27,367 bases of DNA from positions 1 to 27,367 of IMG/VR virus record IMGVR_UViG_3300004807_000099. One strand, given 5' to 3'. The notes under the pieces are model-generated. The model did no database searches. It was not told the DNA's origin and worked only from the letters and a program-made list of their open reading frames with translations. Shown here piece after piece: positions 1-27,367 of this stretch (positions within the stretch are counted from its first letter, which is position 1; each line of letters starts with the position of its first letter). This stretch comes from a virus. Position numbers and translations under genes: made by a program.

Positions 1-56
1 CGCGAGCTTGGTTGTGGGAGAAGATGACAGTAACAAATAATAGGATAAACCGATGA
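1..56 (+). CDS. Partial hypothetical protein, C-terminal end only
   Basis: An open frame enters from the left edge (first full codon at position 3) and stops with TGA at 54-56. The visible tail reads RAWLWEKMTVTNNRINR. The stop overlaps the start codon of the next gene as ATGA, the same coupling used by other genes of this operon, and that is the main reason to believe it. Too little remains to name a function. Confidence 0.5.
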   Translation, partial: RAWLWEKMTVTNNRINR

Positions 57-148
57 AACGATACGATTGGCGTAATATAGCATTGACTATGTTGATATTT
101 TTTTCTTTAGTATTATCATATGCTGTAATAACAGGAGTTTGTAAATGA
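53..148 (+). CDS. Small single-span membrane protein (31 aa)
   Basis: A 31-codon ORF starts at ATG 53, overlapping the upstream stop, and ends at TGA 146-148, overlapping the next start as ATGA. After a basic start (MKRYDWRN) it has one hydrophobic stretch, about residues 9-29, rich in I, L, F and V, long enough to cross a membrane once. A weak AGGA lies about 8 bases before the start. It is short, but the overlap at both ends and the hydrophobic pattern suggest a real gene. Function unknown; small inner-membrane proteins of this kind are common in phage early operons. Confidence 0.5.
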   Translation: MKRYDWRNIALTMLIFFSLVLSYAVITGVCK

Positions 149-411
149 ACGCAAATGAACTTACTGCTTTAATTTCAGAATGTTTGAGAGAAACAGACGA
201 CCATGAGTTTTTCTTAAAACTTGAATCTGTACTGCGTCAGCAACAAGCTGAAATAGATGCGTTGAAAAATGAACTAGATACAGCAAACAAAGCCTATATG
301 TGGATGGATGAAACATACAAAGGAAATTTAGCTGAAATAGATGCGTTGAAAGCAAAAGTAAAACAATGGGAAGAATGGAAAGAATCATTAAACGGATGGA
401 GTAAGAAATGA
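145..411 (+). CDS. Hypothetical coiled-coil protein (88 aa)
   Basis: An acidic and lysine-rich 88-residue protein with heptad-like spacing of L, I and A from about residue 20 to 75, so most of it is probably a coiled coil. The heptapeptide AEIDALK occurs twice, 28 residues (four heptads) apart, and is encoded by an identical 21-base stretch both times. Start and stop overlap both neighbours as ATGA. I do not recognise a family. Such proteins in early phage operons may be oligomerising accessory factors, but the sequence does not show which. Confidence 0.7.
   Translation: MNANELTALISECLRETDDHEFFLKLESVLRQQQAEIDALKNELDTANKAYMWMDETYKGNLAEIDALKAKVKQWEEWKESLNGWSKK
247..351. repeat. Two identical 21-bp copies, 84 bp apart
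   Basis: Positions 247-267 and 331-351 are identical over 21 bases (both begin gctgaaatagatgcg). The offset of 84 bp is 28 codons, or four coiled-coil heptads. This fits an in-frame duplication, or selection on the coiled-coil repeat, inside the 145-411 gene. Confidence 0.85.
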
Positions 412-599
412 ACGAACGGATTAGAGAACTTGCTGAACAGGCTGAGGTAATTTATTGTGATGGTGAATATCGAGAAGAAGATCTTGCGGCACTACAAAAG
501 TTCGCTGAGTTGATTGTTCAGGAATGTGGTGTGGCATTATCACCAATGCTTCGTGACCAGATTAGTAGAGGTAAAGCATTTGAGTTGATAAAAACATAG
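408..599 (+). CDS. Conserved phage hypothetical protein (63 aa), possibly frameshifted at its end
   Basis: A 63-residue acidic helical protein starting MNERIRELAEQAEV with FAELIVQEC in the middle. I recognise this pattern from small hypothetical proteins of many phages of Gram-negative bacteria; the role is unknown. The start overlaps the previous stop as ATGA. The end is odd. The frame stops at TAG 597-599 just after a run of five A (590-594). If one A were absent or skipped, the frame would read on to TGA 628-630, ending EEIKKAQEK and overlapping the next start as ATGA, like other genes in this operon. A frameshift, either a sequence error or programmed, is therefore plausible. Confidence 0.75.
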   Translation: MNERIRELAEQAEVIYCDGEYREEDLAALQKFAELIVQECGVALSPMLRDQISRGKAFELIKT

Positions 600-612
600 T
601 GAAGAAATTAAA

Positions 613-794
613 AAGGCACAAGAGAAATGAACAATAAACCAGTAGCGTGGATTGTGGATGGGAAAATTATATATCCAGCAAAAACACTAACAGATGAGGA
701 AATAATTGAAATTTGGAGTGGCATGGAAACTGACACAGGCGAACAAAACATTGCTTTTGCTAGAGCAATACTAAGAAAGGCACAAGATAAATGA
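613..794. repeat. Repeated stop/start junction, 613-631 and 777-795 region
   Basis: The segment AAAGGCACAAGA, one variable base, then AAATGA occurs at about 612-630 and 776-794. In both copies it contains an AAAGG ribosome-binding-like block and an ATGA stop/start overlap, and in the second copy it encodes KAQDK-stop. The first copy would encode KAQEK-stop if the preceding gene is read through the A-run shift. It looks like a small duplicated translation-coupling element. Confidence 0.6.
627..794 (+). CDS. Small conserved phage hypothetical protein (55 aa)
   Basis: A 55-codon ORF starts at ATG 627 and stops at TGA 792-794, overlapping the exonuclease start as ATGA. It opens NNKPVAWIVDGKII and ends AFARAILRKAQDK. 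The PVAW opening is common in small phage hypotheticals, but I know no function. The bases before its start and the bases at its own end are almost the same (18 of 19 identical), giving AAAGG followed by ATGA each time. It fills the gap between two well-supported genes in a fully packed operon. Confidence 0.65.
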   Translation: MNNKPVAWIVDGKIIYPAKTLTDEEIIEIWSGMETDTGEQNIAFARAILRKAQDK

Positions 795-1441
795 CTACCT
801 TTACAACTGAAGATAGAGTTGCCGTTTATAACGGCATTGAACAAGGGTCTGAGGAATGGCTAAAGATTCGCTTGGGCAAAGTAACAGCTAGTGGTGTAGC
901 TGATGTATTAGCAAAAACTAAAACAGGCGTATCGGCTTCTAGGGGCAATTATTTAATAAAGCTGGCTATTCAAAGGGTAACTGGTGTTGTTGAGGAAAGT
1001 TATACCAATGATGCAATGCAATGGGGCAAAGACAATGAAGCACAAGCTAGAGTCGCTTATGAAGTTACATCAGGTAATTTTGTGGATCAAGTTGGGTTTG
1101 TGGATCATCCTAATATTAATTGGTTTGGTTGCAGTCCTGATGGCCTGGTTGCTAATAATGGTCTTGTAGAAATTAAATGCCCTAATTCAGCAACTCATTG
1201 GTCTTACATTAAAGATGATGGGCCTCCAACCAAATATTACATTCAGATGCAAGCGCAGATGGCTTGTACAGGCAGAGATTGGTGTGACTTTGTGTCTTAC
1301 GATCCTAGAATGCCAGAACGTAGTCAATTGTTTATTAAGCGAGTAATGCGAGAAAATGATTACATTGCTGAAATGGAAACAGAAATTAAAAAGTTTTTAG
1401 ATGAAGTGGCAGTAGAAGTTAATTTAATGAAAGGTAATTAA
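791..1441 (+). CDS. YqaJ-like viral recombinase / lambda-type exonuclease
   Basis: A 216-residue nuclease of the YqaJ/lambda exonuclease family (PD-(D/E)XK fold). Such enzymes digest one strand of duplex DNA ends, leaving a 3' single strand for an annealing protein, in phage recombination and replication. Visible motifs in order: GSEEWLKIRLGKVTAS (19-34), the N-terminal family signature; WGKDNEAQARVAYE (78-91) with the conserved glutamate; SPDGL (115-119) with catalytic D117; VEIKCP (126-131) with E127 and K129; and YYIQMQAQM (149-157) with Q152. All expected catalytic residues are present and the length is normal. It sits directly before a small SSB-like gene, which supports a recombination module. 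An annealing partner (RecT/Erf/Beta type) is not visible and may lie left of the window. Confidence 0.93.
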   Translation: MTTFTTEDRVAVYNGIEQGSEEWLKIRLGKVTASGVADVLAKTKTGVSASRGNYLIKLAIQRVTGVVEESYTNDAMQWGKDNEAQARVAYEVTSGNFVDQVGFVDHPNINWFGCSPDGLVANNGLVEIKCPNSATHWSYIKDDGPPTKYYIQMQAQMACTGRDWCDFVSYDPRMPERSQLFIKRVMRENDYIAEMETEIKKFLDEVAVEVNLMKGN

Positions 1442-1443
1442 AA

Positions 1444-1689
1444 ATGGCAATTAAATATTATGTAAAAGCGGCAGTTTCTGAATATACCGATAAAGATGGC
1501 GCAAATAAAAAGCGTTATCAAACTATTGGAATCGTTACTGAAACTAAAAAAGGCGATTTAATGATGAAATTAGAAATGATTCCATTTTTAGGTCTTAAAG
1601 AAGGAACTTTATGGGCCTATTTAAATATTCCTGAAGATAAACCTCAAAGCCCTTCTCTACAACAAATTGATGAAGATGTACCTTTTTAA
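1444..1689 (+). CDS. Putative small single-stranded-DNA-binding protein
   Basis: An 81-residue protein two bases after the exonuclease. Residues 4-62 look like a run of beta strands (KYYVKAAVSEY, KRYQTIGIVTET, DLMMKLEMIP), which would suit a reduced OB fold. It ends in a proline/serine-rich linker and the acidic tip IDEDVPF (75-81), which closely resembles the conserved DDDIPF tail of bacterial SSB. In SSB that tail docks repair and replication proteins. Canonical SSB has a core of about 110 residues, so this is a minimal form. The function is inferred from the tail and from its neighbour; the alternative is a non-SSB protein that mimics the tail to recruit host partners. Confidence 0.65.
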   Translation: MAIKYYVKAAVSEYTDKDGANKKRYQTIGIVTETKKGDLMMKLEMIPFLGLKEGTLWAYLNIPEDKPQSPSLQQIDEDVPF

Positions 1690-1690
1690 T

Positions 1691-1855
1691 ATGACAAGAG
1701 AACAAATGGCTTTTCAGCTTTTGCGATTGATGATTTCTCATGATTGGAAATTTGATGTAACTGTAAAAGATTGGGACACCCAAGCTGTAGAAAGGGCATT
1801 CCGTATTGCTGATTTATTTATTAAAGAAAGCGAGATTACTAATGTCGAAACTTAA
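1691..1855 (+). CDS. Hypothetical protein (54 aa)
   Basis: The frame is open from 1667, but ATG 1691, one base after the SSB-like stop, is the better start: it gives MTREQMAFQLLRL, whereas the upstream start would run inside the SSB-like gene. The protein is helical and ends AVERAFRIADLFIKESEITNVET. It overlaps the next gene by 14 bases. I recognise no family; the compact operon position is the main support. Confidence 0.6.
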   Translation: MTREQMAFQLLRLMISHDWKFDVTVKDWDTQAVERAFRIADLFIKESEITNVET

Positions 1856-2054
1856 CGAACATATTTGGACTGCGGCAGGAACAGATATTACAATTCGATG
1901 GAAAATGCACGGCTGGATAGCCCCATCAGAAATACAGGGTTATAGAGATAAATGGAGGTATTATCAAAATTTACCTTTGCGACAGCTTGATGATGCCGCT
2001 AAAGAGCAATATGAACAAGTTTTAAGAAAAGCTAAAGTTATGAGGATTAGATAA
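1842..2054 (+). CDS. Conserved phage hypothetical protein (70 aa)
   Basis: I place the start at ATG 1842 (MSKLNEHIWTAAGTDITIRW) rather than the in-frame ATG at 1806, because the extra 12 residues would lie inside the preceding gene and the protein from 1842 has the look of a complete small phage protein. It is tryptophan-rich and ends in a basic helix (VLRKAKVMRIR). The TAA stop overlaps the next start by one base (TAATG). The pattern resembles early hypotheticals seen next to recombination genes in phages; the role is unknown. Confidence 0.65.
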   Translation: MSKLNEHIWTAAGTDITIRWKMHGWIAPSEIQGYRDKWRYYQNLPLRQLDDAAKEQYEQVLRKAKVMRIR

Positions 2055-2344
2055 TGGCAACTAAAAAATTAACAGTAAAAGCACCAGCTATTAAAGAAAA
2101 GTCAGGCAAAGTTATTGTTGCCAAATCTAAAGCATATAGCCATGATGAACTTAAAAAAATGGCTGGTAAAGAAGCTAAACACGCCAAACATGAGTTTGAG
2201 CTTTCTAATGGCCGTATTGTTACTCGAAAAGTAGCGGCCAAAGTAGCTGAAAAAGCTGGCGAAGTTCCTAAATCAGTCGGTAAAAAACTACACAGCCATG
2301 ACCTAAGAAGGGCAGAAGGCATTAAAAAGAAAGTGATGAAATGA
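2054..2344 (+). CDS. Lysine-rich hypothetical protein (96 aa)
   Basis: A strongly basic, alanine- and lysine-rich protein. The motif SHD occurs twice, near residue 29 (YSHDELKKM) and near residue 82 (HSHDLRRAEGIKKK), each followed by a basic helix. Such composition suits binding to nucleic acid, but no known DNA-binding fold can be named from the sequence. It is coupled to its neighbours by TAATG at the start and ATGA at the end. Confidence 0.65.
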   Translation: MATKKLTVKAPAIKEKSGKVIVAKSKAYSHDELKKMAGKEAKHAKHEFELSNGRIVTRKVAAKVAEKAGEVPKSVGKKLHSHDLRRAEGIKKKVMK

Positions 2345-2529
2345 CAGAAGAAAAGATTCCTTTTGGCGGAACCATGAAAGTGCCTTCAGATGCTTGTGAG
2401 GAGGCTTTCTTTGCCTTATATCCTGATTTCTTTTATGAAGGTTCTACAGCGTTAAATCTTTGGACTCAGGCCTGGCAAGCGGCTTTAGATTGGGTTCAGG
2501 AAGAAACGCCTAGAATTCAATTAATATGA
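2341..2529 (+). CDS. Small conserved phage hypothetical protein (62 aa)
   Basis: A 62-residue acidic, aromatic protein with ACEEAFFALYP early and WTQAWQAALDWVQEE near the end. The AWQAA motif after a short AF..Y region is typical of a widespread group of phage hypotheticals of unknown function. The start overlaps the upstream stop, and the stop overlaps the next start, both as ATGA. Confidence 0.7.
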   Translation: MTEEKIPFGGTMKVPSDACEEAFFALYPDFFYEGSTALNLWTQAWQAALDWVQEETPRIQLI

Positions 2530-2699
2530 AAAAAAAGAAAATTCGAGTTACTTATGAAACTAGGTATAAAGAATTACTTAAAGAGTATCAAGGGGCTTTG
2601 GATAAAATGGGCAAACAAACTCTTAAAATTATCAAGCTTCAAAAGCTTTTAAGAGAAGCGCATGAGATTATGATGAAACATTTAGATTTTAAAGATTAA
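2526..2699 (+). CDS. Small basic helical protein (57 aa), last early gene
   Basis: A 57-codon ORF starts at ATG 2526 (ATGA overlap with the previous stop) and ends at TAA 2697-2699. It starts MKKKKIRVTYETRYKELL and is predicted to be almost all helix with regularly spaced leucines and lysines (residues 15-50), perhaps a short coiled coil. No family is recognised. It is the last gene before the convergent junction. Confidence 0.6.
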   Translation: MKKKKIRVTYETRYKELLKEYQGALDKMGKQTLKIIKLQKLLREAHEIMMKHLDFKD

Positions 2700-2796
2700 T
2701 TTTTTAAGCGGCAGTTAAGCCGACAGTCAAGGATGCAACAAGTAAGGATTTTTTCGGCTTTCCGCCTTACAGCTATTAGTTGCCAAATTGATGCCG
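2700..2796. other. Convergent intergenic region with inverted repeats
   Basis: This gap separates the plus-strand early operon from the minus-strand late block. It contains CGGC-AGTTAA-GCCG (2709-2722). It also has a 6-bp arm pair GTAAGG / CCTTAC (2742-2747 and 2765-2770) enclosing CGG-CTTT-CCG (2755-2764), with a T run (2749-2754) bulged on one side. AAGCCG and CGGCTT copies can pair in several ways. A transcription end for one or both operons is expected here, but none of the stems is a textbook terminator. Confidence 0.35.
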
Positions 2797-3393
2797 CTAC
2801 CCTTGCAAAATATCCATTGCTTTATGAATTCGATTAATACGATCATCAAGACCTACAGTTCCGCCATTGATGCGTTTAGTCATGGTAGTCCAATCTTCCT
2901 GGTCAGCAAGGGCATTTAAGCCTTTTTTGTTCCAAAACCATCCAGCGGACATACAAGCCCATTCAGGCTCTAATAGAAGCTCAGGATGCTCTGCTAAAGG
3001 TTGTCCTAGAGCTTGTCCACATACAGTTACATTAGAACGCCCAGTAAGCTGGAAAATGCCTCTGCCATGAAATTTAAAACCATCGCCATCTTCAGTATTT
3101 CCAAGATCTGCTCTGCCGCCATAAACCTTATTGGCTAGTTTTTCAGGATTATTCGCATATTGATTAGCCACATCCAAATTAGGAAATCTGCTGGGCCAAA
3201 CAGCCATAAGTCTAGAAGCTGAGTATGAAAGTCCTTCTTCAAGGTTTTTGAAGTTATTAGATTCATGCTGTGCTTGTCCTATAAAAGCTGCTTGTCTTGT
3301 AGGAGTATCTATGCCATATTTGGCAAAAGTATCATTTAAAGGATTTAGCCATTTTGCATCTATGCCAAGTGCTTGTAACTGCTCATTTGTCAT
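2797..3393 (-). CDS. Endolysin, GH19 chitinase-like
   Basis: A 198-residue glycoside hydrolase family 19 domain, used by many phages of Gram-negative bacteria as the endolysin that cuts the glycan strands of peptidoglycan at the end of infection. Family features seen: AQHESNNF with the likely catalytic E44, LEEGLSYSA (51-59) with a second acidic residue, VYGGR (90-94), DGFKFHGRGIFQLTGR (104-119), and a closing INGGTVGLDDR (175-185). There is no signal peptide, so it should need a holin for export. It overlaps the upstream holin candidate by 11 bases and is the last gene of the late block. Confidence 0.92.
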   Translation of the reverse strand: MTNEQLQALGIDAKWLNPLNDTFAKYGIDTPTRQAAFIGQAQHESNNFKNLEEGLSYSASRLMAVWPSRFPNLDVANQYANNPEKLANKVYGGRADLGNTEDGDGFKFHGRGIFQLTGRSNVTVCGQALGQPLAEHPELLLEPEWACMSAGWFWNKKGLNALADQEDWTTMTKRINGGTVGLDDRINRIHKAMDILQG

Positions 3394-3604
3394 CGTCTGA
3401 ACCTATTTTAATTCCAGTAATCAAGCCAATAAAGCCACCAACAATAGTTTGAAATGCTGGTGTAATAGCTTCAAATATCTTAGTGTTATCTACTTTTTCT
3501 ACAAAAAGACCAACAAGTAGCACACCAACCATAGACAAAAGGATAAGAGTAAGAGTAACAGTAGCGAGGAGGGTGACATAAGCACTTAATTTTTCTTTAT
3601 TCAT
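3383..3604 (-). CDS. Putative holin (two-span membrane protein)
   Basis: A 73-residue protein with a long hydrophobic segment at residues 9-36, rich in T, L and V, a second at about 46-66 (AITPAFQTIVGGFIGLITGIKIG), and a charged tail GSDDDK. Size, two spans, and position between the spanin genes and the endolysin fit a class II-type holin, which opens the inner membrane to release the endolysin. There is no sequence motif that proves a holin, and other membrane proteins nearby are also candidates. It overlaps the Rz-like gene by 4 bases and the endolysin by 11. Confidence 0.6.
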   Translation of the reverse strand: MNKEKLSAYVTLLATVTLTLILLSMVGVLLVGLFVEKVDNTKIFEAITPAFQTIVGGFIGLITGIKIGSDDDK

Positions 3605-4017
3605 TTTATTGCATCGTATTGTTTATAACAGGCATCTAATGCTGATCTTATTTTGTCTGCTCTGGCAGCTTCCCTGATAAGAAATTCTGCATCCTCTGCA
3701 TAAAGGGAGGCCCCAGTTCCATTTTGTCCATTGTTGGATTGGTCGGTGCGACTACTACGCTTCCGCAGCTCGCTAATAGCATTGACAAGCTGATTGTTAA
3801 TAGAATTGATTTGTGCATCTTTATTTTTCCTTATTTCATCAGTTGCTAATTGGGCTTGATGTTCTTTTTTTACAGTTTCAGATATTTGAGTTGCTATGTA
3901 ATCGTTAAAACGCAAATGTTCAACATAAAATCCAGCACCAAAACCACCAAGCGCAATAGCTATATAAATATAAACTGAAGATACTCCGCCAGTAAACAAA
4001 GATAATAAAAAGTTCAT
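3601..4017 (-). CDS. Rz: Rz-like inner-membrane spanin subunit
   Basis: A 138-residue protein with one N-terminal transmembrane helix (about residues 14-34), a long charged helical region (about 40-95) and a conserved C-terminal part: AEDAEFLIREAARAD (107-121) followed by the ending ALDACYKQYDAIK. That C-terminal pattern is the familiar end of Rz-like lysis proteins in phages of Proteobacteria. Rz anchors in the inner membrane and, with the outer-membrane lipoprotein Rz1, fuses the two membranes in the last lysis step. An Rz1 gene is embedded here in the +1 frame, which confirms the call. Confidence 0.85.
   Translation of the reverse strand: MNFLLSLFTGGVSSVYIYIAIALGGFGAGFYVEHLRFNDYIATQISETVKKEHQAQLATDEIRKNKDAQINSINNQLVNAISELRKRSSRTDQSNNGQNGTGASLYAEDAEFLIREAARADKIRSALDACYKQYDAIK
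3648..3818 (-). CDS. Rz1: Rz1-like outer-membrane spanin lipoprotein, embedded in Rz
   Basis: A 56-codon ORF lies wholly inside the Rz gene, in its +1 frame, as in phage lambda. It starts MHKSILLTISLSMLLASCGS: a short basic start, a hydrophobic core and the lipobox LASC, so signal peptidase II should cut before C18 and the cysteine be lipidated. The mature part, about 39 residues, is short and contains prolines (APTNP, GPP, LPEQ), as Rz1 proteins do. An AAGGA-like ribosome site lies about 9 bases upstream of ATG 3818. The TAA is at 3650-3648. Together with Rz it should form the envelope-spanning spanin complex. It is easily missed because of the overlap and its length. Confidence 0.88.
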   Translation of the reverse strand: MHKSILLTISLSMLLASCGSVVVAPTNPTMDKMELGPPFMQRMQNFLSGKLPEQTK

Positions 4018-4018
4018 A

Positions 4019-4249
4019 TTAATTAGGCTCTGAACCTGATAATTGTTTTCCAGCTACGGAAGCCGCGCCGCTACCTGAAACAATACCTAATGCTCCTGCA
4101 AGTTCGGTCAAGCTAATTTCTTTTCCTGCGTATATTAAATAAATAGCTGATGCGCCAACCAATATAAAACCAAGCATCCAGGCCCAACGAGCTATGTCGT
4201 GAGTTTGATTATCTTTTCCTGTCAAAATGTGTTTGAATATATCGCCCAT
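4019..4249 (-). CDS. Small phage membrane protein, holin-like
   Basis: A 76-residue protein beginning MGDIFKHILTGKDNQTHDIARWAW, then a clear membrane span (about residues 23-42) and a second, weaker glycine/serine-rich hydrophobic segment (about 50-68), with a polar tail. The opening with TGKDN.THDIARW is one I associate with small membrane proteins in phage lysis regions, often labelled holin or hypothetical. It directly precedes Rz. It could be the holin, an antiholin, or unrelated to lysis. Confidence 0.6.
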   Translation of the reverse strand: MGDIFKHILTGKDNQTHDIARWAWMLGFILVGASAIYLIYAGKEISLTELAGALGIVSGSGAASVAGKQLSGSEPN

Positions 4250-4705
4250 TTATATAACTCCTAATACAAATTTTAACCACAATGTAACTATTAAAGCTGC
4301 TAAAAAACACCAAACTTGAACTCGTCTTACTTCTTTTAAATCATGCTGATATTCTTCATTGGCTTTGCGTTCCATATTTTCTATATCCAGCTTAATTCTT
4401 AATACTGATTCCCATTCTTTTGCACCATACTGCTTTACAAATTGAATCTTTAAATTTGCTTCCTCATCGGAAATTTGTTTCTTTCGTTTCCATTCTTCAA
4501 GGGCTTTTATTAATGCTCTTTCTTTTTTTAAATCCGTTTCTCGCTTTGCCCTAATTCTTTCTCTAGCTTTTTGTTGTGCTACCTCTATACCATCTTGCTG
4601 TATTCCTTCTATGCTTTTAGATAAGCTTTTGCTGGCTTCTCTGCTTGCATTTAGGCTACCGCTAAGAGTCTTTGCTCCTTCGGATAATCCAAATGGGTCT
4701 GACAT
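4250..4705 (-). CDS. Coiled-coil protein with C-terminal membrane anchor
   Basis: A 151-residue protein: a serine-rich N-terminus, a long highly charged helix (about residues 40-125) and a C-terminal hydrophobic segment (about 132-151, WCFLAALIVTLWLKFVLGVI). This is a tail-anchored layout with the helix in the cytoplasm or the virion. No family function is known to me. Genes of this shape are common between tail and lysis genes of environmental phages. It sits 3 bases after the preceding gene and directly abuts the next. Confidence 0.65.
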   Translation of the reverse strand: MSDPFGLSEGAKTLSGSLNASREASKSLSKSIEGIQQDGIEVAQQKARERIRAKRETDLKKERALIKALEEWKRKKQISDEEANLKIQFVKQYGAKEWESVLRIKLDIENMERKANEEYQHDLKEVRRVQVWCFLAALIVTLWLKFVLGVI

Positions 4706-4708
4706 ACA

Positions 4709-4942
4709 TCATTTTTTTATAAAAACAAAGTCAGTAATAAAGCTAATTATTGCTCCACCTACTGAAGCAATACCCATTAATGCCCATAATGAACCTTTAG
4801 ACCTTTCAGCCATAGCAATCAGTTCTTCAATTTTGAGTTCTAATTTGTCCATCTTTTTGTTCATTTCTTCTAATTTTTTTTCGTTATTTTCCACAGTATT
4901 CCAAAGAACTCCGTAGCGAACTGGGTCTAACTCGAAAGACAT
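4709..4942 (-). CDS. Coiled-coil/transmembrane protein, XhlA- or holin-like
   Basis: I start this at ATG 4942 (MSFELDPVRYGVLW, 77 aa), which has GGAG six bases upstream. The in-frame ATG at 4954 overlaps the previous stop but has no visible ribosome site. Residues about 15-50 form a lysine/glutamate-rich coiled coil, followed by one membrane span (about 55-74) and a short basic tail. The layout, a cytoplasmic coiled coil then a C-terminal span, resembles XhlA-type and other small lysis-associated phage proteins. Exact role unproven. Confidence 0.65.
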   Translation of the reverse strand: MSFELDPVRYGVLWNTVENNEKKLEEMNKKMDKLELKIEELIAMAERSKGSLWALMGIASVGGAIISFITDFVFIKK

Positions 4943-4953
4943 AAGTTGCTCCA

Positions 4954-5499
4954 TTAGGTTTTCATTATGAAAGCTAGTGAATAATATAATGGAGTGTTAG
5001 TTCCAACGCTTGTCATCACTCCTGATGAAGCAAATCCGCCTGTAGCATTAACAGAAAAAGAATTACCTGAACCAACCACAAAGCTGTCTTGTAAGTTTGG
5101 AGTGCCATTCTGACCATTACAAAGCACATAACCGCTTGGAACAGTAGCAATAGATCCTGACCATACCAAAATTGCGCCACTTGGCACGTTAGCTAACGCC
5201 GCGGAAGATGGAATGCCAGCAATATTGTCATAGGTATAAAGCGTTACATTGGCAGATGTTGCCAATACAAACTTATAAGAAACGCCTGAAGTAAGCCAAA
5301 TTTCTGTTGGTGCAATACCATTAACGCCCAATACAATAGGATTAGCACAAGCAATAGAACCAGAATTACTTGTATAAGTTGCCAATGGAGTTGTAGAGCC
5401 AGCCTGGTATGTATAAAGTAACCCTCCAGCCAAAGGAAGATTGTCTAGCCCCAAAAATGGAGTCATGGTATTGCCAATAGGCGATAGTAATACAGTCAT
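4954..5499 (-). CDS. Tail fibre protein with tail-collar domain
   Basis: A 181-residue structural protein. Residues 15-60 contain LDNLPLAGGLLYTYQAGSTT, a repeated start of phage tail proteins. Residues 106-145 match the phage tail collar domain: PSGAILVWSGS, PSGYVLCNGQ, PNLQDSFVVGSG. The end PLYYSLAFIMKT is the usual close of collar-containing proteins. Collar domains sit in trimeric fibres and often near the receptor-binding tip. It follows the gp16-like ejection gene by a one-base overlap, so it is probably a late tail component or small tailspike. Confidence 0.85.
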   Translation of the reverse strand: MTVLLSPIGNTMTPFLGLDNLPLAGGLLYTYQAGSTTPLATYTSNSGSIACANPIVLGVNGIAPTEIWLTSGVSYKFVLATSANVTLYTYDNIAGIPSSAALANVPSGAILVWSGSIATVPSGYVLCNGQNGTPNLQDSFVVGSGNSFSVNATGGFASSGVMTSVGTNTPLYYSLAFIMKT

Positions 5500-7466
5500 T
5501 ATTGTTCCTTAGCTGTTGGATTACCAGATAACAAGCCCCTTAAAGCTGTTGCTGGTACATTTTTTAATCTTGACTCAAATTTAGGTATTTCTCCAAGTCG
5601 CATCATATCTGCCAACTTAGATACTGAATTATTTTTATTAAGATTAGCGATTTGTTTAGCCCCAAAAGTGCTACCTGATAATAAAGCAGCAGATAAATTG
5701 CCACTAAGCGCATGAGTTCCAACTGTACTCAAAACACCCATAACAGTATCAGGAGCAAATTTAGATAGAAGATCTAAAGTTTTTTGAGTTACGCTACCTC
5801 TAGCTACATTTTTAATTGCTTCTTGTTCTTCAAGAGTAAAAAGCCTCATGCGCTTATCATTTCTTGCCAAACTATTCATTTGATTTTTTAAATATGTAGA
5901 TAAGCTTTGATTAGTAAATTGAGCATCATTTACCATATCATCAAATATTTCAGCCTTTTTTAATCTAGAATATTGAGTTCTAGCATCTTTCCATGCTTGA
6001 GCACCTTGAGGACTTCCAGCAGTTAAATGCTGATCTGGAGCATGAAGAACATAACTATCAAACTCGTCTTTTAATTTTCCAGCCAACATTCTAACTTTAG
6101 GATTTGGAGAAACTTGCTCTCCAGCAATAATTTCTCTTAATGCTTGTAGCTCTAAATAATCTTTTGGTCTAGATGTATTTTTTAATTCATCTAATGCAGC
6201 TTTAATTCCTGAGTAAGTGTTTGAATTTTCAGCATAACCAAACTGCCTTAAATCTTTACCAACTTGATCCATATGCGCTGCAAACTTATCAGGAGCAAAT
6301 TGAATTCCTGATTTTTCGGCTTGACTGTAAAGATTTTTTGCAGTTGCAGCAAGTTCTTCTTGAGAAGGAGCATTTAAAGATCTTTGCTTTAATGAAACTC
6401 CAAAAGGCATACCTGCAATAGCACCAGCACCCATAGCCAGATAAGGATTGTTGGTTTTTTCATAAACAGCTTGACCTGCCACAGCAGAAGGAATGGAAGC
6501 GGCTAATTGTTTATAAGGTGCAGCAGAAGCAGACTCAGCTACTCCTCTTACAAAAGGAGAAGCTGCTGTTGTTGCCAATCTTGTCATCGCAGGTAATTCG
6601 GCAGCAGTTCCACCCATTGCGCTACCAGCAGTTTGAATCATTCTTTCTGGGCCAGTTTGAGCTTCAGGAAGGCCAAGTTTATTCATATATTGCTGAGTTA
6701 TGTCGCTTGGCATTCCTAATTTAGGAATATTGGTTCCAGCAAAACGATTAATGCCACCTGTAACAGCATTGATGCCAGTATTTAATACATCGCCAACAGG
6801 AAGCGCAACAGAACCTACAAGAGCTCCTGGAGGCCCTGCAAGAGTTCCGCCAATAGCAGCACCAGTTACAGCAGGAGTTGCTCCTCTAGTAAATAATCCA
6901 GCAGCCCTATTTAAAGTAAGATTAGGTTTTGGTTGAAGTTCTGATTCAGGAATATTGGTGCTTCCTGGCAAAGATTCTGGATTTATAAAAAGTTTATTAT
7001 TTTCAGAAAGGTCTACACCCTCTAAAACTTTATCAAGATACTTTTCTGGATCTTTAGTTTTAAATCCACCATAAGCTTTCATGGCTTTTACATAATCGCC
7101 GCCATGCTCTTTATGTAGTTGGCTAATGTAGTAATCCATTGCAGCCCTAGCTTCATCAGCTTTAAATGGATTAAATTCAACGCCTTGTTTATGTAACATG
7201 GCAACTGTTTCTGGCATAAATTGACCTAAACCCATAGCACCAGATTCAGGATTTACAGCATGAGGATTGCCAGAACTTTCAGTTTGAATAACATTTTCCA
7301 AAAGCTTTGTTGGAGTTCCATAACTTTTTTTGGTATCAAATTTGTTTGATTCAGGAGGTGTATATCCAGTAACTTGAACACCAGGTTTACCTGTGCCAGT
7401 TTTACCAGAACCAGGCAAAAGTGCAGGTGCTGTTAATGAATCTGGATCTACAAATTCTAAAGCCAT
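5499..7466 (-). CDS. Ejection/internal virion protein with lytic transglycosylase domain (P22 gp16-like position)
   Basis: A 655-residue protein. Residues about 52-150 form a soluble lytic transglycosylase domain: VIQTESSGNPHAVN with the catalytic E63, GAMGLGQFMP (76-85) and the later YGG motif (AMKAYGG, 128-134). Such domains cut peptidoglycan glycan strands. Behind it lies a glycine/alanine/proline-rich, weakly hydrophobic stretch (about 188-240) and a long helical region. It is third after the gp7-like protein and the 481-residue protein, the order of P22 gp7-gp20-gp16, and its size is close to gp16 (about 609). It probably travels with the DNA into the host and opens the cell wall. Confidence 0.85.
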   Translation of the reverse strand: MALEFVDPDSLTAPALLPGSGKTGTGKPGVQVTGYTPPESNKFDTKKSYGTPTKLLENVIQTESSGNPHAVNPESGAMGLGQFMPETVAMLHKQGVEFNPFKADEARAAMDYYISQLHKEHGGDYVKAMKAYGGFKTKDPEKYLDKVLEGVDLSENNKLFINPESLPGSTNIPESELQPKPNLTLNRAAGLFTRGATPAVTGAAIGGTLAGPPGALVGSVALPVGDVLNTGINAVTGGINRFAGTNIPKLGMPSDITQQYMNKLGLPEAQTGPERMIQTAGSAMGGTAAELPAMTRLATTAASPFVRGVAESASAAPYKQLAASIPSAVAGQAVYEKTNNPYLAMGAGAIAGMPFGVSLKQRSLNAPSQEELAATAKNLYSQAEKSGIQFAPDKFAAHMDQVGKDLRQFGYAENSNTYSGIKAALDELKNTSRPKDYLELQALREIIAGEQVSPNPKVRMLAGKLKDEFDSYVLHAPDQHLTAGSPQGAQAWKDARTQYSRLKKAEIFDDMVNDAQFTNQSLSTYLKNQMNSLARNDKRMRLFTLEEQEAIKNVARGSVTQKTLDLLSKFAPDTVMGVLSTVGTHALSGNLSAALLSGSTFGAKQIANLNKNNSVSKLADMMRLGEIPKFESRLKNVPATALRGLLSGNPTAKEQ

Positions 7467-8911
7467 TATTTGCCCCTAGTAGCAAGATTATTAATAACTC
7501 TTAAATCTTCTTGAGCTTTTTTATATCTTTCTGATTTTTCTCCGCCAAGTTCTTTTGTAACTTGAATAAGCCCTTGTGGGTCTATACCAGCATTTCTTTT
7601 AGCATCAGCCAATCTTATTGAATCTAAGTTTAAATTAGAATTCCATTTTTGCTGATATTCATTTGCATACAAAGGATTGTTATTGCTAATGGTTTGAGAT
7701 TTATCTACCCCATGATTAAACATTTGAACACCATAAGCCAATGCTCTGTTATATCTAGAGGTATATTGAATAGCTTCTGGATTCCAAGTAGTTTTACCTG
7801 CTGTTTGAACAGCTTGTTCAATTTGTTTTTGAGTTCCGCCAGTACCGCCCATTTTTCCTGCTCCGTATGCAGGATTTTGCGACAGTAAATTGGTTTCATT
7901 AGTTAATACATGGCCTAAAATATCAAAGTTTGCCGCTGGATTTCTTGTATTAAAATCAGGAATTCCAACATAGTTACCTTTAAGCGCATTCCATAACTGA
8001 GCACCTTGTCCAGTATCGGTAACTTGTGATAACTGAATGGCTTGATTTGCAGCAGATTCAATTTGAACCGCTTTACCAGCTTGCTCTCTTGAAGTATTAA
8101 CCAAATTATTACCAATCTCAAGATTAGTAGAAGTTTGAGGTGAAAGAGCAGATACAACAGGCTTTTGTTGATTTGCAGGTTTATTCATTTGTGCTGGTGT
8201 AACACCACCTTGAGCACCAGGAACTTGATAACCAACAGGTTGCATTTGTCCTTGTGGGCCAACTAAATATTCTGTTCCTGGAGGCAATCCAGAACCATCA
8301 CCAGGTTGAGCAACTTGTTTAGTTCCAACAGGAATTTGACCTTGAACAAATTGATTTTGCGGCGCACCTTGATATTGTGATGTTGGAATAAATTGTGTTC
8401 CTTGACCAGTAGAAACTGGAGTAGGAGCACGATTAGCTTGTGCAAATTGCTCTGTGTTTGTACCAGCTTGTTGAACACCATTTTTAATCATTTGAACAGC
8501 TTGAAAAGGATCTTTATCTACTAGACTAAGAATCTCTTGATGAGCTTTGCCACCATTCATTTCTGGTACGCCAATACTATGCAAGTATTCTTTAGTTTGA
8601 TCTAATTTCTTTTTAATACCTTCTTTATTGCCATTAATAAAATCTGCATCAGTTAGAAGGCCACCATAAGTCGATCTAGAAATATTTGCATAATGTTGTT
8701 GCAAATCAACTCCAGCCTTTTCCGCTTCAAGAACTTTCTTTTTGCTTTCAGCTTTGCCGCCTTCAATTTTAGGCTGCAATAGAGCTTGCTTTTCTTGATA
8801 ATCAAGCAAATTGTTAAGTTGAGTCATTCCATCTTGCGGAACATATTTATTGCCAGCAACAGGATTAACTTGATAATTAGGTTCTTGAAAACCTTTAACG
8901 TCAAAAGCCAT
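7466..8911 (-). CDS. Putative ejection protein (P22 gp20-like by position)
   Basis: A 481-residue protein with a charged helical N-terminal third and a very glutamine-, glycine- and proline-rich middle (about residues 155-270), followed by a more ordered C-terminal part. I recognise no motif. It lies between the gp7-like protein and the transglycosylase ejection protein; P22 gp20 holds that place and is also about 470 residues and glutamine-rich. By synteny it is an internal virion protein ejected with the DNA. It overlaps the next gene start by one base. Confidence 0.6.
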   Translation of the reverse strand: MAFDVKGFQEPNYQVNPVAGNKYVPQDGMTQLNNLLDYQEKQALLQPKIEGGKAESKKKVLEAEKAGVDLQQHYANISRSTYGGLLTDADFINGNKEGIKKKLDQTKEYLHSIGVPEMNGGKAHQEILSLVDKDPFQAVQMIKNGVQQAGTNTEQFAQANRAPTPVSTGQGTQFIPTSQYQGAPQNQFVQGQIPVGTKQVAQPGDGSGLPPGTEYLVGPQGQMQPVGYQVPGAQGGVTPAQMNKPANQQKPVVSALSPQTSTNLEIGNNLVNTSREQAGKAVQIESAANQAIQLSQVTDTGQGAQLWNALKGNYVGIPDFNTRNPAANFDILGHVLTNETNLLSQNPAYGAGKMGGTGGTQKQIEQAVQTAGKTTWNPEAIQYTSRYNRALAYGVQMFNHGVDKSQTISNNNPLYANEYQQKWNSNLNLDSIRLADAKRNAGIDPQGLIQVTKELGGEKSERYKKAQEDLRVINNLATRGK

Positions 8912-8921
8912 AATTTATCCT

Positions 8922-9821
8922 TTAAGCACTCATGTAATCTGCGGAATACTGACCACCAAGTTGTGTAGCTCCGCCAACAGGAGTGGGCAAATTAAATGAA
9001 TTTCCTGCTGTTGGAGTAAATCCAGTTGAATTTACTATGTTGTTATAGTCTTGAGGTTTATTGGGCTGAGAAAAATAATTACCAGCTAATGCTCCAAGCA
9101 TTGTCCCTGTATTGCCATACATATTAGCCATAGTATTTGCTGCGCCTGCTGTGCCTGACCCTTGTGCGTAACCTTGCTGACCATAGTTTCCTGCTAATGC
9201 ACTACCTAATGAAGTATTTAGATTAGCCATTGAACCTCCATAACCAGTAGTTACATCAGCTAATTTGCTTGTAGCATCTAATCCCATTTTAGAAATAGGC
9301 GTTAAATTGCCAAAAATGTTATTACGTTGAGTTTGATAGTTGGTAAATGCGTTTTGATAAGCATTTTGAGCAAAATTACCTACATTAGACTGTAAACCTT
9401 GCAAAGCATTACCGCTTAACAATCCGCCGCTTGCATTGGAAACAGCATTGGTAGTGCCTGTTAATTGACCTTTTAAAAAATCATAATTAGGAGCAAGGCC
9501 ATTATATAAATCTTGGGTATTAAACTGATGCGATGCGTAGCCGCTATTAATTAAATCGCTTAAATTATTGGTTGCCGCTGTTCCTGCTGTTGTATAAGGG
9601 GTATATAAACCACTAGCAGTATTGTAGGCATTGGTTAAATATGGGCCAGCATTAGTAAATCCAGTATTTAACGCAGTTGCAGCATTTTGCAATCCAGCAA
9701 CTTGTTGCGCTGCGCCCTCTCGTTGGCCTTGAGCAGCCGTAGTTCCGCCTATAGCTTGGCCGACAATGTTACCTATAATAGGTGCTGCTACTGAAGCAGC
9801 TAAAACTGAACCGATTGGCAT
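8922..9821 (-). CDS. DNA transfer / ejection protein (P22 gp7-like)
   Basis: A 299-residue protein with a hydrophobic glycine/alanine-rich N-terminus (MPIGSVLAASVAAPIIGNIVG), then an A/N/Q-rich helical body. The central pattern, a YDFLKGQLTG segment, SGGLLSGNALQGL (about 131-143), AYQNAFTNYQTQRNN and a glycine/asparagine-rich tail, is typical of the P22 gp7-like ejection protein group, in which GG.LSG and F..YQTQR recur. These proteins are packed in the head and help form the channel for DNA across the envelope. It starts the gp7-gp20-gp16 triplet. Confidence 0.72.
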   Translation of the reverse strand: MPIGSVLAASVAAPIIGNIVGQAIGGTTAAQGQREGAAQQVAGLQNAATALNTGFTNAGPYLTNAYNTASGLYTPYTTAGTAATNNLSDLINSGYASHQFNTQDLYNGLAPNYDFLKGQLTGTTNAVSNASGGLLSGNALQGLQSNVGNFAQNAYQNAFTNYQTQRNNIFGNLTPISKMGLDATSKLADVTTGYGGSMANLNTSLGSALAGNYGQQGYAQGSGTAGAANTMANMYGNTGTMLGALAGNYFSQPNKPQDYNNIVNSTGFTPTAGNSFNLPTPVGGATQLGGQYSADYMSA

Positions 9822-9822
9822 T

Positions 9823-10176
9823 TTAAACCTCTTTTATCAATACTTTATCTATTTTATCTGCATCTGTTTCATTTGTGGCATGAATACAGTACCAAACACA
9901 ATCTTCTAACGCTAAAATTGCATGATTTACGCTATTTTTAATTTCAATACAAACTGGTGCTACATACTGATTAGAAGAATCATCAGTAGTAATTAATACA
10001 GAACCTTTAGCCAAAATGCTTAAATGGCTGTAATTATGTTGATGCGATAACGCCGTATATCCTTTTGGAATACACATTTCTTTAGAATACAGGCCATCAG
10101 AAAAATGATGAATAGTACCTAAGTCTACCTCAAAAGTGCCTAATTTTTGAGCAGCAAGTTCAGTAATTGTTGTCAT
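9823..10176 (-). CDS. Phage cupin-fold protein
   Basis: A 117-residue single-domain cupin-like protein. IPKGYTALSHQHNYSHLSILAKG (from about residue 36) is the first cupin motif, with H45 and H47 (HQH) and H51, though the usual glutamate is replaced. H85 in NSVNHAI and the ending VWYCIHATNETDADKID form the second half. The WY.IH.TNETD..KI ending is characteristic of a cupin family seen in many phages near structural genes. H45, H47 and H85 could bind a metal. The substrate and role are unknown; it may be a virion decoration or enzyme. It overlaps the upstream gene by 4 bases and ends one base before the gp7-like start. Confidence 0.75.
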   Translation of the reverse strand: MTTITELAAQKLGTFEVDLGTIHHFSDGLYSKEMCIPKGYTALSHQHNYSHLSILAKGSVLITTDDSSNQYVAPVCIEIKNSVNHAILALEDCVWYCIHATNETDADKIDKVLIKEV

Positions 10177-10412
10177 GGATTGTAATAAGGAACTTTAAAA
10201 GGTTGTCCATTAATCGTAACATTCATAAACCCTGCTGGATTTGCAGGCAAAGTAGCAGAACCAGCCGTAGCAGTAGTCGCTGAAGTGTTATTTGTCAAAT
10301 TTAAAAAAAACTGAATCCAAGCTCTAGTTGGCCTATTTATAGGAGGATTATCTAAAAAATCCGTTTGAGGCAAAGGATTATTAGTATTTCCAGAAAATAT
10401 TTGATTACTCAT
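10173..10412 (-). CDS. Small virion-associated protein (79 aa)
   Basis: A 79-residue polar protein: an asparagine/proline-rich start (SGNTNNPLPQTDFLDNPPINRPTRAW), one short helix (about 30-42), an Ala/Thr linker and the ending GFMNVTINGQPFKVPYYNP. The N.TINGQ..K.PYY ending recurs in small proteins of tail regions of many environmental phages. It sits where P22 has gp26 (tail needle) or gp14, but is far shorter than the needle (233 aa) and has no long helix. Its stop and start overlap both neighbours. Confidence 0.6.
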   Translation of the reverse strand: MSNQIFSGNTNNPLPQTDFLDNPPINRPTRAWIQFFLNLTNNTSATTATAGSATLPANPAGFMNVTINGQPFKVPYYNP

Positions 10413-12403
10413 TAATTTTCACCTTCCGAACCTTTAAGGTTTGCAGAAACCACTACAGCTTTAATTGGATCAGTAACGACTACTTCAAAAATTCTATCTC
10501 TAGCCATACCAAGTCTACGCCAAATAGCCCTGTGTTTGTAATATCCCTGCTGTCCTAAATCTTGCCAATATTCTTTTGACCAAGTAGATCCACCATCATT
10601 AGACCAGCGAAGCATAGCTTTTGGGTTATATAAAATGTCATTTTGATTAAGTTGTCCAGCATTCCCCAAAACATCAATATCTTGCACTCCAATAGTCAAT
10701 GGAGTATTTAAGGGGATGGTATATGGACTACCTAAATAAGTATTTCTATCACGTGAAAAGCCATTAATTCCAACACCAGGTTGAAACTGAATTTGCAATT
10801 CGTCAAAATACTGACGTTGTAAATCGGTCAAAATATGAGGAGCTCTACGCAATCTGCGAATTTCGCCGCCATTATCTGTGTAATTGGCTTGATCTAATTG
10901 ATACAGATTGCCATTTTGCCAATCTCCAACAACTACAACACCTTGAAAAACAGCCGCACAATTACTGCGATGACGATGGTATTGGTTGTTTGAATCTACC
11001 CATAACCATTTATGCCATAACTCTGTAGTAAAGTCATACGCCCAAGTAATATCAATAGTCGGAAAGCTTACAACATAGACTTCATGGCCTTCTAGCTGGT
11101 ATGTATAAGCTATGGCATCGGCTGTATATTGGTCTAAAAGACTTTGTTCTACAGCATGGGTAGAAATGCGCTGAGGAGTATAGCCATTCATCAAAACAAC
11201 TTGATTTAAACCGCGAATGTTTTGAGAAACATAAGCAAAAGAGTTTCCTACTCTTGCTACTGATTGAGCAGCCGCAATACCTTGCTGGGTAGAACTTCCT
11301 GGAATACGCTGATAAGCTAATGGAAAAGTTCCTTGATCTGACCATACTTCTGATGATTTTTCACCTAACAAATAAAGCTGACCATTGTTTGCTATTAAAG
11401 AAACAAGATTGTCAGGAGCAGTAAATTTGCTTCCAAAACTTAAAGCTTGAGTAATTGGGCTTAAAAGACCAGAAATGGCAAATTGCTGACTGTTTGGCCT
11501 GTTATAAATAAAATAGTTGTCATTAACATCAACTACATCACCGCCAGTAAATGCGCCATCTGTTGTAGGTAATATTGTAAATTGCTCTGCATAAATTGTT
11601 TCAGAACTAACAGTTAAAGAGCCGCCACTTAATATGTAAGTTCCTGTTCCGCCTGTACCAGTTCCTAAAGCAGTAATGATGGTATTAGTCGGTATTCCAG
11701 CACCAATAATGGTTGTTCCAACAGCTAAAGAACCATACAAAACCGCTGTTACAGTAAGGGTAACTACTAATGGAGAACCAGCAGAAGCAATAGAACCAGT
11801 AAAAATACAATAAGGAGGATCGGTATTTAATGTTTCGGAAACAATATTTTGAGAATTATTGACAGTCCAGCTAAAGCCTGAACCGCCTGTAATAATTGTT
11901 CCAGGCAATACACCGCTACCAAAAACTTGAGAGCCAATACTTATTGTGCCAGTTACAAGAGTTGTAATATTTAAAGTTGTTCCTGAAATAGAACCAGTAA
12001 AAATTATTGTATCAGGAGTATCAATTAGCCAAGAATAGCGATTTGCGCCATCTACAATATAAATATAAACACCATTATCGGTAATGCTTACAGGGCCAGT
12101 TGTAGTCTTTAATTGACCAATAATAGAAGATTGATTATTGTAGGCAACCGAATATACATATTCACCACAAACAGCAATAAGCTGAGATCCACCTGATGAA
12201 ATAGTTCTTAAACCTCTTACTGGTCTATTAGGCTGTAAGTTTGTTAAAAATGTTAAACCTGGAGTTGGGTAAAGAGCAACAACGCCTCTTTCACCTTGAG
12301 CTTTTGTAGGATCAATTTCAGGCCTAAAATTTATGCACTCTTGATCGTCTTGATAAATAGATGGAGCAGAATATGCAGCTCCTACAAAACCAAAGTCAGC
12401 CAT
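10412..12403 (-). CDS. P22 gp10-like tail hub / packaged-DNA stabilisation protein with inserted domains
   Basis: A 663-residue protein. The N-terminal part (INFRPEID, ALYPTPGL at 43-50, VRGLR, IAVCG) and the later GYFIY/NRP, GSSTQQGIAAAQSV and AYDFTTELWHKW parts fit the gp10-like propeller-type tail accessory protein, which plugs the portal after packaging and carries the tail. P22 gp10 has 472 residues; here about 140 extra residues (132-275) are inserted between YSWLID and FTILPTTDGAFTGGD. The insert is two copies of a beta-rich module starting FTGSI. The same module is in the gp4-like gene. Gene order gp4-gp10 is kept, apart from the homing endonuclease between them. Confidence 0.82.
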   Translation of the reverse strand: MADFGFVGAAYSAPSIYQDDQECINFRPEIDPTKAQGERGVVALYPTPGLTFLTNLQPNRPVRGLRTISSGGSQLIAVCGEYVYSVAYNNQSSIIGQLKTTTGPVSITDNGVYIYIVDGANRYSWLIDTPDTIIFTGSISGTTLNITTLVTGTISIGSQVFGSGVLPGTIITGGSGFSWTVNNSQNIVSETLNTDPPYCIFTGSIASAGSPLVVTLTVTAVLYGSLAVGTTIIGAGIPTNTIITALGTGTGGTGTYILSGGSLTVSSETIYAEQFTILPTTDGAFTGGDVVDVNDNYFIYNRPNSQQFAISGLLSPITQALSFGSKFTAPDNLVSLIANNGQLYLLGEKSSEVWSDQGTFPLAYQRIPGSSTQQGIAAAQSVARVGNSFAYVSQNIRGLNQVVLMNGYTPQRISTHAVEQSLLDQYTADAIAYTYQLEGHEVYVVSFPTIDITWAYDFTTELWHKWLWVDSNNQYHRHRSNCAAVFQGVVVVGDWQNGNLYQLDQANYTDNGGEIRRLRRAPHILTDLQRQYFDELQIQFQPGVGINGFSRDRNTYLGSPYTIPLNTPLTIGVQDIDVLGNAGQLNQNDILYNPKAMLRWSNDGGSTWSKEYWQDLGQQGYYKHRAIWRRLGMARDRIFEVVVTDPIKAVVVSANLKGSEGEN
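11588..12001 (-). repeat. Two tandem beta-sandwich-like modules inserted in the gp10-like protein
   Basis: Residues 135-198 and 201-272 of the gp10-like protein are each about 65-72 residues and follow the same plan: FTGSI start, a valine/threonine strand, an IG..V.G.G.....TII turn, a glycine-rich loop, then a strand ending VSET. The first copy begins with DNA almost the same as a copy in the gp4-like gene (11969-12001 versus 13665-13697, 31 of 33 bases). Confidence 0.8.
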
Positions 12404-12405
12404 TT

Positions 12406-12945
12406 TTAATCCTCTATATAAGTTAGATTGTTAAAAATGCCATAAATTACATTATATGTAACATTAAATTTTTTAGCTATTTTTCTGCCTGATATTAAAC
12501 CTTTTAATGATCGTATTTCGAAAACTTCTTTAGATGTTAATTTTCTTAATGATCGTTTTGCTTTTTGTTTTCCATTTTTACTAATTAATATTTTTTGTTC
12601 GTTTGATAAAGTTGATCCTTTTCTTGAAGATTCTTTACCTTTTTTTGCAATACTCATTTTTAATCTTGTTTCACTGGAAGGATTTGAGCACCCTTCTCCA
12701 CCATCGGTATGGTTGCATAAATCAATACCTATATCTTTCATGCAAGAAATAAGCAAAACTTCATGGTTTAAAGCTTCTTTTTCAGTTTTCCAATATGCAA
12801 GAATATTAACTTCATAGTCATATTTTGCAACAATCCGTTTCCAATGCTCGCTTCTATCTTTTTTATATGCACGAATTCCTTGTCCTTTTCCAATGTAAAA
12901 AGGAGTTCCATCAAGCTTATTATGAGAATAAGTGTAATGTTGCAT
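12406..12945 (-). CDS. Free-standing GIY-YIG homing endonuclease
   Basis: A 179-residue selfish endonuclease between the gp4-like and gp10-like genes. Its N-terminal domain has the GIY-YIG elements: YTY (4-6) standing for GIY, FYIGKGQG (16-23) for YIG, R25, catalytic E62 in LNHEVLLI, and N79 in LCNHTDGGEG. Residues about 90-112 (SSETRLKMSIAKKGKESSRKG) look like a NUMOD3 DNA-binding motif, and 138-173 (SKEVFEIRSLKGLISGRKIAKKF) like a helix-turn-helix. Such enzymes cut alleles lacking them and spread by repair. Both flanking genes are intact, so it is not inside an intron. Its start overlaps the gp4-like stop as TAATG. It is visibly more AT-rich than its neighbours, a sign of acquisition. Confidence 0.9.
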   Translation of the reverse strand: MQHYTYSHNKLDGTPFYIGKGQGIRAYKKDRSEHWKRIVAKYDYEVNILAYWKTEKEALNHEVLLISCMKDIGIDLCNHTDGGEGCSNPSSETRLKMSIAKKGKESSRKGSTLSNEQKILISKNGKQKAKRSLRKLTSKEVFEIRSLKGLISGRKIAKKFNVTYNVIYGIFNNLTYIED

Positions 12946-14141
12946 TAGCCAGTAAATCCGCCGTTAAGAATCCATCCAGCGTCTTTGGCTCTACCAACAA
13001 GCATTTGTGTTGGATAAGATGCAGACGCTACAGGTTTCATATTTGTACGTTTAATAGTTGCTTTAGATTGTGCTGCATAAGCTGCAATCATGCCTATTTG
13101 AGTTTGAGAAGCTTTGCCATACATTGGCATCAATCTTTCTGCCAAATTCCATCTAAGGCCCATTGAATAGCCCTGCGGCAAAACAATAGTGTCATACAAA
13201 GTTTCGTATCTAGCAAAGATAGTATTGGCAAAAAGGTGCATTTCACCTTGTGCTGGATTAGGCCATACAAATAGATTGCCTTGATCCGCATTAGGGTTGT
13301 AATACAAAGCTTTAGGCCACGGCCCATTAAGCGTTTTTAAGCCAATTTGATTGTAATTTTCGAGGGCTAAAATACCTACTTGATAATCTAAACCGCCATT
13401 AAGTATAGGCTGGCCGTTACTATTGGTATTGATTCGCACATAAGCAGAATCAATAGTTAATGGCTTTTGATAGTAAAGGGTAATTGGAATAGGTATTACA
13501 GAAGCTGTCATAGCCTCACTACCGACTGTTTGACTAGCACTTACTGTGTATGTACCAACTCCGCCGCTTCCGTTCAATATGGCCGTTATAGTGGTTCCTG
13601 AAGTAACTCCAGTACCGCTAATAACAGAGCCAATTCCAAGATAACCAGCAGTAATAGCAGTTACATTTAAAGTAGTGCCTGAAATAGAACCAGTAAATGC
13701 AGGAGCTACTGTAGTGCCAGGTATATTAAGCTGGTAAGTGCCTACTTCATTAACATTACCGCCAGCACCAGTTAAAAATTGGACAATCTTAGTTCCTGAT
13801 GTAATTCCTGAACCTTTAAGGGTTTGCCCTAATGCAACTGCGCCACTACTAATTCCTGAAACAGTAAGAACTTTGCCATTAATTGTTCCACTAATAGCCG
13901 CACCAATATAGTTTGCTGTGCTTGGAGTAGGGCCAATAGTGTATTGAATTTGACCTGAAATTAACGGAAATATGATTTCAGTCGTATTAAATACCATCAT
14001 GCCTTCATTTGACCATTGGTCAATAAGGTCATTAAGCATATCAAAAGCATCTTGAGCCGCTTCAGGAGTTGGTGTTTCACCAGCTTCTAATGCGCCAATG
14101 TCCTTTAATGCTCTGCTAATAATGTCGATTGGCTGAGTCAT
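12945..14141 (-). CDS. P22 gp4-like head-tail adaptor with inserted domains
   Basis: A 398-residue protein. Residues 1-75 ([41 protein letters not shown]) are a clear match to the gp4-like tail accessory family, which binds the portal ring and starts tail assembly. The family resumes at about residue 220 with [14 protein letters not shown] and runs to the end through [16 protein letters not shown] and the helical tail. P22 gp4 has 166 residues. Much of the excess is residues 79-213, two copies of a beta-rich module also found in the gp10-like protein. P22 gp4 also has peptidoglycan hydrolase activity; nothing here shows whether this one does. Confidence 0.85.
13503..13901 (-). repeat. Two tandem beta-sandwich-like modules inserted in the gp4-like protein
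   Basis: Residues 81-148 (starting [16 protein letters not shown]) and 149-213 (starting [15 protein letters not shown]) follow one plan: GSISGTTL strand, a VG/LG turn, GSGI or GTGV followed by TSGT.I, a glycine-rich loop, then GTY..... . The second copy matches the first gp10-like copy almost base for base at its start. The family layout shows they interrupt an otherwise ordinary gp4-like protein. Confidence 0.8.
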
Positions 14142-14150
14142 ATTATTCCG

Positions 14151-14459
14151 TTAAATTTTGACTGTAAAAGTAGGCAATACCCACGGCTTTTTAAGCGATA
14201 CTGGCTCTTTTGCTAATAATTGCTTTTCTAAATTATCCTCAATAATGCACTTTTCATCAATTATTGATTCATTTTTTATCCAAGCAATTACATCTTTTTC
14301 AGTTGTTAAATCTTGTAAAAAATGAGTTTTATCTTGGAAAGTCCAATAACCTTCAGTTTCTATTGAATTATTACCATCAATAGCTTTTACACTATATTTG
14401 ATTTGGATAATGACAGCATCTTGCTCAATGATGTCTAAAACTTTCCAACTAAAAATCAT
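14151..14459 (-). CDS. Hypothetical virion-region protein (102 aa)
   Basis: A 102-residue mixed beta/alpha protein starting MIFSWKVLDIIEQD, with a strand pattern (VIIQIKYSVKAID, EGYWTFQD), an ENDVIAWIKNE-like helix near residue 55-65 and a basic end LPTFTVKI. The layout resembles small proteins next to tail fibres in environmental phages, whose function is unknown. It overlaps the upstream fibre stop by 4 bases, which suggests coupled translation and perhaps a role in fibre assembly; that is inference. Confidence 0.55.
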   Translation of the reverse strand: MIFSWKVLDIIEQDAVIIQIKYSVKAIDGNNSIETEGYWTFQDKTHFLQDLTTEKDVIAWIKNESIIDEKCIIEDNLEKQLLAKEPVSLKKPWVLPTFTVKI

Positions 14460-15541
14460 GCGTAGTAGCTTCCTGAGGTGGTAAATTTCATAATAGTATT
14501 TCCACCACTAGTAGTTACAGTAGGTGATCCTGATACTGTGCCTGTATAGCTTGCCGTTGGCACAGAAATATATATAACTCCTGAACCACCATTATAAGAA
14601 CCGCCGCCTCCACCGCCAGTATTTGCAGTACCAGCAGAACCTCCTGTATTGGCTTGATTGCCACCAGTACCTCCACCGCCATTGCCGCCTGAACCGCCTG
14701 AACCATACCAGCCTTGACCGCCGCCGCCGCCGCAAAGATAAACAGTAGAGCCTGTAATGGTTGTAGATAAACCTACACCGCCAGCACCACCAGTTGTGCC
14801 ATCAGAAGCAGAATTTGCTCCTGTTCCTCCTGCACCACCACCACCACCGCCGCCTTGACCATTTCCAGCGTTATAAACTGAAGAACCACCGCCATTACCT
14901 TGACCGCTAGTTCCTGAACCTCCGCTTACTGTGCCAGTATTGCCGTTTGATGTACCTCCAGCACCACTTCCTCCTGAGCCTCCTATACCGCCACCACCAA
15001 CTCCTCCACCGCCGCCGCCTATAGCGACAGCGATACCAGTTAATTGTGAATTTGCTCCATTAGTTCCAGTAGAGCCTCCAGCACCAAGAACTGCATAATA
15101 ATAAGTGCCAGGAATTAAAGTAAAAGTAGAGGTTAAATAACCTCCAGCACCACCACCGCCTTGTGAACCTCCGCCACCGCCAGCCGCAATTACATAAGTT
15201 CCTGAATAAGAACCTTCATTGGTAGTAGTAAATTTTACCCATTGACCAGCCGCATATCCTTCATAAAATCCGCCACCATCAGTATTAAATCGAATAATTC
15301 CAGTAGTAGGACTAGAAGTTCTTTGTGAAGAATTGCCTTTTGGTAGTTGAAGTTGTGTAGTACCAGTAATTAAAGCAGTCCCTGTTACAGTCAAATTTGT
15401 AACGGATAAGTTATTACTTGAATCTTGAATAAGCAAAGTTCCATTAGTTGCTGGAATAGTTAAATTAATTGTGCTTGCTGTATCAGCATTAGTAAGAGTT
15501 ACTGTGCCGCCTGAAGGAGCTAAAAATATTAGTTGCGACAT
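14456..15541 (-). CDS. Glycine-rich tail fibre / adhesin
   Basis: A 361-residue fibre protein. The N-terminal part (1-70) is threonine-rich beta strand (APSGGTVTLTNADTAST, VTNLTVTGTALITGTTQL). Next is a conserved fibre motif, LPKGNSSQRTSSPTTG followed by RFN (about 65-85), then a long glycine-rich domain (about 120-318) with many GGGGG runs broken by short strands, and the end VTTSGGNTIMKFTTSGSYYA. Glycine-rich adhesin domains of this sort can fold as a layered polyglycine-II sandwich, known from the gp38 adhesin of phage S16, with loops that contact the receptor. It is paralogous in design to the 966-residue fibre nearby. Confidence 0.8.
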   Translation of the reverse strand: MSQLIFLAPSGGTVTLTNADTASTINLTIPATNGTLLIQDSSNNLSVTNLTVTGTALITGTTQLQLPKGNSSQRTSSPTTGIIRFNTDGGGFYEGYAAGQWVKFTTTNEGSYSGTYVIAAGGGGGSQGGGGAGGYLTSTFTLIPGTYYYAVLGAGGSTGTNGANSQLTGIAVAIGGGGGGVGGGGIGGSGGSGAGGTSNGNTGTVSGGSGTSGQGNGGGSSVYNAGNGQGGGGGGGAGGTGANSASDGTTGGAGGVGLSTTITGSTVYLCGGGGGQGWYGSGGSGGNGGGGTGGNQANTGGSAGTANTGGGGGGSYNGGSGVIYISVPTASYTGTVSGSPTVTTSGGNTIMKFTTSGSYYA

Positions 15542-15551
15542 AATTTATTCC

Positions 15552-15917
15552 TTAAACAGCTTCAATCCAAGATTTAGAAGATTCTTGCCAAAAATATGCT
15601 TTGCCATCAGCAGGATAAGGAACTGGAGATTCCCATGTCCAATTATTTTTATTTAAAGACCAGCTTGGATAAGGTTGTGGCGCATAGAAAACATCATGGG
15701 CCTGGTCATATGTATAACCAATGCCAGCATAGTTACCACGCAAAGCAATACCACCATCTTCGTTACCATCTGCTCCATAATGTTTTCCACCACGAGTGTT
15801 ATAGCTGGTTTGAATCCAAGTGCCAGGACTTGAATCTACAAATGTGTTAAAAAAATCGGCTTCAGCCACAATTACTTGTGTAACTTTGCCATCTACTACT
15901 TTTGCATAATGTGACAT
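15552..15917 (-). CDS. Conserved phage/cyanophage-type protein between fibres (121 aa)
   Basis: A 121-residue aromatic-rich protein. Motifs WIQTSYNTRGG (34-44), NYAGIGYTYD (62-71), FYAPQPYPSWSLN (77-89) and WESPVPYPADGKAYFWQE are those of a very widespread small protein in marine and freshwater phages, usually found beside tail or baseplate genes and annotated as hypothetical. No catalytic motif is seen; the many W and Y suggest a compact beta fold. It lies 13 bases after the large fibre and 10 before the second fibre, so it probably belongs to the fibre or tail assembly. Confidence 0.7.
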   Translation of the reverse strand: MSHYAKVVDGKVTQVIVAEADFFNTFVDSSPGTWIQTSYNTRGGKHYGADGNEDGGIALRGNYAGIGYTYDQAHDVFYAPQPYPSWSLNKNNWTWESPVPYPADGKAYFWQESSKSWIEAV

Positions 15918-15930
15918 TTAAATCTCCTAA

Positions 15931-18831
15931 TTAAGCTGTATAAGTACCGCTAGATGTGAATGTATGAATGGTGTAACCGCCAGATGAGGTGACAGTTCCG
16001 CCAGTACCCCTTTGGCTGCCAAGATAAGAAATAATTACTATGCCAGAACCTCCTGTACCTGCCGCTACAGAGTTAGCCTGAGAACCTCCACCACCACCTG
16101 TGTTAGCTGTTCCATTTGAATTTGAAATGCCACTACTTCCTCCGCCTCCATTTGAGCCAGTTTGAGTATTACTCGCATTATTTCCAGCGCCTCCACCAGC
16201 ATAATAAGTAGATGTTCCTGAAATAGAATAAGCTGCACCGCTACCTCCAGCAGGAGTGCTTCCTGCAGCACCAGCACCACCACCTCCGCCACCTTGACTA
16301 TTTGCTAATGAACCATTACCACCAGCATTTCCTTGACCAGAAGTTCCACTTGCGCCTGTAGTTACACCAAGTGCAGTTCCACCTCCTCCAGAGCCGCCTG
16401 ATGTAGGTGCGCCATTTATTGCTGATATTTGACCAGAGCCAGCTCCACCTCCAATAGCAGTATAAGTAAGCGCAGATGAATTTGAACCAGCAGTTCCAGC
16501 GCCATTATTTCCTGAGCCTGGATTTCCCGCTCCACCAGCGCCAATCGTTATCGTATATGCAGTTGTTTGGGTTAAAGTAACAGCTGACTGATAAATAAGT
16601 CCTCCAGCACCACCACCTCCACCATAACCACCAAAACCACCTCCACCACCGCCAGCAACAATTAAAGCTAAAACAGAATATGTTTGGCTAGTAATAGATG
16701 TCCAAGATGTTCCACTATAAATTTCAGTTTGATTCAATGTAGTGTTATATCTTGTAGCTCCAGCTACAGGAGAAGCTGGTCTTTGAGCAGTTGTTCCTGA
16801 TGGTAAATTTATTGCTCCTACAGCACCACTAAAATCTAAAATTCCTAAACTTGGATTCCATTTAAGCTCTGTAGAGCTAGTATTAATTGCGCTAATTGTG
16901 CCGCTAGTTGCGCTAGTAAATGTTAAATAACGAGTTGCATTAGTACTTGTATCATCAGTTACAGTTAAGCCAGCAGAGATAGTAGTCCAAGAAGGTGCGG
17001 CTCCTGAGCCAGCAGAAGTTAATACTTGACCAGTTGTACCAAAATTTGTAGTACCAGTAATATTAGTATTTAAGCCAATAGCACCGCTAGAATTAATTAC
17101 ATGGGCAGATTGGCCTGTACTACCCCAAGCCAAATATAAATTTTGACCATTTCCTGAGCCTACTGTAATAGCGCCATCATGACCGCTAAAGTAAATGCCA
17201 TTATTTATAGAAAAGAAATCAGCAGGAGTACCTGAGCTAAATGTAGATGAATTCATGCCGAATTCACCATAATAAGTAGAATCAGTACCTAAATCATTGC
17301 TTGCTACATAATTTGTAGATGCTCCAGCAGAAGTCGATTTATTTTGTATTACAAGCTGATTGTATGAGCTTGCTGTAGAAGAGCCAAAAGAAGCAATAGT
17401 ATTTGATGCGTTAAAGCTTAATACTGGAGTAGTGCTTGTAACTGAATTTCCTGACAAAGTGGTGAAATCACCGCTTGACCTAGTAGTTGCGCCTATAGAT
17501 ACACCATTTAATGCGCTTACAGTAGTACCTAAAGCGGCGGCTGTAGAGCCAAAAGTAATAGAGCTATTTGTAAGTGCGCTATTAGCAATATTAGATAATG
17601 TACCGCCTAAAGTAAGGCTTCCGCTAGTAGTTACAGTACCAGTTAAAGTTAATCCATTTACAGTACCAGTACCGCTTACTGAAGTTACAGTTCCAGTAGT
17701 AGGAGTTGCCCAAGATGGAATTCCTGAAGCCAATGTAAGAACTTGACCATTAGTTCCAGCAGCCAAAAATGTAGTTGCATTAGCCCCAGTTTGATAAGGC
17801 AATGAGCCAGCCGCACCGCCAGCCAATCCTCCAGCATATCCTGTAGTATTTTGATTAAATGTAGGCCAAGTAAATGTACCAGTAGAAAAATTACCGCTTG
17901 CAGGAGTACCTAAAGCTGGCGCAATAAGCGTTGGGCTATTAGCAAATACCAAAGCTCCAGTACCAGTTTCATCGCTTACAGTAGCCGCTAAATTGGCTGA
18001 TGTAGGAGTTTGCAAGAATGTAAGCATTCCAGTAGCAAGGCCTGTTACATTTCCAATAGCAGGAGTAATTGTAGTATTGGTTACTGAAGTAATTTGCCCT
18101 TGAGCATTTACGGCAAATACAGGAGTAGCAGTAGCAGAGCCATAAGTAGTAGCGGCTACTCCAGTATTGGTAATGCTAAATTGATAGCCAGTTAAAGTTA
18201 AACCAGGTCCAGCAGTATAGTTAGCGGCTGTAGAGAAATTACTCCAAGTCATCGCTGTAGTGCCTAATGTACCGCCTGGCTGGGCAGTACAATACCATGC
18301 AGAGCCAGCTTGACCGCCATACTCTACAAATACTAATGCGCTTACATATTGAGCCCAAGTAGTAGAACCAGTAGCATAAGTCCAAGCTCCAGTATTTACT
18401 ATATAAATACCATTTTGAGATGATGTAGATTGATTTTTTACTAATACTGTATTACCAGCTACAAGGCTTACTGTATCTACAGTTTGCAATCCTGAAAGAG
18501 TAATATTTGTAGTAGTAGCCGCCGTTACAGGAGCTTTCCAACTAATTCCAACAGCTACAGAATCTACATACAATTTATTAGCAATATCAGTAGAGCCAGT
18601 AGGAGTAGCCGCTACTTGACCGCTGGTAAAGCTACCAGTAGAAGGAGTGGTTGCGCCAATTCGACTGCTATCAATAGTACTATTTGTAATAGTCAAGCCT
18701 GATTGAACAGGATTAATTGTTGCTGTAAATGCTTTACCTTGACCAATAAAAGTCTGAAAGTTTCCATTTACATCAAAATAAGCCTGTACAGGCAGTAAAT
18801 TCTGAACTGTAGAATTAGCTGGATTAGCCAT
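15931..18831 (-). CDS. Large tail fibre with glycine-rich C-terminal adhesin domain
   Basis: A 966-residue fibre. It opens with TVQNLLPVQAYFDVNGNFQTF, a start shared with the 162-residue protein upstream and so probably the virion-attachment part. Residues about 60-110 contain STGSFTSG and a DIANKLYVDS motif common in fibres. The shaft is S/T/G/N-rich with repeated NGQVLTLASGIPSW / TGQVLTSAGSGAAPSW units. Near residue 690 comes LPSGTTAQRPASPVAG.TRYN, then a glycine-rich domain from about 735 with many GGGGG runs, and the end GGTVTSSGGYTIHTFTSSGTYTA. This order (anchor, shaft, glycine-rich tip) fits a host-recognition fibre. The glycine tip matches the design of the 361-residue fibre. Confidence 0.85.
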   Translation of the reverse strand: MANPANSTVQNLLPVQAYFDVNGNFQTFIGQGKAFTATINPVQSGLTITNSTIDSSRIGATTPSTGSFTSGQVAATPTGSTDIANKLYVDSVAVGISWKAPVTAATTTNITLSGLQTVDTVSLVAGNTVLVKNQSTSSQNGIYIVNTGAWTYATGSTTWAQYVSALVFVEYGGQAGSAWYCTAQPGGTLGTTAMTWSNFSTAANYTAGPGLTLTGYQFSITNTGVAATTYGSATATPVFAVNAQGQITSVTNTTITPAIGNVTGLATGMLTFLQTPTSANLAATVSDETGTGALVFANSPTLIAPALGTPASGNFSTGTFTWPTFNQNTTGYAGGLAGGAAGSLPYQTGANATTFLAAGTNGQVLTLASGIPSWATPTTGTVTSVSGTGTVNGLTLTGTVTTSGSLTLGGTLSNIANSALTNSSITFGSTAAALGTTVSALNGVSIGATTRSSGDFTTLSGNSVTSTTPVLSFNASNTIASFGSSTASSYNQLVIQNKSTSAGASTNYVASNDLGTDSTYYGEFGMNSSTFSSGTPADFFSINNGIYFSGHDGAITVGSGNGQNLYLAWGSTGQSAHVINSSGAIGLNTNITGTTNFGTTGQVLTSAGSGAAPSWTTISAGLTVTDDTSTNATRYLTFTSATSGTISAINTSSTELKWNPSLGILDFSGAVGAINLPSGTTAQRPASPVAGATRYNTTLNQTEIYSGTSWTSITSQTYSVLALIVAGGGGGGFGGYGGGGGAGGLIYQSAVTLTQTTAYTITIGAGGAGNPGSGNNGAGTAGSNSSALTYTAIGGGAGSGQISAINGAPTSGGSGGGGTALGVTTGASGTSGQGNAGGNGSLANSQGGGGGGAGAAGSTPAGGSGAAYSISGTSTYYAGGGAGNNASNTQTGSNGGGGSSGISNSNGTANTGGGGGSQANSVAAGTGGSGIVIISYLGSQRGTGGTVTSSGGYTIHTFTSSGTYTA

Positions 18832-18840
18832 ATTTAAACC

Positions 18841-19329
18841 TTAATAAGCAAAGCAATTTACTAAAATTACATCTCCAGCAGACATATTAGAAGCCGCACC
18901 AGTAGTTACTGAATAGCTTGTAAATGTAACTGATGTAGTAGAGCTTGCAGTTAATTGCAAGAATAGGCTATTACCATTAGTTACATCAGCGGCAAATGCA
19001 AGCCAGCCATTAGTAGCAGTAGGCAAAGTAATACTTCCATTAGCCGCACCACCAGTACCAACTACAATTTTGAAGCACATTGTATTAGAAGCAGTAATTG
19101 TTGGGCTTGTGCCAAAACCTGATCCAATAGTAGGCAAAGTTGTAGCAGATGCTAATAAATTTCCACCCATTTGAAAGGTAGATGGATTTATTACATCACC
19201 AGTTAAAGGAGGGGAAAAGAAAGCACCACCAGGACCAACTAAACCAAGACAAACCCCTGCTGAATTAAATTGAGCTTGAACAGGCACATTTTGGACTGTT
19301 ACTGTACTTGCTACTTGATTTGAACTCAT
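18841..19329 (-). CDS. Short fibre-like virion protein (162 aa)
   Basis: A 162-residue protein. Residues about 8-38 (STVTVQNVPVQAQFNSAGVC, then GPGGAF) align with the start of the 966-residue fibre (STVQNLLPVQAYFDVNGNF, GQGKAF). The rest is beta-rich: ITLPTATNGWLAFAADVT, FLQLTASSTTSVTFTSY and the end GDVILVNCFAY. It looks like a short head or base piece that binds at the same site as the large fibre, or a capsid-bound accessory protein. It overlaps its upstream neighbour by one base and ends 9 bases before the fibre start. Confidence 0.65.
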   Translation of the reverse strand: MSSNQVASTVTVQNVPVQAQFNSAGVCLGLVGPGGAFFSPPLTGDVINPSTFQMGGNLLASATTLPTIGSGFGTSPTITASNTMCFKIVVGTGGAANGSITLPTATNGWLAFAADVTNGNSLFLQLTASSTTSVTFTSYSVTTGAASNMSAGDVILVNCFAY

Positions 19330-19661
19330 TATAGTTTTCCTTCACCAGGAGTAATTTCTAAGCTTGTTGCTGTGCCTGAAATAAACCACGCATTAGGAGG
19401 AATTCCACTAAATACTTGAACTGTATTTGCAGGAATAGACATTACATAAGGAGTGCCAGTTGCAGTTGGAGTAGTTACTGTAGGAGTAACAGTTGCATCA
19501 CCAGGCTCTTGTGGAGCCCAAGCAAAGCGAACAATTCCACTTGTTATATTGTAAATTCTATAAGAAGTAGGATAAAAATTGCTTGTTGCTTTAACTTGAA
19601 CCGCAGAAGTGCTTACCAAGTAAGTTGGCCCAAAAGGGCTAAAAGCTGAATCGTAAGCCAT
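19329..19661 (-). CDS. Small beta-rich virion protein (110 aa)
   Basis: A 110-residue protein: VQVKATSNFYPTSYRIYNITSGIVRFAW suggests beta strands, and IPANTVQVFSGIPPNAWFISG is a surface-protein-like strand/turn pattern. Small proteins with such text are often found between coat and tail genes in environmental phages and may be capsid decoration or neck proteins. No charged catalytic motif is visible. Function not known. Confidence 0.6.
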   Translation of the reverse strand: MAYDSAFSPFGPTYLVSTSAVQVKATSNFYPTSYRIYNITSGIVRFAWAPQEPGDATVTPTVTTPTATGTPYVMSIPANTVQVFSGIPPNAWFISGTATSLEITPGEGKL

Positions 19662-19672
19662 TATTTAACTCC

Positions 19673-19996
19673 TTAAACTACATTGCTAGGAATAGGAGAA
19701 TCTTCACAAGTTGAAATTTTAAGTAACAAAGTTCCAGCAGTTTGAGTGGCAGAAGAACCAGTACTGTTAATTAATCTAACAACAACTTGATTTGCTGTAT
19801 TTGTATAAGCATTGCCAATAGAAATACCTGTTACTAAAGCACCATCAAAAGCGGCTTGAACAAAATCATTAGGCTGAACACCAGCAACAGTTAAAGTTAC
19901 ATCTGAACTTGTGCCTGAAATAGTAGTGGATGGAAGTGTTACTTGAACAATCGATTGAGCAATAATATTGCCACGACAAACAGTAGTCTTAGACAT
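19673..19996 (-). CDS. Small beta-rich virion protein (107 aa)
   Basis: A 107-residue protein with almost no helix: IVQVTLPSTTISGTSSDVTLTVAGV, then QPNDFVQAAFDG, NQVVVRLINSTG and GTLLLKISTCED. The layout resembles a small Ig-like or jelly-roll structural protein, with the V.PND.V turn common in this group. It is the first gene after the terminator at 20041-20073 and has a TATAAT box 28 bases upstream, so it may open a new transcription unit. Confidence 0.6.
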   Translation of the reverse strand: MSKTTVCRGNIIAQSIVQVTLPSTTISGTSSDVTLTVAGVQPNDFVQAAFDGALVTGISIGNAYTNTANQVVVRLINSTGSSATQTAGTLLLKISTCEDSPIPSNVV

Positions 19997-20023
19997 ATTT
20001 TTTCCTTTGTGTAAGGTTAAATC

Positions 20024-20029
20024 ATTATA
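20024..20029 (-). promoter_or_regulatory. Possible -10 box (TATAAT) after the terminator
   Basis: On the minus strand a perfect TATAAT lies 28 bases before the start of the 19996 gene and just past the terminator. No good -35 box is seen at 15-18 bases upstream, where the terminator stem sits, so only the -10 supports a promoter. Confidence 0.3.
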
Positions 20030-20040
20030 AGTTAGTTAAG

Positions 20041-20073
20041 AAAAAAAGCCATACTTTTTGGGCATGGCTTTTT
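20041..20073 (-). terminator. Intrinsic terminator after the 147-aa gene
   Basis: On the minus strand the stem AAAAAGCCAT / ATGGCTTTTT (10 bp including the A/T pairs) encloses an 11-base loop and is followed by a run of T. It lies 19 bases past the stop of the 147-aa gene. The A- and T-runs on both sides make it usable in either direction. Confidence 0.8.
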
Positions 20074-20092
20074 CCTTTTAGTACCCAAGTCC

Positions 20093-20536
20093 TTAGAAGA
20101 AACCTGGACTTAAATCATATCCATAAATATACACATCAACAGTCGCAGTAGCGAATGCTGTAGAGATATTTACATATACAGTTTGTGCTGTTTGCGCTGT
20201 ATTAGGATTTGAAGCTGCTGAGATAGTTACATAAGATGGAGTAGTTTGACCAGTCAATGCTGCTGCTGTCAAAATACTTGTTGTACCACCTTTAGCTGGA
20301 GCTGTATAAACACCCAAATTTACAGAAGCTACAGATTGTGTTGCTCCAGCGTTGTTAGCGTTAGCTACAACTACTGAAACAGGAACATAAAGTGCGCTGT
20401 TGTTAATTTGAACTGCAAAGTCAGCCGCTGCTGCTGTAGAAACGCCTTTCAACACACCTAGAACACGCAAAGCCTGTTGGCTATTAAGGTTCGATGGGTG
20501 GGTTGAATTTTGTACTGCTGGTCCTGGATTCGCCAT
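20093..20536 (-). CDS. Coat-adjacent virion protein, possible decoration protein (147 aa)
   Basis: A 147-residue A/T/V/N-rich beta protein: LRVLGVLKGVSTAAAADFAVQINN, VPVSVVVANANN, YVTISAASN, QTVYVNISTAFATATVDVYIYGYDLSPGFF. A good AAAGGA ribosome site precedes ATG 20536. It follows the coat gene directly and is bracketed by two intrinsic terminators, one before and one after it. That placement and the compact beta fold suit a capsid decoration or head protein made in large amount, but this is inference; I recognise no specific family. Confidence 0.6.
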   Translation of the reverse strand: MANPGPAVQNSTHPSNLNSQQALRVLGVLKGVSTAAAADFAVQINNSALYVPVSVVVANANNAGATQSVASVNLGVYTAPAKGGTTSILTAAALTGQTTPSYVTISAASNPNTAQTAQTVYVNISTAFATATVDVYIYGYDLSPGFF

Positions 20537-20560
20537 GATTAGATTCCTTTAAATTAATTT

Positions 20561-20584
20561 AAAAGGAAGGGCCGAAGCCCCTCC
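20561..20584 (-). terminator. UUCG-loop intrinsic terminator after the coat gene
   Basis: On the minus strand GGAGGGGC-TTCG-GCCCTTCC forms an 8-bp stem (one G-U pair) capped by the very stable UUCG tetraloop, followed by TTTT. It starts five bases past the coat stop. The short T-run suggests partial termination, which would let the downstream virion genes be read at a lower level than the coat gene. Confidence 0.8.
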
Positions 20585-20588
20585 GTTA

Positions 20589-21863
20589 TTAGGCCGCAAC
20601 TCGGCAAGCAAGTTCTTGGTACAAAGGAGCCCAGCCGTACAACACATCAACACGTGTAGGAATACTATCGTTATTAATGGTGTATTGGCGCACGACACGC
20701 ATTGAAAGACCAATTTCCTTGTCGCTTGCACGACCAGCAAAATGAACGCCTTCAGGCAACTCAAGGTCAGCCATAGCCAATGTAAACGCATTGCGGTGCA
20801 TCACGATGTTCTGTGGAGAAACAATACCATTACCGCTTGCATTGTATTGGCTTGCAAAGAATGTTACAGCCGCAGTTGCAGAAGTTGTAGGAATTGATAC
20901 GTTTTGGAATTGACCACCGCTAATAACAGCAGGAGATACAGTTACAGAAACGCTTGAACCTGAAGCTACTGAAACAGCAGATTTAACTACGAATGAACGC
21001 AGTTTGTTTGTGCCGTAAGCTTGGCGGTTTTGTGGGTTTACTGCATATACACCAGCAATAGTAAATGTATCACCAGCGTTTAAGTTGATAGTACCAGTAT
21101 TGGCGGCTGTCAAAGTGATTGTGGAGCTAGAAGCCCAACCTGATGTCAAGAAACCAGTTGCAGTTGTAGTAGCAACAGAAGCTGTAACAGTAGAGCTAGA
21201 GAAGTTACCAAAAGTTTGTGAAACGATGTTTTGGTCAAGTTTCCAGTTCATGCCGCCGCTGTCGCGACCCATAAGGCCTTTTTCGTACTGCATACCAATC
21301 TTGTCGTTAGGAACAAACAAGCCCTTCAAGCTATCAACGATAGTTGCTGAAGTAAATGGCTCAACGATGCAAGAACGGCGGCCATCGCGAGGTGCGCCTT
21401 CAGAGTCAAGGAATGCTTGAGCATTGAGGTAAGTTAGCAAACCTGTAGGAGGCGTACCAGCAGTACCAACGATGTTAGCTGTGTTCAAAGCTGCTGTAGT
21501 TGTACCATCAAAGTCAATTTTGTTGGCAATAGCTGCAACTGCTGGCTTCAGAATACGATCAGAGAACATATCTAAAGACAAAGCCAAATCTTGCGTTGTA
21601 AATTGGGTATCAACGTGAAATTGTGTGGACAAAGTTACAGGTACTGAAGTTTCGTTTAAGTCCTCTACGTTTAACGCAGGGCCTGTAGTACCAATAAAAC
21701 GACCTGGTCTACGTACGTTTACAGTTGCGCCAATTTTCGCACCAACTACAGCGAATTGATCGTCATAGTTGCGGTCTACTTCAGAACTAAATGTTAATTC
21801 GTTTTCGAGGACCATTAGGGCCTCATTAGTAATTTTGCTAATCGTCAATAAAGTATTTGACAT
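20589..21863 (-). CDS. Major capsid (coat) protein, P22 gp5-like
   Basis: A 424-residue coat protein (P22 gp5 has 430). The start LLTISKITNEALMVLENELTF, the VRRPGRF motif (about 51-57) with the ALNVEDLNETSVPV segment, then DTQFTTQDLALSLDMFSDRIL are typical of the P22 coat family with the HK97-type fold. The middle (about 215-330) is beta-rich and matches the place of the P22 inserted I-domain. The C-terminal part includes IVMHRNAFTLAMADLELPEG (about 355-375) and VRVDVLYGWAPLYQELACRVAA-like closing text. GGAG precedes ATG 21863. It follows the scaffold gene, as in P22, and is followed by a strong hairpin terminator. Confidence 0.9.
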   Translation of the reverse strand: MSNTLLTISKITNEALMVLENELTFSSEVDRNYDDQFAVVGAKIGATVNVRRPGRFIGTTGPALNVEDLNETSVPVTLSTQFHVDTQFTTQDLALSLDMFSDRILKPAVAAIANKIDFDGTTTAALNTANIVGTAGTPPTGLLTYLNAQAFLDSEGAPRDGRRSCIVEPFTSATIVDSLKGLFVPNDKIGMQYEKGLMGRDSGGMNWKLDQNIVSQTFGNFSSSTVTASVATTTATGFLTSGWASSSTITLTAANTGTINLNAGDTFTIAGVYAVNPQNRQAYGTNKLRSFVVKSAVSVASGSSVSVTVSPAVISGGQFQNVSIPTTSATAAVTFFASQYNASGNGIVSPQNIVMHRNAFTLAMADLELPEGVHFAGRASDKEIGLSMRVVRQYTINNDSIPTRVDVLYGWAPLYQELACRVAA

Positions 21864-21890
21864 TTTAAATCTCCAAAAAAATTAGGTTTA

Positions 21891-22781
21891 TCAGCGTATT
21901 TTGTTTGCTAATCGAGCAGCTTTCCATTGAGCATAAGATCCGTAGAATTCACCATTGGTGTCTACAAGAACATCTGCTCCAGCGGATTTGCCACCTTTTA
22001 ACGGACTAATAGGTGCTGGTGCTTTACTTTGTGCAACAGTTTTAGCTTTCTTTTCAGGCTTTTCTTGTTCGCCTTCATATCGAGCTTCCAAACGACCAAT
22101 CTCTTTAAGAGCTTTGATAGCTGGCATTGATGCAATAGATTGAGCATAATCATCATCGGATGCAAGATGGTAAAGAATTTGAGGACCAACATCTGATTCT
22201 AAAATGGCATCACGAATAGCATCAGATACTACTACTGTGCTTTTCGATACAACCTTATTAAAGTCAGGTATAGCTTCCTTAGCTTTACTTACTTTTTTAT
22301 TCCAACTTTCTGTTACTTTATTGCGTTCTTCTTCAGCTTTACGCTGTTGATCCGCAATATCTCTATCTTTCAATGCTTTTTCAGCCGACCATTCTGCTAA
22401 TGCTTCTGCATATTCAAAAGCATCATTAAATTGGTCTGCTTTAGGCTTATCATCGGCATTAGCTGTTTGGGCTATTGTCTGAGGATTTGCCTTTGCTTCT
22501 AAATCTCTTAATCGAGCTTCTAATTGTTCAGCACGAGCATTTGCTTCATCTCTTTGCTTACTAATCTTAGAAAATCTCTTTTCTAACTTGTCTTTTGACT
22601 TTTCTGTTGCTTTAGCTTCTTCCTCTGCCTTCGGTTCACTCTGTATTTCCTGTTCTGGCTCTGTATTTTCTACAGCCTCAGTCGGAACATCTTCAGCTAA
22701 ACCTAATCTTTCTGCATAAAAATCTGCCGCATTACTACTGGTTACTACGCTTTGTGCTTCTCTTGCTTCTGTATCGGCCAT
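21891..22781 (-). CDS. Scaffolding protein
   Basis: A 296-residue highly charged helical protein between portal and coat, the usual place of a scaffold. An acidic N-terminus (about 25-60), a coiled coil (about 60-110, KLEKRFSKISKQRDEANARAEQLEARL as a pattern of heptads), a long helix, and a C-terminus with KGGKSAGADVLVDTNGEFY then a basic YAQWKAARLANKIR end. A basic C-terminal helix is how P22 scaffold binds coat. P22 scaffold is 303 residues, the same size. Sequence motifs are weak, so the call rests on size, charge and synteny. Confidence 0.82.
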   Translation of the reverse strand: MADTEAREAQSVVTSSNAADFYAERLGLAEDVPTEAVENTEPEQEIQSEPKAEEEAKATEKSKDKLEKRFSKISKQRDEANARAEQLEARLRDLEAKANPQTIAQTANADDKPKADQFNDAFEYAEALAEWSAEKALKDRDIADQQRKAEEERNKVTESWNKKVSKAKEAIPDFNKVVSKSTVVVSDAIRDAILESDVGPQILYHLASDDDYAQSIASMPAIKALKEIGRLEARYEGEQEKPEKKAKTVAQSKAPAPISPLKGGKSAGADVLVDTNGEFYGSYAQWKAARLANKIR

Positions 22782-22808
22782 GATTTCTCAAGCTCCTGAT
22801 TTAAGTTA

Positions 22809-22837
22809 AAAATACTACTAAATTTAATTTGTGTCTA
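22809..22837 (-). promoter_or_regulatory. Possible sigma-70-like promoter before scaffold and coat
   Basis: On the minus strand TAGACA (22837-22832, 5 of 6 consensus) is 17 bases from TATTTT (22814-22809, 4 of 6). It lies in a 58-base gap, about 28 bases before the scaffold start, with an AGGAG ribosome site in between. It is a fair match in AT-rich DNA, which yields such matches by chance. Confidence 0.35.
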
Positions 22838-22839
22838 TT

Positions 22840-23025
22840 TTATTCTTTAGACGCTTTATTTGCTTTTTTAGCTTCCTTCATCAAAGCTTTTTGCTCTTTA
22901 ATTTGAGCTTTGTCCATATCCGCATAAGGATTTTTGGGCCCATCAGGTTCATATTTTTTACCTGCTCTACGAGCCATTTCCCTCATTTTCCATTCTGCTA
23001 TGTTTGCTGATGTAACTGTTGGCAT
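22840..23025 (-). CDS. Small charged protein between portal and scaffold (61 aa)
   Basis: A 61-residue, lysine-rich helical protein: SANIAEWKMREMARRAGKK, then a proline-containing turn (EPDGPKNPYADM), then a basic helix ending KANKASKE. Small genes between portal and scaffold are common in P22-like phages, but I know no function. It ends 58 bases before the scaffold gene. Confidence 0.6.
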   Translation of the reverse strand: MPTVTSANIAEWKMREMARRAGKKYEPDGPKNPYADMDKAQIKEQKALMKEAKKANKASKE

Positions 23026-23037
23026 ATTTTTCTCCGA

Positions 23038-25119
23038 TTAAATACCACGTTCTATTGCTTCATCTAATGCTGCTCTTTCACTACGAACATCTAATTGAGC
23101 CATAACTAAAGCTAATTGGGCCTTCATTTGTTCAATTTCTTTTTGAGTTTCAGTCTTAATTACTGTGTCATGAGCCTGAGTTTCAGTACGCATTTGAACA
23201 TCTTCCCTGCGAACATCCACATCCATTTGCTTACGAATATTAGCGGCTTCTTCTTTCTGTTGAGCCACAGATGCGCCATATTTCATATCCATCTGCATAG
23301 CCTGAATTTGCTGTTGCAACTGCTGAATAGTATCTTGGCCCTGTTTAATCATCATCTGAGCTTGAGGCGGAATATCTGACTTATCATCAATTTGAGCCAA
23401 TGGATTAGCGGCTGCTAAACGATCAGCAATAATGTCTGCGCCAGGAAAATCCATATTTCTAAAAACCAAATCACCAGCTTGTTTCATCAAATCAGGGTCT
23501 ACACCCATCATTTGAACCATAGATTCGACTGCTTCCTGACGCTTAGAGTTGTAGCCAGGACCTGTTTCCATGACTACGTCATATTCGCCTACAGTTACGT
23601 CATTAAGAATCTTTTCAACGCCATTTTCGTCTTGTATTCTTTGGTTTAGATTGACTACTTCACCTTTGCCATCGTCACCAATAATGCGTAAAGCACGTTC
23701 TTTATCGTAAACATGGGGAATAAGGTCAAGAATAATACGGCCAGTTTGCTTAATCGAACGAGTTAAATTGTCGTAATAGTGGAAATTGGTCATATCCACT
23801 TGAGATTGTTGGCCCTGAATAGCTTTTCCTGACATATTGCCTACAGGCAATTGGCTTGGATCATAAATACCAACAACAGCCATTAAATCGGCATTTAAGC
23901 CTTCTAAAGCTGTAGTAATTCCAGTTGGAGGAGGTTCAGGGTTTAATCTTTGTGGCGCATTAGCAGCCCTGCCTTCGCTGTCTGTCTGTTTATAACGCAA
24001 TACAGGAGTAGATTTAATATTGGCCTGATTCCATTCATCTTCGTGGCCTTCATCTTGGCCTTCAGCTAACAGCCATTTTGCTTTAGGAGCAAGGGCAACA
24101 GATTCGGTAAGCGCAGTAGACCAAAAGTTATACATACGCTGAGGATCTTTAGCCATACGAGTAAGGCCAAATTTTTTCTTTTTGCTATCTACAATGAGTT
24201 GCTGACCATAAACAGGCACAACAGGAATGTATTTACCAGCCCAGTCACGCTTTTCTAGGATTTGCATACCAGTTAGCTTGCACCATTTAATCTGCTTTTT
24301 AACAGTAACTCGGCGGCTAACTTCATATACGCCAGCAGCCAACAACATATCCTGGCTTGGCATTTCATCTTCATAAACTGTCGTGCCATCGCTTAAAAGC
24401 ACGATTTTGGTATGGGTATATTCGGTATAAAAGTATTCTGCAATACGAATATCTTCTTTAGTAATCCATTCTGACTGAGAATCACCTGTGCCTCTAGGTG
24501 TAAACCCTGCATCTGTTTCAGCATCAGGGTACATTTTTTTAAATGCTTCCTTGCTTACAACTTCAGTAATCAAACACTTTTCTGCATCTGAACCATCAGG
24601 TTCATTGCTATTAGGATCGAAATAAACCATAAATGGATTTTCAATACGCTTGATATATATTTCCTGGTCAAATGAGTCAGGCCTGACATAGTCAGTAATA
24701 AGCCTCCAGTAGCCCCAACCCATACGAACAGCAAAATCAAAAGCATTGTCATAAGCGGCATCAGCATCGCTTTGTTCCTCAATATGTCTACAAATACCAG
24801 TAATGATTTGAGCTACTTTTTCATCTGAATTGGTATTCATGCCATGCGCTTTAATGCGAGGCCTTTGTTGGCGTTGGCTGTTGGCAATCTGGCGGCAATA
24901 CGCATCAATCTTGTTGATGGTCAGGAAAGGTCTAGATTCAAGCTGGCGGCTGTTTTGGATTTCAACAGGCCATTGATCTCCACCAGCAAATTTAAGGTCA
25001 TCTAGGGCCTCTACACGATTGTTAGAGTCATTGTCTGAACAAAAGCGCAAAAAGTTCTTAGCATCATCAATAATGCTTTCTTCATCGTTGTCTGCGTATT
25101 CTGAATCGTAGATACCCAT
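23038..25119 (-). CDS. Portal protein, P22 gp1-like
   Basis: A 693-residue portal (P22 portal has 725). Family motifs: FAGGDQWP (44-51), RPFLTINKIDAYCRQIANSQ-like segment (63-82), RQQRPRIK (83-90), GWGYWRL (about 134-140) and a NPFMVYFDPNS segment. A long middle domain follows, then a glutamine/methionine-rich coiled coil in the last hundred residues, as in the P22-type portal barrel. Twelve copies form the ring through which DNA enters and leaves the head. It follows the large terminase with a 31-base gap that includes an AAGGA ribosome site. Confidence 0.9.
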   Translation of the reverse strand: MGIYDSEYADNDEESIIDDAKNFLRFCSDNDSNNRVEALDDLKFAGGDQWPVEIQNSRQLESRPFLTINKIDAYCRQIANSQRQQRPRIKAHGMNTNSDEKVAQIITGICRHIEEQSDADAAYDNAFDFAVRMGWGYWRLITDYVRPDSFDQEIYIKRIENPFMVYFDPNSNEPDGSDAEKCLITEVVSKEAFKKMYPDAETDAGFTPRGTGDSQSEWITKEDIRIAEYFYTEYTHTKIVLLSDGTTVYEDEMPSQDMLLAAGVYEVSRRVTVKKQIKWCKLTGMQILEKRDWAGKYIPVVPVYGQQLIVDSKKKKFGLTRMAKDPQRMYNFWSTALTESVALAPKAKWLLAEGQDEGHEDEWNQANIKSTPVLRYKQTDSEGRAANAPQRLNPEPPPTGITTALEGLNADLMAVVGIYDPSQLPVGNMSGKAIQGQQSQVDMTNFHYYDNLTRSIKQTGRIILDLIPHVYDKERALRIIGDDGKGEVVNLNQRIQDENGVEKILNDVTVGEYDVVMETGPGYNSKRQEAVESMVQMMGVDPDLMKQAGDLVFRNMDFPGADIIADRLAAANPLAQIDDKSDIPPQAQMMIKQGQDTIQQLQQQIQAMQMDMKYGASVAQQKEEAANIRKQMDVDVRREDVQMRTETQAHDTVIKTETQKEIEQMKAQLALVMAQLDVRSERAALDEAIERGI

Positions 25120-25150
25120 AGGTAGTCCTTATATCATATTTAGCAGTAGT

Positions 25151-26446
25151 TTAAGACATCCAGCTACTGACTTGGTAATTTATTTTCTTTGGTCTTGGCT
25201 TTTTAGGCTCATTAATCATTAATCCTATGTAACGCCATGCGTCTGCACCATGACTAAAATTGTCGTGTAATGGCTTTTGACTAAATCTGCCTGTTTCAGG
25301 ATCTACATCATACCGATAATGTCTAAGACATTGTAGACCTTCATAGCAGTTTTCTCTATCAAAGTAGCATTTGCTAAATATTGTTCTAGCGGCATTGATT
25401 GAGTCGGCTATAGGCACTCGGTCTATGATCCTGACGTTATAACCAGCAGCTCTGACAATATCTTCTAGGCTTCTGCCATTGGCTGACAATGTTTTGTTCT
25501 GAGCATCATGAGGCAAATATAAGGTGTCGTAGACATACCCAAAAGTCTGCATCTTAGCCAGGATCTCACTCATGGTTGTTTGAGTGCATTCAAAGTAACG
25601 CAATACCCTAGTTTCCATGCCAACGAACTGTATTATCCAGCAAGCTGTGGCATCGGCCCACCCGATATCGAAAATAGCCAGCACAGGCTTGGTTGCATCG
25701 TATGGAACCCTAGTAATCCTGCCCTCAAATTCTGCTTGCTGCATTTCTTTGGCAAAGATTGCACCATCAACTGTCTGGCGGCACATACCCTCCCATACTG
25801 TGTTGTAGGCCTCTCTATCTCTAACAAATAAAGAGTCTTTTTCTAATCTAAGCGTTTCAGGGAACCACGGATTATCGGACCAGTTAATCTTTTGGACTAT
25901 GGCCCCTTCAGGAGGATTGGCTACAAACCGCTGATAGGTTTCATCTGTTTCAAGCTCAGGATTGAAAGAAATCCATATTTCTGAGCTTTCTTTACGGATT
26001 GTAGGTATCAGAGTATTCCAGGACATTCGACTAGTGGTCTGCGCTTCCTCTACCCAGCATATGTCTACACCCTCATAGGACTTGATATTGGCTACGTTGT
26101 TCTTTAGGCCTACAAAGCTGAACTCTGAGCCATTTTTACCTCTGATAGAAGTTTGGGTTACTTCATAAAACTCAGTAAGCCCTAAATCAATAATTTGGTC
26201 TGATAGAAGCTTATGGACTGAATCTCTAATTGAGGTTTGGAACTCACGAGCACATAGGATTCGTAATGGCTTTTGAGAAGCTTTGATTAGGAGAGCCCTA
26301 GAAATTCCCCATGACTTTGCGCCTCCGCGCCCACCTAGCAATACTCTGTATCTTGCGTATTCAGGTTCAAATAGACAGGCCAGCTTCTCAGGAAACTGGA
26401 CCTTTGAGATTATCTGATTAAGGCTTTCACTCACCTGGTCGAACAA
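25151..26446 (-). CDS. Terminase large subunit
   Basis: A 431-residue DNA-packaging motor and nuclease. ATPase part: Walker A GGRGGAKS (38-45), Walker B VDICWVEEA (127-135) with catalytic E133/E134, and WISFNP (158-163) as the coupling motif. Nuclease part: D260 in AIFDIGWAD, D314 in LPHDAQNK and D402 in SHGADAWRY make up the usual acidic triad. It uses ATP to push DNA into the head and cuts the concatemer. It belongs to the phage terminase_3/XtmB-like group rather than P22 gp2 itself. The reading frame begins at a TTG at 26446; a GTG at 26434 overlapping the TerS stop is an equally possible start, and neither has a clear ribosome site. Confidence 0.93.
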   Translation of the reverse strand: MFDQVSESLNQIISKVQFPEKLACLFEPEYARYRVLLGGRGGAKSWGISRALLIKASQKPLRILCAREFQTSIRDSVHKLLSDQIIDLGLTEFYEVTQTSIRGKNGSEFSFVGLKNNVANIKSYEGVDICWVEEAQTTSRMSWNTLIPTIRKESSEIWISFNPELETDETYQRFVANPPEGAIVQKINWSDNPWFPETLRLEKDSLFVRDREAYNTVWEGMCRQTVDGAIFAKEMQQAEFEGRITRVPYDATKPVLAIFDIGWADATACWIIQFVGMETRVLRYFECTQTTMSEILAKMQTFGYVYDTLYLPHDAQNKTLSANGRSLEDIVRAAGYNVRIIDRVPIADSINAARTIFSKCYFDRENCYEGLQCLRHYRYDVDPETGRFSQKPLHDNFSHGADAWRYIGLMINEPKKPRPKKINYQVSSWMS

Positions 26447-26726
26447 AAGTTACTTGGATGCCAGTAATGGCTGTTCCATCAGGGTTTTCAATAGAAGTGG
26501 CTTGAAGGGCTTTTCCATCAATTCTGTCCATGATCTCTTTCACAGCCCACGCTTCACCTTCTTCTGCTGCATCTACAAGCTTGTTAGCAATAGCCCTGAG
26601 CTTTCTAGCATCTTCTTGTACAAGAACCTTCCTCAGTTCCCCATAAAAGAGCTTGCCCTTCTTAGCATTGTCATTGCCCTTCGGAGCTCCGCCTTTGTCA
26701 ATAGTTGATTCAACTGGTAATGTCAT
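26427..26726 (-). CDS. Terminase small subunit, DUF5681-like
   Basis: A 99-residue protein just before TerL. It has GGAPKGNDNAKKGK (12-25), a sequence opening typical of this small terminase/DUF5681-like group, then a helix (LRKVLVQEDARKLRAIANKLVDAA) and AVKEIMDRIDGKA (61-73), which is nearly diagnostic. It should bind the packaging start site and control TerL. The gene overlaps the TerL reading frame. Two TTAAGCACA repeats lie just upstream. Confidence 0.85.
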   Translation of the reverse strand: MTLPVESTIDKGGAPKGNDNAKKGKLFYGELRKVLVQEDARKLRAIANKLVDAAEEGEAWAVKEIMDRIDGKALQATSIENPDGTAITGIQVTFVRPGE

Positions 26727-26744
26727 GATTTTTCTGCCTATTTT

Positions 26745-26773
26745 TTAAGCACAATGCTCAATTATTAAGCACA
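26745..26773. repeat. Two TTAAGCACA direct repeats, 20 bp apart, upstream of TerS
   Basis: TTAAGCACA occurs at 26745-26753 and 26765-26773, exactly 20 bp apart, which puts both on the same face of the helix. Between and overlapping them is AGCACAATGCT (26748-26758), an imperfect palindrome. This 52-base gap upstream of TerS is a natural place for a TerS or regulator binding site. Confidence 0.55.
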
Positions 26774-26778
26774 TTCTA

Positions 26779-26979
26779 TTACTCATTTGCCATGCTGTCA
26801 CTATTGGCTTCAGCTTCATTAACGTCATCGACAAATTGAGGGCTGTTAATCATATTGGTGTACTGGTCTTGCAGCTCTTGTGGTACTCCTGGCTGATAGA
26901 CAATTGCGCTTACATCAGCCTGGAGTTGCTGTTCATCCTGTGGAGTAGGATAAGGAACGTAGATATTAGGGCTGGTCAT
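26779..26979 (-). CDS. Hypothetical acidic protein (66 aa)
   Basis: A 66-residue acidic protein starting TSPNIYVPYPTPQDEQQ, with a helix near the middle (PQELQDQYTNMIN) and an acidic end. No family recognised. Its start overlaps the previous stop region, and it ends 52 bases before TerS, so it is the last of a small gene cluster on the terminase side. Confidence 0.55.
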   Translation of the reverse strand: MTSPNIYVPYPTPQDEQQLQADVSAIVYQPGVPQELQDQYTNMINSPQFVDDVNEAEANSDSMANE

Positions 26980-27148
26980 TAGGTGGTTCCGCTTCTTTAG
27001 CTGGTTCTTCAGTCTTAGCCGCTTCTACTTGTGGAAGTGCCTGGCCATGCAATTTAGCAATGATTTGGCCTACTTCTGTATAAACTCCATTACCCAAGTG
27101 CTTTAGGATGGTGTTGATTTCTTCTAGGGTCATATTTAAATTAATCAT
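26966..27148 (-). CDS. Conserved small phage protein (60 aa)
   Basis: A 60-residue protein beginning MINLNMTLEEINTILKHLGNGVYTEVGQIIAKLHGQA: two amphipathic helices around a GNGVY turn, then a proline/glutamate-rich tail. The LT.EE.N.IL..LG..PY/VY pattern recurs in short phage proteins of unknown function that may be involved in virion assembly. The start at 27148 has an AAAGG ribosome site nine bases upstream and overlaps the previous stop as ATGA; M6 (27133) is an alternative start. Confidence 0.65.
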   Translation of the reverse strand: MINLNMTLEEINTILKHLGNGVYTEVGQIIAKLHGQALPQVEAAKTEEPAKEAEPPNDQP

Positions 27149-27282
27149 TTTTTCTTACCTTTCTTAGTTGCTTCTTTCTTTACGGCATAGGCGATAGCCA
27201 CAGCCTGCTTGATTGGTTTAGTTTTTGCTTCAGTTTTGATGTTTTCTTTAAATGCTTTCGCACTTGCTGATTTTTTAAGCAT
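27145..27282 (-). CDS. Small basic phage protein with KQAVAIAY motif (45 aa)
   Basis: A 45-codon ORF starts at ATG 27282, after an in-frame stop at 27303-27301, and ends at TGA 27147-27145, overlapping the next start. The sequence contains AFKENIKTEAKTKPIKQAVAIAYAVKKEA. The KAFK.NI..E...GKP.KQAVAIAY.VKR motif is a well-known mark of a small basic phage protein family of unknown role. The match makes this gene sure despite its length. Confidence 0.8.
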   Translation of the reverse strand: MLKKSASAKAFKENIKTEAKTKPIKQAVAIAYAVKKEATKKGKKK

Positions 27283-27283
27283 A

Positions 27284-27367
27284 TTAGCAATTCCAGTTCT
27301 TTAGTGATGCCTTAGCTCGTTCTGCTGGGCCTTTGGCTTTTTTAACAACGCCTTCCATCCTTGCACA
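27284..27367 (-). CDS. Partial hypothetical protein, C-terminal end only
   Basis: A frame open to the right edge stops at TAA 27286-27284, just before the KQAVAIAY gene. The visible part reads CARMEGVVKKAKGPAERAKASLKNWNC. An ATG at 27358 could start a 24-codon peptide, but a longer gene cut by the edge is more likely. Basic and helical; no family assigned. Confidence 0.45.
   Translation of the reverse strand, partial: CARMEGVVKKAKGPAERAKASLKNWNC

Follow-up and report, generated by a model that had tools for sequence, protein, structure and literature searches.

A promiscuous accessory domain inserted in hairpin loops of the gp4-like and gp10-like neck proteins of a virus record and shared with many other virion proteins

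Two genes for structural proteins of a freshwater bacterial virus, represented by a record from IMG/VR, are each interrupted by a tandem pair of similar segments. The question is whether these segments belong to the folds in which they lie, whether DNA has recently passed from one gene to the other, or whether both genes have received a domain that circulates more widely. The record, 27,367 bases in length and analyzed as a whole (hereafter, the window), contains a P22-type portal gene (PF16510, 4.6e-179) and a P22-type coat gene (PF11651, 8e-32). The two genes and their inserts are as follows.

12945..14141, minus strand: gp4-like head-tail adaptor gene, 398 aa; PHROG 12985 (2.4e-38) and PHROG 637 "head-tail adaptor Ad3" (2.4e-6); carries the first double insert.
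13491..13928, minus strand: whole gp4 insert, about residues 72-217; occupies the loop that joins YTIGP to the strand toward the RP/KPL motif.
13704..13910, minus strand: gp4 module copy 1, residues 78-146; found without exception in the IMG/VR relatives obtained with the gp4 query.
13503..13703, minus strand: gp4 module copy 2, residues 147-213; missing from about half of the relatives.
13665..13697, minus strand: opening of gp4 copy 2 (33 bases), which agrees at 31/33 with the gp4 allele of relative L084 as well.
10412..12403, minus strand: gp10-like head-closure/packaged-DNA stabilisation gene, 663 aa; PHROG 578 "head closure Hc3" (1.7e-89); carries the second double insert.
11585..12016, minus strand: whole gp10 insert, about residues 130-273; in the beta-propeller turn between RYTW and TFTxLP.
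11822..12004, minus strand: gp10 module copy 1, residues 134-194; a short variant without the GTGTGG loop.
11969..12001, minus strand: opening of gp10 copy 1 (33 bases), which agrees with 13665-13697 at 31/33.
11585..11809, minus strand: gp10 module copy 2, residues 199-273; split by a nested segment of about 79 residues in 43/146 relatives.

Outside the inserts both proteins are ordinary members of their families, as a sequence-only reading of this DNA had proposed; PHROG 578 covers gp10, and PHROG 12985 together with PHROG 637 covers gp4. Direct sequence comparison of the gp4-like protein with P22 gp4 gave only E=0.79, and its assignment draws on the PHROG matches, the adaptor fold and the position of the gene between the capsid genes and gp10. 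Using Foldseek, we found that this protein matches the portal-tail complex of cyanophage A4 (E=2.9e-5, prob 1.0), as well as tail-complex chains of KHP30 and GP4. The gp10-like protein is a beta-propeller that matches P22 gp10 (8u10, E=2.6e-16, Foldseek), and it was assigned to P22 gp10-like head closure.

The four copies are 61-75 residues long in the window, compared with about 65 residues for the family. Their pairwise protein identity is 32-50% (BLASTP, E from 1e-4 to 4e-13), a hidden Markov model (HMM) built from the four recovered each of them, and tblastn of gp4 against the window's own record detected the gp10 copies at E=4e-9 and 7e-7. All three analyses bear out the proposal that a single module occurs twice in each protein, at the places first recognized. 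No further copy was found in the window outside the gp4-like and gp10-like genes.

Relatives with clean empty sites in the same loops were found for both genes. For gp4, the proteins of Rhodoferax phage P26218, MW202557, DSL-LC05 and MW202483 (234-238 aa) align over both flanks and lack the whole block after the YTIGP strand. For gp10, 25 loci have an empty site, and examples of module-free proteins are those of L049, L050, L044, L060, P26218 and PBR31; the module-free protein reads RYTWVATTNTFTTLPNTDG, where that of the window has RYSWLIDTPDT, the two modules and then QFTILPTTDG. Both blocks are true insertions in beta-hairpin loops, and the earlier claim of insertion at defined places is supported.

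Copy number varies as well. Among 155 IMG/VR gp4 genes, one, two or three copies are present (none in isolates), and the HMM detected zero, two, three or four segments per gp10 gene in IMG/VR. The two genes vary separately: for example, 18 loci have two copies in gp4 and none in gp10, and 45 loci have one in gp4 and two in gp10. When changes were counted on trees of the gene cores from which the inserts had been removed, nine were obtained for gp4, at least five of which are forced by well-supported branches, and seven for gp10. Such variation in presence and copy number at one site among relatives is what characterizes promiscuous accessory virion domains.

A third gp10 module was considered for genes that appeared to contain three copies and was rejected. 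In 43 of the 146 gp10 sequences, an unrelated segment of about 79 residues (IATAGTGYAVNDTITVLGG...), which does not match the module profile, interrupts the GTG loop of module 2. Omitting this nested segment restores a full-length module (median score 57.9 to 74.3 bits, 65/65 profile positions), indicating that most "three-copy" gp10 genes have two modules and that the module itself tolerates insertion.

To examine the distribution of the module, we searched more widely with a profile and a degenerate DNA pattern, and detected it in environmental phages and some bacterial genomes, far beyond gp4 and gp10. After similar hosts were removed, about 78 distinct host-protein contexts remained. The module lies in the N-terminal part of an HK97-type capsid protein (Phage_capsid, L246), inside lambda gpD (L268 and L322) and in Phage_cement and XM1 gp53 contexts (L247, L270). 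Further Pfam contexts are Baseplate_J, DUF3383, T4 gp9/10, Collar, Peptidase_S74 and the T7 tail-fibre N-terminal domain, and PHROG contexts include tail sheath, major tail protein, minor head protein, baseplate wedge and virion structural families; in PHROG 3287 the module occupies several sites (e.g., residues 208, 351 and 492). In BFVD, matches include MCP, Stf, pectate-lyase and chaperone-type proteins of phages as well as a collagen-like protein of a giant virus. In a second, different adaptor family (SU10_adaptor, L336), the module is found at residues 127-190, in a loop before the VFIFGPFP strand, suggesting that such hairpins are favoured landing places. The occurrence of the same domain in many unrelated virion proteins is again a characteristic of promiscuous accessory virion domains. 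Among isolate phages, tblastn with the bare module found nothing, low complexity having probably been masked, and a double-module query matched only MW202520 and MW202674.

The explanation that best accounts for these observations, and that we consider very probable, is that each segment is a copy of one promiscuous virion domain, about 65 residues in length, which is drawn from a shared pool, looped into exposed beta-hairpins and thereafter inherited by position. An alternative is that the segments are integral to the adaptor and propeller folds and were lost in some relatives, but the gp4 cores of P26218, MW202557, DSL-LC05 and MW202483 are complete without the module, as are those of at least ten gp10 proteins, and the same module occurs in dozens of unrelated folds. 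The presence of gp4 copy 1 in every IMG/VR relative found with the gp4 query does favour an integral segment, and this copy may be structurally useful rather than purely accessory; nevertheless, the existence of empty sites refutes the integral reading, which we regard as extremely improbable. A more specific alternative is that DNA movement or gene conversion recently copied a surface domain from one of the two neighbouring genes, gp4 and gp10, to the other, as the sequence-only reading had held. The observation behind it is exact: 11969-12001 and 13665-13697 agree at 31 of 33 bases. The peptide at both openings is identical (11/11), and this opening of the module is strongly conserved in the family; with the peptide fixed, the codon usage of the window gives P=0.0035 for 31 or more identities out of 33 (mean expected 24.6). 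The match is mildly unusual: it exceeds chance expectation, but far less impressively than a first glance suggests. It is also absent from the gp10 of L084, so that gp4 may have converted a short tract at the gp10 opening in the ancestor of the window and its close relative L005, within this one 33-base stretch. On the other hand, the same gp4 opening matches the L084 gp4 allele equally well. Nearest neighbours were computed for 340 copies, 209 of which are gp4/gp10 copies in four positions. All but one of these (208/209) are nearest to the same position in other genomes, each position thus forming its own class; outside their class, 165 of the 209 have their closest relative in an unrelated protein, and none (0/209) has it in the partner gene within the same genome. 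Ranked by similarity to gp4 copies, the gp10 copy from the same genome falls at the 49th percentile, essentially the median. For similar peptides, identity of the 33-base opening averaged 24.2 bases within genomes versus 23.6 between genomes, and codon identity in the module opening (serine TCA, phenylalanine TTT) is modestly raised between genomes too. The closest relatives point elsewhere: L005, whose gp10 region is 95% identical to that of the window at the DNA level, differs from the window in a short patch of local divergence at the junction of gp4 copies 1 and 2. This patch resembles and groups with the gp4 of L004, whereas the version in the window resembles the gp4 of L084 and L103, a pattern that points to allelic recombination at the gp4 junction. 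In addition, a within-genome pair in L322 (gpD and tail tube) shares 84% of its protein but 74% of its DNA sequence and would be judged recent by protein, not by DNA; strong protein conservation with diverged DNA implies that protein constraint explains most such short matches. Based on the 33-base identities, nearest neighbours, codon identity, the codon-usage null and the closest relatives, we rejected recent gp4-gp10 conversion as the main process, and consider copying between the two genes quite improbable. Of the earlier picture of a mobile surface domain spreading between neighbour genes, mobility therefore stands, given the roughly 78 contexts and the empty sites, but recent spread between gp4 and gp10 is not supported. 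These results also call for caution, as short motifs under strong conservation can look like recent exchange of DNA.

The module might alternatively be a true Ig-like beta-sandwich of the Big/FN3 class and hence a member of the known set of phage Ig-like domains, as was first suggested from its sequence. It is indeed all-beta, about 65 residues long, often tandem and carried on virion proteins as Ig-like domains are. However, none of the Ig, Big or FN3 models matched it, whether in Pfam (E threshold 10) or in NCBIfam (E threshold 1), and no Ig-like bacterial domain was present among the PDB Foldseek matches listed. The sole Pfam hints are FeoA (0.046) and, at low significance in longer proteins, E1_FCCH, both of which are beta-barrels; weak Foldseek matches were to EF-Tu/eIF2-gamma barrels, and the strand list of the model shows long, bent strands. 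The weak matches favour a small beta-barrel, which is more likely than an Ig-like fold, and membership of the Ig-like set appears unlikely.

Whatever its exact fold, the module is predicted to be an independent unit. In AlphaFold models of the single whole chains of the gp4-like and gp10-like proteins, pLDDT is mostly 86-96 over the gp4 module region and 82-93 over the gp10 modules, as good as or better than in the cores, which supports an independently folding domain. Among solved folds, Foldseek matched the module best to the capsid entry of Arthrobacter phage Bridgette (8eci chain 1), with prob 1.00, rmsd 2.9 and 32% identity across 75 aligned columns. This match was not recovered when PDB sequences were searched with profiles, so that possible homology is indicated by fold comparison, and PDB sequence searches with the module or its profiles gave chance matches only. 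Bridgette is reported to have dimeric capsid cement proteins around the penton (PMC13033339). Its 8eci chain 1, a candidate cement protein, is a separate chain of 124 residues, whereas the module described here is an insert.

No family in Pfam or NCBIfam matches the module. In PHROG 21413 and PHROG 38233 (tail fiber protein) it forms part of larger proteins, where positions of about 400-465 and 555-625 correspond to the module, but both are whole-protein clusters in which the domain is neither delimited nor named. Neither the module motif nor these PHROG names were found in open PubMed Central papers, and an earlier description may exist elsewhere.

When promiscuous domains of phage particles are discussed, the examples are usually Ig-like domains appended to tail and capsid proteins. 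Such domains have been described as promiscuous on the virion proteins of phages (Fraser et al. 2006, as cited in PMC8718954), and weak binding to cell-surface sugars has been proposed for Ig/FN3 domains on tail tubes (PMC8718954). As far as these accounts go, our module resembles such domains in being small, all-beta, promiscuous on virion proteins and tandem, and probably also in being dispensable and displayed outward. It differs in matching no Ig/Big/FN3 family by sequence and in its location, mostly inside loops of connector, capsid and decoration proteins, whereas tail-tube Ig domains are C-terminal (PMC8718954). Domain mosaicism, in which domains are common to functionally different phage proteins including neck proteins, has been reported in the text available from PMC10684548, which also describes RIFT-related domains in tail and neck proteins; that text does not name the present module, whose hosts are mostly environmental phages.

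Considering these data together, a reasonable scenario is that phages would acquire the module from a shared pool and carry it in exposed beta-hairpins of many particle proteins. One copy may have entered the adaptor hairpin of gp4, with a second and sometimes a third added beside it later, and two copies may have entered the hairpin turn of the gp10 beta-propeller. From then on, each position would have formed a separate inherited lineage, in which modules were gained, lost and reshuffled along the tree. Because the module probably folds on its own, the host protein would tolerate the insert. Outward display of the modules is most likely; once projecting, they might adhere weakly to cell-surface or envelope polymers, or brace neighbouring subunits in the manner of capsid cement proteins. 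The neck of P22 contains 12 gp4 and 6 gp10 subunits, and if this stoichiometry holds, about 24 + 12 modules would surround the neck of each particle. Spread over capsid, neck, tail and baseplate fits a general role at the particle surface better than a neck-specific one.

The module is an unnamed promiscuous accessory virion domain of unusual breadth, occupying loops of structurally constrained proteins: a portal adaptor, a head-closure propeller, a capsid protein and gpD. It marks loops that are tolerant of insertion, its natural empty and filled pairs can be used for testing what promiscuous domains do, and it accounts for part of the "unknown" annotation of virion proteins in environmental phages. 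It is plausible, and we put this forward tentatively, that one unnamed small beta-barrel distinct from the Ig superfamily is among the commonest mobile surface elements of tailed phages, inserting into exposed hairpins of capsid, decoration, connector, tail and baseplate proteins, reaching giant viruses and serving as a landing site for nested domains.

Besides the gp4-like adaptor and gp10-like head-closure proteins, the module was found in other virion proteins, and a single phage (locus L322) carries it in two of them:

L322:3-857, module-bearing major tail protein (PHROG 807)
L322:3546-4382, module-bearing lambda gpD-like decoration protein

The two L322 copies share 84% identity at the protein level and only 74% at the DNA level. 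Two loci concern adaptor proteins of other phages:

L336:2108-2983, minus strand, SU10-type adaptor protein with the same module in a loop
L162:3986-4939, gp4 of Xanthomonas phage PBR31, with a divergent insert, GGDISGAGIPAGATVTAIGANTVTMSLNATAT, in the gp4 loop

The presence of the same module in a loop of the SU10-type adaptor suggests that phages from different groups acquired it in their adaptor hairpins by parallel insertion. The PBR31 insert falls under the profile threshold for the module and, judged by eye, looks like a distant version of it. Within the second module of gp10, a repeat of approximately 79 residues (IATAGTGYAVNDTITVLGG...), which is unrelated to the module, is nested in L117, L099, L142, and 40 other gp10 loci.

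Three additional genes lie next to or near gp4 in the window:

12406-12945, minus strand, gene of the homing endonuclease type (NUMOD3 motif; match to PHROG 314, homing endonuclease, at 5.2e-12)
14456-15541, minus strand, glycine-rich protein upstream of gp4 (Gly_rich_2, PHROG 2295)
15931-18831, minus strand, second such protein upstream of gp4 (Gly_rich_2, PHROG 2295)

The endonuclease-type gene, assigned to GIY-YIG by eye, lies precisely at the TAATG stop/start overlap between gp4 and gp10. This junction is uninterrupted in the related loci L005 and L084, where it reads GGCTAATGGCAGATTTTGG; about a dozen relatives have related ORFs at this position, and MW202674 and MW202483 have annotated endonucleases there. 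The C-terminal parts of the two glycine-rich proteins are related to each other, and the larger protein contains a head-decoration-like segment (PHROG 2647).

A structure search of BFVD with the AlphaFold model of the whole gp4-like chain matched the Indivirus collagen-repeat proteins A0A1V0SCQ2 and A0A1V0SDM6_2 (E = 2e-12 and 2e-9, respectively) at 19-23% identity. If the module does reach giant viruses, this would be notable.
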